From Chryseobacterium taklimakanense (lineage in GTDB: Bacteria; Bacteroidota; Bacteroidia; Flavobacteriales; Weeksellaceae): 64,000 bases of DNA. The stretch is taken from assembly GCF_900187185.1 (NCBI RefSeq), contig NZ_LT906465.1, forward strand, positions 2,294,001 through 2,358,000. Reading direction: 5' to 3'. The notes under the pieces are model-generated. The model had not been told where the DNA came from. It made no database searches and worked only from the letters and a program-made list of their open reading frames with translations. Shown piece by piece: positions 1-64,000 of the stretch. The stretch's first letter is position 1, and every line of letters starts with the position of its first letter. The translations under genes and the position numbers were made by a program.

Positions 1-1
1 T

Positions 2-979
2 ATATCAAAATTTGGTGTTTCATTTAAAGATCGTTATAAAACAAATTTGTTGATCTCATTTGTGAGTAAACCAGACTTATATAGGATTCCAGTACCTACT
101 TTTTCACAAGAATTAGAGAATATTATTGACGGTTTATTCAAAATAATTACTGAAGCACAAAAAATATCGAAATCAGTTTATAAAAATGCCGAGAATATTT
201 TGCTAGAAAAATTAGGACTGTATAATTTGACTTTTTCTAACGAAAATTTTAACAAAAAGTCCTTAAGTGATTCTTTTCTGAAATCTGGTCGTTTGGACGC
301 TGAATATTACCAACCACAGTATGAAGAACTTTTATCCCATATTAATTCTGTAAGTAATGATAAACTAGGGTATTTGGTTACAGTTAAGAAATCTATTGAG
401 CCAGGCTCAGGGGCATATCAGGAAGAGGGTGTTCCGTTTATTAGAGTTTCAAATTTAAGTAAATATGGCCTTACAGATCCCGAAATCCATTTAGATAGAA
501 CAGAGTTCTCAAACATTATCAAACCTACAAAAGATTCAATTCTGCTGTCTAAAGATGGTACGGTGGGAATTGCTTATAAAGTAGAAAAAGATATAGATGC
601 AATTACTTCCGGCGCAATCCTACATTTAAAAGTCAAAAACAAAGAAAAAATATTGCCGGATTACCTGACATTGGTTCTGAATTCTATCGTAGTAAAAATG
701 CAGGCAGAACGCGATGCGGGAGGTTCAATCATTCAACATTGGAAACCTTCAGAAATTGCACAGGTGGTAATTCCGATTTTAGATTTTGAAATACAACAGG
801 AAATTTCAGATTTAGTTCAGGAAAGTTTCAAATTAAAAAACGAAAGCGAACAGCTATTGCAGGTTGCAAAGCAAGCTGTAGAAATTGCCATTGAGCAAAA
901 CGAGGATAAAGCGATGGAGTTCATAAATCAAAATAGTAAAGATGCCGGTAAGTCAGGAAAACATAAACCGCTGGATTGA
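2..979 (+). CDS. hsdS: Type I restriction-modification specificity subunit HsdS (5' partial)
   Basis: DNA-recognition subunit of a type I restriction-modification enzyme; it would direct HsdM methylation and HsdR cleavage. The frame is open to the first base of the window, so the N-terminus, including most of the first target recognition domain, lies outside; the TTG at 47 is internal. Visible parts are the end of the first domain (motif YRIPVP), a central helical spacer, a second recognition domain beginning near GRLDAEYYQPQYEEL with the family segment VPFIRVSNLS, and a C-terminal helix (FEIQQEISDLVQESFKLK). The next gene starts 38 bp inside it, so the genes downstream are probably co-transcribed and translationally coupled. 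HsdM and HsdR are not in the window. Confidence 0.9.
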   Translation: MSKFGVSFKDRYKTNLLISFVSKPDLYRIPVPTFSQELENIIDGLFKIITEAQKISKSVYKNAENILLEKLGLYNLTFSNENFNKKSLSDSFLKSGRLDAEYYQPQYEELLSHINSVSNDKLGYLVTVKKSIEPGSGAYQEEGVPFIRVSNLSKYGLTDPEIHLDRTEFSNIIKPTKDSILLSKDGTVGIAYKVEKDIDAITSGAILHLKVKNKEKILPDYLTLVLNSIVVKMQAERDAGGSIIQHWKPSEIAQVVIPILDFEIQQEISDLVQESFKLKNESEQLLQVAKQAVEIAIEQNEDKAMEFINQNSKDAGKSGKHKPLD

Positions 980-1772
980 TCAGGCGAATATAGATTATAT
1001 TGGGCATTACATTAAAGCGTGGATTCCCTTTAATGCTTGGTATAATAATACTTATCCTCAATTCAATTCTGATAGAGAGAAAATCAATACAATAAAGAAC
1101 GATGCAAATACGGTAAGAAATGCAATCAATATGTTATTGGAAACAGATTCTCAACTATCCTTGGAGTTCAAAAGTCATTTGGCAACTTTAATTTTTCAGT
1201 TACAAGCACAACAGATCAATGGGCGAGATGGTAGAATATCATTTGATAATATTGTAAAAGAAAGAAATACTATAAATCAAAAAAGTATTGATTTTAACAG
1301 AAATCGATATTTTCTTCGTAGAACAGACGGTAGATTTGTTGGTGAGGTAACCTCTGTGCAGATTAATGTCAACAAACTTTCAGATAGTTCAAGTGTTTTC
1401 AGTTATCAACATACAGAATATGATTTAGTTCATTTGCAAAATAACGCGCATTATCAAGGCCTTTCTAATCAGGTGAAAGAACAGGTTCGTCTGTGCTTTC
1501 AGGAACTTGAACCATCAAATATAATTTCGGTAATGCAGGATGAACCAAGAGAAGCACCAATAAATTATTATGTGTGTGATGCCTACAAATTAAAGCGCGA
1601 TATACAAAACCCCAATTGTTACGGACATTTGGTAATAAGGGCTCTTATTGAAATTTTATATCAGATGCGGAACGTTCTTTTTCATGGTGAGTTAGTTCCT
1701 AATCTTGAAGCCCAAAAAGCATACAATAGTGCCTTTCATTTATTAAGAATAATTCTTGAAAAAATAAGATAG
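942..1772 (+). CDS. HEPN-domain protein in the hsdS operon
   Basis: A 276-residue protein of no recognised name. Near the C-terminus it has RNVLFH (R243 to H248), the R-X4-H motif of HEPN RNases, within a helical segment (LIEILYQMRNVLFHGEL). HEPN proteins are commonly RNA-cutting effectors of defence and toxin systems. The N-terminal 90 residues begin with NINRWIDQANIDYIGHYI and are predicted helical; the middle is unassigned. The ATG at 942 lies 38 bp inside hsdS, and the gene stops 1 bp before the next, so it belongs to the same operon. RNase activity is inferred only from the motif and context. Confidence 0.75.
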   Translation: MPVSQENINRWIDQANIDYIGHYIKAWIPFNAWYNNTYPQFNSDREKINTIKNDANTVRNAINMLLETDSQLSLEFKSHLATLIFQLQAQQINGRDGRISFDNIVKERNTINQKSIDFNRNRYFLRRTDGRFVGEVTSVQINVNKLSDSSSVFSYQHTEYDLVHLQNNAHYQGLSNQVKEQVRLCFQELEPSNIISVMQDEPREAPINYYVCDAYKLKRDIQNPNCYGHLVIRALIEILYQMRNVLFHGELVPNLEAQKAYNSAFHLLRIILEKIR

Positions 1773-1773
1773 T

Positions 1774-2223
1774 ATGCAGCAAAATTCTACAGATGAAGAA
1801 ATAATTTCAAAACTTGAAAAAAAGCCTAACAGTATTTTAAAAGTAGGATCGATTTCTTTTGGAATATCAATATTTATAATACTCTTTTTACCTTGGATAG
1901 TAACACAGTGTAGCAGCTGTTTGTCATTTAAAATTGACAAGCCTAACGAAATAGGAGATACCATTGGTGGTATTATGGGACCGAGTGTTGCAATCATTGC
2001 AGCAATGCTAACTTTTATAGCATTTTGGGCACAATATGATGCGAACATTGAGCAACGGAAACAGTTTCTTTTAAATCAGAAATCACAACAAGATGATGCA
2101 AAAATACAGGAATCACGTTTTTTGGATGCCCAAAATCGTATCAGCAAAGAGCAATTCGAGAATAAATATTATAATCTTTTAGAAATTCATCGTGAAAACA
2201 CAAGAGATTTCAATTGGAGATAA
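1774..2223 (+). CDS. putAbiC-like phage abortive infection protein, N-terminal fragment
   Basis: First part of a protein resembling the putative phage abortive infection family (PF16872 type). It has two membrane segments (about residues 22-42 and 68-90), then a charged helix with the family phrase FWAQYDANIEQRKQF and the hallmark FENKYYNLLEIHREN. Family members then continue without a break into the C-terminal domain, but here the frame ends ten residues later. The rest is found one frame over, starting at about 2192. The gene therefore looks broken by a +1 frameshift inside a 32-bp overlap. It begins 1 bp after the HEPN gene. A natural frameshift or a sequencing error cannot be excluded. 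Confidence 0.75.
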   Translation: MQQNSTDEEIISKLEKKPNSILKVGSISFGISIFIILFLPWIVTQCSSCLSFKIDKPNEIGDTIGGIMGPSVAIIAAMLTFIAFWAQYDANIEQRKQFLLNQKSQQDDAKIQESRFLDAQNRISKEQFENKYYNLLEIHRENTRDFNWR

Positions 2224-2935
2224 ATACGCGGGTGTTAAAGTCTTTTATCCTCTTGTTCAGGAGTTGAAATGTGCTTACGAAATATTATATAACAAATATC
2301 TCCTTTTTGATTCTTTCGATTCTAACCCCTCTAATTATACTGAGGAAGAACTCTACCAATTAGCCTACTTAATTTTTTTCTTTGGGATCAATAATAGTAA
2401 TAACCCTTTGTTTAAAGAATTAATGAGTGATAGGTTGTTTTCTATTTATGAGGAGGTAAAAGAAATGTTTTTATTAATTGAAGAAACGGATTACGAATAT
2501 CTTTCAAATGAAAGACGTACTTTTTGGATAAGGTTTAGGTATCGTGCTTTCATTGGTCATTCTTCAGAATTAAGCCATTATGTTCGCCACCTTTTTCAAA
2601 TAGTGAAGTTTGTAGATGATCAGCCAACTGAATTACTTTCAGACGATGAAAAATACAATTATATTACCAACTTAAGAGCGCAGTTAACAAGTCACGAACA
2701 ACTTTTTATATATTATAATGCCCTTAGTGTGTTGGGATATACGTGGTTGGGCAAAAGCAGTTCTAATTCCGTTAATTATTTAGAAAAATATTGTATTGTT
2801 AAATCTTTACCGTTGCCACTGTGCGATTTCTACAAGCACCCACTTGAAAATCAGGTTCTGCCTGAATATAATTCACAAGGAAAACCAATGTTTGAATGGA
2901 TAGAAATTAAAGAACGATTAAGCAACTTAAATTAA
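2192..2935 (+). CDS. putAbiC-like phage abortive infection protein, C-terminal fragment
   Basis: Second part of the same abortive-infection-like protein, in frame 2 instead of frame 1. Family features are clear: EISIGDKYAGVKVFYPLVQEL just after the junction, GHSSELSHYVRHLFQIVKF in the middle, and the segment NLRAQLTSHEQLFIYYNALS near residue 170, followed by LEKYCIVKSLPLP. The GTG at 2192 is only the first possible start in this frame and has no ribosome-binding signal, so independent translation is doubtful unless it is coupled to the upstream fragment. It ends 5 bp before the next gene. Confidence 0.75.
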   Translation: MKTQEISIGDKYAGVKVFYPLVQELKCAYEILYNKYLLFDSFDSNPSNYTEEELYQLAYLIFFFGINNSNNPLFKELMSDRLFSIYEEVKEMFLLIEETDYEYLSNERRTFWIRFRYRAFIGHSSELSHYVRHLFQIVKFVDDQPTELLSDDEKYNYITNLRAQLTSHEQLFIYYNALSVLGYTWLGKSSSNSVNYLEKYCIVKSLPLPLCDFYKHPLENQVLPEYNSQGKPMFEWIEIKERLSNLN

Positions 2936-2940
2936 TCCAA

Positions 2941-3300
2941 ATGAATAGCGTCTACGACAGTATGTCAAAAGCAGAATTGGAAGTCTGCAATTTCTTAAAA
3001 GAACTTAAAATATTTTGGACATTCGAGCAACCTGTATTTCTTACAGATGATGGCAATCGCCCACGCATATTTTGTCCGGATTTTTACCTGCCTGAATTGG
3101 GAATTTACATTGAGGTAATCGGTAATCCCGGTCTAAATGACTATGGAAGACGTGAAGAAATCTATTGCAAGAATAATATTCCAATCATTTTTATAAAGCC
3201 TTTTAATCATATAGGGTGGCGAGAATATTTAGTCGATGAAATTGTTGCGATTCACCAGGATAGATATCAGAAAATTAAAAGGATACAATCGCATTGGTAA
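2941..3300 (+). CDS. Small PD-(D/E)XK-like protein
   Basis: A 119-residue protein with the core outline of a restriction-endonuclease-like (DUF559/Vsr-type) fold: an N-terminal helix with acidic residues (SKAELEVCNFLKEL), then PDFYLPELGIYIEV, giving D47 and E58 of a PD-(D/E)XK site. The usual lysine two residues after the second acid is Ile60, so the nuclease may be inactive or use another lysine. The strand IPIIFIKPF follows, as expected for the fold. It starts 5 bp after the abortive-infection fragment and ends 4 bp before the next gene, inside the hsdS-led operon. Function is unknown; a nicking or damage-sensing role would be a guess. Confidence 0.6.
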   Translation: MNSVYDSMSKAELEVCNFLKELKIFWTFEQPVFLTDDGNRPRIFCPDFYLPELGIYIEVIGNPGLNDYGRREEIYCKNNIPIIFIKPFNHIGWREYLVDEIVAIHQDRYQKIKRIQSHW

Positions 3301-3304
3301 CTAC

Positions 3305-4834
3305 ATGAAAAAGTTTGAAGACCTTTTGCTAATTACTGATATTTCTAATCTTACAGGTAAAGAACAGGTAGATATTGTTGGAGAATTGTTTGATCTTTCT
3401 TTTGATAATAATAGTATCTCAGGTATTAGTAAAGCTTTTGATTTAATTGGTCAGATTCAAATAGAAGAATTATCAGCCCCTTTGCAAACGTTGCTTTATT
3501 ACGATATTGCAAACGGCTACGGCTATTTGCGTAAATTAAAATATTTCAACACACCCGATTCCTGGAATTTTGAAATGGAAGAAATTTCACATGAGGTATT
3601 CCATCTTCGAAAAGCAATTGCATCTCTAGGATTTGAAGAAATAGATGACTTAAGGAAATGTCAGATTTATACTAATCTTGGTAATACTTTTTCTTTTATA
3701 GGCAGGTTTATTGAAGCGCAGGAATATTGGCGCAAGGCATTAAATATTTTCCCTAATTTTCCAATGGCATTAGCAAATAGTGGACATGGCTTAATGTTTT
3801 ATTCAAATCAAATTTTTGACAATTCACATAAGTTATATTTTATTAACTACGGCTACCATAAAATCAAAGAAGCATTACACTTTAAGGAATATCTTGAAGG
3901 TGATGCTGCAAATCAATTTCTCAAGATGAAATCGTATATGGATGCTACTTATGATGTAAAAATCCTTTCAGAACAGTTTAATTTAAACAGTTTTGAATTT
4001 GGTGATAATGAAAAACTGAACAATTACCGATATTGGTGTTTAGAAAATTACCTTTACATTAATCCTTTAAACGATTTGGGAGCGTCTAAATTTGCTTCTC
4101 ACGATTGCTTGAATTTGCCATCTTTAATCTTAGAAACCAAAGCGCCACCAACATATTTCACACTTTACAATCAACTTAAGCAGGAATTTGCAACTGCAAG
4201 ATATTTCTATTACAAATCAGTCGTTTTTCAAGATCCTCATTTTTCAGACGAAGATGTAGTAATTGTAGATACTATGGAAAGTGCTTTGTTTTCTTACAAT
4301 CTTGAACTCGCTAAAAGTGCTTTTCGCAACACCTATTCAATTTTAGATAAAATTGCATATTTCCTAAATGATTATTTGAAACTGGGAAACAACTACAATC
4401 GCGTAAACTTTAGAAGTGTTTGGTTCAAGAAAGATAACAAAACATTACATGAGCATTTTCAAAACTCTCAAAATTGGGCTTTAAGAGGGTTATTCTGGTT
4501 AAGTAAAGATTTTTTCATTAAAGAACATGATGAGGTGTTAGATCCAGATTCAAAACAGATTGCCGAATTACGAAACTCTATTGAGCACAAAGGCCTGAAA
4601 ATAATGTATGATACTTATTTGTATAGTAATTTCTTTAATGCTGACAAAGAAATTATTTTTATAATAAACCGTGATGATTTTGAAAGTAAAACTTTGCGGT
4701 TGTTAAAAACAGTTCGAGCTGCGATAATGTATCTTGCTTTTATTATTAATTATGAAGAAGGTCAAAAAGAAAGTAATGGTCTGCCGACACTTCCAATGAA
4801 TTTAAGCGAAGTTCCGATTTATATGAAATTCTAA
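3305..4834 (+). CDS. LA2681-type HEPN-domain protein
   Basis: A 509-residue protein whose C-terminal part matches the LA2681-like HEPN family: NWALRGLFWLSKDFF, then LDPDSKQIAELRNSIEHKG with the catalytic-type R-X4-H motif at R423 and H428. The N-terminal half is helical, with a tetratricopeptide-like stretch around residues 95-165 (YTNLGNTFSFIGRFIEAQEYW), probably a sensor or interaction scaffold. The ATG at 3305 is chosen because it follows the previous stop by 4 bp; the frame is open further upstream only inside that gene. It is the last gene of the hsdS-led run; a separate promoter follows at 4878. RNA cleavage on infection is an inference from the family. Confidence 0.8.
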   Translation: MKKFEDLLLITDISNLTGKEQVDIVGELFDLSFDNNSISGISKAFDLIGQIQIEELSAPLQTLLYYDIANGYGYLRKLKYFNTPDSWNFEMEEISHEVFHLRKAIASLGFEEIDDLRKCQIYTNLGNTFSFIGRFIEAQEYWRKALNIFPNFPMALANSGHGLMFYSNQIFDNSHKLYFINYGYHKIKEALHFKEYLEGDAANQFLKMKSYMDATYDVKILSEQFNLNSFEFGDNEKLNNYRYWCLENYLYINPLNDLGASKFASHDCLNLPSLILETKAPPTYFTLYNQLKQEFATARYFYYKSVVFQDPHFSDEDVVIVDTMESALFSYNLELAKSAFRNTYSILDKIAYFLNDYLKLGNNYNRVNFRSVWFKKDNKTLHEHFQNSQNWALRGLFWLSKDFFIKEHDEVLDPDSKQIAELRNSIEHKGLKIMYDTYLYSNFFNADKEIIFIINRDDFESKTLRLLKTVRAAIMYLAFIINYEEGQKESNGLPTLPMNLSEVPIYMKF

Positions 4835-4877
4835 CTTTAAAGTTTATAAAATTGTTAAATTAAATGATAAATAAAAC

Positions 4878-4908
4878 TTTGTGGTTTAATTTTTGTTTTA
4901 TATCTTTG
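4878..4908 (+). promoter_or_regulatory. Bacteroidetes-type promoter of the toxin-antitoxin pair
   Basis: TTTG at 4878-4881 and TATCTTTG at 4901-4908 are separated by 19 bp, a full match to the TTTG/TAnnTTTG promoter. The expected transcription start is near 4912, about 13 bp before the TTG start of the toxin gene. It makes the pair a transcription unit separate from the hsdS operon. Confidence 0.75.
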
Positions 4909-4924
4909 CGCAAAGATTACAACC

Positions 4925-5263
4925 TTGGCCACCAAAGATGAAGTATCACAGTTTCTTAAAGAACTGAAGTCTGTAAGCGCTGCAGGCGAAATTTTCTTTA
5001 TCGACAGGCAGGTAAACACCCAAACACTCGCAGAGTTAGAGATTAAAGCACTTGAAAGAAAAGCTTATATCGAAAAGCTTGTTCTGGAAGACTATTCCGA
5101 AGGTCCGTTAGATAACGATCAGTATGGCATAGAACCCATGTGGGTTTTCGGAAAGAAAGTCAAAGAAAAGGAAGTATACATTAAAATTACAATTACCGCG
5201 CTTAATGTAATATGTATTTCTTTCCATACCTCACAGTATCCTATGAACTATCCATTTAAGTGA
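4925..5263 (+). CDS. MqsR-family toxin
   Basis: A 112-residue protein of the MqsR-like toxin group that pairs with Panacea-domain antitoxins. Recognisable segments are NTQTLAELEI, the central VLEDYSEGPL, MWVFGKKVKEKEVYIKITI and the C-terminal ICISFHTSQYPMNYPF. MqsR-type toxins are RelE-fold mRNA interferases. The frame has no ATG at its start; TTG at 4925 is used, about 13 bp after the predicted transcription start, while the ATG at 4938 is out of frame. The antitoxin gene begins 7 bp downstream. The family assignment is good; cleavage specificity cannot be read from sequence. Confidence 0.8.
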   Translation: MATKDEVSQFLKELKSVSAAGEIFFIDRQVNTQTLAELEIKALERKAYIEKLVLEDYSEGPLDNDQYGIEPMWVFGKKVKEKEVYIKITITALNVICISFHTSQYPMNYPFK

Positions 5264-5270
5264 GAACATT

Positions 5271-6269
5271 ATGAAAAGTCCTTTCACGGGAAAAGAAATG
5301 AAACTACAAAAAGAATCAAGAAAAGTAAGTTTCAGAAAACAGGAAATCGAATACACAAACCTTAGTTATTATTGTGAAGACACGAAACAAAGTGTGGTAA
5401 CCACAGAATTAGATGAAGTTAACCTTCGTCAGATTTATAACAAATACCGGGAATTGAATAACATTCCGTTCCCGGAAGAAATTAAAAAACTTCGTCAGAA
5501 ATATGGCTTGTCTGCTGCAAAAATGAGCGAACTGTTTGGTTTTGGTCCTAATCAGTATGCTCTCTATGAAAATGGAGAAATTCCCAGTATTTCGAATGCA
5601 AAGGCAATACGTTTAGCGGACAGTCCTTTTGTTTTCAAAAACATGTTGGAAAGCAATAAAGCAATAATTAAGGAGAAAGACTATAAATCAATAATTACAA
5701 AAATCAATGCAAAACTTGTAGGTTTTGAAGATGATTTTTCCTTTGAAGAGTTTTTATTGGGTGGTAAAGAACCAAGCCCCTTTACGGGTTACAAATCGCC
5801 GGATTATAACAGGTTAGCAACCATGGTTGCATACTTTGCTAAAAATTTGAAACCACAAAAAACATTATTAAATAAATTACTTTTTTATTCTGATTTTTTG
5901 CAATATAAAAATTTTGGTTCTTCAATATCAGGTTGCCGATACGCAGCCATAGCAAGAGGTCCGGTTCCGGATAACTTCAGAAGTCTTTTTGAAAAAATGG
6001 AAAAGGATAGTTTTGTAAAAATAAAATACATAGAATATCCGGATGGTAAAGTAGGCGAACAGTTCCTTTTAGGAGACGAGAAGCTTTCAGATTGGCAGTC
6101 GTTTTCGGAAGATGAACTAAAAACATTGCAAAATGTTTGTAGATTTTTTAAAGGGAAAACTACCAAAGAAGTGGTGGAGATTAGTCATAAAGAAACAGCG
6201 TGGCTTAAAAATCAGGAAGACAATGCCTTGATTGATTATACTTACGCTTTTGATTTAAGTTCATTTTAA
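5271..6269 (+). CDS. MqsA-like HTH plus Panacea (DUF4065) antitoxin
   Basis: A 332-residue antitoxin with three parts. An MqsA-like N-terminus (residues 1-60) keeps the layout of the zinc domain, but the first Cys-X2-Cys is replaced by SPFT, so zinc binding is probably lost. An XRE-type helix-turn-helix (about 68-120) contains IKKLRQKYGLSAAKMSELFG and NQYALYENGEI. A C-terminal Panacea/DUF4065 domain (about 170-330) begins YNRLATMVAYFAK, with KLLFYSDFLQYKNFG and GCRYAAIARGPVP. Panacea antitoxins neutralise many unrelated toxins. It lies 7 bp after the toxin gene. The HTH would allow autorepression of the promoter at 4878. Confidence 0.85.
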   Translation: MKSPFTGKEMKLQKESRKVSFRKQEIEYTNLSYYCEDTKQSVVTTELDEVNLRQIYNKYRELNNIPFPEEIKKLRQKYGLSAAKMSELFGFGPNQYALYENGEIPSISNAKAIRLADSPFVFKNMLESNKAIIKEKDYKSIITKINAKLVGFEDDFSFEEFLLGGKEPSPFTGYKSPDYNRLATMVAYFAKNLKPQKTLLNKLLFYSDFLQYKNFGSSISGCRYAAIARGPVPDNFRSLFEKMEKDSFVKIKYIEYPDGKVGEQFLLGDEKLSDWQSFSEDELKTLQNVCRFFKGKTTKEVVEISHKETAWLKNQEDNALIDYTYAFDLSSF

Positions 6270-6295
6270 TTTATCCGTGATTTTTACAGCTTAGA

Positions 6296-8428
6296 ATGGA
6301 AGAGCATGAAAAAATTTACGATGAATGGAAAAAAGATCTCCCGGTCAAGCTACAGGAAAATTTTGAAATAATTTGTGATATATCCGGTAAAATCAATTCT
6401 TTAGATCTAATTAGCTATTTGGCATTTTATAATGCGTTGCACAATGGCAATGAATATTCAGATTATAGGGAAGATAAACACTTTTTTGTTGCAGAAGCTG
6501 TTGCAATTCACTGCCTGAAAAAACCGATTATTGAACAAACTATCATTTCCGAAGATGAACTACCGTTTGCTTTCGAGAAAATTCAAGAAGCCGCTTTACG
6601 CTTCTGTTTTTTAAGTGATGCTATTTCCATGTCTGAAAAACCAATGGATAAAAGTTTATTGTCCGAAATTAATTTGACTTTACAAAGAGAGTCGGCTAAT
6701 ATAAGAAATCCCGGTCATCCTGAACATCATTTATCTTTTTCTAAAATACTTTACAAACCATTTAATGATAAAATAGAAAAAATATTCGGGTTTTCACACG
6801 ATACAACAATAATTATAAGAAAGAAAATTGTTGAATTTTTACGTAAAAAATATGCCACTGCATCTGATGAAACAATAGAAAAAGGTAAAGTACTTGCAAA
6901 GCAATTAATAAAATATAAAAAAGGAGTTGTTGGGGCAGAAAGTATTGGATCAAATATTGTTAACCTCGAAGAAGTAATAAATAAGCGTGAAATCGACATT
7001 CGAGATTTGTGCATTAAGCATAGTCTTACGCAACTCTACAAAAATTTTAGTAAATGCTATGTTTTCACAGTTGATGAACTTGCGGAATTCTGCGATATTG
7101 ATGTAACAGAAGTAAAAAATTTTCTAAATACTTATTCTTGTCAATTCCTGGAAATCCCTGAAAATGAAAAGATTTATCAACCTTTGAACTATCTGCATCA
7201 TAAACCTATTATCAAGCACAATGAAAGTTATTTAATTCCTTCAATCCCCCTTTTTAATTGGGCGGTGGAAGAGGTTTACAAAAAGGAATTCCGCAAACAC
7301 ACAAAATTATTTGATAGGTATACAAAGATTAAACACGATTTTCTATTAGATACTGGTGTAGATTACTTTTCCTCACTTTTACCAGAATCAAAAATCTATA
7401 AGAATGTCTTTTATTATGACGGTGAAAATAGATATGAGACTGACGCTATTATTGTTTTTGATAATTATGTATTTGTTATTGAAGCAAAAGCAAATGTTAT
7501 TTCTGAAAAAGCAAAATCCGGTCATAAAGATAAAACAAAGGATCACTTAAATGATTTAATAAAAAAATCATATGATCAGGCAGTTCGAACAATTGATTTT
7601 ATTGAAATTGGTGCAGATTTTTATGATAAAAATGGGAAATTAATTGTAATTGAAAAGCCGCGAAATGCTGTTTTTCAATTAGTCAGTTTAACTCTAGAAC
7701 CTTTAGGCAACATCATTCCTAAAATAAAAACTGATGACGAATTAAATTTTTTTTCTGAGAAATATTTTCCGTGGATCATAAGTTTGTATGATTTAATTTC
7801 TATAAATGATTTTTTCGAAACCCCTTCTCTATTATTTCATTATTTAGATTCTAGATCAAGATTTTTGGAGTACAATGATGCACACATATATGAAGAAATG
7901 GATTTAGTGGGATATTTTATTAGTAGAGGAGGTTTAGATTTGGATCGATTTATTGAAAAAGCGAAAAATGAAGGAGCCAATTATGTATACTTTGATAATG
8001 AAACTGACTTTATAAACAATTATTATATGCATCTTTTTGAAGGTAGACCTATTAAGAAACCTTCATATTTCAAAAATTTAAAATTTAAAGAATTAATATC
8101 AAAAATTGATAATTCATCTATTCCATGTAAATCATTGGTTTCATTAAAGCTGTTAAGTTTTAATCGTAATTCAATAAATGACTTGATGCAGAAAATTGAA
8201 AAAATTAAGAAAATGTATTACAAAGATGATGAATTGCATGATGCTTCGATTTTTACAATGTCAGATGGAGGATTTGGTTTTACATTCATGATTGGTAATG
8301 ATTACGAATTACTTGAAAAAAGACTAGATCAATATATTTCGTTTAAGAAAAATCAAATGTTTGCTAAAACATGGGTTGGAATCGCTGAGTATAAAAATGA
8401 AATTAGAATTATAAAGATATTAAGTTAA
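6296..8428 (+). CDS. Large protein with central PD-(D/E)XK nuclease motif, unknown family
   Basis: A 710-residue protein I cannot assign to a named family. A nuclease-type core sits near the middle: D383 in YETDAIIVFDNYVF followed by the strand VFVIEAKANV with E396 and K398, a canonical D...E-X-K arrangement, then a lysine-rich helix (KSGHKDKTKDHLNDL). The N-terminal 300 residues are helical and contain no recognised motif. The C-terminal third (about 500-710) has several aromatic-rich strands. No signal peptide or membrane segment is visible. It starts 26 bp after the antitoxin stop and is AT-rich like the defence genes before it. A DNA-degrading defence or R-M accessory role is likely but unproven. 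Confidence 0.6.
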   Translation: MEEHEKIYDEWKKDLPVKLQENFEIICDISGKINSLDLISYLAFYNALHNGNEYSDYREDKHFFVAEAVAIHCLKKPIIEQTIISEDELPFAFEKIQEAALRFCFLSDAISMSEKPMDKSLLSEINLTLQRESANIRNPGHPEHHLSFSKILYKPFNDKIEKIFGFSHDTTIIIRKKIVEFLRKKYATASDETIEKGKVLAKQLIKYKKGVVGAESIGSNIVNLEEVINKREIDIRDLCIKHSLTQLYKNFSKCYVFTVDELAEFCDIDVTEVKNFLNTYSCQFLEIPENEKIYQPLNYLHHKPIIKHNESYLIPSIPLFNWAVEEVYKKEFRKHTKLFDRYTKIKHDFLLDTGVDYFSSLLPESKIYKNVFYYDGENRYETDAIIVFDNYVFVIEAKANVISEKAKSGHKDKTKDHLNDLIKKSYDQAVRTIDFIEIGADFYDKNGKLIVIEKPRNAVFQLVSLTLEPLGNIIPKIKTDDELNFFSEKYFPWIISLYDLISINDFFETPSLLFHYLDSRSRFLEYNDAHIYEEMDLVGYFISRGGLDLDRFIEKAKNEGANYVYFDNETDFINNYYMHLFEGRPIKKPSYFKNLKFKELISKIDNSSIPCKSLVSLKLLSFNRNSINDLMQKIEKIKKMYYKDDELHDASIFTMSDGGFGFTFMIGNDYELLEKRLDQYISFKKNQMFAKTWVGIAEYKNEIRIIKILS

Positions 8429-8960
8429 TCCCCGCTCTTCCCCAGCAAGTTACATAATGAACATTATACGCACAGTCCAACGCAACGGGGAGTTCGTCCT
8501 TTACGGTATGCAGTCCAAAGCAAATTCCAAAACATTCTGCAAACCTTCATTCCCTCACAAGCTAATGCCAAGTGCCTATAATGTGGCATTATGTAAAATG
8601 CTTTCCTTTTGTTTGGGCGAAGCCCGCACAATCCACCGCCTTCCAGCCGCCGGTGTCATTATAATTTAGAAGATAAGTTTCCCAAATCAAAACCTTCAAA
8701 TCCCCGCCACCCATTCAAGGATGCAGAAAAATGGTACAGACTGTTTCGGGATTTTCCAAGTTCCTTCAGCCACTGCACGGACAAGTCGTCCAGTCGCTTT
8801 CTTCACCGCGCACAGTCGTATTCCATACTGAAAGAAAATACCTTTCCAAAAAACTTCCAGCACCCATCGCCCCACTTCCAGCAACAAAAAGCATTTTCTT
8901 TCAGCATTCCATACCACTGTCTTTACAGCCGCTTTTTTCATTCAGGCACATAAGGAATGT
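8429..8960 (+). other. Non-coding, hairpin-rich stretch between defence genes and IS element
   Basis: No convincing gene. The base composition is clearly more GC-rich than the genes to the left. Several short palindromes are present: ATAATG/CATTAT (8454-8467), AATGCCA/TGGCATT (8564-8590) and GGGC/GCCC (8615-8625). Open frames on both strands are short, overlap each other and have no protein-like composition. It may be the end of a gene cassette or a relic of a mobile element. Confidence 0.5.
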
Positions 8961-9060
8961 TTAGTCTCTCCTTAAACCACCTATAATTTACTGATTAGTA
9001 GTATTTTGGGTTTAGAATAGCTTGTTTTTTATTGCAAGAATTTGTATCTTAGAGCTTTAA

Positions 9061-9926
<866 letters not shown>

Positions 9927-9942
9927 TAAAAAACAATAATAA

Positions 9943-10470
<528 letters not shown>

Positions 10471-10481
10471 GGAACGACTAA

Positions 10482-10971
10482 CTAATGATAATTAAAATAA
10501 ATTTTAGGGGGCGTATGTCTCTATATTATTGGGGGACAGAGACAATATCGAAACCTAATAATAATTCAATTTGGGTAATTTTTATTAGTCCCTCCTTCAA
10601 AAATCGGGGACTAAATTTGGGATTGTTCATTGGGTTTTAATGTTTTTCATTGTGTTATAAAATATTGTAAAATGTTAAAAAACAATAAAATAAATATTTA
10701 TGGTTGTTTATTGAAATTAATCTATACTCCCGTCTTCGCTACTAAAACCGATGCATTTTGTGCATCGGTTTTTTTATTACCTGCTCAATTCTGTTTCGTA
10801 AATGAAAGAATGTTCCAGGTTGTAATTGGGTGTGGCAAACACCGATTAGATAATTATTTTGCTACAAAAGTGCTGCTTTTGAATATTTTTTATAGATAAA
10901 TATTAAAAAAGCTTCAGTAGAATCCATAAAGTAAAATTTCTCAAAATTTGAAAGAAAAAAGTATAAAAAAA
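10482..10971 (+). other. AT-rich non-coding region with hairpins
   Basis: No gene supported. It contains the inverted repeats TGTCTCT/AGAGACA (10517-10545) and TTAGTCCC/GGGACTAA (10585-10614), the second resembling the end of the neighbouring IS. An intrinsic terminator at 10746-10775 closes no recognisable gene. The longest open frame (10630-10899) crosses this terminator and looks spurious. Confidence 0.5.
10746..10775 (+). terminator. Orphan intrinsic terminator
   Basis: A perfect 10-bp stem, AACCGATGCA and TGCATCGGTT, with a 5-nt loop is followed by a run of T. It points along the plus strand, but no intact gene lies upstream. It may have served a gene lost on IS insertion, or a short untranslated RNA. 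Confidence 0.75.
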
Positions 10972-11002
10972 TTTGTTATAAAAAAAAATTGTGCTACTTT
11001 TA
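10972..11002 (+). promoter_or_regulatory. Promoter of a candidate small RNA
   Basis: TTTG at 10972-10975 and TACTTTTA at 10995-11002 are spaced by 19 bp, one mismatch from the Bacteroidetes consensus. No protein-coding start follows on this strand before the terminator at 11067. Confidence 0.5.
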
Positions 11003-11005
11003 CAT

Positions 11006-11097
11006 CGCTTTAATGAGGCACACGCTTCACAGAAGCAATAAATTTTTTTTCATCATTTGTGTTTTTAGAATCGTGTCGCAAGATGCGATTCTTTTTT
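11006..11097 (+). ncRNA. Candidate small RNA of about 90 nt
   Basis: The segment lies between a good promoter (10972-11002) and an intrinsic terminator: stem AGAATCG (11067-11073) with CGATTCT (11086-11092) plus a T run to 11097. It holds no open frame of useful length. The terminator cannot serve the converging DUF3810 gene, because on the minus strand the hairpin is not followed by T. It matches no RNA family I recognise. Confidence 0.4.
11067..11097 (+). terminator. Intrinsic terminator of the candidate small RNA
   Basis: The stem AGAATCG/CGATTCT with a 12-nt loop is followed by six T. It points toward the 3' end of the converging DUF3810 gene and stops transcription just before entering it. 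Confidence 0.6.
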
Positions 11098-12157
11098 ATT
11101 GGTGTTCTTTTTCATACCTGATTAACAAATCGTTAAAATAGCTGTAAGTGATGCTGCCTTCCTGTTGGTTTGTTTTTAGAAAAATATTATTTGTAAACCC
11201 AAAGAATGAATCTAAAACTCCGGAATGTCTGTATCGAAACATTATTTCATATAGCCTGTCTCTTTTCATTCCTGGAGAATATCGGGCAATAACAGCTTTT
11301 ACAAATTTTTCATCCTGCTCTACAATCAAATTTAACAGGCTTTTAAGCACGAAATACTCCGTGCTGTATTTCAAATCCATGTTCCGGGAGTTTACACCAA
11401 TTAAATACCCTATAAAATTAGCTTCCTGTTCACGCGCATAGCCCAGCTGGTGGGCGCTCTCATGTGCTAAAGTGAATGGGAGATGTGTCGAAGGTAATTT
11501 TGGATTGTACTGAGCTTCCGCAGTAAATGGATTATAGTAGCCGTAAATCCCAGTGTAACTCATGATGTCTTTGAATAGGGAAGATTTAAAGCTGTCAACA
11601 TCACTTCCGGCTTTTGGGTTAAGGAATTGCGGTAACTGCTTCTGATTCCTGAGAATTTCTTCCACCACCAAATTTTTATCATAAACCTTAAAAACACCGT
11701 TCCGGTCTTCCTGTACCTGTGCTCTGGTTCTTTTACATTTCTCAAGATATATCAGGGATAATGCTTTTGCGTCATCCAGTTTTATTTCGTAATCGGGAAG
11801 CTTTTCACTTATTGGATCCTGGAAATACAGCAGTCCCCAAAATATCTGATAACTAAAATAGATTATATTTAAAATGATCAGCAGCCTGACACCATTCCGT
11901 TGGCCCCGCTTCAGAACGGTTCTTAAAATCAGATAAATTAATAAGACGGCAAGCAAAACATAAAAAACATCGCCCACCGAAAAATTAAATTTTGAAAAAA
12001 GGCTTTGGTGAATGGCTTTTTGCTTTTCAAAGAATGACTCAGCCAGCCGGATGATAAAATCTATTTTTGAGAATAGGTAGAACAAAAGAAATTGGGCAAG
12101 TAAAACACCTGCCCAAAACCTTTTCTTTGATAATATTTTTGTATTATTAATGGCCAC
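11096..12157 (-). CDS. DUF3810 membrane protein, putative zinc metalloprotease
   Basis: A 353-residue protein of the DUF3810 family, widespread in Bacteroidetes. Three N-terminal membrane helices (about residues 15-33, 62-80 and 92-112) are followed by a soluble domain with HESAH at 232-236, a zincin-type HEXXH motif, and downstream acidic residues in YAREQEANFIGYL that could supply the third zinc ligand. A membrane-bound peptidase is therefore likely, but the substrate is unknown. Its start codon overlaps the end of the upstream transporter gene by 11 bp, so the two form an operon. Confidence 0.85.
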   Translation of the reverse strand: MAINNTKILSKKRFWAGVLLAQFLLFYLFSKIDFIIRLAESFFEKQKAIHQSLFSKFNFSVGDVFYVLLAVLLIYLILRTVLKRGQRNGVRLLIILNIIYFSYQIFWGLLYFQDPISEKLPDYEIKLDDAKALSLIYLEKCKRTRAQVQEDRNGVFKVYDKNLVVEEILRNQKQLPQFLNPKAGSDVDSFKSSLFKDIMSYTGIYGYYNPFTAEAQYNPKLPSTHLPFTLAHESAHQLGYAREQEANFIGYLIGVNSRNMDLKYSTEYFVLKSLLNLIVEQDEKFVKAVIARYSPGMKRDRLYEIMFRYRHSGVLDSFFGFTNNIFLKTNQQEGSITYSYFNDLLIRYEKEHQ

Positions 12158-13592
12158 CTTCTGTTTTTACTTTGTCAAGTTCAATTCCCTGAGCCCTGAG
12201 GATTCCTGTAACGCGCACAGCATAGAACGCAAGGTATGCAAAACACACGATTCCAACAATATAGCTGAAATGAATATTGGTAAGATCAGCGATATAGCCC
12301 TGAAGCAAACTCACGATACCTCCACCCATAATCATCATGATCAGATAACCGGAACCTTCATTGGTGTGTTTTCCCAATCCATTAATTGCAAGAGCAAAAA
12401 TACATGGCCATAAAGTAGAGCAGAACAGACCTACGCTGGTAAATGCATAAACAGAAACCATTCCGGAAGTCAGCATCCCGATCAACAGTGCCAGAATCCC
12501 AAGGCAGGAAAAGATAAGAAGCATTCTTGCCGGATTACCTTTGCTCGCAATGTCAGCCGCAATCATCACCAAAATTACGAACGCATAAATATAGAAAGGT
12601 TTGAGATCGTGCTGAGCAATAAAGTTAACCAACAGGAATACCGCAAAAGCAAGATATGGCGCGATAAACCTCATGGTTTTCTTGAAGCCAGCTCCGGCAT
12701 CAAACGCTTCTACAGCGCCGGTCCATCTGCCGATCATCAAAGATGCCCAGTATAAAGAAACATAAGGTGCGATATCTTTAGTTTCAAAACCAAGATTGTT
12801 TTCCATATAAGCCGGTAAATTACTCGCAGTGGAGACTTCCACACCAACATACACGAAAATCGCAATCATTCCCAAAACCAATTGTGGGAAAGCAAAAGCA
12901 CTTTTGCGGTGATGCCCAGGCTGTAAATCATGGGTATCTGCAGTATTGGTTTCAGTGGCTTTAGGCAGAGATGAAAATTTAAGCAGGAGCGCAACTAAAA
13001 CAAAAGCCGCACCTAAAATCAGATACGGAATTTTAACAGATTCAACGCTTGCTTCAGTATTTGCTGCTGTTGCGGAACCGAAAATTGCGAAAGAAACAAT
13101 AAGCGGGCCGATGGTCGTACCAAAATTGTTGATACCGCCGGCCATCGTCAGTCTTTGTGATCCGGTTTCATTTGGCCCTAATGCGATTGCCAGTGGATTA
13201 GCAACAATCTGTTGAAGGGAGAATCCCAAACCTACCGTGAAAAGTCCCGATATCATCAGGACAAAAGAACCTGCGTTTGCCGCAGGAATAAACAGGAGCG
13301 TGCCCGCTGCAGAAATCAGCAAACCTAATATCAAACCGTTTTTGTAACCGATTTTATTGATTAAATCCTGCTTCATCCCCTTAGAAATTAACATATAAAT
13401 AAGGGATCCCACCGTATATGCCACATAAAACGCAAACTGAACCATTTGGCTCTGCATTTGGGTCAGGTTAAAAGCTTTCTTGAAAACCGGAATCAAAATG
13501 TCGTTACTCGCAGCAACGAAGCCCCAGAAGAAAAATACAGTAACCAGCGGGATAAACTGTCCCCAGTTGGTTTGTTTGGTGTTTACAGACAT
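12147..13592 (-). CDS. Sugar MFS transporter, FucP/GluP-like
   Basis: A 481-residue major facilitator protein with about twelve membrane helices. It starts QFIPLVTVFFFWGFVAASND, typical of the fucose/glucose-galactose permease group, and has NPLAIALGPNETGSQRLTMA near residue 130. It probably imports a monosaccharide with protons into the cytoplasm. The sequence TATATTTG on the minus strand (13613-13620) gives a likely -10 type box and a leader of about 17 nt; the -33 box is not clear. The DUF3810 gene overlaps its end. Confidence 0.85.
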   Translation of the reverse strand: MSVNTKQTNWGQFIPLVTVFFFWGFVAASNDILIPVFKKAFNLTQMQSQMVQFAFYVAYTVGSLIYMLISKGMKQDLINKIGYKNGLILGLLISAAGTLLFIPAANAGSFVLMISGLFTVGLGFSLQQIVANPLAIALGPNETGSQRLTMAGGINNFGTTIGPLIVSFAIFGSATAANTEASVESVKIPYLILGAAFVLVALLLKFSSLPKATETNTADTHDLQPGHHRKSAFAFPQLVLGMIAIFVYVGVEVSTASNLPAYMENNLGFETKDIAPYVSLYWASLMIGRWTGAVEAFDAGAGFKKTMRFIAPYLAFAVFLLVNFIAQHDLKPFYIYAFVILVMIAADIASKGNPARMLLIFSCLGILALLIGMLTSGMVSVYAFTSVGLFCSTLWPCIFALAINGLGKHTNEGSGYLIMMIMGGGIVSLLQGYIADLTNIHFSYIVGIVCFAYLAFYAVRVTGILRAQGIELDKVKTEGGH

Positions 13593-13625
13593 ATTTTTGG
13601 TAATTGTTAAAACAAATATAATTAT

Positions 13626-14360
13626 TTATTTGGTTTCAAAGTATTCAGTCAGCGTCTTTTTTATCTCATTATGAGAAATTAATTTCAGCTCCTGTGTATT
13701 TGCTGAAGGTTCAAGAATTTCATTTAAATAAACCTGAACCTTTCCCGGAAAACCCTTCGAATAATCAAACGGAAACATTTCCTTCAAGCCTGCAAAAGTA
13801 TAAACCGCTATTGGAAAATCATGTTTGGCTGAGAGAATGAACGCTCCGTCTTTAAAGGTATCCAGTATGATCGAACTGTCATCGGGAACGCCGCCCTCCG
13901 GGAAGATCACAATATTTTGTCCGTGGTTCATTTTTTCTGCTGCCCGGCGGTAAACATCGGCGCGGCTGCGCGGATCTTTACGGTCCACCAGAATGCATAT
14001 TCTTTTATAGATAATACTGAAAACGGGGATGTTGGCAAGTTCTTTTTTCCCGATGAAACATAAGGGATGGTGCGGATGAAGAACGCTCATCAGCATAATA
14101 TCAATAATCGAAGTATGATTAGATATGAAAATATATTGCCTTTTTTTATCGATGGATTTTTCGGTCTTTTTGATGAGTTCGTAGCGGAATCCCATGCCGT
14201 AAAAAAGTATGATACACCACCAGCGGATAAAGATGTAGGCATATTTGAAATGAGATTCTTTGATGGAAAGCAGGATTACCGGCAGGCCAAAAATCAGGAT
14301 AAATAGAAATGCCAGAAATAGGAACCAGGCGCGCCACAGATAATTCAGAATTTTTTTCAT
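13626..14360 (-). CDS. plsC: 1-acyl-sn-glycerol-3-phosphate acyltransferase
   Basis: Membrane-linked acyltransferase that adds the second fatty acid to lysophosphatidate in phospholipid synthesis. The family motifs are NHTSIID (H82 to D87, the H-X4-D catalytic pair) and FPEGGVPDD (from residue 153). An N-terminal hydrophobic stretch (about 10-32) anchors it. The ATG at 14360 is chosen over 14378 because a likely promoter box (TATTTTTG on the minus strand, 14376-14383) covers the upstream ATG. Length 244 residues is normal. Either acyl-glycerol phosphate or a lysolipid could be the acceptor. Confidence 0.85.
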   Translation of the reverse strand: MKKILNYLWRAWFLFLAFLFILIFGLPVILLSIKESHFKYAYIFIRWWCIILFYGMGFRYELIKKTEKSIDKKRQYIFISNHTSIIDIMLMSVLHPHHPLCFIGKKELANIPVFSIIYKRICILVDRKDPRSRADVYRRAAEKMNHGQNIVIFPEGGVPDDSSIILDTFKDGAFILSAKHDFPIAVYTFAGLKEMFPFDYSKGFPGKVQVYLNEILEPSANTQELKLISHNEIKKTLTEYFETK

Positions 14361-14403
14361 AGAAATTTTCTGCCTCAAAAATATAAAAATTTAGGTGCTG
14401 AGG

Positions 14404-14865
14404 TTATCCGCTGAAAATAATTCTTTTTTTAACGGAGTAATTCAAGACAGAAACCAAAACGATTGCAGCGATCTTGCTCAGCATTTCCGGGCTGAAGACG
14501 AAAAATCCTAAATCGAAATATTCATTTCTGAAAGCGCTGCTGTAAAATATCTGGAAAAACATAAGGCTGAGCACCGTGGAAATCGCAGAAATTGCAATGA
14601 AATAAGCAAATTCTCTCCTTTTTGAATGCTTGCCTCTCTCGAAAACAAACCAGATGCTGAAAAAATAGTTTGAAATAATACCGCAGGAGGTTGAAAGAAT
14701 GTTGCTTAAAGGAAAATGAACTCCGTACAGATTCTTTTCCCAGGCAAATATCGGCGGCAGCTGCACGCTGAAAAATTTAAATGTCCCAACTTCGATTACA
14801 GCGCTCATAGCGCCTGCTAACACAAAGAAAAGCACCTGTTTTTGGCTCAGCAGAAGTTGTTTCAT
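14404..14865 (-). CDS. GtrA-family membrane protein
   Basis: A 153-residue protein with four membrane helices and the GtrA/DPMS layout: helix 1 near LLLSQKQVLFFVLAGAMSA, helix 2 with NILSTSCGIISNYFFSIWFVF, and a final helix ending in VLNYSVKKRIIFSG. GtrA proteins are thought to flip lipid-linked sugars for cell-surface polysaccharide. The box TAAATTTG on the minus strand (14882-14889) suggests a promoter with a leader of about 13 nt. It lies 43 bp upstream of plsC on the same strand, so read-through is possible. Confidence 0.85.
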   Translation of the reverse strand: MKQLLLSQKQVLFFVLAGAMSAVIEVGTFKFFSVQLPPIFAWEKNLYGVHFPLSNILSTSCGIISNYFFSIWFVFERGKHSKRREFAYFIAISAISTVLSLMFFQIFYSSAFRNEYFDLGFFVFSPEMLSKIAAIVLVSVLNYSVKKRIIFSG

Positions 14866-15094
14866 TTTATCTTTTGTGCTGCAAATTTAAAATAATGTTA
14901 AACATTAATAAAATTATCAAAAGAAATTTTGCAGTTTCAAAAATATTTTTACCTTTAATCAATAAATTGCAAAAAATTACCTGATATCACCCTGCTGCTG
15001 AAAATTATTCGCTGGCAGCGCGGCTTATCTTGAAGATTCTCTAAGAATACATTGTCTGACTTTATCCTTTTTAACCATTAAATGTGAAAGTATT

Positions 15095-15343
15095 GTGAAC
15101 AACTCAAGACGATACCGCAAATTTGAGCCTCAACAAAAACGTATTGAAGAGCTTGAAAAAACAAATGACCGCTTCAGGAGAGTTTATTCTGAATACCAAA
15201 CGATGTCGGACGAGCTTTGGAATCTTGAAACCTCTGAAGGAGCATCTATTCCGGATGATTTCATTAACGCTGTAAAACTGCAGACCTCATATCTTGAAGA
15301 CGAGATAGAAGACTGGCTTCTGGAAGAAAGCAGCGAAGATTAA
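15095..15343 (+). CDS. Small charged coiled-coil protein, unknown
   Basis: An 82-residue, acidic, almost wholly helical protein (RKFEPQQKRIEELEKTNDRF; LEDEIEDWLLEESSED). There is no membrane segment or signal peptide. No ATG is available: the upstream ATG at 15082 is immediately stopped, so GTG at 15095 is the likely start. It resembles the short DUF465/YdcH-like proteins in size and character, but I see no firm match. It precedes the kinase gene by 56 bp on the same strand. Confidence 0.55.
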   Translation: MNNSRRYRKFEPQQKRIEELEKTNDRFRRVYSEYQTMSDELWNLETSEGASIPDDFINAVKLQTSYLEDEIEDWLLEESSED

Positions 15344-15399
15344 GCATATAATTTTAAGATTAATTTTTATATTTTAGCATCTTTAAATTTTGTTAAAAT

Positions 15400-16266
15400 A
15401 TGATTGCTATTGTTGATGGCGGCTCCACAAAATGCGATTGGGTTATTTTGGATCATAACTGGGACATCGCCTTCAAGACAGAAACCATTGGGTTCAATCC
15501 CAATATCATAGACGTTTCACAAATTCCGGCAGAGATATTAAATAATCAGCAGCTTTCCGAAAACCGTTTTCAGGTGAATCATATTTATTTTTATGGTTCT
15601 GGCTGCGGTGTGCGCGAAAATTGCCTCAGGGTTGAAGATTCGCTGAAGAAAGTTTTTACAAACGCTAAAATTACCGTAAAAGAAGACCTTACTGCAGCAG
15701 CTTATTCAGCATACAACGGGAGGCCGGCCATCGTCTGTATTCTCGGGACCGGTTCCAATGCATGCTATTTCGATGGCGAAAACATTAAGCGCGAACTGCC
15801 GTCTCTTGGATTTTTAATAGGTGATGAAGGAAGCGGCTGCGCTCTTGGGAAGCTTTTGGTGAAGAACTATTTCATGAAAAAAATGCCGCCAGACCTTCAC
15901 AAAGAATTTACGGAAGCTTATAACCTGAATATCGAGGATCTTATCGCAAATATGTACCACAATCCCCGGGCAAATGCTTATTTGGCAGAATTCAGCAGAT
16001 TTATCGTTACACGCAAAGAGCATCCGTATCTGCAGCATCTCGTCTTTCAGGAACTGAAAAACTACCTCGATTATCAGGTCATTCCGTATGAGGAAAGTAA
16101 AAGCAGTGAGGTGAATTTCATTGGATCCATCGCCTATTATTACGAAGATATTTTGCGTTCAGCAGCAGCCGACCTGCACTTAAACATCGGCAAGATTGTG
16201 CAGAAGCCTATCGAAAGCCTTGTGGAATACCACAGACAGTACATTCTCCCGAATCTTGGGATATAA
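15400..16266 (+). CDS. BadF/BadG/BcrA/BcrD-type ATPase, likely N-acetylglucosamine kinase
   Basis: A 288-residue sugar kinase-like ATPase of the ASKHA fold. Phosphate-binding loops are visible: IVDGGSTKCDWVILD at the start, ILGTGSNACYFDG at about residue 107, and FLIGDEGSGCALGKLLV at about 128, the signature of N-acetylglucosamine kinases. It would phosphorylate amino sugars from cell-wall recycling or chitin. It ends 24 bp before maeB on the same strand, so the two may be co-transcribed. Confidence 0.8.
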   Translation: MIAIVDGGSTKCDWVILDHNWDIAFKTETIGFNPNIIDVSQIPAEILNNQQLSENRFQVNHIYFYGSGCGVRENCLRVEDSLKKVFTNAKITVKEDLTAAAYSAYNGRPAIVCILGTGSNACYFDGENIKRELPSLGFLIGDEGSGCALGKLLVKNYFMKKMPPDLHKEFTEAYNLNIEDLIANMYHNPRANAYLAEFSRFIVTRKEHPYLQHLVFQELKNYLDYQVIPYEESKSSEVNFIGSIAYYYEDILRSAAADLHLNIGKIVQKPIESLVEYHRQYILPNLGI

Positions 16267-16290
16267 TTTTTTAAATTTCAAATCAAATCA

Positions 16291-18591
16291 ATGCCTACAT
16301 ACAAAAACAGAGACGAGAAAAACTTCAACCAAGCCGCTCTCGACTATCATAAAGCAGAACCAAAAGGTAAAATAGAAGTCATTCCATCAAAACCGCATTC
16401 CTCAGCGCGGGATCTTTCCCTGGCTTATTCGCCGGGCGTAGCAATTCCGTGTCTTGAGATTGAAAAAAATCCGCAAACCATTTACGATTATACCGGAAAA
16501 GGAAATCTGGTAGCAGTGATCTCCAATGGAACCGCGGTACTGGGACTGGGGGATATCGGTGCTGAAGCCTCAAAGCCGGTGATGGAAGGGAAAGGGCTTT
16601 TATTTAAAATTTTCGCAGACATCAATGTTTTTGATATCGAGATTAGTGAAAAAGATCCTGATAAATTCATCGAAATTGTCAAAGGAATTGCCCCAACTTT
16701 TGGCGGAATCAATCTTGAAGATATTAAAGCACCTGAAGCTTTCTATATCGAACAAAGACTGAAAGAAGAACTCAACATTCCGTTGATGCACGATGACCAG
16801 CACGGTACTGCAATCATTTCTGCAGCAGCTTTGCTGAATGCTCTGGAGCTGGCCGGAAAAAAGATTGATGAGGTGAAAATGGTCGTGAACGGTGCCGGAG
16901 CCGCAGCGATTGCCTGTACAAAACTTTATATCGCTCTCGGATTAAAGAAAGAAAACGTGCTGATGTGCGACAGCAAAGGCGTGATCAACCACAAAAGAGA
17001 AAATTTAACTCCGGAAAAGCTCGATTTTATCGTAAATACGGATAAAGATACCTTGGACGAAGCATTAATGGGTGCCGATGTTTTCGTTGGGCTTTCAAAA
17101 GGCGACGTGATGACGCCGGATATGCTGAACTCGATGGCAGAAAATCCAATTGTCTTTGGTTTGGCTAACCCAACTCCGGAAATTGATTATAATCTGGCGA
17201 TAAAAACCCGCAAAGACGTGATCATGGCTACCGGAAGAAGCGATTTTCCTAACCAGGTGAACAATGTTTTGGGCTTCCCATATATTTTCCGTGGCGCTTT
17301 GGATGTGCAGGCTTCAGGAATTAATGAAGAAATGAAATTGGCGGCAGTTCACGCCCTTGCAGATCTTGCCAAAGAACCTGTTCCGGAAGCTGTGATTTTA
17401 GCTTACAATTTGAAATCTTTGAATTTCGGCAGAGATTATTTTATTCCCAAGCCCTTCGATAACCGTTTGATCACAAGGGTTTCTATCGCTGTGGCAAAAG
17501 CAGCTATGGAAAGCGGTATTGCGGGAAGAGCGATCACCGATTTTGAGGAGTATGAAAACAATCTCCTCGACAGAATGGGGCGCGACGAGAAACTGATCCG
17601 TATGATGCAGAACAGGGCGCGTTCAAACCCGAAAAGAATTACACTTGGAAATGCTGAAGAGTATAATGTCCTGAAAGCTGCACAAATTCTTTACGAAGAA
17701 GGGATTGCGCAACCTATTCTCTTGGGTGAGAAAAAATTCATCAGGGAGCAAATGCAGAAATTCGGAATCGAAATCGATGTGCCAATCGTGGATCCGATGG
17801 ATGATGACCAGGAAGAAAAACGCCGCGAATACCGGGATACGCTTTGGAAACTTCGCCAAAGAAAAGGTATGAATGAGTACAAGGCGAAACGTTTTGTCCG
17901 CCAGCGTGATTATTTTGGCCCGCTGATGCTGAAACACGGCGATACCGACGGGCTGATTGTCGGCTTTTCTAAAAATTACACCTCTGTACTCCGGCCGGTT
18001 TTAGAAGTCATTGAAAAAGAAAACGGTGTAGATAAAGTAGCTGGGATGATGATGATCTTAACCGAGAAGAAACCGATTTTCTTTGCAGATACATCCATCA
18101 ATGCGGATCCGTCAGTCGAAGATTTGGTCAACATTGCGAAAATGGCTGAAATTACTGTGAAAACTTTCGCCATCGAACCAAGAATTGCGATGCTGGGCTA
18201 CGAAAATTTCGCAGGAATCTCAGAGACTTCCAAGAAAGTGGCAAAAGCGGTCGAAATTCTTCACCAAAAGTTTCCTAAAATGGTTGTTGATGGCGAAATT
18301 CAGCCTGACTTTGCGATGAATGCAGACCATTTGGCAGATTATCCTTTCTCCAAACTGGGCACAACACCGGCAAACGTTTTTGTGTTCCCGAATCTTGAAA
18401 GTGCGAACCTTTCATACAAAATTATCAGAGGAATGAAAGTAGCGCAGGTTGTAGGACCTATTTTAATGGGCTTGAAACAGCCGGTCCACGTGGTGCAGAT
18501 GCGTTCCAGTGTGGATGAAATCGTGAATTTGGCCACCATTGCCGTTCTGGATGCGCAGAGAAGAGAAGAAATGAAAAAGTCCGGAAAATGA
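16291..18591 (+). CDS. maeB: NADP-dependent malic enzyme with phosphotransacetylase-like domain
   Basis: Converts malate to pyruvate and CO2 with reduction of NADP. The malic enzyme part covers about residues 1-420: [49 protein letters not shown] and the Rossmann loop [13 protein letters not shown]. The C-terminal part (about 430-766) is a phosphate acetyltransferase-like domain thought to act in regulation, for example by acetyl-CoA. The length of 766 is typical for MaeB. The stop overlaps the ruvA start by 4 bp (ATGA), showing translational coupling. Confidence 0.95.
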
Positions 18592-19172
18592 TTTACTCGT
18601 TAAAAGGAACTGTACAGGAACTCACACCAACTTATACCGTCATCGATGTTAACGGTGTTGGTTATTACGTGGGAATCAGCCTGCAGACCTCAGAAAAACT
18701 AAATTTGGGTAAGGAAACTTTTCTCTTTACCCAACAAATTATCCGTGAAGATGCAAATTTGCTTTTTGGGTTTCATACTTCTTCGGAAAAAGAGATGTTT
18801 AATCTTCTGATAAGCGTGAACGGCGTTGGCCCGGTATCGGCGCTCATCATGCTGTCCTCATTGAATAATGTGGAGATTGGCAATGCGGTTTTATCGGGTA
18901 ACAGTGGGCTTTTGCAAAGGGTAAAAGGTATCGGTGCCAAAACCGCAGAAAGAATAATTGTTGACCTGAGAGATAAAGTACAAAAATTCAGTACCGAAGA
19001 GAAAAATAATTCTGTTTCAGTAAATAATAAAGTAAAGGAAGAATCGTTATCTGCATTAGAAGTTTTAGGAATTTCTAAAAAAATGAGCGAAAAAATTGCG
19101 GACAGGTTCCTGAAACAAAAGCCGGAAATTTCGGTCGAAGATCTTGTAAAGCAGATTTTAAAAAACCTTTAA
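18588..19172 (+). CDS. ruvA: Holliday junction branch migration protein RuvA
   Basis: RuvA binds Holliday junctions as a tetramer and loads the RuvB motor. The 194-residue protein has the N-terminal OB fold ([20 protein letters not shown]), two helix-hairpin-helix motifs (VNGVGPVSALIML and VKGIGAKTAERIIVDL, near residues 80 and 115) and a C-terminal RuvB-binding domain (LSALEVLGISKKMSEKI). It overlaps maeB by 4 bp and lies 6 bp before sprA, an order common in Flavobacteriia. Confidence 0.97.
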   Translation: MIYSLKGTVQELTPTYTVIDVNGVGYYVGISLQTSEKLNLGKETFLFTQQIIREDANLLFGFHTSSEKEMFNLLISVNGVGPVSALIMLSSLNNVEIGNAVLSGNSGLLQRVKGIGAKTAERIIVDLRDKVQKFSTEEKNNSVSVNNKVKEESLSALEVLGISKKMSEKIADRFLKQKPEISVEDLVKQILKNL

Positions 19173-19178
19173 AAACAC

Positions 19179-22100
19179 TTGGTGAGAAAGAATTTTATAA
19201 TTTATAGATTATCTGTTTTCCTATTTCTGTTCTTTTCTTTTGCTAAATCTACTGCCCAGGCCTTGCCGCAGGACAGTATAAGCATCCGGAAAGATTTCAG
19301 TCTGCCCAATCCTACACGCTACGAAGCTTTCTACGATGTGGAAACCGGAATGTATTTTCTTTATCCAAAGATTGGGAACACGGTCATCGGCGCACCCACG
19401 GTGATGACGGTGAGGGAATATCAGGATTATGTGATGAGCACCCAGCTTGCAGATTACTACCGAGAGAAATCTGCTAATTATAATGTGATTTTCCGTAAAG
19501 ACCAGACGGAAGCCCAGAAAAAAGGGCTCATTCCGGCAGTTTTGGTGAAAAACAAATTATTTGAAAGCATTTTCGGAAGCAACAAAATAGAGCTTATACC
19601 GCAGGGATTTGCCTCTTTCGACTTGGGTGGACTTTACCAAAAAATTGACAATCCTTTAATACTGCCGCAGAACCGAAGCAATTTCGCAATCAACATCCAG
19701 CAAAGAATTCAGCTTGGTTTGTTGGGGAAAGTCGGAGAAAATTTACAGCTTAGGGCCAACTACGACACGCAGAGCGGTTTCGCCTTCGAAAATCGTATGA
19801 ATTTAGTTTGGCAGGCCAAAGGCACCTGGAAAGACCTTCAGAGCAAGGGACTGAATGATCCCACCACCGGCGGCGAAGACAAAATCATAAAAAGGGTGGA
19901 ATTCGGAAATGTGAATATGCCGCTGTCTACCGGTTTAATCCGCGGTTCGCAGTCGCTTTTTGGTTTAAAAACCGAATTCCAGCTTGGTAAAACCTACGGA
20001 ACGATGGTTTTTTCGCAACAGCAGGGCGAGGCGAGAAATATTGTCGTTCAGGGTGGTGGAGCATTGCAGACTTTTAAAATAAACGCGATTGATTATGAGG
20101 AAAACCAGCACTATTACTTGGGACATTATTTCCTCAACAATTATGACAATGCGCTTTTGAATTACCCTTTAATCAATTCAAAAATAAATATCAACCGTAT
20201 TGAAGCCTGGGTTCTTGAACAGGGTTCGGGGAATCTTCAGGATCAGAAAAGTATCATCGGTATCAGGGATTTGGGTGAAGGAACGTCAGGATACCCGAGC
20301 AACCTCCAAAATAATCTCTATCAAAACATCAGCAATCTGGGAGCAGGGCTTCGTGACCCGAATACAGCTTACAACACCATTAAAGGTCAAAGTTTCCCAA
20401 ATGCCAGTGGCGCACCGGAAGTTTATATAGACGGTGAACAGTTTATCTTCAACAGAAAAGCAAGAAGGCTGAATCCTAACGAATTTACTTACGACAGGCA
20501 GTTAGGATATTTATCACTAAATCAAAAATTAAATGACAATCAGCTGCTGGCAGTTGCTTATTCGTACACCGTGAACGGCGAAAGAACGGTTTACAAAGTA
20601 GGAGAGTTTTCCGAGGAAAGCCCGGTTTTAATCACAAAACTTTTAAAGCCGAATACCACGGTGAAAACCACATCCCCCATGTGGAACCTCATGATGAAGA
20701 ACGTTTACCCGATCAATGCCAACCAAATTTCACAGGAAAACTTCGCCGCAAACGTTTATTACAATTCACCGCAAAACGGTAAAGTAAATTACCTGCCGGG
20801 AACCAATGTACAGGACATCAACCTTCTCAAGCTTTTAAACTGGGACAGGCTAAACCTGAACAATGACCTTCAGAATAACGGAACTGATACCGGCGACGGC
20901 CTTTTTGATTTCGTTGAAGGAATCACCATCAAATCTCAGGACGGAAAACTGATTTTCACCAAATCTCAGCCTTTCGGAAGCTATATGCAGAATGTTTTGG
21001 GAAGCAGCGATCCGCAGTTTGTTTTTACGGATTTATATACCCAGCAAAAACAGATTGCCGCTCAAAGCAATCTTGCCCTGCGCTATACCGTTGAAGGTAG
21101 GTTTAAAGGAACACAGGGTTCCGGAATTGCTCTCGGTGCACTGAATATTCCGCAGGGTTCTGTGAAAGTTACTGCAAATGGCGTACAGCTGATCGAAGGG
21201 CAGGACTACACCGTGGATTATATGTTCGGAACGGTAAATATCATCAACGAACAGATCAAAAATTCGGGCCAGGCCATCAATATTTCTATGGAAAGCCAGC
21301 TGATGTTCAATACGCAGCGGAAAAGGTTTTTAGGATTAAATTTAGAAAGGAAATTCAACGAAAACCTTCTTCTGGGCGCCACTGTGGTGAATTATGCAGA
21401 AAGGCCGCTTACCCAAAAGGTCAACTTCGGCGATGAAGCCGTAAATAATACCATGGCAGGAATGAACTTGATGTTCAACAAAGAAGTTCCTTTCCTTACG
21501 AGGCTTGCAGACAAAATACCTTTGGTAAACACTGAAGCTCCGTCCAATATTAATTTTAAAGCAGAAGGCGCCTACCTGATTCCGGGACAGAATAAAGGAA
21601 TTAATGACCAGTCTTATATCGATGATTTCGAGCAGTCTTCGACCAAAATTTCGATTAAAGACCCTGCGATGTGGAGTTTGGCTTCAAAACCGGAGAAGAA
21701 TTTCAATGATCCGATTTATAATAGTGCTGGCTTAAATGACAACCTTCAAAGCGGTTACGGCAGAGGCCTGCTGTCGTGGTACAATATTGACCCGAGATTC
21801 TGGGGCGTCGGCGGAAAAGCACCAAGCGGTATTAATGCGCAAACCGTTTCCAACCACGCTTCCCGCCGGGTTCACATGTCTGAAATTTTGAATAATCGGG
21901 ATTTTGTCGCGGGTGAACAGACTTTTACCAATACTTTCGACATTACATTTTACCCGGCAGAACGCGGCCCATACAACGTCAATCCGAATCAGGAATCCGT
22001 ACTTCAGAGATGGGGCGGATTGATGAGGCCGATTTCGGTTTCCAATTTTACAAATTCCAATATCGAATATGTTGAGTTTTGGATGATGGATCCTTACGCA

Positions 22101-25100
22101 GACGGTAAAGCGGTCGGTAATGCTCCCAAATTAAAGTTACAATTGGGAAATGTTTCTGAAGATGTTTTGAAAGACGGAAAACTTCAGTACGAAAACGGGC
22201 TTCCGACACCGAATTCTCCTTCATCGGTTTCTACGACAAACTGGGGTAAACAGCCCAACCAGTTTCCGGTTCTCTATGCATTTTCTTCAGAAGGTGAGGA
22301 ACGCACGATACAGGATGCCGGTTATGATGGCTTAAACAATGAGGAAGAAGCTGTGAAATTCAACACCAGTTTCATCAATCCTGTCACAAATGAGCTCGAT
22401 CCCGCTGCGGACGACTTTGTGTATTACCTTTCCAATAAATTCACCGGAGCCCAGGCATCGTCATTAACGGAGCGCTATAAATACTTCAGAAATCCAGAAG
22501 GTAATTCAAAGTCCGGTTCACTCGAAGTGTCATCACAGACTCCCGATGCTGAAGATGTAAACCGTGATTATAACCTGGACCAAAATGAAAGCTATAACCA
22601 GTATACCATCAGCCTCGATAAAGCAAGTTTGGTTCTGAACCAAAATTTCATCGCTGATGTAAAAGAAGTAAAATCAAAATTCCAGAACGGACAGGAAGCA
22701 ACCAACAAGTGGTATCTTTTCCGTGTGCCGGTTTCTCAGTTTGATTCTAACGCCGGAGACGCATCCACAGATGTGTTAAATAATGTAAGGTTTGCAAGAA
22801 TTATACTCGACGGCTTCGAGGAAACTTCGACGCTCCGTTTCGGAACTATGGATTTGGTACGTTCAGACTGGAGAAAGTATAACAAGAATATCGCAGCAAG
22901 CAATATTCCGCCGGATCCCTCCTTACCGGATAATGAAGGTTCAATGCTTGTAAATAATGATGATTTTTTTGTAGGGAGCGTAAATCTTGAAGAAAATGCA
23001 CTGGGAACGCCGCCGTATGTCTTGCCGCCCGGAATTGACAGACAGGTTTTAAGCGGTAATGCAGGTGCACAAAGGCAGAACGAATCTTCACTTTTTATGA
23101 AATTCCTCAATCTTGGCAATGATGCAAAAGGTGTGACGAAAAATACCTTCATCGATATGCGCAGATACAAAAAGCTTGAACTGTTTGTACATGCTGAAGA
23201 CATCAAAGCAGGTGCGCCAAGTAATCAGTTGGATGAAAATACCAAATTCTTCATCAGATTTGGTAGCGATGCCACCGACAACTATTACGAATACGAAGCC
23301 TCATTGCAGTACACGCCAAAAAATGCGAAATCACCCTTGGAGATCTGGCCTGTAGAAAACAACGTAGATTTGGAAATTCAGAATTTCGTAGATGCAAAAC
23401 TTAAAAGAGATCAGGAAGCAGCAAATTTAATCGGCTACCGTTACCATTACGCCGCTTACGGTGATACCAACAAGAAAATCTATGTAAAAGGCCGCCCATC
23501 TTTAGGAAACATCACCACCATGATGATCGGGGTGCGGAACCTCCAGGCTCAGTCTAAAGATTTAATACTATGGGTGAATGAAATCCGTCTTTCTGAAATT
23601 GAAAACAAAGGCGGTTATGCCGGAAATGCAAGTTTGAATTTTAACCTTGGCGATTTTGCAGTTGTCAATGCCAATGCTGCGTATTCGACGGTTGGCTTTG
23701 GAGCTATTGACCAGAAACCTGTGGAAAGGGCGCAGGCTACAAACTCCGGTTTCAACATCAATACGACGGTAAACGTGGATAAATTTATCCCTGAAAAAGT
23801 GGGAATGCGGATCCCGGTAAATTATTCATACACCCAAACCATCGAAGACCCTAAATACAATCCAATCGATACAGATGTTGAGTTTCAGAAAGCTTCCAAC
23901 AAGGAGGAACTGAAAAAAGTAGCAAGAACATACACCCAGCAAAGAAGTATCAGCGTCGTGAACATGCGTAAGGAAAGGATGAACGAAAACAGCAAACCGA
24001 GATTTTACGATGTAGAGAACCTTTCGTTTACGGCAATCTACAACGATGATTTTTATCGTGATGTTTATACAAAGAGGAATTACAGGCAGTTCCTGCGCAG
24101 TTATTTGGACTATAATTACAGCTTCAAACCTTATGTATTGAGGCCATTTAAAAATTTAGTCAGCGATACGGCTAAATCTTACAAATATTTAAGATGGATC
24201 AGGGAGTTCAATTTCAATCCGGTTCCTACAACATTCTCTTTCAGAACTGAACTTGACAGAAACTACAACGAAATGCAGTTCCGGAACGTGGAATCCCTGC
24301 TGAACGGAAATCAGGGCAGCGAGTTTGATATCCTCAAGAACAGGAATTTCTATTTCGGGTGGCAGTATAATTTAGGGTTTAAATTTACCAATTCCCTCAA
24401 AATGGAAGTGAATTCTGCAACAAGAACACTTAACGACAACATTGCAGCAAACACAATGAACACCAAATCCATTTTTGAGAATCCGTTCCGTGCCGGCCGT
24501 CCTGTGCTGTACAATCACAGGGTGCAGCTAAATTACAGGTTGCCGTTTGAGTTCTTGCCGCATCTTGATTTTATAAATGCTGAAGTAGGTTACGGATTTA
24601 CTTACAACTGGAATGCACGCTCCAACGTTCTGTTGAACAGCCCTGCAGGAAACCTCGGAAATATCTCTCAGAACACCAATAATAAAGTTGTTACGGCTTC
24701 CGTTGACATGCCGCAGTTTTTCAGGAAATTTAAGTTTTTCAGGGATATTGATCAAACCATGCTAAAACGTGGCCGGGAAATTGACTCATTAAATAATATC
24801 AACAGCGAGGAGGCTCTGAAGATTGCCAAGAAAAACAAGTTCTTTATTCTTAATAAATATAAAGGACATAAGTTTAAAAACAGACTTACCCCTTTCCAAA
24901 GCATTGCTTACGCGCTGACTTCGATCAGGCAGCTTGACATTAATTATAATGAGAACAACGGAACCGTATTGCCGGGAATTCTGTCTTCACCAAATTTCTA
25001 TGGCTACGGACAGGGAATTGGCGGGCCAACCTACGGTTTCCTTCTGGGATCACAGGCTGATATCAGAAGAGTCGCTATCGAAAATTCATGGCTCACAACT

Positions 25101-26234
25101 TCTGAACTGTTGAATGATCCTTTTTCTCAGCTCAGCTCAAAAACGTTTGATGCAAATCTTCAGATTATGCCGCTGAATGATTTGCGGATCGATTTGAGCG
25201 GTATGATGCGCTACAACAGAAATATGCTTCAGGGTGGTTTCAACCTGGATGCGGATCCCTCAACACCATATTTTGATTTTGCATTTGAGAATGAATTGCT
25301 CACTTATTCACGTTCAAACTGGATGTTCAGAACTTCATTTAAGTCCGGCGAATCCATTTATGAAAATATGATTGCCAATGCAAAAGCAATTTCTGCACTA
25401 CTTGGAAGCGGAACTTCAAACAATGGCTATTCCGACGGCTACAGCCTTGCGAATGCCTACGTTCTGATTCCTGCTTTTCAGGCAGCTGTAGAGGGCAGAG
25501 GTACAAAAACCCTGGCTAATCCCACAAAAGTTGGAGTGCCTTTGCCAAACTGGCGGGTGACATACTCCGGGCTTAGTAACATTCCTTTAATTAACAGTCA
25601 GTTTTCGAAATTTGACATTTTGCACGCTTACAATTCAACTTACACGGGAACGGGAATACAGTCCAACATTGATTTTTACAACGATCCCAATTCAAGAGAT
25701 ATCAATAATGATTTTGTAAATCCTTATGTATTCTCTACTGTAGGTTATGTGGAATCTTTTTCACCGCTCCTGGGCGCCGATGTGACGCTTCGCAATAACA
25801 TGAGACTAAGTGCACAGTATAATAAGGACAGATTGTTTATGCTCGGGCTGGTCAACCATACATTGACCGAAGACGACAGCAGGGAATATATCGTTGGTTT
25901 CGGTTATTTGGTAAAAGATCTTAAACTGAAACTGAACGTCCGCGGAAAATCTAAAAATATCACAAGCGACCTTAATATAAAAGGAGATTTCTCTTTACGT
26001 GACAGCAGAACCAGGATTACCAATATTCTGCTTGATGATTCCCAGGTTACAGGCGGCCAGAAGCTATTCGGAATTAAACTTACTGCAGATTATAATATGT
26101 CGCAGAATTTTAATATCCGCCTTTTTTACGACCAGCTGATGACCAAATACAAGATATCAACCGCTTTTCCGCTTTCTACAATCAGAGCGGGTATAACGGC
26201 AACCTTCAATTTTGGCGGCGCGCCGTCGTATTAA
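19179..26234 (+). CDS. sprA: Type IX secretion / gliding motility translocon protein SprA
   Basis: SprA is the very large outer-membrane beta-barrel that forms the export channel of the type IX secretion system. At 2351 residues this copy is full length for the family. An N-terminal signal peptide (hydrophobic LSVFLFLFFSFA, then STAQA) is followed by the repeated SprA domains. Beta-rich segments with many aromatic residues run to the end, which closes with the barrel-type strand AGITATFNFGGAPSY. The start is TTG at 19179 or GTG at 19182; there is no ATG. It is 6 bp from ruvA and probably co-transcribed. It would serve the T9SS cargo encoded at 35052. Confidence 0.97.
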   Translation: MVRKNFIIYRLSVFLFLFFSFAKSTAQALPQDSISIRKDFSLPNPTRYEAFYDVETGMYFLYPKIGNTVIGAPTVMTVREYQDYVMSTQLADYYREKSANYNVIFRKDQTEAQKKGLIPAVLVKNKLFESIFGSNKIELIPQGFASFDLGGLYQKIDNPLILPQNRSNFAINIQQRIQLGLLGKVGENLQLRANYDTQSGFAFENRMNLVWQAKGTWKDLQSKGLNDPTTGGEDKIIKRVEFGNVNMPLSTGLIRGSQSLFGLKTEFQLGKTYGTMVFSQQQGEARNIVVQGGGALQTFKINAIDYEENQHYYLGHYFLNNYDNALLNYPLINSKININRIEAWVLEQGSGNLQDQKSIIGIRDLGEGTSGYPSNLQNNLYQNISNLGAGLRDPNTAYNTIKGQSFPNASGAPEVYIDGEQFIFNRKARRLNPNEFTYDRQLGYLSLNQKLNDNQLLAVAYSYTVNGERTVYKVGEFSEESPVLITKLLKPNTTVKTTSPMWNLMMKNVYPINANQISQENFAANVYYNSPQNGKVNYLPGTNVQDINLLKLLNWDRLNLNNDLQNNGTDTGDGLFDFVEGITIKSQDGKLIFTKSQPFGSYMQNVLGSSDPQFVFTDLYTQQKQIAAQSNLALRYTVEGRFKGTQGSGIALGALNIPQGSVKVTANGVQLIEGQDYTVDYMFGTVNIINEQIKNSGQAINISMESQLMFNTQRKRFLGLNLERKFNENLLLGATVVNYAERPLTQKVNFGDEAVNNTMAGMNLMFNKEVPFLTRLADKIPLVNTEAPSNINFKAEGAYLIPGQNKGINDQSYIDDFEQSSTKISIKDPAMWSLASKPEKNFNDPIYNSAGLNDNLQSGYGRGLLSWYNIDPRFWGVGGKAPSGINAQTVSNHASRRVHMSEILNNRDFVAGEQTFTNTFDITFYPAERGPYNVNPNQESVLQRWGGLMRPISVSNFTNSNIEYVEFWMMDPYADGKAVGNAPKLKLQLGNVSEDVLKDGKLQYENGLPTPNSPSSVSTTNWGKQPNQFPVLYAFSSEGEERTIQDAGYDGLNNEEEAVKFNTSFINPVTNELDPAADDFVYYLSNKFTGAQASSLTERYKYFRNPEGNSKSGSLEVSSQTPDAEDVNRDYNLDQNESYNQYTISLDKASLVLNQNFIADVKEVKSKFQNGQEATNKWYLFRVPVSQFDSNAGDASTDVLNNVRFARIILDGFEETSTLRFGTMDLVRSDWRKYNKNIAASNIPPDPSLPDNEGSMLVNNDDFFVGSVNLEENALGTPPYVLPPGIDRQVLSGNAGAQRQNESSLFMKFLNLGNDAKGVTKNTFIDMRRYKKLELFVHAEDIKAGAPSNQLDENTKFFIRFGSDATDNYYEYEASLQYTPKNAKSPLEIWPVENNVDLEIQNFVDAKLKRDQEAANLIGYRYHYAAYGDTNKKIYVKGRPSLGNITTMMIGVRNLQAQSKDLILWVNEIRLSEIENKGGYAGNASLNFNLGDFAVVNANAAYSTVGFGAIDQKPVERAQATNSGFNINTTVNVDKFIPEKVGMRIPVNYSYTQTIEDPKYNPIDTDVEFQKASNKEELKKVARTYTQQRSISVVNMRKERMNENSKPRFYDVENLSFTAIYNDDFYRDVYTKRNYRQFLRSYLDYNYSFKPYVLRPFKNLVSDTAKSYKYLRWIREFNFNPVPTTFSFRTELDRNYNEMQFRNVESLLNGNQGSEFDILKNRNFYFGWQYNLGFKFTNSLKMEVNSATRTLNDNIAANTMNTKSIFENPFRAGRPVLYNHRVQLNYRLPFEFLPHLDFINAEVGYGFTYNWNARSNVLLNSPAGNLGNISQNTNNKVVTASVDMPQFFRKFKFFRDIDQTMLKRGREIDSLNNINSEEALKIAKKNKFFILNKYKGHKFKNRLTPFQSIAYALTSIRQLDINYNENNGTVLPGILSSPNFYGYGQGIGGPTYGFLLGSQADIRRVAIENSWLTTSELLNDPFSQLSSKTFDANLQIMPLNDLRIDLSGMMRYNRNMLQGGFNLDADPSTPYFDFAFENELLTYSRSNWMFRTSFKSGESIYENMIANAKAISALLGSGTSNNGYSDGYSLANAYVLIPAFQAAVEGRGTKTLANPTKVGVPLPNWRVTYSGLSNIPLINSQFSKFDILHAYNSTYTGTGIQSNIDFYNDPNSRDINNDFVNPYVFSTVGYVESFSPLLGADVTLRNNMRLSAQYNKDRLFMLGLVNHTLTEDDSREYIVGFGYLVKDLKLKLNVRGKSKNITSDLNIKGDFSLRDSRTRITNILLDDSQVTGGQKLFGIKLTADYNMSQNFNIRLFYDQLMTKYKISTAFPLSTIRAGITATFNFGGAPSY

Positions 26235-26247
26235 AAAACACTAATTA

Positions 26248-26279
26248 TTTGTAATATTTGCGGAATTAGATTAAATTTG
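26248..26279 (+). promoter_or_regulatory. Promoter of gcvH
   Basis: TTTG at 26248-26251 and TAAATTTG at 26272-26279 are 20 bp apart, a full consensus match. The expected start is about 17 bp before the gcvH ATG, so gcvH can be expressed independently of sprA. Confidence 0.65.
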
Positions 26280-26299
26280 GTCAATAATAAACATTAGAA

Positions 26300-26677
26300 A
26301 TGAATACACCTTCAGAACTTAAGTACACCAAAGACCACGAATGGGTTAAAATCGACGGAAATATTGCAACCATCGGTATTACAGATTTTGCACAGGGCGA
26401 ACTTGGCGATATCGTATTTGTGGATGTAGATTCCGTAGATGATGATTTATCAGCAGGCGATGTTTTCGGAAGCGTGGAAGCGGTGAAAACCGTTTCAGAC
26501 CTTTACTTACCTGTAACCGGAACTGTAACCGAATTCAACTCAGCTTTAGAAGACCAGCCCGAGTTGCTTAATTCAGACCCGTATGGCGAGGGATGGATAA
26601 TCAAAGTACAGATTGCGGACGATGCAGATCTGTCCGAGTTGCTTTCTGCCGAAGAATATCAGGCAACCCTTGGATAA
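26300..26677 (+). CDS. gcvH: Glycine cleavage system H protein
   Basis: Lipoyl-carrying shuttle protein of the glycine cleavage complex; it moves the aminomethyl group between the P, T and L proteins in the cytoplasm. The 125-residue sequence has the family start [14 protein letters not shown] and the lipoylation site [11 protein letters not shown], with the modified lysine at K63. It has its own promoter and is overlapped at the end by the VanZ-family gene. Confidence 0.97.
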
Positions 26678-27029
26678 AATTTCAAACATATTCAGTAAGA
26701 TATTGCCCATTTATTGGGCATTTCTTACTTATATGCTTCTGAAGCCAGGCGTCGAAAACCACGAATACTGGTTCATGTTCTCCGGTATCGACAAAGTTCT
26801 GCATATCTCAATCTTCATATTGCTTGGGTTTTCGTTTATGGCGGCATTTCCCAAAATCCGCTTCGCTGCCTTTATCCAGATCATGCTCATTTACGCAATC
26901 CTTACAGAAATCCTTCAGGACGAGATGCACATGGGCCGCTCGTTAGAAACCCTCGATCTTCTCGCCGATACCCTGGGCGTACTTCTGGGATATTGGTTTT
27001 TCAAAAAGATTAAAACACTGCCATTCTAA
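26670..27029 (+). CDS. VanZ-family membrane protein
   Basis: A protein of about 119 residues with four predicted membrane helices and the VanZ-like features [14 protein letters not shown] (helix 2) and [21 protein letters not shown], the conserved acidic and helix-breaking segment before the last helix. TTG at 26670 is the preferred start: it overlaps the gcvH stop by 8 bp, and the frame upstream of it lies wholly inside gcvH. The next gene order seen in other Flavobacteriia (sprA-gcvH-VanZ) supports the call. Its function is unknown; VanZ homologues affect glycopeptide resistance elsewhere. Confidence 0.8.
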
Positions 27030-27044
27030 ATTTTTTGGGCGATT

Positions 27045-27180
27045 CCCTGCCAACGCTTAATATATATAATGTAAAATTCCAGCCGCAGGCACCGGGCTAT
27101 CCGCTGCAATTCCTCGCGCCCGCGCCTGTTTGCCATCCACCTGCTGCGGGATTTTCGCTACTATCCCTATCGCTTAAAGC
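27045..27180. repeat. Dispersed GC-rich repeat, copy A
   Basis: This GC-rich stretch contains GGGCTATCCGCTGCAAT (27094-27110). The core is shared in sense or reverse form with 53640-53745, 33045-33140 and 63318-63350. It sits between the VanZ gene and the rRNA promoters and has no reading frame. Confidence 0.5.
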
Positions 27181-27296
27181 CTTTACAAACCTCTGAATAG
27201 AATTTGTGGATAAAATTTAAACGTTTATAATTCACTAAGAACCAGAAATTTCAAGCTCCACATTATCCACATTACTTCAATATTAACATAATTCGT

Positions 27297-27328
27297 TTTG
27301 AAGTTAACATAATCTTTACATACATTTG
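27297..27328 (+). promoter_or_regulatory. rRNA operon promoter, distal
   Basis: TTTG at 27297-27300 and TACATTTG at 27321-27328 are spaced by 20 bp, a full match to the Bacteroidetes housekeeping promoter. It lies about 410 bp before the 16S gene. Confidence 0.65.
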
Positions 27329-27397
27329 CACCACTTTAAAACAAAGTAGCGCAGAAGTAGTTTAAAAATAACGGTAGCAAAAAAAGATAAAAATTTA

Positions 27398-27428
27398 TTT
27401 GCACAGTTAAAAAATAAACGTATCTTTG
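27398..27428 (+). promoter_or_regulatory. rRNA operon promoter, middle
   Basis: TTTG at 27398-27401 and TATCTTTG at 27421-27428 are spaced by 19 bp, a full consensus match. It lies about 310 bp upstream of the 16S gene. Confidence 0.75.
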
Positions 27429-27565
27429 CAGTCCCAATTCGAGAGAAGGGGAGCGCAGAAGAGGAGTTGATAATTAGAGATTATGTTTAGGAGATCATAA
27501 CTTTAAAATTTTTCTTTCTGAAAAGAAAGCAGTTGGATAAAATTTTAAATTTTTTTTCAAAAACA

Positions 27566-27597
27566 TTTGGTCAATTAAAAAATACTTTATACTTTTG
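27566..27597 (+). promoter_or_regulatory. rRNA operon promoter, proximal
   Basis: TTTG at 27566-27569 and TACTTTTG at 27590-27597 are spaced by 20 bp, a full consensus match. The leader to the 16S gene is about 135 nt. Confidence 0.75.
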
Positions 27598-27735
27598 CAC
27601 TCGCAAATCAGACGAAACGACAGAAAGTAGTTTGAAGAGCGAGAAGAGAAACAGATCATTGAAATAAGATATAACAACCAAGTAAGGAAAAAAAACCAAA
27701 GCGAAGTCAAACTTTGAGTGAGTCAGAACAAACAT

Positions 27736-29253
<1,518 letters not shown>

Positions 29254-29446
29254 AGAGACTATACGTCAAAACAAAACAAAAAGAACTTGCTTAAAGTTTT
29301 GCTTTGGTTTTTTTTACTCGGTTGTATATTAAAAAATAAAACCCACTAGAAATTAGTACAGGGAAAGAGATACAAGAGCCAAGAGCCAAGAATCAAGACG
29401 ATAGAGTCTTGTATCTGGAATCTGGAATCTAATTGTCTAAGCAGAC

Positions 29447-29520
29447 AGTCTCGTAGCTCAGCTGGTTAGAGCGCTACACTGATAATGTAGAGGTCGGCAG
29501 TTCGAGCCTGCCCGAGACTA
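29447..29520 (+). tRNA. tRNA-Ile (anticodon GAT)
   Basis: A 74-nt cloverleaf with acceptor arms AGTCTCG and CGAGACT, discriminator A, D-arm GCTCAGCTGGTTAGAGC, anticodon loop CTGATAA and T-arm GGCAGTTCGAGCCTGCC. The anticodon GAT reads Ile ATC/ATT. CCA is not encoded. It lies in the 16S-23S spacer. Confidence 0.97.
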
Positions 29521-29609
29521 CTAATTGAACAGATTGGGAGATGCCCGAACCAGGAACCAGGACGGTCTAAGTCTTGAATCTCGGCTCTGGGTTCTCAAAG
29601 TCTACTAGA

Positions 29610-29683
29610 GGGGAATTAGCTCAGCTGGCTAGAGCGCCTGCCTTGCACGCAGGAGGTCAAGGGTTCGACTCCCTTATTCTCCA
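29610..29683 (+). tRNA. tRNA-Ala (anticodon TGC)
   Basis: A 74-nt cloverleaf with acceptor arms GGGGAAT and ATTCTCC including the G3-U70 pair that marks alanine tRNAs, D-arm GCTCAGCTGGCTAGAGC, anticodon loop CTTGCAC and T-arm AGGGTTCGACTCCCT. It is the second tRNA of the 16S-23S spacer. Confidence 0.97.
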
Positions 29684-29845
29684 CAGTTTTGGAAGACTGG
29701 TTTAAAAGTTACGGACGGAGCCAAAAACAACGTCTGTTCATCAGTTTGAAGAGAAGAAAAAAGATCATTGACATTAACGGTAAAGACATCACAAAGAGAA
29801 AACCGAGCACTTTCGAGTGCTTTAGGAAACTAACAAAAATAGGAA

Positions 29846-32592
<2,747 letters not shown>

Positions 32593-32650
32593 TGGTCCGG
32601 CACTCGGAAGTGCAACTCAAGGTTTTTTCTTTGTGAGCGTTTTTATCGAT

Positions 32651-32752
32651 AAATATTGTACGAAGTACAATGTACAATGTACAAAGTATTGATGGTGCAT
32701 CATAACAAGAATGTACATTATACATTTTACATAGTACAGCAATACAATATTT
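32651..32752. repeat. Inverted repeat in the 23S-5S spacer
   Basis: The perfect arms AAATATTGTA (32651-32660) and TACAATATTT (32743-32752) enclose a region of repeated GTACAATGTACAATGTAC-like words that also pair imperfectly. The foldback ends directly before the 5S gene and is a plausible processing stem. Confidence 0.55.
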
Positions 32753-32858
<106 letters not shown>

Positions 32859-32866
32859 TTTTTTTA

Positions 32867-32902
32867 AAATCCTTCATTCGAAAGAGTGAAGGATTTTTTT
32901 TG
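32867..32902 (+). terminator. rRNA operon terminator
   Basis: The 11-bp stem AAAATCCTTCA (32867-32877) with TGAAGGATTTT (32887-32897) is followed by T residues. It lies just after the 5S gene. Confidence 0.85.
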
Positions 32903-33262
32903 TTTTATACCTGGGGCTTAAAGGAGCCCGAAAGGTTAGGTGGTGTTCGATAAAGTAGTGCGAAGGAAGCCTGAATATGCCTTTGCCGGTCATCCTATTC
33001 ATCATTCATCATTTATTGCTCTACCGGGTCCCGGCCGCCCTTATAGCCCCGATGGAAGCGGCATCCTTTTGTGATGAGCAGGGCGAAGAGCAAAAGATAC
33101 AGCGAACAGCGGGGGGGGAAAGAAATGAGCATGGGCTTCCCGAAATGCTCCCTATTTAAAAGCGGGTTATAACGCCAAGTGTATTTTGGTGTTCCGGAAT
33201 CGAGCGGTTCACTGAAGTAGAGGCCGTTTGAGAGCTGGAAGGGTATTAATCTAAATTGCACC
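32903..33262. repeat. Intergenic DNA with dispersed repeat, copy D
   Basis: No gene is supported. The segment from 33045 reads AGCCCCGATGGAAGCGGCAT and then CCTTTT. It matches the core found at 63321 (AGCCCGGATGGCAATGGAAA then TCCTTTTTT) and, reversed, at 53714. It is GC-rich compared with the surrounding intergenic DNA. Confidence 0.5.
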
Positions 33263-33292
33263 CAAAAAATCCCGCTCAGTTTTTTAGCGGGG
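33263..33292 (-). terminator. Terminator of the carboxylase gene
   Basis: Read on the minus strand, the stem CCCGCT/AGCGGG (33271-33291) is followed by ATTTTTTGGG. It lies 20 bp after the stop of the carboxylase subunit gene. Confidence 0.7.
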
Positions 33293-33311
33293 CACGTTTT
33301 TGTCTTTTAAT

Positions 33312-34940
33312 TTACACCTGAATTATTCCTAAGTTGAACTTTTCTGTTATCGGCGAATGATTGGCTGCTTCGATCCCCATTGAAATCCATTTTCTGGTAT
33401 CTTCAGGATTAATGATGGCATCGGTCCATAATCTGGCGGCGGCATAAGTTGCTTCCGTTTGTTTTTGATATTTTCTAGATATAGTATCGAGAATCTCGTT
33501 GTGTTCTTCCTCAGTAATCTCTTTGCCCTGCTTTTTAAGTGTGGACTCCTGGATCTGTGCCAAAACTTTAGCAGCCTGCGCGCCGCCCATCACTGCAAGG
33601 TCTGCCCACGGCCACGCGACAATTAATCTCGGATCATAAGCTTTACCGCACATAGCGTAATTTCCGGCGCCGTAAGAATTCCCGGTGATTACGGTAAATT
33701 TAGGTACGACCGAGTTTGAGACTGCGTTAACCATTTTCGCTCCGTCCTTTATAATTCCGCCATGTTCTGATTTTGAACCCACCATAAAACCGGTGACGTC
33801 CTGTAAAAATAACAGCGGGATTTTACGCTGGTTGCAATTGGCAATAAATCGCGTTGCCTTGTCAGCTGAATCAGAATAAATCACCCCGCCGAACTGCATT
33901 TCACCTTTGCCGCTTTTTACGAGCTTCCTTTGGTTGGCCACTATTCCTACCGCCCAGCCATCAATTCTTGCAGTGGCACAAATGATTGTTTTACCATAAT
34001 CCGGTTTATATTCTTCAAATTCTGATTGATCTACCAGACATCTGATGATATCATAAGTATCATACTGATCAGCCCGGGATGCGGGGATAATTCCAAAAAT
34101 ATCGGACGGGCTTTTCTTTGGCGGATAACTTTCGGTACGGTCGAAGCCGGCTTTGTCAAAATCGCCAACCGTTTTCATGATGTTTTTAATCCGGTCCAGT
34201 GCATCTTTGTCATCAGCAGCTTTATAATCCGTAACACCAGAAATCTCGCAATGCGTCGTTGCGCCTCCCAATGTTTCGTTATCTATATTTTCACCGATGG
34301 CGGCTTTTACCAGGTAACTTCCAGCCAAGAAAATGGAACCTGTGCCATCCACAATCATCGCCTCATCGCTCATGATTGGTAAATACGCACCACCGGCAAC
34401 GCAGCTCCCCATCACCGCTGAAATCTGGATTATCCCCATTGAACTCATCTTCGCATTATTACGGAAAATACGTCCAAAGTGCTCCTTATCAGGGAATATT
34501 TCGTCCTGCATAGGAAGGTAAACGCCGGCTGAATCTACAAGGTAAATGATTGGCAAGCGGTTCTCCATCGCGATTTCCTGTGCGCGAAGGTTTTTCTTTC
34601 CGGTTATCGGGAACCAGGCTCCGGCTTTTACGGAGGCATCATTTGCAACGACGATGCACTGTTTTCCTGATACATAACCCATCACCACAACAACGCCACC
34701 GCTTGGGCAGCCGCCGTGCTCCTGGTACATTTCGTAACCTGCAAAAGCACCTATTTCAATAGATTCTGAATTTTTATCGAGAAGATATTCAATTCTTTCA
34801 CGGGCAGTCATTTTACCTTCATCACGAAGTTTCTGAAGCCGTTTTTCACCACCACCTTTTTTGATTTCGGCCAAAAGGCGGTTGATTTCTGCAAGTTTAA
34901 GTTTGTTTTGGTCTTCTCTTTTATTAAATTCTAAATCCAT
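33312..34940 (-). CDS. Acyl-CoA carboxylase beta (carboxyltransferase) subunit
   Basis: Carboxyltransferase subunit that moves CO2 from carboxybiotin to an acyl-CoA. The 542 residues and the sequence GGARLQKLR-like start (EKRLQKLRDEGKMTARERI), SAVMGSCVAGGAYLPIMSDE, and the second half with FLQDVTGFMVGSKSEHGG and ITGNSYGAGNYAMCGKAYDP are closest to methylcrotonyl-CoA carboxylase beta, which acts in leucine breakdown; propionyl-CoA or another acyl-CoA is possible. The biotinylated alpha subunit is not next to it. A terminator follows, and TATCTTTA at 34962-34969 (minus) may be the promoter box. Confidence 0.9.
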   Translation of the reverse strand: MDLEFNKREDQNKLKLAEINRLLAEIKKGGGEKRLQKLRDEGKMTARERIEYLLDKNSESIEIGAFAGYEMYQEHGGCPSGGVVVVMGYVSGKQCIVVANDASVKAGAWFPITGKKNLRAQEIAMENRLPIIYLVDSAGVYLPMQDEIFPDKEHFGRIFRNNAKMSSMGIIQISAVMGSCVAGGAYLPIMSDEAMIVDGTGSIFLAGSYLVKAAIGENIDNETLGGATTHCEISGVTDYKAADDKDALDRIKNIMKTVGDFDKAGFDRTESYPPKKSPSDIFGIIPASRADQYDTYDIIRCLVDQSEFEEYKPDYGKTIICATARIDGWAVGIVANQRKLVKSGKGEMQFGGVIYSDSADKATRFIANCNQRKIPLLFLQDVTGFMVGSKSEHGGIIKDGAKMVNAVSNSVVPKFTVITGNSYGAGNYAMCGKAYDPRLIVAWPWADLAVMGGAQAAKVLAQIQESTLKKQGKEITEEEHNEILDTISRKYQKQTEATYAAARLWTDAIINPEDTRKWISMGIEAANHSPITEKFNLGIIQV

Positions 34941-35051
34941 GTTTCTTCTTAAAATTTCCTTTAAAGATAATACTTTTAGGGAAATTGGAAAGGATTAAAA
35001 GCCTAACGGGGAAGTTTTTGAGATAAAAAAATCCTGAAGAAGTTTCACGAT

Positions 35052-35402
35052 TCAATGTTTTATAATTTGAGTAATTTTTTGCGTGTTGTCGCTCAGGGTA
35101 TACCTCATAAGATATTTGCCAGGTTTGAGCTTTTCAAGATTCAGTTCCCCTGAATTCATATTGACATTGATGGTGGCGACTTGCATTCCTAAAATAGAGT
35201 AAAAAGTGACTGATTTTATTTTCAAGGCGGCATCTTTTGCTTTTACAATTAAAAAATCACGCGCAGGATTTGGGTAAGCAACCAACACACCGTCGTCAGC
35301 TTTTTGGGCCGTCGGGTAAGATTCCTTCGTGGTCTGTGCCTTCACTGTTGAAATGCTGAAGAAAATTCCGAAAAAGAATAGAAAAAATAAAAATTTATTC
35401 AT
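35052..35402 (-). CDS. Minimal secreted protein with type A T9SS sorting domain
   Basis: A 116-residue protein made of a signal peptide (MNKFLFFLFFFGIFFSISTV, cut after KAQ), about 20 residues, then a complete type IX C-terminal sorting domain: VAYPNPARDFLIVKAKDA, SILGMQVATINV, LEKLKPGKYLMRYTLSDN and the final KITQIIKH. Such domains are normally appended to large exported enzymes or adhesins and removed by the sortase on export. Here almost no cargo is left. A promoter box TACATTTG on the minus strand (35434-35441) lies divergent from hemB. It may be a truncated cargo gene or a genuine small secreted protein. Confidence 0.8.
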   Translation of the reverse strand: MNKFLFFLFFFGIFFSISTVKAQTTKESYPTAQKADDGVLVAYPNPARDFLIVKAKDAALKIKSVTFYSILGMQVATINVNMNSGELNLEKLKPGKYLMRYTLSDNTQKITQIIKH

Positions 35403-35517
35403 TCAAATTTATATGGGGTTACTGCTACTACTACAAATGTATGACAAATCGCATGAAATAACAATTCAATTTATCAGTAAATTTGCAACCAAATATAATA
35501 CCAATTTTAAGATTATC

Positions 35518-36510
35518 ATGATAATATATTCCAGAAACAGAAGGTTAAGAACAAACGCCTCCATCAGAAGCCTGGTGCAGGAAACTGTACTCACTGTAAA
35601 TGATTTTGTAATGCCGGTTTTCGTAATGGAAGGTGAAAATAAAGAGGAACCAATTCCATCGATGCCGGGGATTTACAGAAGATCTGTTGACCTGACGGTA
35701 AAGGAGTGTAAGGAGCTCTTTTCATTGGGTGTAAAAGCTGTTAACCTGTATATGAAAGTTTCAGGAAACCTGAAAGACAACACCGGTAAAGAAGCATGGA
35801 ATAAAAACGGACTGATGCAGAATACCATCAAGGCGATCAAAGATGCAGTTCCGGAAATGGTTGTAATGCCTGATGTTGCTTTGGATCCGTATTCAATTTA
35901 CGGTCATGACGGGATCATTACCAACGGAAAAGTAGACAACGATGCCACGAATGAAGCATTGGTGAAAATGTCTGTTTCCCACGCAGAAGCAGGTGCGGAT
36001 ATCGTAGCGCCCAGCGATATGATGGACGGCCGCGTTGCTGCAATAAGAACGGGACTTGAAGAAAGTGGTTTTACGGATGTTGGAATTTTAAGTTATGCCG
36101 CCAAGTATGCCAGTTCATTTTACGGGCCGTTCAGAAGTGCTTTAGACAGTGCTCCGAAAGAAAATGTGGACATTCCGAAAGATAAAAAAACATATCAGAT
36201 GGATTTTCACAATGCCCGTGAAGCAATGGATGAAGTGATGAAAGATGTGGCAGAAGGTGCGGATATCATCATGATCAAACCGGGACTGCCGTATTTGGAT
36301 ATCGTTTCGCAGGTTCGGGCGCAGATCGATCTGCCAATTGCAGTATACAACGTGAGCGGTGAATACGCCATGCTGAAGGCCGCGGCCCAAAACGGTTGGC
36401 TAGATAACGATAAAGCCATCATCGAGAGTTTGACCTGCATTAAAAGGGCGGGCGCTGATATGATCTTTACTTACGCTGCAAAAGAAGCGGCAATGCTTTT
36501 AAATAACTAA
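35518..36510 (+). CDS. hemB: Delta-aminolevulinic acid dehydratase (porphobilinogen synthase)
   Basis: Condenses two 5-aminolevulinate molecules to porphobilinogen in haem synthesis. At 330 residues it is typical. It shows VMPDVALDPYSIYGHDG (the metal-site region lacks the cysteine cluster of the zinc type), MMDGRVAAIRTGLEESGF, the Schiff-base lysine in YAAKYASSFYGPFR, and the second lysine region IIMIKPGLPYLDI. The ATG at 35518 gives the normal start; the frame is open upstream but that part crosses a promoter box, TAAATTTG at 35478-35485, with a leader of about 30 nt. A bidirectional terminator follows. Confidence 0.95.
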   Translation: MIIYSRNRRLRTNASIRSLVQETVLTVNDFVMPVFVMEGENKEEPIPSMPGIYRRSVDLTVKECKELFSLGVKAVNLYMKVSGNLKDNTGKEAWNKNGLMQNTIKAIKDAVPEMVVMPDVALDPYSIYGHDGIITNGKVDNDATNEALVKMSVSHAEAGADIVAPSDMMDGRVAAIRTGLEESGFTDVGILSYAAKYASSFYGPFRSALDSAPKENVDIPKDKKTYQMDFHNAREAMDEVMKDVAEGADIIMIKPGLPYLDIVSQVRAQIDLPIAVYNVSGEYAMLKAAAQNGWLDNDKAIIESLTCIKRAGADMIFTYAAKEAAMLLNN

Positions 36511-36612
36511 TGTAGGATACTAAATATTAATGAAAGTAACTGTCTCAAATGCTGTAGGGTAATAAGGGTCTGAAAGAAAACCTCTCTCCGTCAGGAGGTC
36601 GGGACAAAAACG

Positions 36613-36653
36613 CAAAAAAAGCCGTTTTCACCACTTGTGAAACGGTTTTTTTG
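36613..36653. terminator. Bidirectional terminator between hemB and TM2 gene
   Basis: The stem CCGTTTTCAC / GTGAAACGG (one bulged base) is preceded by a run of seven A and followed by seven T, so it can end transcription from hemB and from the converging TM2 gene. Confidence 0.75.
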
Positions 36654-36677
36654 TTGAAAATTTAATTTGATTAATGG

Positions 36678-36962
36678 TTAAAACCAGCTTTTTTTATTTT
36701 TAATATAAGTTTTATCAAACTGCTGATCGCTCATTGTAAGGTAAATAATGCCCTCGATAAAAGGAACTATAGACGCAATACCACAAGTAAGGATGTTGAG
36801 CACAATTTGTATGATGCCTTCATTGATATAGCCCAGGAAAAACTTATTCGCACCAAATCCGCCGAGAAAAATTCCAAGCAATGCAGCTGCAATCTTCTTT
36901 TCGCTTCGGTACACGTAGTTTGGCTTATTGTCTTCAGGATTCGTATAGCCGTAAGTTTCCAT
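36678..36962 (-). CDS. TM2-domain membrane protein
   Basis: A 94-residue protein of the TM2 family. Two hydrophobic helices flank the conserved segment LLGIFLGGFGANKFFLGY, followed by GIIQIVLNILTCGIASIVPF and the short polar tail. TM2 proteins are small inner-membrane proteins of unclear role. It lies alone between hemB and lptB. Confidence 0.85.
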   Translation of the reverse strand: METYGYTNPEDNKPNYVYRSEKKIAAALLGIFLGGFGANKFFLGYINEGIIQIVLNILTCGIASIVPFIEGIIYLTMSDQQFDKTYIKNKKSWF

Positions 36963-37057
36963 TTATATTGATTTTTATTATCAGTCGCTGCGAAAAATTA
37001 AATGTTACACTTTATCAATCAATTAATTATATATGATTTATGCTTTCTCTGCTGAGC

Positions 37058-37088
37058 CTTGCCGCTTGCATCAAAATAATTATCTTTG
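37058..37088 (+). promoter_or_regulatory. Promoter of lptB
   Basis: CTTG at 37058-37061 (3 of 4 bases) and TATCTTTG at 37081-37088 are 19 bp apart. Transcription would begin near 37092, only about 3 nt before the ATG at 37095, so the message would be almost leaderless. Confidence 0.6.
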
Positions 37089-37094
37089 CATTCT

Positions 37095-38156
37095 ATGATC
37101 TTAAGAGGCGAAAATTTAATTAAAGAATACGGACCGAAAAAAGTAGTAAAAGGCGTTTCTGTAGAAGTTTCCCAAGGCGAAATTGTCGGTTTGCTTGGCC
37201 CAAACGGAGCAGGTAAAACCACTACATTTTATATGATTGTTGGTTTGGTAAAGCCTACTTCCGGAAAAATCTATCTTAATGATCAGAACATAACCGGCGA
37301 TGCGATGTACCGCCGTGCACAGAAAGGAATCGGATATTTAGCGCAGGAAGCTTCAGTATTCAGAAAACTTTCGGTTGAGGAGAACATTATGGGCGTTCTG
37401 CAGCTTACCAACCTTTCCAGGAAAGCACAACGTATGAAATGTGATGAACTGATCGAAGAATTCTCTCTGGAGCATGTTCGCAGCAACAGAGGTGATCTGC
37501 TTTCCGGTGGTGAAAGGCGCCGGACGGAAATTGCGCGCTGTCTGGCCACGAGCCCAAATTTTATTCTTCTTGATGAACCTTTCGCAGGTGTGGACCCGAT
37601 TGCGGTAGAGGATATTCAGAAAATTGTGCGAAGCCTCACCCAGAAAAATATCGGAATTCTAATCACCGACCACAACGTGCAGCAAACCCTCGCCATCACT
37701 CACAAAACTTATATCATGTTTGAGGGAAGAATCCTGAAAGAAGGTCTTCCTGAAGATTTGGCTAATGATCCGCAGGTTCGTGAAGCTTATCTTGGTGAAA
37801 ATTTTGTGTATCAAAGCATTGATGATAAGCCGAAGAAAAAAACGTCGGCATACAACATTTGGGCAGGAAATTTTGACAACCGTGCACAGTTTCAGGCTTT
37901 TGTGGATGAGAATTTCGCCGGACAGGACAATCTTCGCCTGTTCAGCGGTTTCGAAGATATCAGTTTTGCATCGCTTGCCAATTCTGAAATCGAGAATATT
38001 TTCAAAAATGTTGTGGACAAAAACGCCAATAATTCGTTCCTCTTCCAAAAAGTCAATCTCGGAGCTGCCAACACAAAAGAACAGGCAGCAGCTCTGGCAA
38101 AGCAACTTTCAAAGCCTGAACTTCACTACCTCACAACCTACGTTTTCGAAGGCTAA
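37095..38156 (+). CDS. lptB: LPS export ABC transporter ATP-binding protein LptB with C-terminal extension
   Basis: ATPase of the Lpt machine that pulls lipopolysaccharide from the inner membrane. Residues 1-240 are a standard LptB: Walker A GPNGAGKTTT (from 35), the Q-loop region, LLSGGERRRTEIARCL, Walker B FILLDEPFAGVDP and the switch DHNVQQTLAITH. LptB is usually about 240 residues; this protein has some 110 more, beginning after DDKPKKKTSAYNIWAGNF. The extension looks like a separate alpha/beta domain, perhaps Imm22-like, though I would not insist on it. The ATG at 37095 is preferred because an upstream start would lie in the promoter. Confidence 0.9.
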   Translation: MILRGENLIKEYGPKKVVKGVSVEVSQGEIVGLLGPNGAGKTTTFYMIVGLVKPTSGKIYLNDQNITGDAMYRRAQKGIGYLAQEASVFRKLSVEENIMGVLQLTNLSRKAQRMKCDELIEEFSLEHVRSNRGDLLSGGERRRTEIARCLATSPNFILLDEPFAGVDPIAVEDIQKIVRSLTQKNIGILITDHNVQQTLAITHKTYIMFEGRILKEGLPEDLANDPQVREAYLGENFVYQSIDDKPKKKTSAYNIWAGNFDNRAQFQAFVDENFAGQDNLRLFSGFEDISFASLANSEIENIFKNVVDKNANNSFLFQKVNLGAANTKEQAAALAKQLSKPELHYLTTYVFEG

Positions 38157-38260
38157 ATCTTTAATTTCATTGTAAATTATCGGGAAAATTTTGTAAGAAT
38201 TTTCCTTATAATCGCGTGTATTTTGCATTGAAGAATTTTAATTCAAATCTTTACACAATA

Positions 38261-39976
38261 ATGAAAATACATAATTATCTCCTTTTTGCTTTCATTTTTT
38301 CGCTTCTCCATTTCTGCTCGAAGAAAACCGAAAATACAGATTTTACAGAGAATACTGAACAAACAAAGGATTCCGCCAGCTACGAAAGAGGTTTGGTAAA
38401 TGACGGTGAAATTCTGGACGTTAATTTTGATCCCACACTGATCGGGGCTTTCAGCACACAGACTGAAAAGAAACTAGATTTGGATTCTATCGGATATTTT
38501 TTCAATGAGTTTAAAGAATTTGCACCTTACAAAAACGAAATCAGCCAGTTTTATAAAAACAGAAGCAGTGCTTATGCGTGGTTTGATAAAGATGGGCTTT
38601 CTGAACAGGCGGATCACCTGGCAGTAAGATTGATGAATCTGGAAAAAGACGGCAAAAAGCTCGATTTGCCTTATCACAAACGTTTCCATAGTATGATGGA
38701 CAACGAAATCGCAAAAGAAGACGAGGAAAAAGTGGAGTTAATGCTCACTTCACAATATATCGCATACAGTAAACGGACTTTTGAAGGTAAGGCCGATGAA
38801 CTTGCAAAAAGTGCAGACTGGCTGAAAGCTGCCGGGAAATATGATGCCGTGGAAATGATGAGCAGCGCAGTTCAAAACGGTGGAAAGATTTTCACAGATG
38901 AACCGACCCACAGGCATTTCACCTCTTTAAAAGAAAAGATATTGGATTTTCACAATAAAGGTCTCGATACCGTAACTTATCAGTTTCCTGCAGGAACTTA
39001 TAAAATGGGCGACAGCTCGGCCGTAATCTCCAAAATCCGGGAGCGGTTATTTCTTTTAGGAGATTTAAAAACTAATGAACCTTCGGGTGAATTTGATAAA
39101 GAGATGCTTTCTGCCGTGCATCATTTTCAGTACAGGCATTCGCTGGATTCATCGGGCGTTATTGGGAAATCTTTCCTCGAATCATTAAATGTTCCGGGGC
39201 GCGACCGCCTCGAGAGAATGTTGGTCAACCTGGAACGTATGCGCTGGATCAGCCCTGAAGATGATGAATATCTGATGGTAAACATTCCGGAATACAAGCT
39301 TTTCGCATACAATTCGCAGGATTATCTATGGGATATGGATGTGATTGTGGGAACCTCAAACCGGAGAACCGTCGCCTTCAGTGATAAAATGTCGTATATA
39401 GATTTCAGCCCGTACTGGAACATTCCGCCGGGAATCTTGAAACGCAAAATTATTCCCGCGATGAACCGCAGCTCAAGCTACCTTGCGAGAAACGGCATGG
39501 AAAAAGTTGGCAAGCTTACCAGGGATATTCCTCTGATCCGGCAGAAGCCCGGCCCGAAAAATCCGCTCGGGAAGGCCAAGTTTATGTTTCCCAATACCTA
39601 TAACATCTACCTGCACGATACCAACGAAAAATATTTGTTTAAAAGTAAAAACAAAGCACAAAGTTCAGGTTGCGTAAGAGTTGCCGATCCGCTGAAGCTT
39701 GCAAAATTCGTCTTGAAAGACAATAAAGATATCACCGACAGCATTATTGTTGAAAAAATGAATGAAGGAAAAGAAAACCGCGTTGTCCTTGCCAAGAAAA
39801 TGCCGGTTTACCTTACATATTACACAACTTGGGTTGATCATAACGGAAACCTTATGTTCAGCAATGATATATATAAGCGGGACCGTAAACTGAAAGCTAT
39901 GCTGATGAAAAATATTGTTGAACCTGTTGTGAAATCCCCAGAAAATAAAGACAAAGCAAGATCCGGTAAAATTTAA
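38261..39976 (+). CDS. L,D-transpeptidase (YcbB-like) lipoprotein
   Basis: A 571-residue cell-wall crosslinking enzyme of the YcbB/YkuD type. A lipoprotein signal with Cys at position 19 (LLHFC) follows the ATG at 38261. A peptidoglycan-binding-type domain (about 270-310, SAVISKIRERLFLLGD and FQYRHSLDSSGVIG) precedes the catalytic YkuD domain, with the active-site cysteine C471 in SSGCVRVADP and the upstream histidine in NIYLHDTNEKYLF. It would make 3-3 crosslinks or attach proteins to peptidoglycan in the periplasm. It sits 105 bp after lptB and 43 bp before an ABC exporter gene. Confidence 0.85.
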   Translation: MKIHNYLLFAFIFSLLHFCSKKTENTDFTENTEQTKDSASYERGLVNDGEILDVNFDPTLIGAFSTQTEKKLDLDSIGYFFNEFKEFAPYKNEISQFYKNRSSAYAWFDKDGLSEQADHLAVRLMNLEKDGKKLDLPYHKRFHSMMDNEIAKEDEEKVELMLTSQYIAYSKRTFEGKADELAKSADWLKAAGKYDAVEMMSSAVQNGGKIFTDEPTHRHFTSLKEKILDFHNKGLDTVTYQFPAGTYKMGDSSAVISKIRERLFLLGDLKTNEPSGEFDKEMLSAVHHFQYRHSLDSSGVIGKSFLESLNVPGRDRLERMLVNLERMRWISPEDDEYLMVNIPEYKLFAYNSQDYLWDMDVIVGTSNRRTVAFSDKMSYIDFSPYWNIPPGILKRKIIPAMNRSSSYLARNGMEKVGKLTRDIPLIRQKPGPKNPLGKAKFMFPNTYNIYLHDTNEKYLFKSKNKAQSSGCVRVADPLKLAKFVLKDNKDITDSIIVEKMNEGKENRVVLAKKMPVYLTYYTTWVDHNGNLMFSNDIYKRDRKLKAMLMKNIVEPVVKSPENKDKARSGKI

Positions 39977-40018
39977 AAAAATTAACTTGCAAGCCGGAAA
40001 TTTTCCGCCGTTTTCCAT

Positions 40019-41824
40019 ATGGCAAAACCTTTTCACAGAACAGTCACACTGTTGGGTATTTACCGACAGATTATGCCGTTTATCAAGCCTTATAAATGGA
40101 TGATTTTCGGTACTTTGGCACTCACATTTATCGGTGCTTTAATGGCGCAGGTTAATCCATTGGTGCTGAAATATTCAGTTGATGAAGTGGAAAAACTTAT
40201 TAAGCTCCCGGATCCTATGCGCGAAGGAATACATGTGTTAGCGCTGATTTCAGGGATTTTAATTGGTAAAGAACTTTTGAATATTTTCATCAATTTCGGA
40301 CAAAAATTCTATGGTGAAAAAATAAGGATTAACACCAGTTCCGTCCTGGCACAAACCGCAATTGATAAAATTCTAACGTATAAAGTTGCCTATTTTTCGG
40401 ATGAAAACCATCAGTCCGGGAAACTGCAGACCAGAATAGACCGCGGAATTGAAAGCTTGACCCGGCTCGTCCAGAATTTCTTCATCGACATCCTGCCACT
40501 GTTTTCAAATGCAATCATTGCATTGGTGGTGATGTATATGCAGAATGTTTATGTAGGCCTGGTTTCCACAGTTGTCGTGCCGATTTACTTTTGGGTAAGC
40601 TCGCTTCAGGCTAAAAAATTGAGCGGAGTTCGCAGAACCTTAAGAAATCAGCGGGAGCAGAAAACATCCGGGCTTCTGAATCTCATCAACTCCATTATGG
40701 TGATCAAGAGTTTTGTGCGGGAAAATTTTGAAGGCAAAAAGCAGTACGACCTTCAGATGCAGCTTATGGAAAGCCAGTTGTACACGCGCAAAACCAATTT
40801 CTATTACGACGGTTTGAAGACTTTTATCGAGCAGTTTGGTGTGGTGTTAGTCATTTTGCTTACAGTTTATCTCGTTCTCAATCAGCAGATGACCATTGGT
40901 GCGATTATGCTTCACATCATGCTTTTTAATAATGTTTCGGCGCCGATTCGCCAGCTTCACCGCATTTATGATGATATGAACGATGCGATGATCTACGCCG
41001 AAGGTTATTTTGATATCCTGAATGCCGACAGCGAAAAAGAGCCAAACGGAACGGTAAAACGTGAGATCAAAGGAAATTTTGAGCTTCAGAATGTAGATTT
41101 TACTTATCCCAACGGTACAAAAGCACTACAAGATGTCACGATGAAGATCGAAAGCGGAAAAACCACCGCTTTGGTCGGGTTGAGCGGCGCCGGAAAATCT
41201 ACGGTCATCAATCTTTTATGTAAGTTCTACCTTCCGGATTCCGGGAAAATTCTCTTAGATGGCATTGATTTAAATGATTATGACAATGAATCTTTGCGTG
41301 GTGATATCGGGCTGGTGCTGCAGAAAAACCACATCTTCCAGGGCAGTATCGAAGACAATATCCGCTACGGAAATATGGATGCTTCTTTTGACGAAATTCT
41401 CGAAGCCGCAAAGAAAGCATATCTGCACAGCCAAATCATTGAATTGCCGGAACAGTATAAACACGATGCAACCCAGCTTTCGGGCGGACAACAGCAGCGC
41501 ATTGCCATTGCCCGATTATTTCTTAAAAATCCACCAATCATTTTCCTGGATGAGCCTACGGCAAGTCTGGATGCCATTGCGACAGAACAGATTAAAAATT
41601 CTCTGGACGCGATTAAAGAAGGCCGGACTGTGATTATGATTTCGCATTCGCTTTCCCAAATTCTGGATTCTGATAAAATTTATGTGATGGAAAAAGGAAA
41701 AGTGACCGAGAGTGGAACGCATGATCAGCTGATTGAAAGACACGGAACTTACCGGAAAATTTTTGATGCCTCCGCACGAAGTTTAAATCTGGATAAATTA
41801 GTAAATTCGTATCGCGAAAATTAA
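40019..41824 (+). CDS. ABC exporter, fused membrane and ATPase domains (MsbA-like)
   Basis: A 601-residue half-transporter. The first 320 residues contain six membrane helices; the C-terminal ATPase has Walker A LVGLSGAGKST, signature QLSGGQQQRIAIARL, Walker B PIIFLDEPTASLD and the switch histidine in MISHSLSQI. MsbA-like proteins export lipid A or other lipophilic molecules; the neighbouring lptB and L,D-transpeptidase genes fit an envelope role, but the substrate is not shown by the sequence. It ends 16 bp before a lipoprotein gene. Confidence 0.9.
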   Translation: MAKPFHRTVTLLGIYRQIMPFIKPYKWMIFGTLALTFIGALMAQVNPLVLKYSVDEVEKLIKLPDPMREGIHVLALISGILIGKELLNIFINFGQKFYGEKIRINTSSVLAQTAIDKILTYKVAYFSDENHQSGKLQTRIDRGIESLTRLVQNFFIDILPLFSNAIIALVVMYMQNVYVGLVSTVVVPIYFWVSSLQAKKLSGVRRTLRNQREQKTSGLLNLINSIMVIKSFVRENFEGKKQYDLQMQLMESQLYTRKTNFYYDGLKTFIEQFGVVLVILLTVYLVLNQQMTIGAIMLHIMLFNNVSAPIRQLHRIYDDMNDAMIYAEGYFDILNADSEKEPNGTVKREIKGNFELQNVDFTYPNGTKALQDVTMKIESGKTTALVGLSGAGKSTVINLLCKFYLPDSGKILLDGIDLNDYDNESLRGDIGLVLQKNHIFQGSIEDNIRYGNMDASFDEILEAAKKAYLHSQIIELPEQYKHDATQLSGGQQQRIAIARLFLKNPPIIFLDEPTASLDAIATEQIKNSLDAIKEGRTVIMISHSLSQILDSDKIYVMEKGKVTESGTHDQLIERHGTYRKIFDASARSLNLDKLVNSYREN

Positions 41825-41840
41825 TTTTTTGCTAATTTTT

Positions 41841-42416
41841 ATGAAAAAAATAACCCTCGGTATTCTTCTGCTCCTTGCAGTGTCGTCCTGCCAAAAAATT
41901 GAGGAAACTGTGAATACCACCGTTGAAACTGCAAAACAGAAAGCCCAGCAAAAAGCGACAGAAGCAGTTCAGGAAACTGTAAACGAGCAGCTCAATAAAA
42001 TTGTAAATGCTGAAAATATCGCTTTCGACAGTATCTTCCCACAGCAAAATGCTGCATTGGTTGAAAATGAAACCGGTAAAAAAGTTGCTTTTCCAAACGG
42101 GCGGCCGTTTTATGTTTTCAAGTATAAAACTACCGATAAAGATGCACTCCTGAAATCTTTGGTTGAACAGAATACAACGGATGAGGCCAAATCATCAAAG
42201 GAATTTCAGAAAACGGATGGCGCTTCAATCATAGAGAAAATTACCTTTTTTGAAAAATTTCTTCCCGCAAACACCATAGATTTTAGTTTTCTGAATGAAA
42301 TTAAAAACGACAGAAGCATCGAGTATTACCGCGTGAAGCGCTTCCCTAATTTCAGCACGATCATATATAACCCTAAAAATCAAATGGTTTACCAGTTTGT
42401 GGAAGTGAAGAAATAG
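41841..42416 (+). CDS. Small lipoprotein, unknown
   Basis: A 191-residue protein with a lipoprotein signal (MKKITLGILLLLAVSSC, Cys at 17). A helical lysine/glutamate/alanine-rich region (TTVETAKQKAQQKATEAV) follows, then a globular domain of about 120 residues with no recognised family. The ATG at 41841 is chosen because it begins the signal peptide. It lies between the ABC exporter and cmoA with short gaps (16 and 7 bp), so the run from 40019 to 43882 is probably one operon. Confidence 0.7.
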   Translation: MKKITLGILLLLAVSSCQKIEETVNTTVETAKQKAQQKATEAVQETVNEQLNKIVNAENIAFDSIFPQQNAALVENETGKKVAFPNGRPFYVFKYKTTDKDALLKSLVEQNTTDEAKSSKEFQKTDGASIIEKITFFEKFLPANTIDFSFLNEIKNDRSIEYYRVKRFPNFSTIIYNPKNQMVYQFVEVKK

Positions 42417-42423
42417 CATTACT

Positions 42424-43176
42424 ATGAAAAATCAAACCAATTCAGATAAAGTTTTCAACGAAATACTGAAGCCGTCCGACTTTGAATTCAACCAGACCGT
42501 TGCCGGCGTTTTCGATGATATGGTGAGCCGTTCTGTGCCGTTCTACCACGAAATGCAGCGTATGACCGCAGAAATTGCAGCCACTCATGCCAAAGAAAAT
42601 ACGAAGGTTTACGATTTGGGCTGTTCCACAGGTACCACGATGCTGATGATGGATAAGATGGTTACTGAGGGAATTCCTTTTGTCGGCATCGATGAATCCG
42701 AAGAAATGATCGCAAAATGCCGTGAAAAACTCTCGAATTTCAGTATGCGCCGCGAAGTTGAGCTGATGGCGGCAGACCTGGCAGCTCACTTCAAAATTGA
42801 TAACGCCTCGGTAGTGACCATGGTTTTGGTGCTGCAGTTTATCCGTCCACTGCAAAGGCTGAATATTGTTAAAAATATTTTCGAAGGACTGAATAAAGAC
42901 GGCGTTTTCATTCTCATCGAAAAGATCCTTACCGAAGAAAAATCTTTCAACAGGGAATATATCGACTATTATTACGATTTTAAGCGCCGCAACGAATACA
43001 GCGAACTCGAGATTTCACAAAAAAGAGAAGCGCTGGAAAATGTGCTGATTCCCTACAAGACGAGTGAGAACATCAATTTGCTGAGAGAAGCGGGATTCAA
43101 GGAAGTTGAGGTGTTTTTCAGATGGTACAATTTCACAGGTATAATTGCAAAAAATCTAAATGATACAGATCGGTAA
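42424..43176 (+). CDS. cmoA: Carboxy-S-adenosyl-L-methionine synthase
   Basis: SAM-dependent enzyme that uses prephenate to make carboxy-SAM, the donor for cmo5U modification of tRNA wobble uridines. At 250 residues it shows the start DKVFNEILKPSDFEFNQTVA, the SAM-binding YDLGCSTGTTMLMM (about residue 60) and ADLAAHFKIDNASVV, typical of CmoA. CmoB is not nearby. A gene overlapping its last 17 bp follows. Confidence 0.9.
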   Translation: MKNQTNSDKVFNEILKPSDFEFNQTVAGVFDDMVSRSVPFYHEMQRMTAEIAATHAKENTKVYDLGCSTGTTMLMMDKMVTEGIPFVGIDESEEMIAKCREKLSNFSMRREVELMAADLAAHFKIDNASVVTMVLVLQFIRPLQRLNIVKNIFEGLNKDGVFILIEKILTEEKSFNREYIDYYYDFKRRNEYSELEISQKREALENVLIPYKTSENINLLREAGFKEVEVFFRWYNFTGIIAKNLNDTDR

Positions 43177-43882
43177 CTTTTTTTTCAAATACAGAAATTT
43201 TCTTTTTATAATCCTTTATCTGCTGCTTTTCATTCCGTCGCCGCCGATTTTTGGCGAGAAGACTTTTGGACGGAATTATTATCTGTATCCGATTATTTTG
43301 GGACTGTTGGTTACAGTAACCGGACAGATTATCCGCGGAATGACTATCGGCCTCGCTTACATTGTGCGGGGCGGGAGAGATAAAAAAGTTTATGCAGACC
43401 AGCTGGTGACCGAAGGCATCTTTACACACGTAAGAAATCCGCTGTATGTTGGTAACATTCTTATGCTTTTAGGTGTTGGAATCCTGGCCAATTCACTGAT
43501 TTATGTTGCAGTGATCATGCCGGTATTCCTGTTCATTTATCAGGCGATTGTTTTGGCTGAAGAAAATTTCCTGCGTGGCAAATTCGGAGCGTCATTCGAC
43601 GAATATACCCAAAAAGTACACCGCTGGATACCAAACTTGTCGGGTATTGGCAAAACTTTTTCTGCCATGAGTTTTAAATGGAAAAGATGGCTGATTAAGG
43701 AATACAACACGCAGTTTGTATGGCTGTCGGGCATTGCATTGATTCTTCTGTTTAAATATCCACAGCTTACCGATGGGGATGATCGCCTGCGCAATACTTC
43801 TGCTGCCATTGCTGTAGCTGTATTTTTGGCATATTACCTTTTTGTGAGGTATATGAAGAAAAGTAAAAAATGGACCGAGTAA
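43160..43882 (+). CDS. Isoprenylcysteine carboxyl methyltransferase-like membrane protein
   Basis: A 240-residue integral membrane protein of the ICMT/phospholipid methyltransferase superfamily. About five membrane helices are seen; the family motif GIFTHVRNPLYVGN (near residue 90) and, later, EENFLRGKFGASFDEYTQKV form the cofactor and substrate site. The ATG at 43160 overlaps the end of cmoA by 17 bp. The substrate is unknown; it could methylate a lipid or a quinone-like molecule. Confidence 0.8.
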   Translation: MIQIGNFFFKYRNFLFIILYLLLFIPSPPIFGEKTFGRNYYLYPIILGLLVTVTGQIIRGMTIGLAYIVRGGRDKKVYADQLVTEGIFTHVRNPLYVGNILMLLGVGILANSLIYVAVIMPVFLFIYQAIVLAEENFLRGKFGASFDEYTQKVHRWIPNLSGIGKTFSAMSFKWKRWLIKEYNTQFVWLSGIALILLFKYPQLTDGDDRLRNTSAAIAVAVFLAYYLFVRYMKKSKKWTE

Positions 43883-43892
43883 ATTCATTAAA

Positions 43893-44462
43893 ATGAAAAT
43901 CTATACCAAAACCGGCGACAAAGGGGAAACCGCACTTTACGGCGGAACGAGAGTTTCCAAAGCATCTGCCAGAGTAGAATCTTACGGAACCATCGATGAG
44001 CTGAACGCGTTCATTGGCTCTGCAAAGAGTGAAATTTCTGATGAAAAAGTTCTTTCACAGCTAAAAAAAATTCAGTTTGACCTGTTCACTGTGGGTTCAG
44101 AATCGGCAACGCCTGCGGATAAAATGTTTCTGGCAAACGGAAACCCACGCTTACCTTTAACCATTTCTGAAAAAGAAATTGAGGAACTTGAGCTTTGGAT
44201 GGATGATTTTGATAAAGATTTAGAACCTTTACAGTTTTTCATCCTTCCCGGCGGCGGAAAAGCGGCGACATCGCTTCACGTAGCAAGAACGGTCTGCAGA
44301 AGGGCAGAGCGTGCTTTGGTTTTCCTGAATGAAACTGAAGAGGTGCGCCCGGAACTGATAAAATACCTGAACCGCTTATCCGATTATCTGTTTATTTTGG
44401 CGAGATACGTTTCAAAACTTAATGACGAAGTGGAGGAATACTGGAATCCCAATAACAGGTAA
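43893..44462 (+). CDS. PduO-type cob(I)alamin adenosyltransferase
   Basis: Transfers the adenosyl group of ATP to corrinoid to make coenzyme B12. It has 189 residues, with the family start YTKTGDKGETALYGGTRVSK and VESYGTIDELNAFIGSA, the ATP-site FILPGGGKAATSLHVARTVCRRAER and the late LNRLSDYLFILAR. It follows the methyltransferase gene by 10 bp and precedes the thiamin kinase gene by 11 bp, probably in one operon. Confidence 0.92.
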   Translation: MKIYTKTGDKGETALYGGTRVSKASARVESYGTIDELNAFIGSAKSEISDEKVLSQLKKIQFDLFTVGSESATPADKMFLANGNPRLPLTISEKEIEELELWMDDFDKDLEPLQFFILPGGGKAATSLHVARTVCRRAERALVFLNETEEVRPELIKYLNRLSDYLFILARYVSKLNDEVEEYWNPNNR

Positions 44463-44473
44463 CATTATAAGCT

Positions 44474-45106
44474 GTGGAAAATAAAAAAGCCCTTCTTTTC
44501 ATAAACGGTGACGCGCCAAAAAAGCTTCCTGTAACGGAGAGTTATGATATTATCGCCTGTTCTGATGGTGCTTTTCATTATTTAAAATCAATGAATTTTC
44601 CGCTCCATAAACTGGATTTTATTTCCGGGGATTTCGATTCGCATTCAGGTGCAGATGAATCTCTTTATGCAGAAAAATTCATCCACACTCCTGATCAGGA
44701 TAAAACCGACTTCGGGAAATCGCTTGAAATTCTTGTTGAAGAAGGGGCCAAATCCGTTGACGTTTTTGGCGGAAGCGGTGCCGAAATGGATCATTTTCTT
44801 GGAAATTTAACAGTGGCTTATTCTTTTAAGGATAAAATTGAAATCACATTTTTTGATGAGTTCTCAACCTATTATTTTATTCCGAACGATTTCGTTTTAA
44901 AGGATGTGAAGGATAAATTGATCTCGCTTTACCCTTTTCCAGTGGCGGAAAATGTTGTAACCAACGGCTTAAACTGGCCTTTAAATTCTGAAATCCTTAA
45001 AATTACTGACAGGATCGGGACCCGCAATTTTGCTGTGGATGATGAGATCCGTATCAGTTATCAAAGCGGAGACCTCTTAATCTTTGTTGGAGGAAATTAT
45101 CTTTAA
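44474..45106 (+). CDS. thiN: Thiamin pyrophosphokinase
   Basis: Makes thiamin diphosphate from thiamin and ATP. The 210-residue protein shows IACSDGAFHYLKSM, DFISGDFDSHS, the ligand motif DQDKTDFGKSLEIL and VFGGSGAEMDHFLGNL, in the order usual for the family; the second half carries the thiamin-binding beta-rich domain. The start is GTG at 44474. The gap of 77 bp to speA suggests the operon ends here, though no strong terminator is visible. Confidence 0.9.
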   Translation: MENKKALLFINGDAPKKLPVTESYDIIACSDGAFHYLKSMNFPLHKLDFISGDFDSHSGADESLYAEKFIHTPDQDKTDFGKSLEILVEEGAKSVDVFGGSGAEMDHFLGNLTVAYSFKDKIEITFFDEFSTYYFIPNDFVLKDVKDKLISLYPFPVAENVVTNGLNWPLNSEILKITDRIGTRNFAVDDEIRISYQSGDLLIFVGGNYL

Positions 45107-45183
45107 AAATCACCGGTAAAATTAATTATATCGTTTCTAATTCAGTATTTTTGCAGTTCACGATTTAATATTTTGATGCGCTG

Positions 45184-46575
45184 ATGAAAATTAAATACAA
45201 AGAACTTATTGACCAGACCTTGTATTTCCCAACAGAGGAATTCAATGTGGCAGAAAATAATCTTTTATTTCATGATATCCCTTTAATGGAGGTTATCGAA
45301 CAGTTTGGAACCCCTCTAAAAATAAGTTACCTTCCAAAAATTTCACAAAATATTCAGCGTGCAAAAGGTTGGTTCAGGGAAGCTTTTGAAAAGCACGAGT
45401 ATACCAAAAGTTACCGTTATTGCTACTGCACGAAATCCAGTCACTTCAATTTTGTGATTGAGGAAGCACTGAAAAACGATATTTCCATCGAAACGTCTTC
45501 GGCTTACGATATGGACATCGTGAAATCGCTTTACGACAAAGGAAAGGTTGATAAAAATATCGAGGTGATCTGCAACGGTTTTAAAACCGATGACTATCTG
45601 CAGAAAATTTCTGAGATGATAAACAGCGGCTTCGAGAATATCACACCAATTCTTGATAATTACCGCGAACTCGACAAACTAACCGAAAGCATTGATGCTA
45701 CCTTCAACATCGGAATCCGAATTGCGTCCGAAGAGGAACCAAAATTTGAATTCTACACCTCCAGGTTAGGCATTGGTTATAAAGACATTATTCCGTATTA
45801 CTCCCAAAAAATCGCAGAACATCCGAACGCCAGGCTTAAAATGCTGCACTTCTTCATCAATACCGGAATTAAGGATACGGCGTATTACTGGAACGAACTT
45901 TATAAGTGTCTCCGGGTTTATGCCAGGTTGAAAAAAATAGCGCCGGAAGTAGATTCGCTTAATATTGGCGGAGGTTTCCCGATAAAAACATCACTTAATT
46001 TTGATTACGATTACCAGTATATGGTGGAGGAAATCGTGTTCCAGATCAAAAAGTTCTGTGAGGAAGAGGGTGTGGAAGAGCCAAATATTTATACTGAATT
46101 TGGAAGTTTCACGGTGGGTGAGAGCGGTGCAAACCTTTATAAGATCATCTCACAAAAGCGCCAGAACGACAGGGAAAAATGGAATATGATCGATTCATCT
46201 TTCATGACAACTTTACCCGATACCTGGGCTATTTCGCGTCATTTTATTATGCTTCCGCTTAACCGTTGGGACGATACTTACGAAAGGGTTTTCCTTGGAG
46301 GCTTAACCTGCGATTCTGACGATTATTACAATTCGGAGCAGCACACCAACGCGATTTATCTTCCCGTTTTCAGTGATACTAAACCTTTATATATTGGATT
46401 TTTCCATACGGGAGCCTATCAGGAAACTATTGGCGGTTACGGCGGTGTTCATCACTGTCTGATGCCGCAGCCAAGGCATATTCTGATTCAGAAAGATGAG
46501 GAAGGCAACTTCCAGTACGAGATCTTCCGCGAAAAACAGGAGCCTGAAGATGTGCTGAAATTACTTGGATACTAA
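45184..46575 (+). CDS. speA: Arginine decarboxylase, short PLP fold-type III form
   Basis: Makes agmatine from arginine, the first step to putrescine. It has 463 residues, shorter than the enterobacterial enzyme and typical of Bacteroidetes. K84 in RYCYCTKSSHF is the likely PLP lysine; LNIGGGFPIK is the PLP phosphate loop and LGGLTCDSDDYYN carries the catalytic cysteine and acid. A promoter box TATTTTTG occurs at 45146-45153 without a clear upstream element. The strong terminator at 46599 ends it. The next enzyme of the pathway is encoded at 50886. Confidence 0.9.
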   Translation: MKIKYKELIDQTLYFPTEEFNVAENNLLFHDIPLMEVIEQFGTPLKISYLPKISQNIQRAKGWFREAFEKHEYTKSYRYCYCTKSSHFNFVIEEALKNDISIETSSAYDMDIVKSLYDKGKVDKNIEVICNGFKTDDYLQKISEMINSGFENITPILDNYRELDKLTESIDATFNIGIRIASEEEPKFEFYTSRLGIGYKDIIPYYSQKIAEHPNARLKMLHFFINTGIKDTAYYWNELYKCLRVYARLKKIAPEVDSLNIGGGFPIKTSLNFDYDYQYMVEEIVFQIKKFCEEEGVEEPNIYTEFGSFTVGESGANLYKIISQKRQNDREKWNMIDSSFMTTLPDTWAISRHFIMLPLNRWDDTYERVFLGGLTCDSDDYYNSEQHTNAIYLPVFSDTKPLYIGFFHTGAYQETIGGYGGVHHCLMPQPRHILIQKDEEGNFQYEIFREKQEPEDVLKLLGY

Positions 46576-46598
46576 ACTCAATAAAAAATATAAATAGG

Positions 46599-46622
46599 AA
46601 CGGGCTTTAGCCCGTTTTTTTT
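46599..46622 (+). terminator. Terminator of speA
   Basis: Stem AACGGGCT / AGCCCGTT followed by eight T. It points along speA and lies 24 bp beyond its stop. Confidence 0.85.
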
Positions 46623-46672
46623 AATCTAATTTAATAGGGCTTCAGCCAAAACTTATTGTTGTACTGGTGTTA

Positions 46673-47332
46673 TTAAAAGTATTTCCCCACTTTTTCTACC
46701 CGCAATTCCTCAAAATCGTAAACCACAATATCCGCAGTTTCATAATGCTGAAGCACAGAATGCTCGCTCACAAATGCAGCGCAGAAAATTCCCGCAGCGT
46801 TGGCGGCTTTTATTCCGTTGGTGGAATCTTCGATAACCATGCAGTGATCCTTTGGTTCACCGCTCATTTCTGCTGCCAGTTCAAAAATTTCGGGATGTGG
46901 TTTGGATTCTTTTAGATCAGCCCCGCTTATTTTTGCAATAAAGTATTTTTCGAGGTCAAATTTCTCAAAAACCCAGTTAATCGTGTTCATATGAGCCGAA
47001 GAAGCGAGCACGAGTTTAATTCTGTTTTCGTGATAATGCAGAATGAGGTCTTTTACACCGGGAATCAAATCAAAATCCGGATCCGTGTCAAAATAGTGCT
47101 TGAAATAATTCCTCTTGATTGCGGCAATGTCTTCCCAGGAAATTTCGAGACCATGTCTTTCAATCAGTCTTTCGCAGACACTTTTCGTAGATGAACCGGT
47201 AAACGTGGAGTAGAATTCATCATCCACTTCAATTCCGAAATCGTCAAACATTTTATAATAAGCTTTGCGGTGTAGTGGTTCGGTATCCACAATCACGCCG
47301 TCCATATCGAAAAGTACAGCTTTTAGGGGCAT
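46673..47332 (-). CDS. HAD-family phosphatase (phosphoglucomutase-like)
   Basis: A 219-residue haloacid-dehalogenase-like hydrolase of the beta-phosphoglucomutase/phosphatase subgroup. Motif I FDMDGVIVDTEP at the start provides the nucleophile and acid, motif II is LVLASSAHMN, motif III lies near SKPHPEIFELAA and motif IV is MVIEDSTNGIKAANAAG. A helical cap domain lies between motifs I and II. It has its own promoter with an overlapping palindrome (47347-47390). The substrate, probably a sugar phosphate, is unknown. Confidence 0.85.
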   Translation of the reverse strand: MPLKAVLFDMDGVIVDTEPLHRKAYYKMFDDFGIEVDDEFYSTFTGSSTKSVCERLIERHGLEISWEDIAAIKRNYFKHYFDTDPDFDLIPGVKDLILHYHENRIKLVLASSAHMNTINWVFEKFDLEKYFIAKISGADLKESKPHPEIFELAAEMSGEPKDHCMVIEDSTNGIKAANAAGIFCAAFVSEHSVLQHYETADIVVYDFEELRVEKVGKYF

Positions 47333-47346
47333 ATTTTTTTAATTTG

Positions 47347-47390
47347 CAAAACTAAAACAACATTGCCAAAGTTCAAAACTTTGGCAATGT
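47347..47390 (-). promoter_or_regulatory. HAD gene promoter with overlapping palindrome
   Basis: On the minus strand TTTG (47374-47377) and TAGTTTTG (47347-47354) are 19 bp apart, a full consensus promoter. The perfect inverted repeat ACATTGCCAAAGTT / AACTTTGGCAATGT with a 3-nt centre spans 47360-47390 and covers the -33 box. It could be an operator, or the terminator of the small upstream gene. Confidence 0.6.
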
Positions 47391-47432
47391 CTGGATTATG
47401 ATTATAATTCCTCGCACGGAAATGCCGGAGAA

Positions 47433-47633
47433 TTAAATTGCAATGGTGCGCTCCACAAAATAGAAGATGCTCAATAAAACAAGAAGCGACAGTACTGCCA
47501 CTGCGATCTTATAAAAATTCACATTTGCGGAATATCCCGGTGCGATTTGTTGTTTTGAAGGAAAAATCTGGTTTAACCTATTGAAATAAAGCAAACCATC
47601 CTTCTCTAAAATGTCTTTTTCTGTCTTTTTCAT
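47433..47633 (-). CDS. Small single-pass membrane protein, unknown
   Basis: A 66-residue protein: a soluble N-terminus (KKTEKDILEKDGLLYFNRLN), then one membrane helix, FYKIAVAVLSLLVLLSIFYF, near the C-terminus. The start is the ATG at 47633; the longer frame upstream overlaps a perfect promoter at 47657-47688. A homologue family is not known to me. It is a single-gene unit between the HAD gene and the serine hydrolase operon. Confidence 0.6.
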   Translation of the reverse strand: MKKTEKDILEKDGLLYFNRLNQIFPSKQQIAPGYSANVNFYKIAVAVLSLLVLLSIFYFVERTIAI

Positions 47634-47656
47634 ATTGTTGCTTTTATCAATTTTTA

Positions 47657-47688
47657 CAAATATAGTAAATTTAATTTTAATATGCAAA
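47657..47688 (-). promoter_or_regulatory. Promoter of the 66-residue membrane protein gene
   Basis: On the minus strand TTTG (47685-47688) and TATATTTG (47657-47664) are 20 bp apart, a full consensus match. The leader to the ATG at 47633 is about 20 nt. Confidence 0.7.
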
Positions 47689-47780
47689 GAATAAAATTAT
47701 TTTTGTTTATCTGCTAAGTTTACTGTGATTTTTTAACATTTTTTTTACATGTTCTAAACAAAAATTTTGCAAATTTTATA

Positions 47781-49418
47781 TTATTCTAAAATTCTGGAAA
47801 AAATGAACTCGCCGTTCTGTATCAGTGTCATTTTATTTTCAGCCGGTAAAAATATCATTTTAAGGTTAGCCTGGTCGAACTTGAAGGTTTGTTTTTCTAC
47901 AAATTCAAGCGGGAATGCCGGCTGACCGTCGCCCTGAGCGAAAAGTCCGCCGTTTCGTACAAAAACTTTTATTCCCAGCGGTATTTGAGTAGAAGTATAT
48001 TTCCCTTCAAATGTTTTTAAATCTGCCTCAGAAAGTTTCTGATTGTTTACAACAGGAAGTTTTACCTCCAATCCGTAAAGCAGGCTCAAAATATCAAAGG
48101 CGAAATTATTAGCTCCCATCCTGTCTGCATTCAGCGAGTATGATACGGCGAGCTGATCTTCTTCATTGTAAATCATCAGTGACTTTGTGCCGTACGTCCC
48201 GCCGCTGTGGCCGTAAAACGTTTTGTTGTAAAAAGGTACTCTTGCAATACCTAATCCGAATTGATGATTTTTCTTTGGTTTAATTGATTCCAATGTATTT
48301 AAAGATAGAAATTTCCCCGAGAACAGCTGGCTGATGAACTTATTCAGATCACCCGGATCAGCAGCAATATCGCCAACACCAACCACATTTCTGAAATCAA
48401 AATCCTTAACCGGAATCCAGCCATTGGCATAAGAGAATCCTCTGAAAACGTTCACTGGTTTAGAACTTATAGTAAAAGTTTTGGTTAAACCCGCCGGTTT
48501 CAGAATCATTCGGCTGAGGTTTTCCGCGAAAGTTTGTCCGGTAGTTTTTTCGAGGATTTTAGTCAGCAAATAGTAACCGGTGTTAGAATATTCGGTTGAG
48601 GTTCCCGGCTCAAATATGGCCTTTTGGGAATTTATATAGTTCAGAATTTCTTTTTCTGTGTAATATTCAGTTAGCCATTTCGGTTCGCTCTCGCTGTCAA
48701 CATAATTGGCAAGCCCTGCCGAGTGATTCAGCATTTGTTTCAGCGTGATTTTGTCCGCATTTGGAACTTCCGGAAAATAGATTGAAAGTTTATTGTTCAG
48801 ATCGATCTTTTTCCTTTCGGCAAGCTGATGAAGCATAACTGCCGTCATGGTTTTGGTAATGCTGCCTATCTGAAATAAATTGTTTTTAGGATTATATCCA
48901 GGGAGGTTATTTTCTCCGAATGTTCTTTGATAAATTTCTTTTCCGCCTTTAAAAATTGAAACTTTACCGGCTTCGACGTTATTTTTCTCTAAGTAGCTAA
49001 GATATTCGTCAAGTTTTACGAGGTTTTTTCCATAGTCTGCTGGGAGTTTACCCATCGTTTGTACCGGCTTATCTAAAGGGAAAAATGTAAGAGCGGATTG
49101 AAACCCGTTTTGGGAAAACTGCCCCTGGATTTTTGGTTCTGATGAATATGTTCCACTGTATTTAAGGCCAATGAGGGAAGATTCGAAACTCAAAATTCCG
49201 TTGCCGAATTCTATTTTCGAAACAGGAATGTCTTTCGCATTTTGCATCGGGCTGTCCAGAGTTGCAGAATATCCTGCAGTATTTTTCTTAACATTTAGAA
49301 TGAGCGGTAATTTGCTTCCCCGTATCTCCAGTTCCGCTTTCCACGAACCGGTAATGTCTTGGGCGAAAACACTTTGGAATATTGCCAAAAGTGCTATTAA
49401 AAAAAGTTTAGTTTTCAT
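47781..49418 (-). CDS. Serine hydrolase, beta-lactamase class C / DD-peptidase type
   Basis: A 545-residue exported enzyme. A signal peptide (MKTKLFLIALLAIFQSVFAQ) precedes a small beta domain (about 20-115), then the catalytic domain with the S-X-X-K motif GSITKTM, the Y-X-N motif EYSNTGYYLL and HSGGTYG near residue 400. A C-terminal beta-rich domain ends the protein. The class includes beta-lactamases, peptidases and esterases; the substrate is not predictable. It is the last gene of a minus-strand operon that begins with the DUF2089 gene. Confidence 0.85.
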   Translation of the reverse strand: MKTKLFLIALLAIFQSVFAQDITGSWKAELEIRGSKLPLILNVKKNTAGYSATLDSPMQNAKDIPVSKIEFGNGILSFESSLIGLKYSGTYSSEPKIQGQFSQNGFQSALTFFPLDKPVQTMGKLPADYGKNLVKLDEYLSYLEKNNVEAGKVSIFKGGKEIYQRTFGENNLPGYNPKNNLFQIGSITKTMTAVMLHQLAERKKIDLNNKLSIYFPEVPNADKITLKQMLNHSAGLANYVDSESEPKWLTEYYTEKEILNYINSQKAIFEPGTSTEYSNTGYYLLTKILEKTTGQTFAENLSRMILKPAGLTKTFTISSKPVNVFRGFSYANGWIPVKDFDFRNVVGVGDIAADPGDLNKFISQLFSGKFLSLNTLESIKPKKNHQFGLGIARVPFYNKTFYGHSGGTYGTKSLMIYNEEDQLAVSYSLNADRMGANNFAFDILSLLYGLEVKLPVVNNQKLSEADLKTFEGKYTSTQIPLGIKVFVRNGGLFAQGDGQPAFPLEFVEKQTFKFDQANLKMIFLPAENKMTLIQNGEFIFSRILE

Positions 49419-49430
49419 TTTTGATTTTTT

Positions 49431-49997
49431 TTAAATTAATATTTGAGTGATGGTATTCAGAATAAAAATAAATGCGAAAAAAATCGCGATATGTTGCCAT
49501 TTCTTCGTGTTGGTCGCAGTTTTGAAGCCATTGTACAGCAGAACGATATTGTAGATTAGGAAAGGAAGCAGCAGGAAAGTGAACAGCAGTACAATGATTA
49601 AATCCGAACCAATTACGGGAGAATTTTCTGTAGCGAGTTTTGCCACTTGGTGGACTGCTGTTTTATAAACCGGGATTTCGCCGATCAACAGAATAAGAAT
49701 TGTGGGAAACAGCGATATTAAAATCATATTGACAATATCGATCAGCCTCGTTCTTCTGTTGAAAATTTTACCCAAAATAAAAATTAATACTGTCGAAACA
49801 GCGATTACGCCAAATGATAACAGCATTTCTTTTACTACATTTTTCTCATCCAAACTGTCGAAGTGCATGATTCCGTCCAGTTTTGAACCTGAAAAATAAG
49901 CAATTAAATTCACGATGATGTAAATCGAAATTCCCACGATGAGCAAAGTTTTCTCATCGAATTTTTCAAACGGATTAAAAATATATTTCCAGTTCAT
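49431..49997 (-). CDS. YIP1-family membrane protein
   Basis: A 188-residue protein with five membrane helices, arranged as in the YIP1 family: the opening NWKYIFNPFEKFDEKTLLIVG, then hydrophobic segments of about 20 residues each (for example LLSFGVIAVSTVLIFILGKI). The function of bacterial members is unknown. It lies 12 bp before the serine hydrolase gene and 5 bp after the PH-like gene, in the same operon. Confidence 0.75.
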   Translation of the reverse strand: MNWKYIFNPFEKFDEKTLLIVGISIYIIVNLIAYFSGSKLDGIMHFDSLDEKNVVKEMLLSFGVIAVSTVLIFILGKIFNRRTRLIDIVNMILISLFPTILILLIGEIPVYKTAVHQVAKLATENSPVIGSDLIIVLLFTFLLLPFLIYNIVLLYNGFKTATNTKKWQHIAIFFAFIFILNTITQILI

Positions 49998-50002
49998 TGT
50001 TT

Positions 50003-50407
50003 TCAGTCTTTAAATTGAATATTTGAATTAATTTTCTGCATCTCATTTTTAAAATCTTGATAGTCTTTTGGCGATATCACAATACTTTTTTTATCCCAGT
50101 ATATCTCTATTCTTCCCGCGAGCGACGGGGCGGGAGAAGAAATTGCGTTCCATGTTTTCTCAATCATTTTAATTTCGTGAATATTGATTTCTGTGCTGCC
50201 AAAAACACTGTTTTGAATAATCAATACATTTTCTTTTATAAAATATTTTATTCCGAATATGAAAATTGAAACAAGAGTTAAGATGGCAATTGCGAACAAA
50301 AATCCTTTTATATTTCCTTTTTTTATAGCATCTGCAAGAATGAAGAGAAAAGGCAAACCAACGAGGACCATTACTTCAATCCCATATTTTACTGCAATTT
50401 TTTTCAT
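50003..50407 (-). CDS. Small membrane protein with PH-like C-terminus
   Basis: A 134-residue protein with two membrane helices (about residues 10-28 and 36-54), followed by a short beta-rich region (FGSTEINIHEIKMIEKTW, RIEIYWDKKSIVISPKDY) like the bacterial PH domain type 2. It is placed between the DUF2089 and YIP1 genes with gaps of 5 bp, so they are surely co-transcribed. No function is known. Confidence 0.65.
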   Translation of the reverse strand: MKKIAVKYGIEVMVLVGLPFLFILADAIKKGNIKGFLFAIAILTLVSIFIFGIKYFIKENVLIIQNSVFGSTEINIHEIKMIEKTWNAISSPAPSLAGRIEIYWDKKSIVISPKDYQDFKNEMQKINSNIQFKD

Positions 50408-50412
50408 AATTT

Positions 50413-50679
50413 CTAATCTTTTAATTTTTTTATCTTTTCAATTAAATCATCCATTTTGTTTCTCATCGTCGGATAGGAGAGTTCGGCCTGTTTCGCCATT
50501 TCTTTGATGCTGCCACTTGAAAGAAAAAATTCCAGAATAAAATCCTGCTCTTCCCGCAAAAGTTTCAGGTAAAGCGGTAGGTCGTAATTTCCATTGACTT
50601 CAGTTTGGCAATGGTTGCATTTCATCTGGCTCACATTCAGCGAACTTTCGCAACTGGGACAAAATATAGGAAGTTTCAT
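50413..50679 (-). CDS. DUF2089-family zinc-ribbon regulator
   Basis: An 88-residue protein. The N-terminus has two Cys-X2-Cys knuckles (FCPSCES and KCNHCQT) forming a zinc ribbon, followed by a helix-turn-helix-like region (EQDFILEFFLSSGSIKEMA, ELSYPTMRNKMDDLI), typical of DUF2089. It is probably a DNA-binding regulator of the membrane genes behind it. A box TATATTTG on the minus strand (50706-50713) is the likely promoter, about 23 nt before the start. Confidence 0.8.
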   Translation of the reverse strand: MKLPIFCPSCESSLNVSQMKCNHCQTEVNGNYDLPLYLKLLREEQDFILEFFLSSGSIKEMAKQAELSYPTMRNKMDDLIEKIKKLKD

Positions 50680-50819
50680 TAAAACTGTTTTTCAAATTAG
50701 TAATTCAAATATATATATTGTTACAATAAACTTAAATAAAATTAAAATTATTTTTAATAAAATTAAAGTGAATTTGTTTTGAAACAATAAAAAAAATTTT
50801 TTTTGAAGAATCAGTTAGA

Positions 50820-50850
50820 TTTGAAGTGGCATCCAAAATCTTTATCTTTG
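50820..50850 (+). promoter_or_regulatory. Promoter of speB
   Basis: TTTG at 50820-50823 and TATCTTTG at 50843-50850 are 19 bp apart, a full consensus match. The leader to the ATG at 50886 is about 32 nt. Confidence 0.75.
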
Positions 50851-50885
50851 CGAAACATTCAACTAAAACATTAGACCAAAAAAAT

Positions 50886-51740
50886 ATGAAAACCTACGCC
50901 GGAATTCCCGAAGAAAATGCCATGCTCGAAAACTCAAAAGTAATGCTCGTTACCGTTCCTTACGACGGAACTTCAACCTGGGGTAAAGGTGCCGACAAAG
51001 GCCCGGAACTCTTCCTCGATGCATCCGAAAATATGGAACTTTTCGATATCGAAACCCGCACCGAGCCGTATTTGCACGGCGTTTGGATGGCAGGCGAAGT
51101 TTCTGAAAATTCTACACCCGAAGCGATGACCGAAGCGGTGTACAACAAAACCAAAGAACTGATGAAGAACGAAGGGAAACTGTTCACGCTTTTTGGCGGC
51201 GAACACTCGGTTTCCATCGGTTCAATCCGTGCGTTCGGTGAAAAATATCCTGATCTGACGGTGCTTCAACTCGATGCGCATACCGATTTGCGACCTGATT
51301 TCCACGGCTCAACCTCCAACCATGCCTGTGCAGTTTTTGAAGCTTCACAGAAATTAAATCTCGTTCAGGTAGGAATCCGTTCCTGCGATTTGGAGGAAAT
51401 GCAGTATGTTCCTGAAGGGCAGTGCTTTTGGGCTCACGAAATTGCAATAAACCCAAACTGGATTGAAGATGTTTTGGCAAAAGTTTCCGGAAATGTGTAT
51501 ATTACCATTGATTTGGATGCCTTCGATCCGTCCTTCGCGCCATCAACCGGAACACCGGAACCCGGCGGGTTACAATGGTATCCAACGCTGCAGCTTCTTA
51601 AAAAAGTTTTTGAAAAATGCAACGTCGTAGCTTTCGATATCGTGGAACTGATGGATTCGCCATTCGCCAAACCGACTGCATTTTTAGCCGCGAAACTTTA
51701 CTACAAAATGTTGGCTTACTACCATCTTTCAAACAATTAA
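50886..51740 (+). CDS. speB: Agmatinase / arginase-family ureohydrolase
   Basis: A 284-residue manganese ureohydrolase; with the arginine decarboxylase gene nearby, agmatinase (agmatine to putrescine and urea) is the best reading. Metal ligands are visible in GGEHSVSIG, LDAHTDLRPDF and IDLDAFDPSFAPSTGTPEPGG. The ATG at 50886 is chosen over earlier starts, which would lie in the promoter. Arginase or guanidinobutyrase activity cannot be excluded by sequence alone. Confidence 0.9.
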   Translation: MKTYAGIPEENAMLENSKVMLVTVPYDGTSTWGKGADKGPELFLDASENMELFDIETRTEPYLHGVWMAGEVSENSTPEAMTEAVYNKTKELMKNEGKLFTLFGGEHSVSIGSIRAFGEKYPDLTVLQLDAHTDLRPDFHGSTSNHACAVFEASQKLNLVQVGIRSCDLEEMQYVPEGQCFWAHEIAINPNWIEDVLAKVSGNVYITIDLDAFDPSFAPSTGTPEPGGLQWYPTLQLLKKVFEKCNVVAFDIVELMDSPFAKPTAFLAAKLYYKMLAYYHLSNN

Positions 51741-51900
51741 AATTTTTTTTAAATCATAAAAATTGGAACTATTACAGTTCGCCTTTTTTATTGGTGCATT
51801 TTAGGTTGGATTGCTCTATTGATATAGATTTTGGCTTTCAATAAAGATAAAATTCACGCTTAGATAAATAAATTAAAGGAGTCTTCTTCATGCTAAGAAA

Positions 51901-52509
51901 ATGAGTTTATTTGACATTGAATTTAATTCTGAGAAGAACCTCCTTCCACAAGACGGAACTGTAAATTACTATGGGAAAGTTTTCACTCCGGAAGAGTCTG
52001 ATTTTTATTTGAAATATTTGCTTAACGGGATTCCCTGGAAATTTGACGAAGCTGTCATTTTCGGGAAACTGATCGAAACCAAAAGAAAAGTGGCCTGGTT
52101 TGGCGATGAAGAATTTGAATACACTTATTCCGGGAGAACAAAACGTGCAGAACAGTGGACGGCCAATCTTCTTCATCTCAAAAAAAGAACAGAAGAACTT
52201 ACGGGTGAAACCTACAATTCCTGCCTGTTAAATCTGTATCATGACGGTTCCGAAGGAATGGCTTACCACAGCGACGGCGAAAAAGATCTGAAGAAGAACG
52301 GCGCAATTGCCTCGCTGACTTTCGGTGCCGAAAGGAAGTTTTCATTCAAACACAAAACCACCAAAGAAAAAGTGGAACTCAATCTGGAACACGGCAGTCT
52401 TTTAGTCATGAAAGGCGAAACACAAACTTACTGGCTGCACCGTTTACCGCCAACCAAAAAAGTTTTGCATCCACGGGTAAACCTTACCTTCAGAACTATC
52501 GAAAAATGA
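51901..52509 (+). CDS. AlkB-like 2-oxoglutarate/Fe(II) dioxygenase
   Basis: A 202-residue dioxygenase of the AlkB family (ALKBH2/3-like), which removes alkyl damage from nucleic acid bases. The Fe ligands are H123 and D125 in YHSDGE and H180 in YWLHRL; R192 and R198 in HPRVNLTFR bind 2-oxoglutarate. The substrate lid VAWFGDEEFEYTYSG is present. It stands alone with 160 bp to speB. Confidence 0.9.
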   Translation: MSLFDIEFNSEKNLLPQDGTVNYYGKVFTPEESDFYLKYLLNGIPWKFDEAVIFGKLIETKRKVAWFGDEEFEYTYSGRTKRAEQWTANLLHLKKRTEELTGETYNSCLLNLYHDGSEGMAYHSDGEKDLKKNGAIASLTFGAERKFSFKHKTTKEKVELNLEHGSLLVMKGETQTYWLHRLPPTKKVLHPRVNLTFRTIEK

Positions 52510-52620
52510 GTACAAGACTTTATTTTTAAGAAAACTTTATAATTTTTTAAGAACTGCATTCCAACTTTTAATGCTAAATTTGGTTCAAGGATATTTAACA
52601 TTAAAATAATTTTTTAAACT

Positions 52621-53091
52621 ATGAAAAAATCAATCACAATGGCTGCTTTGGCACTTGCAGTGTCTTTTGGAGCGGTTTCCTGTAAGAAAAAAGTTACTGA
52701 TGCTGAGCTGCAAACAAAGGCTACAACAGTAGTTACATCAAACCCTAACGCTTCTGTTGAAGTAAAAGACGGTGTAGCACACCTTAGCGGAACTTACGCA
52801 ACTCAGGCTGACAAAGATGCTGCAATTGCATCTCTAAAAGCAATCCCGGGAGTAAAAGAAGTTATGGACATGGCGACTGTAGCTCCAGCGGTTGAAGTAA
52901 ATGCGGTTGATCCGGCAGTACTTGCAAAAGTACAGGACGCGGTGAAGGATTTCCCATCCGTAAAAGCGGAAGTTGTAAACGGTGAACTTACCCTTACAGG
53001 TAATGTTTCTCCACAACAGGCAAGAAAAATCAAGGAATCGGTTGATGCTTTGAAAATTGGTAAATACACAAACAGTTTAGTAGTAAAATAA
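52621..53091 (+). CDS. BON-domain lipoprotein
   Basis: A 156-residue protein with a lipoprotein signal (SFGAVSC, Cys at 21) and two BON domains (about 28-83 and 95-155), each with the pattern of a strand-helix unit (VEVKDGVAHLSGTYATQADK; AEVVNGELTLTGNVSPQQARK). BON proteins bind phospholipids or respond to osmotic stress. A box TAAATTTG at 52575-52582 is the likely promoter. The SH3-domain gene follows 7 bp later. Confidence 0.85.
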   Translation: MKKSITMAALALAVSFGAVSCKKKVTDAELQTKATTVVTSNPNASVEVKDGVAHLSGTYATQADKDAAIASLKAIPGVKEVMDMATVAPAVEVNAVDPAVLAKVQDAVKDFPSVKAEVVNGELTLTGNVSPQQARKIKESVDALKIGKYTNSLVVK

Positions 53092-53098
53092 TAGAAAA

Positions 53099-53518
53099 AT
53101 GAGCGCATTACAGGATAAATATTCAAGCGTAGTTTCTGCAGCTCAGTCTGCGGGAATCTCAAATCTGCAGGTTCAGGAGCAGGACGGTGTACTTTATGTT
53201 TCAGGTAACGCAGCTTCCACCGCGGCAAAAGATGCCGTATGGAACGCACTGGGCGCTATCGATGCATCGTATTCCGCTACAGATATCAACATCGATGTAC
53301 AGGTTACAGGGCTTGCTGCAGGTGCAAACCTTACCGTAGCGACAGACGATTCAAACCTGAATATTCGTCAGGAGCCATCTACAGAAGCTGCAATTGTAGG
53401 TAAAGCTGCAAAAGGCGAGCTGGTAACATTGGTAGAGCAGTCTTCAGATGAATGGTGGAAAATCAGAACTTCATCAGGTGAAGAAGGTTACGCTTATGCA
53501 AGATATTTAAGAGCTTAG
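53099..53518 (+). CDS. BON-like and SH3-domain protein
   Basis: A 139-residue protein with an N-terminal BON-like unit (about 1-70; LQVQEQDGVLYVSGNAAST) and a C-terminal bacterial SH3 domain (LNIRQEPSTEAAIVGKAAKG, WWKIRTSSGEEGYAYARYL). No signal peptide is visible, so it appears cytoplasmic although SH3b domains usually bind the cell wall. It lies 7 bp after the BON lipoprotein gene and ends before a strong terminator. Confidence 0.75.
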   Translation: MSALQDKYSSVVSAAQSAGISNLQVQEQDGVLYVSGNAASTAAKDAVWNALGAIDASYSATDINIDVQVTGLAAGANLTVATDDSNLNIRQEPSTEAAIVGKAAKGELVTLVEQSSDEWWKIRTSSGEEGYAYARYLRA

Positions 53519-53542
53519 TCCTTATACTTTTCACTAAAACAA

Positions 53543-53568
53543 AACCTCTGGATTTTCCGGAGGTTTTT
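53543..53568 (+). terminator. Terminator of the BON/SH3 operon
   Basis: Stem AACCTC-GG / CC-GAGGTT with a loop of ATTTT and a following T run, 25 bp after the SH3 gene stop. Confidence 0.75.
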
Positions 53569-53628
53569 CATTTGTTCAGTCAGAATTATTAATTATTCCT
53601 TCTCAGTTATTCATTATTCAGGGGCCAT

Positions 53629-53745
53629 CCCGTTATAATTTCCCACCCTCTCTGCTCGCAAAATTATAACGGGACCGCGCTTTCCGCTGCAATCTTTTTA
53701 TTTTCACGAAAATAAAAAGGATTTCCGCTGCAATCGCTTGTCCGG
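53629..53745. repeat. Dispersed GC-rich repeat with two long palindromes, copy B
   Basis: Perfect inverted repeats CCCGTTATAATTT / AAATTATAACGGG (53629-53673) and CTTTTTATTTTC / GAAAATAAAAAG (53694-53719) are present. The word TTTCCGCTGCAATC occurs twice (from 53681 and from 53722). The core is shared with copies A, C and D. There is no coding potential. Confidence 0.65.
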
Positions 53746-53811
53746 TTTCTCTCCGGCTTAACAAATCTTTAACAAAAAAACTTATATTTGTAAATCTTTC
53801 AACAAATATAT

Positions 53812-55239
53812 ATGAGTTCAAAATTTCTGAAGATATTTCCGTTGATAACACTCACTATAGCAGTTATTTTACACGGTATCAATTTTATTTCGCCACTTCC
53901 TGCAGATTATCTGGTTTTTGGCCACCTGTTACTTATTCTTGGGATGGTAACTTACGCCTTGCGCAGAAAAAGCCTTACCACGTGGATATTAATCAGTATC
54001 GTTATCGGTATTATTTTAGGGCGTGATTTTCCTGGCATTGCACTTTCAATGCAGCCATTAAGTCAGGGATTCATCCGTTTAATTAAAACAATCGTTGGGC
54101 CTATACTTTTTGCAACGCTTGTTTACGGAATTGCAGGTCATTCAGACCTTAAACAGGTCGGGAGAATGGCGTGGAAATCATTACTTTATTTCTATTCTGC
54201 AACAACAATTGCTTTATTCATTGGTCTTGCAGCAATTAATATCTCAAAAGCAGGTGTTGGTATCGATGCGTCAAAAATTCCGCATCAGGAACTTCCTAAA
54301 ACATCTGCCGTAAAGGAAGCCGACATAAAAGCTTTGGAGCAAATTCCCGAAGCAAATCAATGGTTATTTAAAACAACAGCTTTTTTTAGAGATATTTTTC
54401 CGGAGAATATTGTGAAATCTATTTACGAAAATCAGGTACTTCAGATTGTAATTTTCGCAGTGATTTTTGGTATCGGTTTGGCGCAACTTCCCGAGCAGAA
54501 GAAAAAACCACTCGTCGATTTTATGGAAAGTCTTGCGGAAACGATGTTCAAGTATACGCATATTATTATGTACTTTGCACCAATTGGTGTAGGTGCTGCC
54601 ATGGCTTACACCGTTGGACATATGGGAATTGATATATTAAGGTATCTTTTTATGCTTCTCATAACACTTTATGCCGCTCTCATTGCTTTTATACTTTTGG
54701 TACTCTTGCCGATTGCTTTGTATATGAAAGTGCCCATCAAAAAATTTATAGAAGCCATTAAAGAACCGGTTTCCATCGCATTTGCAACCACGAGTTCAGA
54801 TGCGGCACTTCCTGTAGTAATGCAGAATATGGAGCGTTTCGGCGTTCCGAGAAAAGTGGTTTCTTTCGTAGTTCCTACAGGTTATTCTTTCAATCTTGAT
54901 GGCACTACGCTTTATCTTTCGTTGGCATCGATTTTTGTGGCGCAGGCTGCGGGAATGCATTTGTCATTCGGTCAGCAGCTTCTCATCTGTTTAACTTTGA
55001 TGATTACGAGTAAAGGTGTAGCCGCAATTCCAAGAGCATCCTTAATTATTCTTATTGCAACCGCAGATCAGTTTGGCTTGCCAACATTCATCATTGCAGC
55101 CATTTTAGGAATTGATGAATTGATGGATATGGGTAGAACTTCTGTAAATGTAATCGGGAACTGTCTTGCATCGGTTGTAATTGCAAAATGGGAGGGAGAG
55201 TTTGATCAGGAAAAGGCTTTGGCTTTTCAGGCGGAATAA
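53812..55239 (+). CDS. Dicarboxylate/amino acid:cation symporter
   Basis: A 475-residue transporter of the DAACS family (DctA/GltP type). Eight membrane helices and two re-entrant loops are expected; signatures include FIRLIKTIVGPILFATLVYG, the loop AFATTSSDAALPVVMQNM (serine-rich motif), GYSFNLDGTTLYL (substrate/Na+ site) and GIDELMDMGRTSVNVIGN. It would import aspartate, glutamate or C4-dicarboxylates with Na+ or H+. A box TATATTTG at 53783-53790 precedes it. Confidence 0.9.
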   Translation: MSSKFLKIFPLITLTIAVILHGINFISPLPADYLVFGHLLLILGMVTYALRRKSLTTWILISIVIGIILGRDFPGIALSMQPLSQGFIRLIKTIVGPILFATLVYGIAGHSDLKQVGRMAWKSLLYFYSATTIALFIGLAAINISKAGVGIDASKIPHQELPKTSAVKEADIKALEQIPEANQWLFKTTAFFRDIFPENIVKSIYENQVLQIVIFAVIFGIGLAQLPEQKKKPLVDFMESLAETMFKYTHIIMYFAPIGVGAAMAYTVGHMGIDILRYLFMLLITLYAALIAFILLVLLPIALYMKVPIKKFIEAIKEPVSIAFATTSSDAALPVVMQNMERFGVPRKVVSFVVPTGYSFNLDGTTLYLSLASIFVAQAAGMHLSFGQQLLICLTLMITSKGVAAIPRASLIILIATADQFGLPTFIIAAILGIDELMDMGRTSVNVIGNCLASVVIAKWEGEFDQEKALAFQAE

Positions 55240-55260
55240 CTTATTTATAAAGACATTAAG

Positions 55261-55290
55261 AAGGACTTTCATAAGGAAGTCCTTTTTTAT
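55261..55290 (+). terminator. Terminator of the symporter gene
   Basis: The stem AAGGACTT / AAGTCCTT with an 8-nt loop and a T run lies 22 bp beyond the stop. Confidence 0.75.
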
Positions 55291-55364
55291 TTATCCCTAC
55301 CTTGATTTTAATCATTCTAAATTAAAGAAATAATTCCGTAATTTTGTGAATCAATAAAAAGATT

Positions 55365-56468
55365 ATGTTGACGAAAGCAAAAGTTCAGGAGTTCCTGAAA
55401 GAAATAGAAGTTGATGATCTGGTTAATAACCTCCAGGTGATGGGCAATGACGTGTATATTGATATGACTGCTCATTCACCGGCAATGCACGAAAAAAAGA
55501 AACTTGAAGTCGCAATGAAGCAGGCCTTCGCCTCTGAGTTTGGTGAAGATGTGGTGTTAAAATTAAAAATTGTTTCTCCGGAACCCACCGAAGTTCAGCA
55601 AAATCAAATTAAAGGAAAACAGATTCCCGGAATCCAGAATATTATAGCTGTCGCCTCTGGAAAGGGCGGCGTTGGAAAATCTACCGTAGCGGCAAATTTG
55701 GCCGTGACCTTGGCAAAAATGGGCTTTAAAGTAGGACTTTTGGATGCTGATATTTATGGGCCTTCAGTTCCAACGATGCTGGATACCGAAGGTTCTAAGC
55801 CACTTTCGGTAGAGGTTGACGGTAGAAACCTGATGCAGCCTATTGAAAATTACGGCGTGAAAATGCTTTCCATCGGTTATTTCTCCGGAGCCAACCAGGC
55901 GGTAGTTTGGCGCGGACCGATGGCGTCAAAAGCTCTGAACCAGATGATCCGCGATGCACATTGGGGCGAACTGGATTTTCTCCTGATCGATCTTCCTCCT
56001 GGAACTGGTGATATTCACCTGTCAATCATTCAGGAAGTTCCTGTAACGGGTGCTGTGATCGTTTCTACCCCGCAACACGTCGCTTTGGCCGACGTAAGAA
56101 AAGGTATTGCGATGTTCCAGATGGAAAGCATCAATATTCCTGTTTTGGGATTAATCGAAAATATGGCGTACTTTACCCCGGAAGAATTACCGGAAAATAA
56201 ATACTACATTTTCGGAAAACAGGGGGCACAGTATCTTGCAGAAGATTTGGGAATCCCTGTTTTAGGCGAAATACCTTTAATTCAGAGCATCAGAGAAGCA
56301 GGTGATGTCGGCAGGCCGGCAGCAATGCAGGAAGGTTCTATAATCGAAGAGATTTATAAGACCACAGCGCAGAAGATGATTGAGAGCCTGGTAGAAAGAA
56401 ACAAAAATCTTCCGCCAACCGAAGCTGTGAAAATCACGACAATGGCAGGCTGCTCAACCAGGAAATAA
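55365..56468 (+). CDS. apbC: Mrp/NBP35-family iron-sulfur carrier ATPase
   Basis: A 367-residue P-loop protein that carries Fe-S clusters to apoproteins. An N-terminal MIP18/DUF59 domain (about 1-85) is followed by the ATPase: deviant Walker A SGKGGVGKSTVAANLAV (near 97), LLDADIYGPSVPTML and LIDLPPGTGDIHLS. The C-terminus lacks the double CXXC of some members. It is followed by an nfu gene, another Fe-S factor. A promoter box TAATTTTG is at 55339-55346. Confidence 0.92.
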   Translation: MLTKAKVQEFLKEIEVDDLVNNLQVMGNDVYIDMTAHSPAMHEKKKLEVAMKQAFASEFGEDVVLKLKIVSPEPTEVQQNQIKGKQIPGIQNIIAVASGKGGVGKSTVAANLAVTLAKMGFKVGLLDADIYGPSVPTMLDTEGSKPLSVEVDGRNLMQPIENYGVKMLSIGYFSGANQAVVWRGPMASKALNQMIRDAHWGELDFLLIDLPPGTGDIHLSIIQEVPVTGAVIVSTPQHVALADVRKGIAMFQMESINIPVLGLIENMAYFTPEELPENKYYIFGKQGAQYLAEDLGIPVLGEIPLIQSIREAGDVGRPAAMQEGSIIEEIYKTTAQKMIESLVERNKNLPPTEAVKITTMAGCSTRK

Positions 56469-56551
56469 TTTAAAGTTTGATATGCTCTGAAGTTCGATAT
56501 TACCGATTGCGAACTTCGAACCAAATCAAACGATTTCGAACTAAAAATAAA

Positions 56552-56803
56552 ATGATGAACACCAATATAAAACACGAAGAGACAGTAACCAAGGTGATGG
56601 AAGCTTTGGAAAGTATAAGGCCTTTTTTGAACAGGGACGGCGGCGATATTCAGCTGGTAGACGTAGAGGGCGACAAGGTTTTGGTGAAATTGATCGGCAA
56701 CTGCAATGGCTGCCCGATGAGCTTTTCAACCATGAAGCTCGGTGTGGAAAACACGATCAAACAATACGCACCCGAAATTACCGAGGTTCTGAATGTAGAA
56801 TAA
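56552..56803 (+). CDS. NifU-like Fe-S scaffold protein (Nfu domain)
   Basis: An 83-residue Nfu domain with the conserved IRPFLNRDGGDIQLVDVEG and the Fe-S binding CNGCPMS. It probably takes clusters from, or hands them to, the ApbC protein encoded just upstream. The start at 56552 is the first in-frame ATG giving the family length; the frame upstream lies in an intergenic hairpin region. Confidence 0.85.
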   Translation: MMNTNIKHEETVTKVMEALESIRPFLNRDGGDIQLVDVEGDKVLVKLIGNCNGCPMSFSTMKLGVENTIKQYAPEITEVLNVE

Positions 56804-56827
56804 ATTCGATTAAATGTTTTAAAAGAC

Positions 56828-56853
56828 AGCGGGTTTTAGCCCGCTTATTTTTT
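56828..56853 (+). terminator. Terminator of apbC-nfu
   Basis: Stem AGCGGG / CCCGCT followed by TTATTTTTTT, 25 bp after the nfu stop. Confidence 0.75.
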
Positions 56854-56927
56854 TATAAACCGGAGTGGCATCATTTGTTTTTTAAAGAAATTCTGAGCAT
56901 CCTTTTATTCCATTCAAATGTGCCGGT

Positions 56928-57824
56928 TTAGATGGTGGTCCTTTTCTTCTGTAAATTATCATAAATACTGTGTACCAAACCATCAGCAACAGAAATCTTC
57001 GGCACAAAAATTCTTGAAATTTCTGCCCATTGCATCACTTTAGTGTAAATTTCCAAAGCTGGGACCAGAACATCGGCACGGTCTTCACGAAGACTGTATT
57101 TGTGCATTCTTTGCTCGATGCTCAGCGCAGAAAATTCCTTGTAGTAGGTTTTAAGCATATTCAGTGAAAGTGGTTTCCCGTCTTTGGTTTTGCTTAAAGA
57201 AAAGATTTTGTTGATGTTGCCGCCGGAACCAATAGCGGTTATCGGTTTCTTACCCACGATTTTGGTTTTTATTTCGTCCTTCATCTCCTTCCAGTGTGTT
57301 TCGTTTACCAAACCGTTCAGCAGGCGAATTGTCCCGATGTTGAAAGATCTTTTGTACTTCATTTTGCCGTTTTCGAAATACATCATTTCCGTTGAACCGC
57401 CTCCCACGTCGATATACAGGTAACCATAATTTTTGTCGAGCGTTTCTGCAACGTGGTTTTCATAAATCAGGCTGGCCTCCTCATCACCGGAGATGATCTC
57501 GATATTGATGCCGGACGTTTTTTTCACCATTTCGCGGATATGGTCTCCGTTCTTGGCATCGCGCATCGCTGAGGTTGCGCAGGCACGGTAGTGTTCCACA
57601 TTATAAATTTTCATCAGGTCTGCAAAAATCTTCATGGAATCAATCACCATTTTTTCGCGTTCTTCACCAATTTCGCCATTGCTGAACACATCCATCCCCA
57701 AACGCAGCGGGATCCTCAGCAGATTGAGTTTTACAAATTCGGGCTGTCCTTTTTTTGGTTCAGTTACTTCGTTAATCAGAAGTCTTGCGGCATTACTCCC
57801 GATATCTATGGCGGCAATTTTCAT
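56928..57824 (-). CDS. ppx: Exopolyphosphatase (Ppx/GppA family)
   Basis: A 298-residue phosphatase of the ASKHA fold that removes phosphate from polyphosphate ends, or hydrolyses pppGpp. Phosphate loops are DIGSNAARLLINEV at the start and IDVGGGSTEMMYFENG at about residue 145. It lacks the long C-terminal domain of E. coli Ppx, as is usual for the short form. It lies 28 bp downstream of ppk1 on the same strand, so synthesis and degradation are co-transcribed. Confidence 0.9.
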   Translation of the reverse strand: MKIAAIDIGSNAARLLINEVTEPKKGQPEFVKLNLLRIPLRLGMDVFSNGEIGEEREKMVIDSMKIFADLMKIYNVEHYRACATSAMRDAKNGDHIREMVKKTSGINIEIISGDEEASLIYENHVAETLDKNYGYLYIDVGGGSTEMMYFENGKMKYKRSFNIGTIRLLNGLVNETHWKEMKDEIKTKIVGKKPITAIGSGGNINKIFSLSKTKDGKPLSLNMLKTYYKEFSALSIEQRMHKYSLREDRADVLVPALEIYTKVMQWAEISRIFVPKISVADGLVHSIYDNLQKKRTTI

Positions 57825-57852
57825 TTAAGATTTTTTACAAAATTAAGAATTT

Positions 57853-59946
57853 TTACAGGGCTTTCATCCGCCGCTGGTTCTGCTCGTCGGCTTTGTTTTT
57901 CAGATATTTATAAATCTCGATTTGCGAACGGAACTCCGTGCCGTCTTTTTTCACATATTTATTCCGCAGTTTGTTATCCAGAATCCTTGCTTTTACATTG
58001 TCTTTCAACTGAATTTCAAGCAAGTCTTTTATTTCATTTTTCAGTGGTTTTGAAGTGATCTTTACAGCTGCCTCCACACGGTAGTCAAGGTTTCTGGTCA
58101 TCCAGTCGGCGGATGAGATATAGATATCTTCCTGCCCCTTATTGTAGAAATACATTATGCGGGAGTGTTCCAGATATTCATCCACAATACTGATAGCTTC
58201 GATGGGCTGTTTGAAACTTTTTTTATTAACCGCGCAGTAAATTCCGCGGACAATCATTTTAATCGTCACACCGGCTTCAGCAGCTTCGTAGAGTTTTAAA
58301 ATCAGGCCCCGGTCGCTCAGTGAATTCACTTTGATGATCATCATCGCTTTCCTTCCGGCTTTGGCTTCTGATATTTCCTTATTGATATGCCACTCGATTT
58401 TTTCCCGCATATATTTTGGGCAAACCACCAGCGTCTTGCAGTTTTTCAGGGCTTCTTCCGGATTAAGCTTTGGTTTTCGGAAAAGATTGAAAATTTTGTT
58501 AATATCAGCCATGATGGACCGGTTGCAGGTCATCAGCAGGTTGTCGCCGTATATTTTTGCGGTCTTTTCGTTGAAGTTTCCGGTACTTACAAAACCATAC
58601 TGCATGGTTTTATTGTTTACCCTTTTTTTAATCACGCAAAGTTTGGCGTGTACTTTTTTATTCGGAATGCCGACCAATACTTTTACGCCTTCCACTTCAA
58701 GCCTTTCCTTCCACTTCAGGTTATTTTCTTCATCAAATCTTGCGCGGAGTTCCACCATCACGGTGACATCTTTTCCGTTTCGTACTGCATTGATCAGCGC
58801 ATTGACGATTTTTGAATTGGATGCGAGACGGTAGGCGGTAATTTGGATCGTTTTTACATCGGGATCCATCGCGGCTTCCCGTAAAAGGTCAATCACCGGC
58901 ACATAAGAATGGTAGGGAAAGGTCAGGAGTACATCTTTCCGTAAAACCACATCAGTAACTCGCTGGCCATCAGTAAAATCGGGATGTGTAAATGATGTTC
59001 GTTCCTGCGGTTTTTCTATCGCTTTGAAGACATCCGGGAAATCCATAAAATGCTTAAAGTTGTGAATTTTAGCGCCCGGAATAATGCTGTCTCTGGATGT
59101 GAGCTGCAGTTTTTTAATCAGAAACTCAAGCAGTGCCTTATCCATATTCTTATCGAAAGTGAAACGTGTAGGCTTTCCTTTGCGGCGGCTTTTCACAGCT
59201 TTTTCAATCTTTTCAACCAAGGTGGTTCTGATGTCGTTGTCGAGGTCAAATTCGGCGTCTTTGGTTACTTTAAAGCAATGCGCTTCGAAATCATCATAAC
59301 CAAAATATGAAAAGATATACGGAAGGTTTGCGATAATGACATCTTCCAGCAGCATCACGTTTTTCTCACCGCTTTCGGAGGGTAGAAGCACAAAACGCCC
59401 CAGAATCCGTGACGGAACCTCGATAATCGCATACCTGCTTTCGTACTGCCATTCTTTTTTTCGCATGGCAACACCGATATACAAACTTTTATCCCTCAGA
59501 TAAGGCATCGGCGTATTTTGGTGAAGCAGGATCGGGATCACGTTGCTTTCAACCTCCTCATCGAAATAACTGCGAACAAAATCGCGCTGTTGCCGGTTCA
59601 GGTTTTTATGAGTTTTGATGAAAACGTTTTTCTCCGCCATTTCTTCCTGAATCTTATCCCAGGTCTTGTTAAAGTTAGCCTGCTGTTCGATAACGATTTC
59701 GGTGATGTTCTTCAGGATTTTAGAAGGCGGCTGATAGAAACTCTCGCTTAAAATCTTGTTTTTGAAGTCCATAGCGCGCTTGAGTCCGGCGACGCGTACA
59801 CGGAAAAATTCATCGAGATTATTGGAAAATATACCCAGAAACCGGATTCGTAACGGTAAAGGAACACTTTCGTCCATGGCTTCCTGCAAAACCCTTTCAT
59901 TAAATGCAAGCCAAGTAATGTCTCTCGGATTAAACTGATCTGTCAT
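57853..59946 (-). CDS. ppk1: Polyphosphate kinase 1
   Basis: A 697-residue membrane-associated enzyme making polyphosphate from ATP. The four-domain layout is visible: N-terminal RDITWLAFNERVLQEAMD, head domain, then the two catalytic domains with the autophosphorylated histidine in KVHAKLCVIKKRV and the second in YLEHSRIMYFYNKG. The length is normal for Ppk1. The next gene on this strand is ppx, forming a polyphosphate operon. Confidence 0.95.
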   Translation of the reverse strand: MTDQFNPRDITWLAFNERVLQEAMDESVPLPLRIRFLGIFSNNLDEFFRVRVAGLKRAMDFKNKILSESFYQPPSKILKNITEIVIEQQANFNKTWDKIQEEMAEKNVFIKTHKNLNRQQRDFVRSYFDEEVESNVIPILLHQNTPMPYLRDKSLYIGVAMRKKEWQYESRYAIIEVPSRILGRFVLLPSESGEKNVMLLEDVIIANLPYIFSYFGYDDFEAHCFKVTKDAEFDLDNDIRTTLVEKIEKAVKSRRKGKPTRFTFDKNMDKALLEFLIKKLQLTSRDSIIPGAKIHNFKHFMDFPDVFKAIEKPQERTSFTHPDFTDGQRVTDVVLRKDVLLTFPYHSYVPVIDLLREAAMDPDVKTIQITAYRLASNSKIVNALINAVRNGKDVTVMVELRARFDEENNLKWKERLEVEGVKVLVGIPNKKVHAKLCVIKKRVNNKTMQYGFVSTGNFNEKTAKIYGDNLLMTCNRSIMADINKIFNLFRKPKLNPEEALKNCKTLVVCPKYMREKIEWHINKEISEAKAGRKAMMIIKVNSLSDRGLILKLYEAAEAGVTIKMIVRGIYCAVNKKSFKQPIEAISIVDEYLEHSRIMYFYNKGQEDIYISSADWMTRNLDYRVEAAVKITSKPLKNEIKDLLEIQLKDNVKARILDNKLRNKYVKKDGTEFRSQIEIYKYLKNKADEQNQRRMKAL

Positions 59947-60030
59947 CTTTCATCTCAACTTTCCCCAAAATTACAATAAATATAAAATTTTTAATGTTAA
60001 GTTTATGCAGCGGGGTTTAAATTTTACATT

Positions 60031-60129
60031 ATGAAATATACCGCTATGGTGATGTTTGGTGTAGCAAAAGCGATCCCCGAGATCTGGCGAGGCCCTATTA
60101 AGAAACTTATAGTGAATCAATTAGGTTAA
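60031..60129 (+). CDS. Possible 32-residue peptide
   Basis: An ATG-started frame of 33 codons in the gap between ppk1 and the FrnE gene. It reads MKYTAMVMFGVAKAIPEIWR and ends LIVNQLG; the peptide is basic and amphipathic. It overlaps the end of the converging FrnE gene by 23 bp. No consensus promoter lies directly before it. Whether it is translated is unknown. Confidence 0.25.
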   Translation: MKYTAMVMFGVAKAIPEIWRGPIKKLIVNQLG

Positions 60130-60784
60130 GCCCTGTGCTACCTGCGGAAAATTCCTCATAGGATTTCTCCAAAACCTCCAGAAAGACTTCAGGACTTTGC
60201 GCGCCCGAAACTGCATATTTATCATTAAAAACAAAAAACGGGACGGCCCGAACTCCGATTTTTCGTGCCAGTAAACTGTCTTCTGCGATTTTGTTTTTTA
60301 ATTCATCCGAATTCAAAGCGTTTTTCACCTCATCTTCGGTCAGGCCTGCATTTTTTCCGATGCTGATTAATTCATTTTCATCATCGATGTTCCTGGCATC
60401 GATAAATTGAGCTTTGAAGAGTTCTTCTTCCATTTCATTGGCTATTCCTTTTTGTTTTGCTAACTGAATGAGAAGGTGACCTCTGTATGAGTTTGCAATT
60501 TTTTGATTGTCAAAATTAAATTCAATTCCAGCTTCTATACCGGCATTTTTAGCATGTTCATGCATCATTTTTGCCTGCTGAAGGTGGATGCCTTTAGACT
60601 CTGAGAAAAAATCATAAGGATCGCGATCGGGCTGTGTTTGCAGGTACGGGTCGAGTTGGTAGCTGTGCCAAACGACTTTTATGTCGTCGCGCTTTGCGAA
60701 TTTATCAAGTGCTTTTTCAAATTTCTTTTTGCCCACGTAGCAAAAAGGGCAACGAATGTCGCTGAATATATCTACAGTCATCAC
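60107..60784 (-). CDS. DsbA-family oxidoreductase (FrnE-like)
   Basis: A 225-residue thioredoxin-fold protein of the FrnE type. The active site CPFC is in DIRCPFCYVGKKKF near the start; the helical insert and the cis-proline loop GVRAVPFFVFND (about residue 175) are typical. No signal peptide is visible, so it is cytoplasmic, as other FrnE proteins. A box TAAATTTG on the minus strand (60801-60808) suggests its promoter. Confidence 0.85.
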   Translation of the reverse strand: MMTVDIFSDIRCPFCYVGKKKFEKALDKFAKRDDIKVVWHSYQLDPYLQTQPDRDPYDFFSESKGIHLQQAKMMHEHAKNAGIEAGIEFNFDNQKIANSYRGHLLIQLAKQKGIANEMEEELFKAQFIDARNIDDENELISIGKNAGLTEDEVKNALNSDELKNKIAEDSLLARKIGVRAVPFFVFNDKYAVSGAQSPEVFLEVLEKSYEEFSAGSTGLNLIDSL

Positions 60785-60873
60785 AATATTTTTGGGAATT
60801 CAAATTTACATAACAACAAGTATCAGACCATTGAGGCGTGTTAAAAGAGATGTTTGAGGCTCGTCAATTAATC

Positions 60874-61785
60874 TCAGAGCTGTTGCAAAACAAGATACCA
60901 AAGCGTCAGTGTAAGTAAGGAAAGCGGAATTCCGATACCGATGAAAAGGTTGCATAGTTTTGGTTCCAGATCATGAGATGAAGCCAGAATTGCTGAGGTA
61001 ATCATCGGAGCCATTGCTGCTTCCATCAGAGAAATTTCAATCACTTCACCATTTTGTTTTAAGATTAAACAGTAAAGGATGAAAATTATAAGCGGAAAAA
61101 AAATCAGTTTAAATAAAAGCCCGGCGGCAAGGGGTTTTGTGTATGGTCCCGGACTTTCGAATCTTAACTGGCTGCCTACGGAAACCAGTGCGAGTGGGAC
61201 GGTCGTCGCACCGAGTTTGCTTAAGACATCATCCAGAACCTCAGGAACATGAAATTGAAAAATGTTCAGAAAAATAGCGAGTAAAAAGGTGATGAAGGGC
61301 GGAAACCTGATGATTTTTTTTAAAATCTCACCAGCGGAACTGTGGCTTCCGGAATAGAAATTTACGACCGCAATCCCAACTGTGGAAAGTGCTACAAAAC
61401 TTCCAGGCTGATCCACCAGCATTACGGTCTTTAAACCTTCATTACCGTATAAAGCTGAAATGACGGGAATACCGACAAATGAGGTGTTTCCAAATCCGGC
61501 ACACATAATTACAGCCCCAATCAATGATTTGTTCCAGCCAAATTTCTTGCCCGCAAAGGTAAATAGCAGTATTGCAGAAAAGATATTCAGCCAGGCAACA
61601 GCGACGGGGAATATCAGTTTTAGGTCAAATTCAATCTTTGGGATGTAAAAAAGGCAAAGTGCGGCCAGTGATATATTGATCACAAAAGCGTTCAGCGCCA
61701 CATGTCCGTTTTCCGGGAGTATTTTTCCCTTTCGGAGCAGGGCTCCCAGGGCTATACAAAGGAAAAGTAAAATTATATTTGACAC
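60874..61785 (-). CDS. AEC-family transporter
   Basis: A 303-residue membrane protein with about ten helices of the auxin efflux carrier family. Characteristic points are the mid-protein segment IMCAGFGNTSFVGIPVISAL and MLVDQPGSFVALSTVGIAV, plus SVGSQLRFES near the second half. Bacterial members move small organic acids such as malate, but the substrate cannot be named. It lies 26 bp downstream of the UMP synthase gene on the same strand. Confidence 0.85.
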   Translation of the reverse strand: MSNIILLFLCIALGALLRKGKILPENGHVALNAFVINISLAALCLFYIPKIEFDLKLIFPVAVAWLNIFSAILLFTFAGKKFGWNKSLIGAVIMCAGFGNTSFVGIPVISALYGNEGLKTVMLVDQPGSFVALSTVGIAVVNFYSGSHSSAGEILKKIIRFPPFITFLLAIFLNIFQFHVPEVLDDVLSKLGATTVPLALVSVGSQLRFESPGPYTKPLAAGLLFKLIFFPLIIFILYCLILKQNGEVIEISLMEAAMAPMITSAILASSHDLEPKLCNLFIGIGIPLSLLTLTLWYLVLQQL

Positions 61786-61811
61786 AAATCCCGGTCTTTA
61801 AAATCTCAACT

Positions 61812-63176
61812 TCATCCTAAACTTGCTTCATAAGCGTCCCAACCTGCAATTTTATAGCTTAATGAAGCCTGCTCAGGATTTTCAGCTTTATAAATTCCTC
61901 TGCCAACGATAATAAAATCCGTGTGCAGGTTTCTGAAGACATGTTCCGGGGTGTTGTACTGTTGGCCCTTTCCGTCGCCTTTGGTGTCCAGATTGATGCC
62001 CGGGGTGAAGAGAAGAAGTTCCTCGGGCAGTTCGTTCTGCGCGACGCCTCCGATCACGTTCGGGTGTGATTGCGCAATTTTTGTGGCTTCATCGCGGTAA
62101 TTTTTATCCGTCAATGTGCCGGCAGATGACATGCCTAAAATAGCGATTACTCCTGAGTTATGAAAGAAATCCAGCGACTGGAAACCGCCGATCACCTGCG
62201 AAGTAATGAGGTCTGCCCAATTTGAAATTTTGTAAATGCCGTATGAATATTGCAGTTCCTGTGTGTTTCCGATATCTGCAAATTTGCGGTCTTCCATCAG
62301 AAGGAAATTATGTTTTGCAGCAATATCAATAAGTGGAATGATTGTTTTATCGTAATCAAAATCAGTAATGATGTCGATGTGCGTTTTCAGCGCCACGATG
62401 TTTGGACCCACTTTTTCTGCAAGGTCGTGAAGTTCTTTCGTCGTAAGGACATCCGCAGAAGCAATCAGGTTTGATTTTTTTTCAAGCGCAACTTCAAGAA
62501 GTTTTTTGGCTTTTGAATGCAGGTTGTTAGAATCAATTTTCTGCTGGTAAGATTTGCGTTTCTTTTCTTCGAACTTCACCACATTTCCGGCAAGGAAATC
62601 CTTGATTCTTCCAACTTCGTCGTCAGTAAGCTGGCCTTCTTCCTGCAGTAGCTGGCAAACTTCACTGATGGTAAATAATGTATGTACCCGGAAACCTTTA
62701 CTCTCCAGAAGTTCTTTACCGCCCTGTTGTCTGTCGAGCACTACAACGATATCGGAAACGGTAATGCCTTCATTTTCAATTTCGGGGATGGTTTCCAAAA
62801 GTGATTTTCCGGAAGTAATTACGTCTTCTACCAGAAGGCAGTTCTGTCCTTTTTGGTAAATACCTTCAATAAGTTTTTTGGTGCCGTAATCTTTGGCTTC
62901 CTTTCTTTTGATGATTAATGGAAGGTAACTTTCCAGAGACATCGCCGTCGCCATCGGAAGTGCAGCGTAAGGAACCCCGCAGATCAGGTCGAAATTGTCC
63001 AACGGAAGCATATCAAGCATATAATTTGCCAGATTTTTCAGGATTTTCGGGTCTGAGGCCAGTGGCCGCAAATCTACGTAAAACGGACTTTTGATACCCG
63101 ATTTCAGTGTAAATCTTCCGAACTTGATGATGCCGAGTTTGTAGCACTCCAGAAAGAACTCTTTTTTAGTTTCCAT
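61812..63176 (-). CDS. Bifunctional UMP synthase (OPRTase-OMP decarboxylase fusion)
   Basis: A 454-residue fusion carrying out the last two steps of UMP synthesis. Residues 1-205 are orotate phosphoribosyltransferase (PRPP loop LLVEDVITSGKSLLETI, from 114). Residues about 215-454 are OMP decarboxylase, with the catalytic DXKXXD of DRKFADIGN (D296, K298, D301) and VALKTHIDII before it. This order and the decarboxylase type resemble the eukaryotic UMPS. TAACTTTG on the minus strand (63196-63203) gives a promoter box and a leader of about 15 nt. Confidence 0.95.
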   Translation of the reverse strand: METKKEFFLECYKLGIIKFGRFTLKSGIKSPFYVDLRPLASDPKILKNLANYMLDMLPLDNFDLICGVPYAALPMATAMSLESYLPLIIKRKEAKDYGTKKLIEGIYQKGQNCLLVEDVITSGKSLLETIPEIENEGITVSDIVVVLDRQQGGKELLESKGFRVHTLFTISEVCQLLQEEGQLTDDEVGRIKDFLAGNVVKFEEKKRKSYQQKIDSNNLHSKAKKLLEVALEKKSNLIASADVLTTKELHDLAEKVGPNIVALKTHIDIITDFDYDKTIIPLIDIAAKHNFLLMEDRKFADIGNTQELQYSYGIYKISNWADLITSQVIGGFQSLDFFHNSGVIAILGMSSAGTLTDKNYRDEATKIAQSHPNVIGGVAQNELPEELLLFTPGINLDTKGDGKGQQYNTPEHVFRNLHTDFIIVGRGIYKAENPEQASLSYKIAGWDAYEASLG

Positions 63177-63317
63177 TTACTTGTTTTGATTTCTACAAAG
63201 TTAGGATTATTTGCGGGAAGATGGAAACCGAAGTGGGAGAGATGCGGGGTTTTTGATGAGTTTTAGATGAATAATGACGGACTTTTTACCCGCGACTTTT
63301 ACAGATCGAACGAAATT

Positions 63318-63350
63318 TCCAGCCCGGATGGCAATGGAAATCCTTTTTTG
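63318..63350. repeat. Dispersed GC-rich repeat core, copy C
   Basis: The segment AGCCCGGATGGCAATGGAAA then TCCTTTTTT (63321-63349) matches the core of copy D on the same strand and of copy B in reverse. It lies in the 311-bp gap 63177-63487, which otherwise holds only promoter sequence for the genes on either side. Confidence 0.5.
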
Positions 63351-63487
63351 CTTTGGGAATTCCGTCTGAAGTTATCCCGAGACATCCGGCAAAAAAGATT
63401 GTAATGAACAGCCGGACTGCGCAGAAACCGGAGCACTGCTTGTCTTGCTCCTCATAAAAATATTTATATTTGATGAAAATTTATCTC

Positions 63488-64000
63488 ATGAAAATAAAAT
63501 TTTCTCTACTCTTTGTACTGTTTTCCGTGCTTGCTTTTGCGCAGATTGAAGAACGAAAACTTGATGAACTGGTGCAAAATACGCTGAAAACTTTTGATGT
63601 TCCCGGTATGTCGGTGGGAATCATCAAAGACGGTAAAATCCTGTATGCTAAAGGCCACGGTGTTGCGTCGCTGAAAACAAAACAGGCGATGAACGAAAAT
63701 ACTCTGGTGGGAATTGCTTCGAATTCAAAAGGGTTTACGGCGACCGCTCTGGCAATTCTGGCGGACGAAGGCAAACTGAACTGGGACGATAAAGTGACAA
63801 AATTTATTCCTGAATTCCAGATGTATGACTCATATGTAACGCAGGAAATTACGGTGAAAGATCTGATTACGCACAGAGCAGGGCTTGGGCTGGGACAGGG
63901 CGACCTGATGTTTTTCCCTGAAGGCGGCACATTGACGGTGAAAGATATCGTGCACAACGTACGTTATCTGAAACCGGAACATTCTTTCAGAAACCAGATG
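63488..64000 (+). CDS. Serine hydrolase, beta-lactamase class C type (3' partial)
   Basis: The gene runs off the window end after 171 residues. A signal peptide (MKIKFSLLFVLFSVLAFA, cut before QIEE) leads into the catalytic domain: VPGMSVGIIKDGKIL, then the S-X-X-K motif SNSKGF and DLITHRAGLGLGQGD. The ATG at 63488 is preferred over 63473 because the box TATATTTG (63465-63472) would place the transcript start after the earlier ATG. It is the second class C-type hydrolase in the window. Confidence 0.85.
   Translation, partial: MKIKFSLLFVLFSVLAFAQIEERKLDELVQNTLKTFDVPGMSVGIIKDGKILYAKGHGVASLKTKQAMNENTLVGIASNSKGFTATALAILADEGKLNWDDKVTKFIPEFQMYDSYVTQEITVKDLITHRAGLGLGQGDLMFFPEGGTLTVKDIVHNVRYLKPEHSFRNQM

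Follow-up and report, generated by a model that had tools for sequence, protein, structure and literature searches.

Type IIB restriction-modification (R-M) enzymes cut DNA twice, on both sides of their recognition site. For one of them, BsaXI, the nuclease residues are given as E73, D90, E105 and K107 (PMC11997821), and in PrrC-EcoprrI, as described, a Type Ic R-M system keeps an anticodon nuclease of the HEPN class in check (PMC3710099, PMC3506569). HEPN families are more widely linked to R-M operons, with at least 16 HEPN clades placed beside R-M systems by Anantharaman et al. 2013 (PMC3710099), whose HEPN table also includes LA2681, and PD-T4-2 is listed under both HEPN and DUF262 domains (PMC10952713). 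The table passages and section 10 of PMC3710099 consulted here contain no HEPN gene behind a methylase-nuclease plus S core, and a HEPN gene behind the hsdS of a Type IIB-like R-M system is not described in the literature searched, including passages of PMC12839542.

In the window, a 64,000-nucleotide stretch of Chryseobacterium taklimakanense DNA, and in the island that extends to its left, the conserved unit is hsdM*-hsdS-HEPN1, a three-gene R-M unit. The tightly packed ORFs reported from hsdS onwards in the initial annotation do exist, separated, in order from hsdS/HEPN1, by an overlap of 38 nt, a gap of 1 nt, an overlap of 32 nt and gaps of 5 and 4 nt, and the features are as follows.

2..979, forward strand: 3' part of hsdS (last 325 of 485 codons; PADLOC Specificity_I, 2e-26); the full gene is L003:17522-18979, with its start upstream.
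942..1772, forward strand: HEPN1, a HEPN-type protein of 276 aa and the conserved third gene, overlapping hsdS.
1668..1685, forward strand: predicted RNase motif R243-x4-H248 of HEPN1.
1774..2935, forward strand: accessory putAbiC-like gene, frame-split into 1774-2223 and 2192-2935 (PF16872, 60.2 bits against a cut-off of 22; PADLOC AbiC, 2.4e-6).
2941..3300, forward strand: small accessory PD-(D/E)XK-like ORF without the usual motif lysine (PADLOC PDC-S69, 3.6e-6).
3305..4834, forward strand: HEPN2, accessory, LA2681-type (PF18733), carrying R423/H428 and a TPR-like stretch whose TPR matches fall below cut-off.
4925..6269, forward strand: neighbouring toxin-antitoxin pair downstream of HEPN2, an MqsR-like toxin at 4925-5263 (Pfam match below cut-off) and an MqsA-Panacea antitoxin at 5271-6269 (PF15723, PF15731, PF13274).
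6296..8428, forward strand: protein of 710 aa whose NERD nuclease-like match falls below cut-off; it closes the main block that the window has in common with a near-identical island, L005.

This block runs to window position 8544, with short pieces beyond. The proposed operon is not led by hsdS: an integrase gene and hsdM* lie upstream of it, left of the window. Because no hsdR is linked to hsdM*-hsdS in this island, the locus is not the enlarged hsdM-hsdS-hsdR set first supposed; two HSDR_N matches lie elsewhere in the C. taklimakanense genome, and these proteins might act in trans with hsdM*-hsdS. Linkage to hsdR in other loci was judged from ORF lists rather than by HMM, and an HsdR-like ORF behind HEPN1 was recognised in one of them (L073) on reading the sequence. 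A promoter scan returned 40 sites against 40.3 in shuffles, terminator-like sites numbered 6 against 4.3, and an Rfam search of the locus gave no match.

At the level of the restriction core, HsdM* consists of an HSDR_N_2 nuclease domain fused N-terminally to N6_Mtase and carries the E-D-ExK site of Type IIB nuclease-methylase fusions: E81, D94, E111 and K113 are invariant in 15/15 aligned rows, and D94/E111/K113 together with NPPF are present in 26/26 (near-copies counted). A separate S subunit without a translocase gene, likewise a Type IIB trait, is found in the window's island; in a cyanobacterial locus (L015), M and S are fused in one ORF. RM.BsaXI is the best solved relative of HsdM* both by sequence and by Foldseek. 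The predicted HsdM* model is poor (pLDDT 52.8) beyond the N-terminal ~170 residues and matches BsaXI with a TM-score of only 0.15; a whole-length fold was rejected. Membership of MADS is doubtful, the MAD5 model NF047740 reaching 120.6 bits against a cut-off of 400 when scored on the window's partial hsdS; HsdM* scores 144 bits with PADLOC mad2, far under the 1148 bits of its best Type I model.

Among 84,980 species genomes scanned, 30 loci encode HEPN1, of which 15 have hsdM*-hsdS adjoining, 13 carry DUF262/GmrSD_N directly behind HEPN1, one is truncated without hsdM*-hsdS and one lies at a contig edge. The hsdM*-hsdS-HEPN1 form, which is also present in C. taklimakanense, on a Klebsiella plasmid, in E. 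coli chromosomes (3/5,426 genomes), in a second cyanobacterium and in IMG/VR contigs, spans six phyla, one of them through a doubtful metagenome bin. Measured in 17 loci, the hsdS-HEPN1 spacing ranges from -38 to +12 nt. The proposed tie between HEPN proteins and the restriction system is supported for HEPN1, which recurs with hsdM*-hsdS across phyla, and is not supported for HEPN2, a relative of which occurs in genome G063 with the other accessory genes absent nearby.

Among 39 tabulated loci (near-copies included), HEPN1 is full or nearly full in 36, one of which (L028) meets a contig edge while 35 adjoin hsdM*-hsdS or DUF262; no intact orphan was seen among the 39, an absence behind which stand few lineages. 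Both sampled lineages without hsdM*-hsdS retain just a 3' piece of HEPN1, namely E. bovis L008, a near-copy of the window's island that keeps the accessory set, and Klebsiella-type plasmids, for which 465/466 matching records cover <80% of HEPN1 (the 29 of these that were listed cover 51%), only 1 Klebsiella record has hsdM* and one plasmid was examined in detail; two deletions running through HEPN1 could be chance. HEPN1 is rare (2/395 Bacteroidota genomes), and 6/7 HsdM* relatives found in those 395 genomes are without it; across 244 genomes of the Pseudanabaena phylum, 8 HsdM* relatives were found, of which 2 show HEPN1 (one being the centre genome) and 2 lie at contig edges. Since many HsdM* relatives occur without HEPN1, the HsdM*-HsdS complex does not need it. 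Mapped on the HsdM* tree, HEPN1 takes 4 changes against a shuffled mean of 10.8, a clustering inflated because most HEPN1-positive rows were gathered by HEPN1 searches, and most other Bacteroidota HsdM* relatives sit on long branches.

The invariance of R243 and H248, together with low dN/dS, establishes HEPN1 as a real gene under purifying selection: R243, H248, G249 and WIPFNAWY are unchanged in 28/28 aligned homologues, with N or C following R, and dN/dS is 0.06-0.20 in 6/7 pairs, the seventh being saturated. Both R-X4-H motifs named in the initial annotation were recovered, R243/H248 in HEPN1 and R423/H428 in HEPN2 read from the ATG at 3305, and the two proteins are indeed without detectable relation (hhalign probability 0.4%). 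The R-x4-6-H motif of the HEPN superfamily, present in HEPN1, is kept in L050, L073, L098 and L100. A Pfam search with 28 HEPN1 members at E 0.01 matched no HEPN family, and the window's HEPN1 is without any Pfam family. Its AF2 model (pLDDT 93) places helices at residues 5-90 and 229-275 on either side of a beta insert; Foldseek and VIA-align matched the insert alone and no HEPN bundle, the VIA-align rows covering mainly residues 109-192. Several candidate relatives were rejected, including the best Foldseek match in the PDB (PTPN21, E 0.066), six weak profile-search rows judged spurious (best 8e-4, to a haemagglutinin chain), and both MAE_28990 and LA2681, with no detectable similarity to the single protein of each that was compared. 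HEPN1 thus represents a putative HEPN family outside the Pfam catalogue; on the Klebsiella plasmid, as in the few E. coli chromosomes that have it, the gene is annotated as hypothetical protein. HEPN1 and HsdS have been exchanged under a nearly constant HsdM*, L014 and L017 having HsdM* proteins 98% identical and HEPN1 proteins 37% identical.

With regard to function, we give about even chances to the reading that HEPN1 is an RNase toxin restrained by the HsdM*-HsdS complex and released on failed restriction, a PrrC-like logic assembled from different parts and put forward because PrrC/EcoprrI is described in that way (PMC3710099, PMC3506569). HsdM* and HsdS would assemble into a Type IIB-like (RM)2S complex lacking a helicase, and this complex would methylate self DNA, presumably cut unmethylated DNA and hold HEPN1 inactive, probably by physical restraint; were the complex disabled or overwhelmed in infection, HEPN1 would be freed and would cut RNA, halting translation as a putative phage defence. 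Such an arrangement may provide a small testable case of a suicidal RNase held by a restriction system without an ABC ATPase or HsdR motor.

A possible, though on balance improbable, alternative is that HEPN1 acts as the primary effector rather than as a back-up, turned on directly by HsdM*-HsdS on unmethylated sites or by DUF262 on modified DNA. Pairing with DUF262 points to a sensor that fires HEPN1 directly and counts against release on failure: DUF262 partners accompany the HEPN1 family in 13/30 loci at a spacing of -4 to +7 nt, their DGQQR is invariant (13/13), and the three DUF262 proteins scanned gave no match to the GmrSD_C nuclease domain, so that HEPN1 may be the effector there. The nuclease motif of HsdM* is complete, however, and should leave another effector unneeded, and the absence of intact orphan HEPN1 favours restraint, weakly.

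It is unlikely that HEPN1 is instead a non-catalytic accessory, binding RNA or DNA within the restriction complex or helping it to assemble, as the weak resemblance of its beta insert to nucleic-acid-binding PUR repeats (Z up to 5.7, within the range of unrelated folds) might suggest. The motif R and H are kept not only in all 28 aligned homologues but also in a relative of 196 aa that lacks most of the insert, and motif loss, not retention, is what PMC3710099 ties to non-catalytic HEPNs.

Less probable again, and very doubtful, is the original proposal that hsdS, HEPN1, putAbiC, PD-(D/E)XK and HEPN2 form a single multi-gene defence system. Their spacing is tight and the set follows HEPN1 in three islands (window, L005, L008), but these are near-identical; within the 15 hsdM*-hsdS-HEPN1 scan loci the set is present in L005 only, and it is missing in the 11 others whose visible flank measures at least 1.4 kb, three further contigs (L009, L013, L019) having been left out of this count because they stop within 0.5 kb of HEPN1. 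A search for the gene order beside hsdS elsewhere, as the initial annotation advised, recovered hsdM*-hsdS-HEPN1 in unrelated phyla and not the rest of the set, and the putAbiC-like and LA2681 genes were found apart, an outcome that the initial annotation had named as refuting, their relatives lacking the other set genes within ~1.5 kb on each side. The putAbiC-like gene belongs to PF16872 by score, yet it is broken by a small frameshift in the window; it is a single reading frame in L005 and L008, and its relatives are single ORFs in the 9 inspected among 12 others. The usual PD-(D/E)XK motif ends in the lysine of E-x-K. The ORF assigned to this fold is present and reads PDFYLPELGIYIEVIG, in which that lysine is missing by eye, its only matches are weak ones in PADLOC, and a search of 106 further genomes from the order at E 1e-5 gave no relatives. 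HEPN2 is a clear member of HEPN_LA2681, with 246.3 bits against the PF18733 cut-off of 27. The three appear to be independent defence genes situated behind the conserved unit.

That HEPN1 merely hitch-hikes with hsdM*-hsdS in defence islands is scarcely credible: the idea gains support because defence genes cluster in genomes, and HsdM* is often without HEPN1, yet HEPN1 is rare and all 35 full-length copies in view (near-copies included) adjoin one of two partner kinds.

Beyond HEPN1 itself, other HEPN genes can occupy the position behind hsdS, including AbiJ in L103, HepT, as the second gene after MntA, in L069, and a distant 376-aa HEPN1 relative in L098. Counted by hand from the locus tables, a HEPN gene with family-model support adjoins hsdM*-hsdS in 10/22 loci with the neighbourhood in view: 1/7 in Bacteroidota, 3/6 in the Pseudanabaena phylum (a further 2 stop at contig ends), 4/5 in IMG/VR (one is broken, and in a further 2 hsdS is out of view), 1/3 on plasmids (one Trichormus copy dropped) and 1/1 for a phage-labelled record; L099, with the motif RNTITH only, beside an acetyltransferase domain, was excluded. 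Three of the ten are positive by construction, namely C. taklimakanense (the query), G395 (the centre, chosen via HEPN1) and L102 (found via HEPN1), and removing them leaves 7/19, with 0/6 in other Bacteroidota; the IMG/VR scan was queried with an alignment of HEPN1-linked HsdM* rows, and its result leans towards those. Tentatively, and with odds against it that this count makes slightly longer, the position behind hsdS in Type IIB-like helicase-free R-M enzymes might be an exchangeable RNase slot, filled mostly by HEPN1 and otherwise by a short or long relative, AbiJ or MntA-HepT, with HEPN1 itself moving onto DUF262 sensors. If so, DNA-sensing complexes and RNA-cutting effectors would be modular parts of a broad RNase-armed restriction class.

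Set against known systems, the locus shares with PrrC-EcoprrI a HEPN RNase gene, predicted in the case of HEPN1, linked to an R-M operon, and possibly the restraint-and-release logic (PMC3710099, PMC3506569), but PrrC has a fused ABC ATPase domain whereas HEPN1 has no recognisable one, and EcoprrI is a complete linked hsdMSR whereas the window's island holds hsdM* and hsdS only, with a nuclease domain in the M subunit itself. The second context of HEPN1 recalls DUF262-HEPN pairs such as PD-T4-2 and those with MAE_28990-type HEPN proteins, from which it differs in that HEPN1 precedes DUF262, matches no Pfam HEPN family and has no detectable similarity to the one MAE_28990 protein compared. The core itself is closest in plan to Type IIB enzymes such as BsaXI and BcgI, sharing their N-terminal nuclease and N6-methylase fusion, separate S subunit and lack of a translocase gene, and it differs from them in that a HEPN gene follows hsdS.

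The hsdS-led, five-gene operon put forward in the initial annotation as one defence system with two HEPN RNase effectors was right as to where its genes lie, how they are spaced and the two R-x4-H motifs, but hsdS does not lead it: upstream sequence (locus L003) reveals hsdM*, encoding an N-terminal nuclease fused to an N6-methylase, as the first gene.

L003:13770-15035, integrase, upstream of the window
L003:15423-17492, hsdM*, upstream of the window
L003:17522-18979, hsdS, last two thirds inside the window
window 942-1772 (+), HEPN1, 276 aa
window 1774-2935, putAbiC-like gene
window 2941-3300, PD-(D/E)XK-like gene
window 3305-4834, LA2681 HEPN gene

The host genome is a single contig of 2.76 Mb (window at G000:C1:2294001-2358000), and G+C content is 30-33% across the window's first 8 kb versus 34-49% beyond. 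Further upstream, at least 12 kb before hsdS, NCBIfam models delineate a resistance cluster (L003:3-5236) comprising a partial Lnu(H)-like gene that runs off the end of the locus, Tet(X), an OXA-1327-type beta-lactamase, EreD and CatB; an IS91-type transposase (L003:5611-7221) comes next. At window 4925-6269, an MqsR-like toxin (match below cut-off) adjoins an antitoxin of MqsA type with a fused Panacea (SocA-like) domain.

In other genomes the order hsdM*-hsdS-HEPN1 recurs, whereas the putAbiC-like, PD-(D/E)XK-like and LA2681 set is confined to near-identical islands: outside the window it lies behind HEPN1 in just two cases, Kaistella haifensis (L005) and Epilithonimonas bovis (L008), and across these three islands the accessory block is 99.5-99.8% identical. 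The putAbiC-like gene is indeed present in the window, but frame-split there rather than an intact ORF; it forms a single reading frame in the L005 and L008 islands, and its relatives elsewhere are single ORFs in the 9/12 inspected. Among 246 Bacteroidota genomes, LA2681 relatives occur elsewhere in one (E 1e-20) and putAbiC relatives in 11 (E 1e-6), the other accessory genes being absent from the ~1.5 kb inspected on each side, and the PD-(D/E)XK-like gene has relatives in 0/106 genomes of the order (E 1e-5). The three genes are read as separate defence genes gathered behind a restriction-modification (R-M) unit.

A HEPN1 query against 84,980 species genomes returned 30 loci. The hsdM*-hsdS pair (hsdM*S) adjoins HEPN1 in 15, with the order hsdM-hsdS-HEPN1 in 14 of these; in Pseudanabaena (L015), HEPN1 comes first, then one fused hsdM-hsdS frame. 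A further context, a DUF262/GmrSD_N gene directly 3' of HEPN1, occurs in 13/30 (assigned by Pfam for three proteins, and for all 13 via similarity to one of the three). At L008, hsdM*S is gone along with the 5' part of HEPN1, and at L028, which ends at a contig edge, the 4.3 kb preceding HEPN1 contain no hsdM*S. The spacing between hsdS and HEPN1 is -38 to +12 nt (17 loci measured).

Six phyla show the hsdM*S-HEPN1 form: Bacteroidota, Cyanobacteriota, Pseudomonadota, Verrucomicrobiota and Chloroflexota (metagenome-assembled genomes), and Campylobacterota, represented by one metagenome contig whose binning is doubtful because its HsdM* shares 91% identity with one from Bacteroidetes. The Pseudomonadota cases are Klebsiella plasmid NZ_LR890357.1 and 3/5,426 E. 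coli genomes, the same three carrying hsdM* and full-length HEPN1. HEPN1 is rare, occurring in 2/395 Bacteroidota genomes and 3/296 of the order, source genome included. At L073:4179-11441 (phylum of Pseudanabaena), the cassette, as read from the ORFs, seems to interrupt a type I operon of the classic kind, with a classic HsdM-like N-terminus before HsdM* and an HsdR-like C-terminal ORF after HEPN1. In a rumen Paludibacteraceae metagenome-assembled genome, a HEPN1-DUF262 pair is closely preceded by an AbiJ gene (L033:8974-9912).

Residues invariant in 28 aligned HEPN1 homologues include W11, D18, WIPFNAWY (27-34), Y240, R243, F247, H248 and G249. The confident model (pLDDT 93) has helices within residues 5-90 and at 229-275, with a beta region from 105 between them; a 196-aa relative on an IMG/VR contig (L100) retains the two ends together with RNMLIH and lacks most of the insert. 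Since no Pfam HEPN family fits and structure searches recovered no HEPN bundle, the predicted HEPN status rests on the R-x4-H motif, its place at the end of the penultimate modelled helix, and the helical ends.

HsdM* comprises HSDR_N_2 and N6_Mtase domains; D94, E111, K113 and NPPF are present in 26/26 aligned proteins, and E81 also in 15/15. The Type IIB enzyme RM.BsaXI is its closest solved relative both in sequence comparison (2.5e-21) and in a Foldseek search (1.9e-11, though the TM-score is 0.15 and the HsdM* model is good for ~residues 1-170 only). The essential BsaXI residues E73, D90, E105 and K107, as given in PMC11997821, match those of HsdM* in order and with similar spacing.

Purifying selection acts on HEPN1 (dN/dS is 0.06-0.20 for six pairs and saturated for the seventh), and parts of the unit are exchanged: between the source genome and L005, HsdM* is 99%, HEPN1 98% and HsdS only 39% identical, and between L014 and L017, HsdM* is 98% and HEPN1 37% identical. 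A partner gene stands beside 35/36 full or nearly full HEPN1 loci (near-copies included), the remaining one meeting a contig edge. Two lineages without hsdM*S retain just a 3' piece of HEPN1, namely L008 and Klebsiella-type plasmids, of which one was inspected in detail; in the latter, less than 80% of HEPN1 is covered in 465/466 matching records (51% among 29 listed rows of this kind), and hsdM* occurs in only one Klebsiella record. HsdM*S without HEPN1 is frequent. This asymmetry fits what a partner-dependent toxin would show, although HEPN1 occurs in few lineages. The 3' remnant is found at L056:5992-6408 and in 465 plasmid records, most of these Klebsiella-type plasmids being conjugative; two DUF262 genes lie behind it in the plasmid inspected.

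In loci found through HsdM*, hsdS is followed in some cases by another HEPN gene (L103, L069 and L098) and in the rest by other genes or none:

L103, AbiJ, 11-nt overlap with hsdS
L069, MntA then HepT, MntA overlapping hsdS by 4 nt
L098, distant 376-aa HEPN1 relative with RNALFH, 37-nt overlap with hsdS
L099:10448-11680, R-N-x3-H motif in the first ~100 residues plus a GNAT acetyltransferase domain, 20-nt overlap with hsdS
L044, half an HsdS
L045, gene with a sub-threshold ATPase match
L047, SH3 protein
L052 and L068, RelE or PIN toxins slightly further downstream
L071, 77-aa ORF
L043, L046, L048, L055 and L072, no same-strand gene within 130 nt

The L099 gene is possibly a HEPN-GNAT fusion, its HEPN-like part known from the motif only. 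A HEPN gene adjoins hsdM*S in 10/22 loci by hand count, or 7/19 once three rows present by construction are removed, and in 0/6 other Bacteroidota loci; because no matched control set accompanies these counts, a slot holding varied HEPN genes is offered as a hypothesis. AbiJ is listed as a HEPN family in a table of PMC3710099.

The main rival explanation, so ranked because of the DUF262 partners, is that a sensor fires HEPN1 directly: these partners have DGQQR invariant in 13/13, and the three proteins scanned gave no GmrSD_C match. Most likely, HsdM* and HsdS would form a helicase-free enzyme by which self DNA is marked and foreign DNA cut, and the predicted RNase HEPN1 would be held in check and freed once that enzyme is blocked.

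HEPN RNases linked to R-M systems are already known, and PMC3506569 proposes that toxins in R-M loci have been replaced repeatedly. Within the open PMC literature searched, what looks new is the HEPN1 family itself, its recurrence in several phyla behind a nuclease-methylase gene paired with an S gene, and its further context beside DUF262 proteins. Restraint and release were proposed earlier for PrrC and for R-M-linked HEPNs generally in PMC3710099 and PMC3506569, and PrrC would share the logic proposed here for HEPN1 while being built from different parts.
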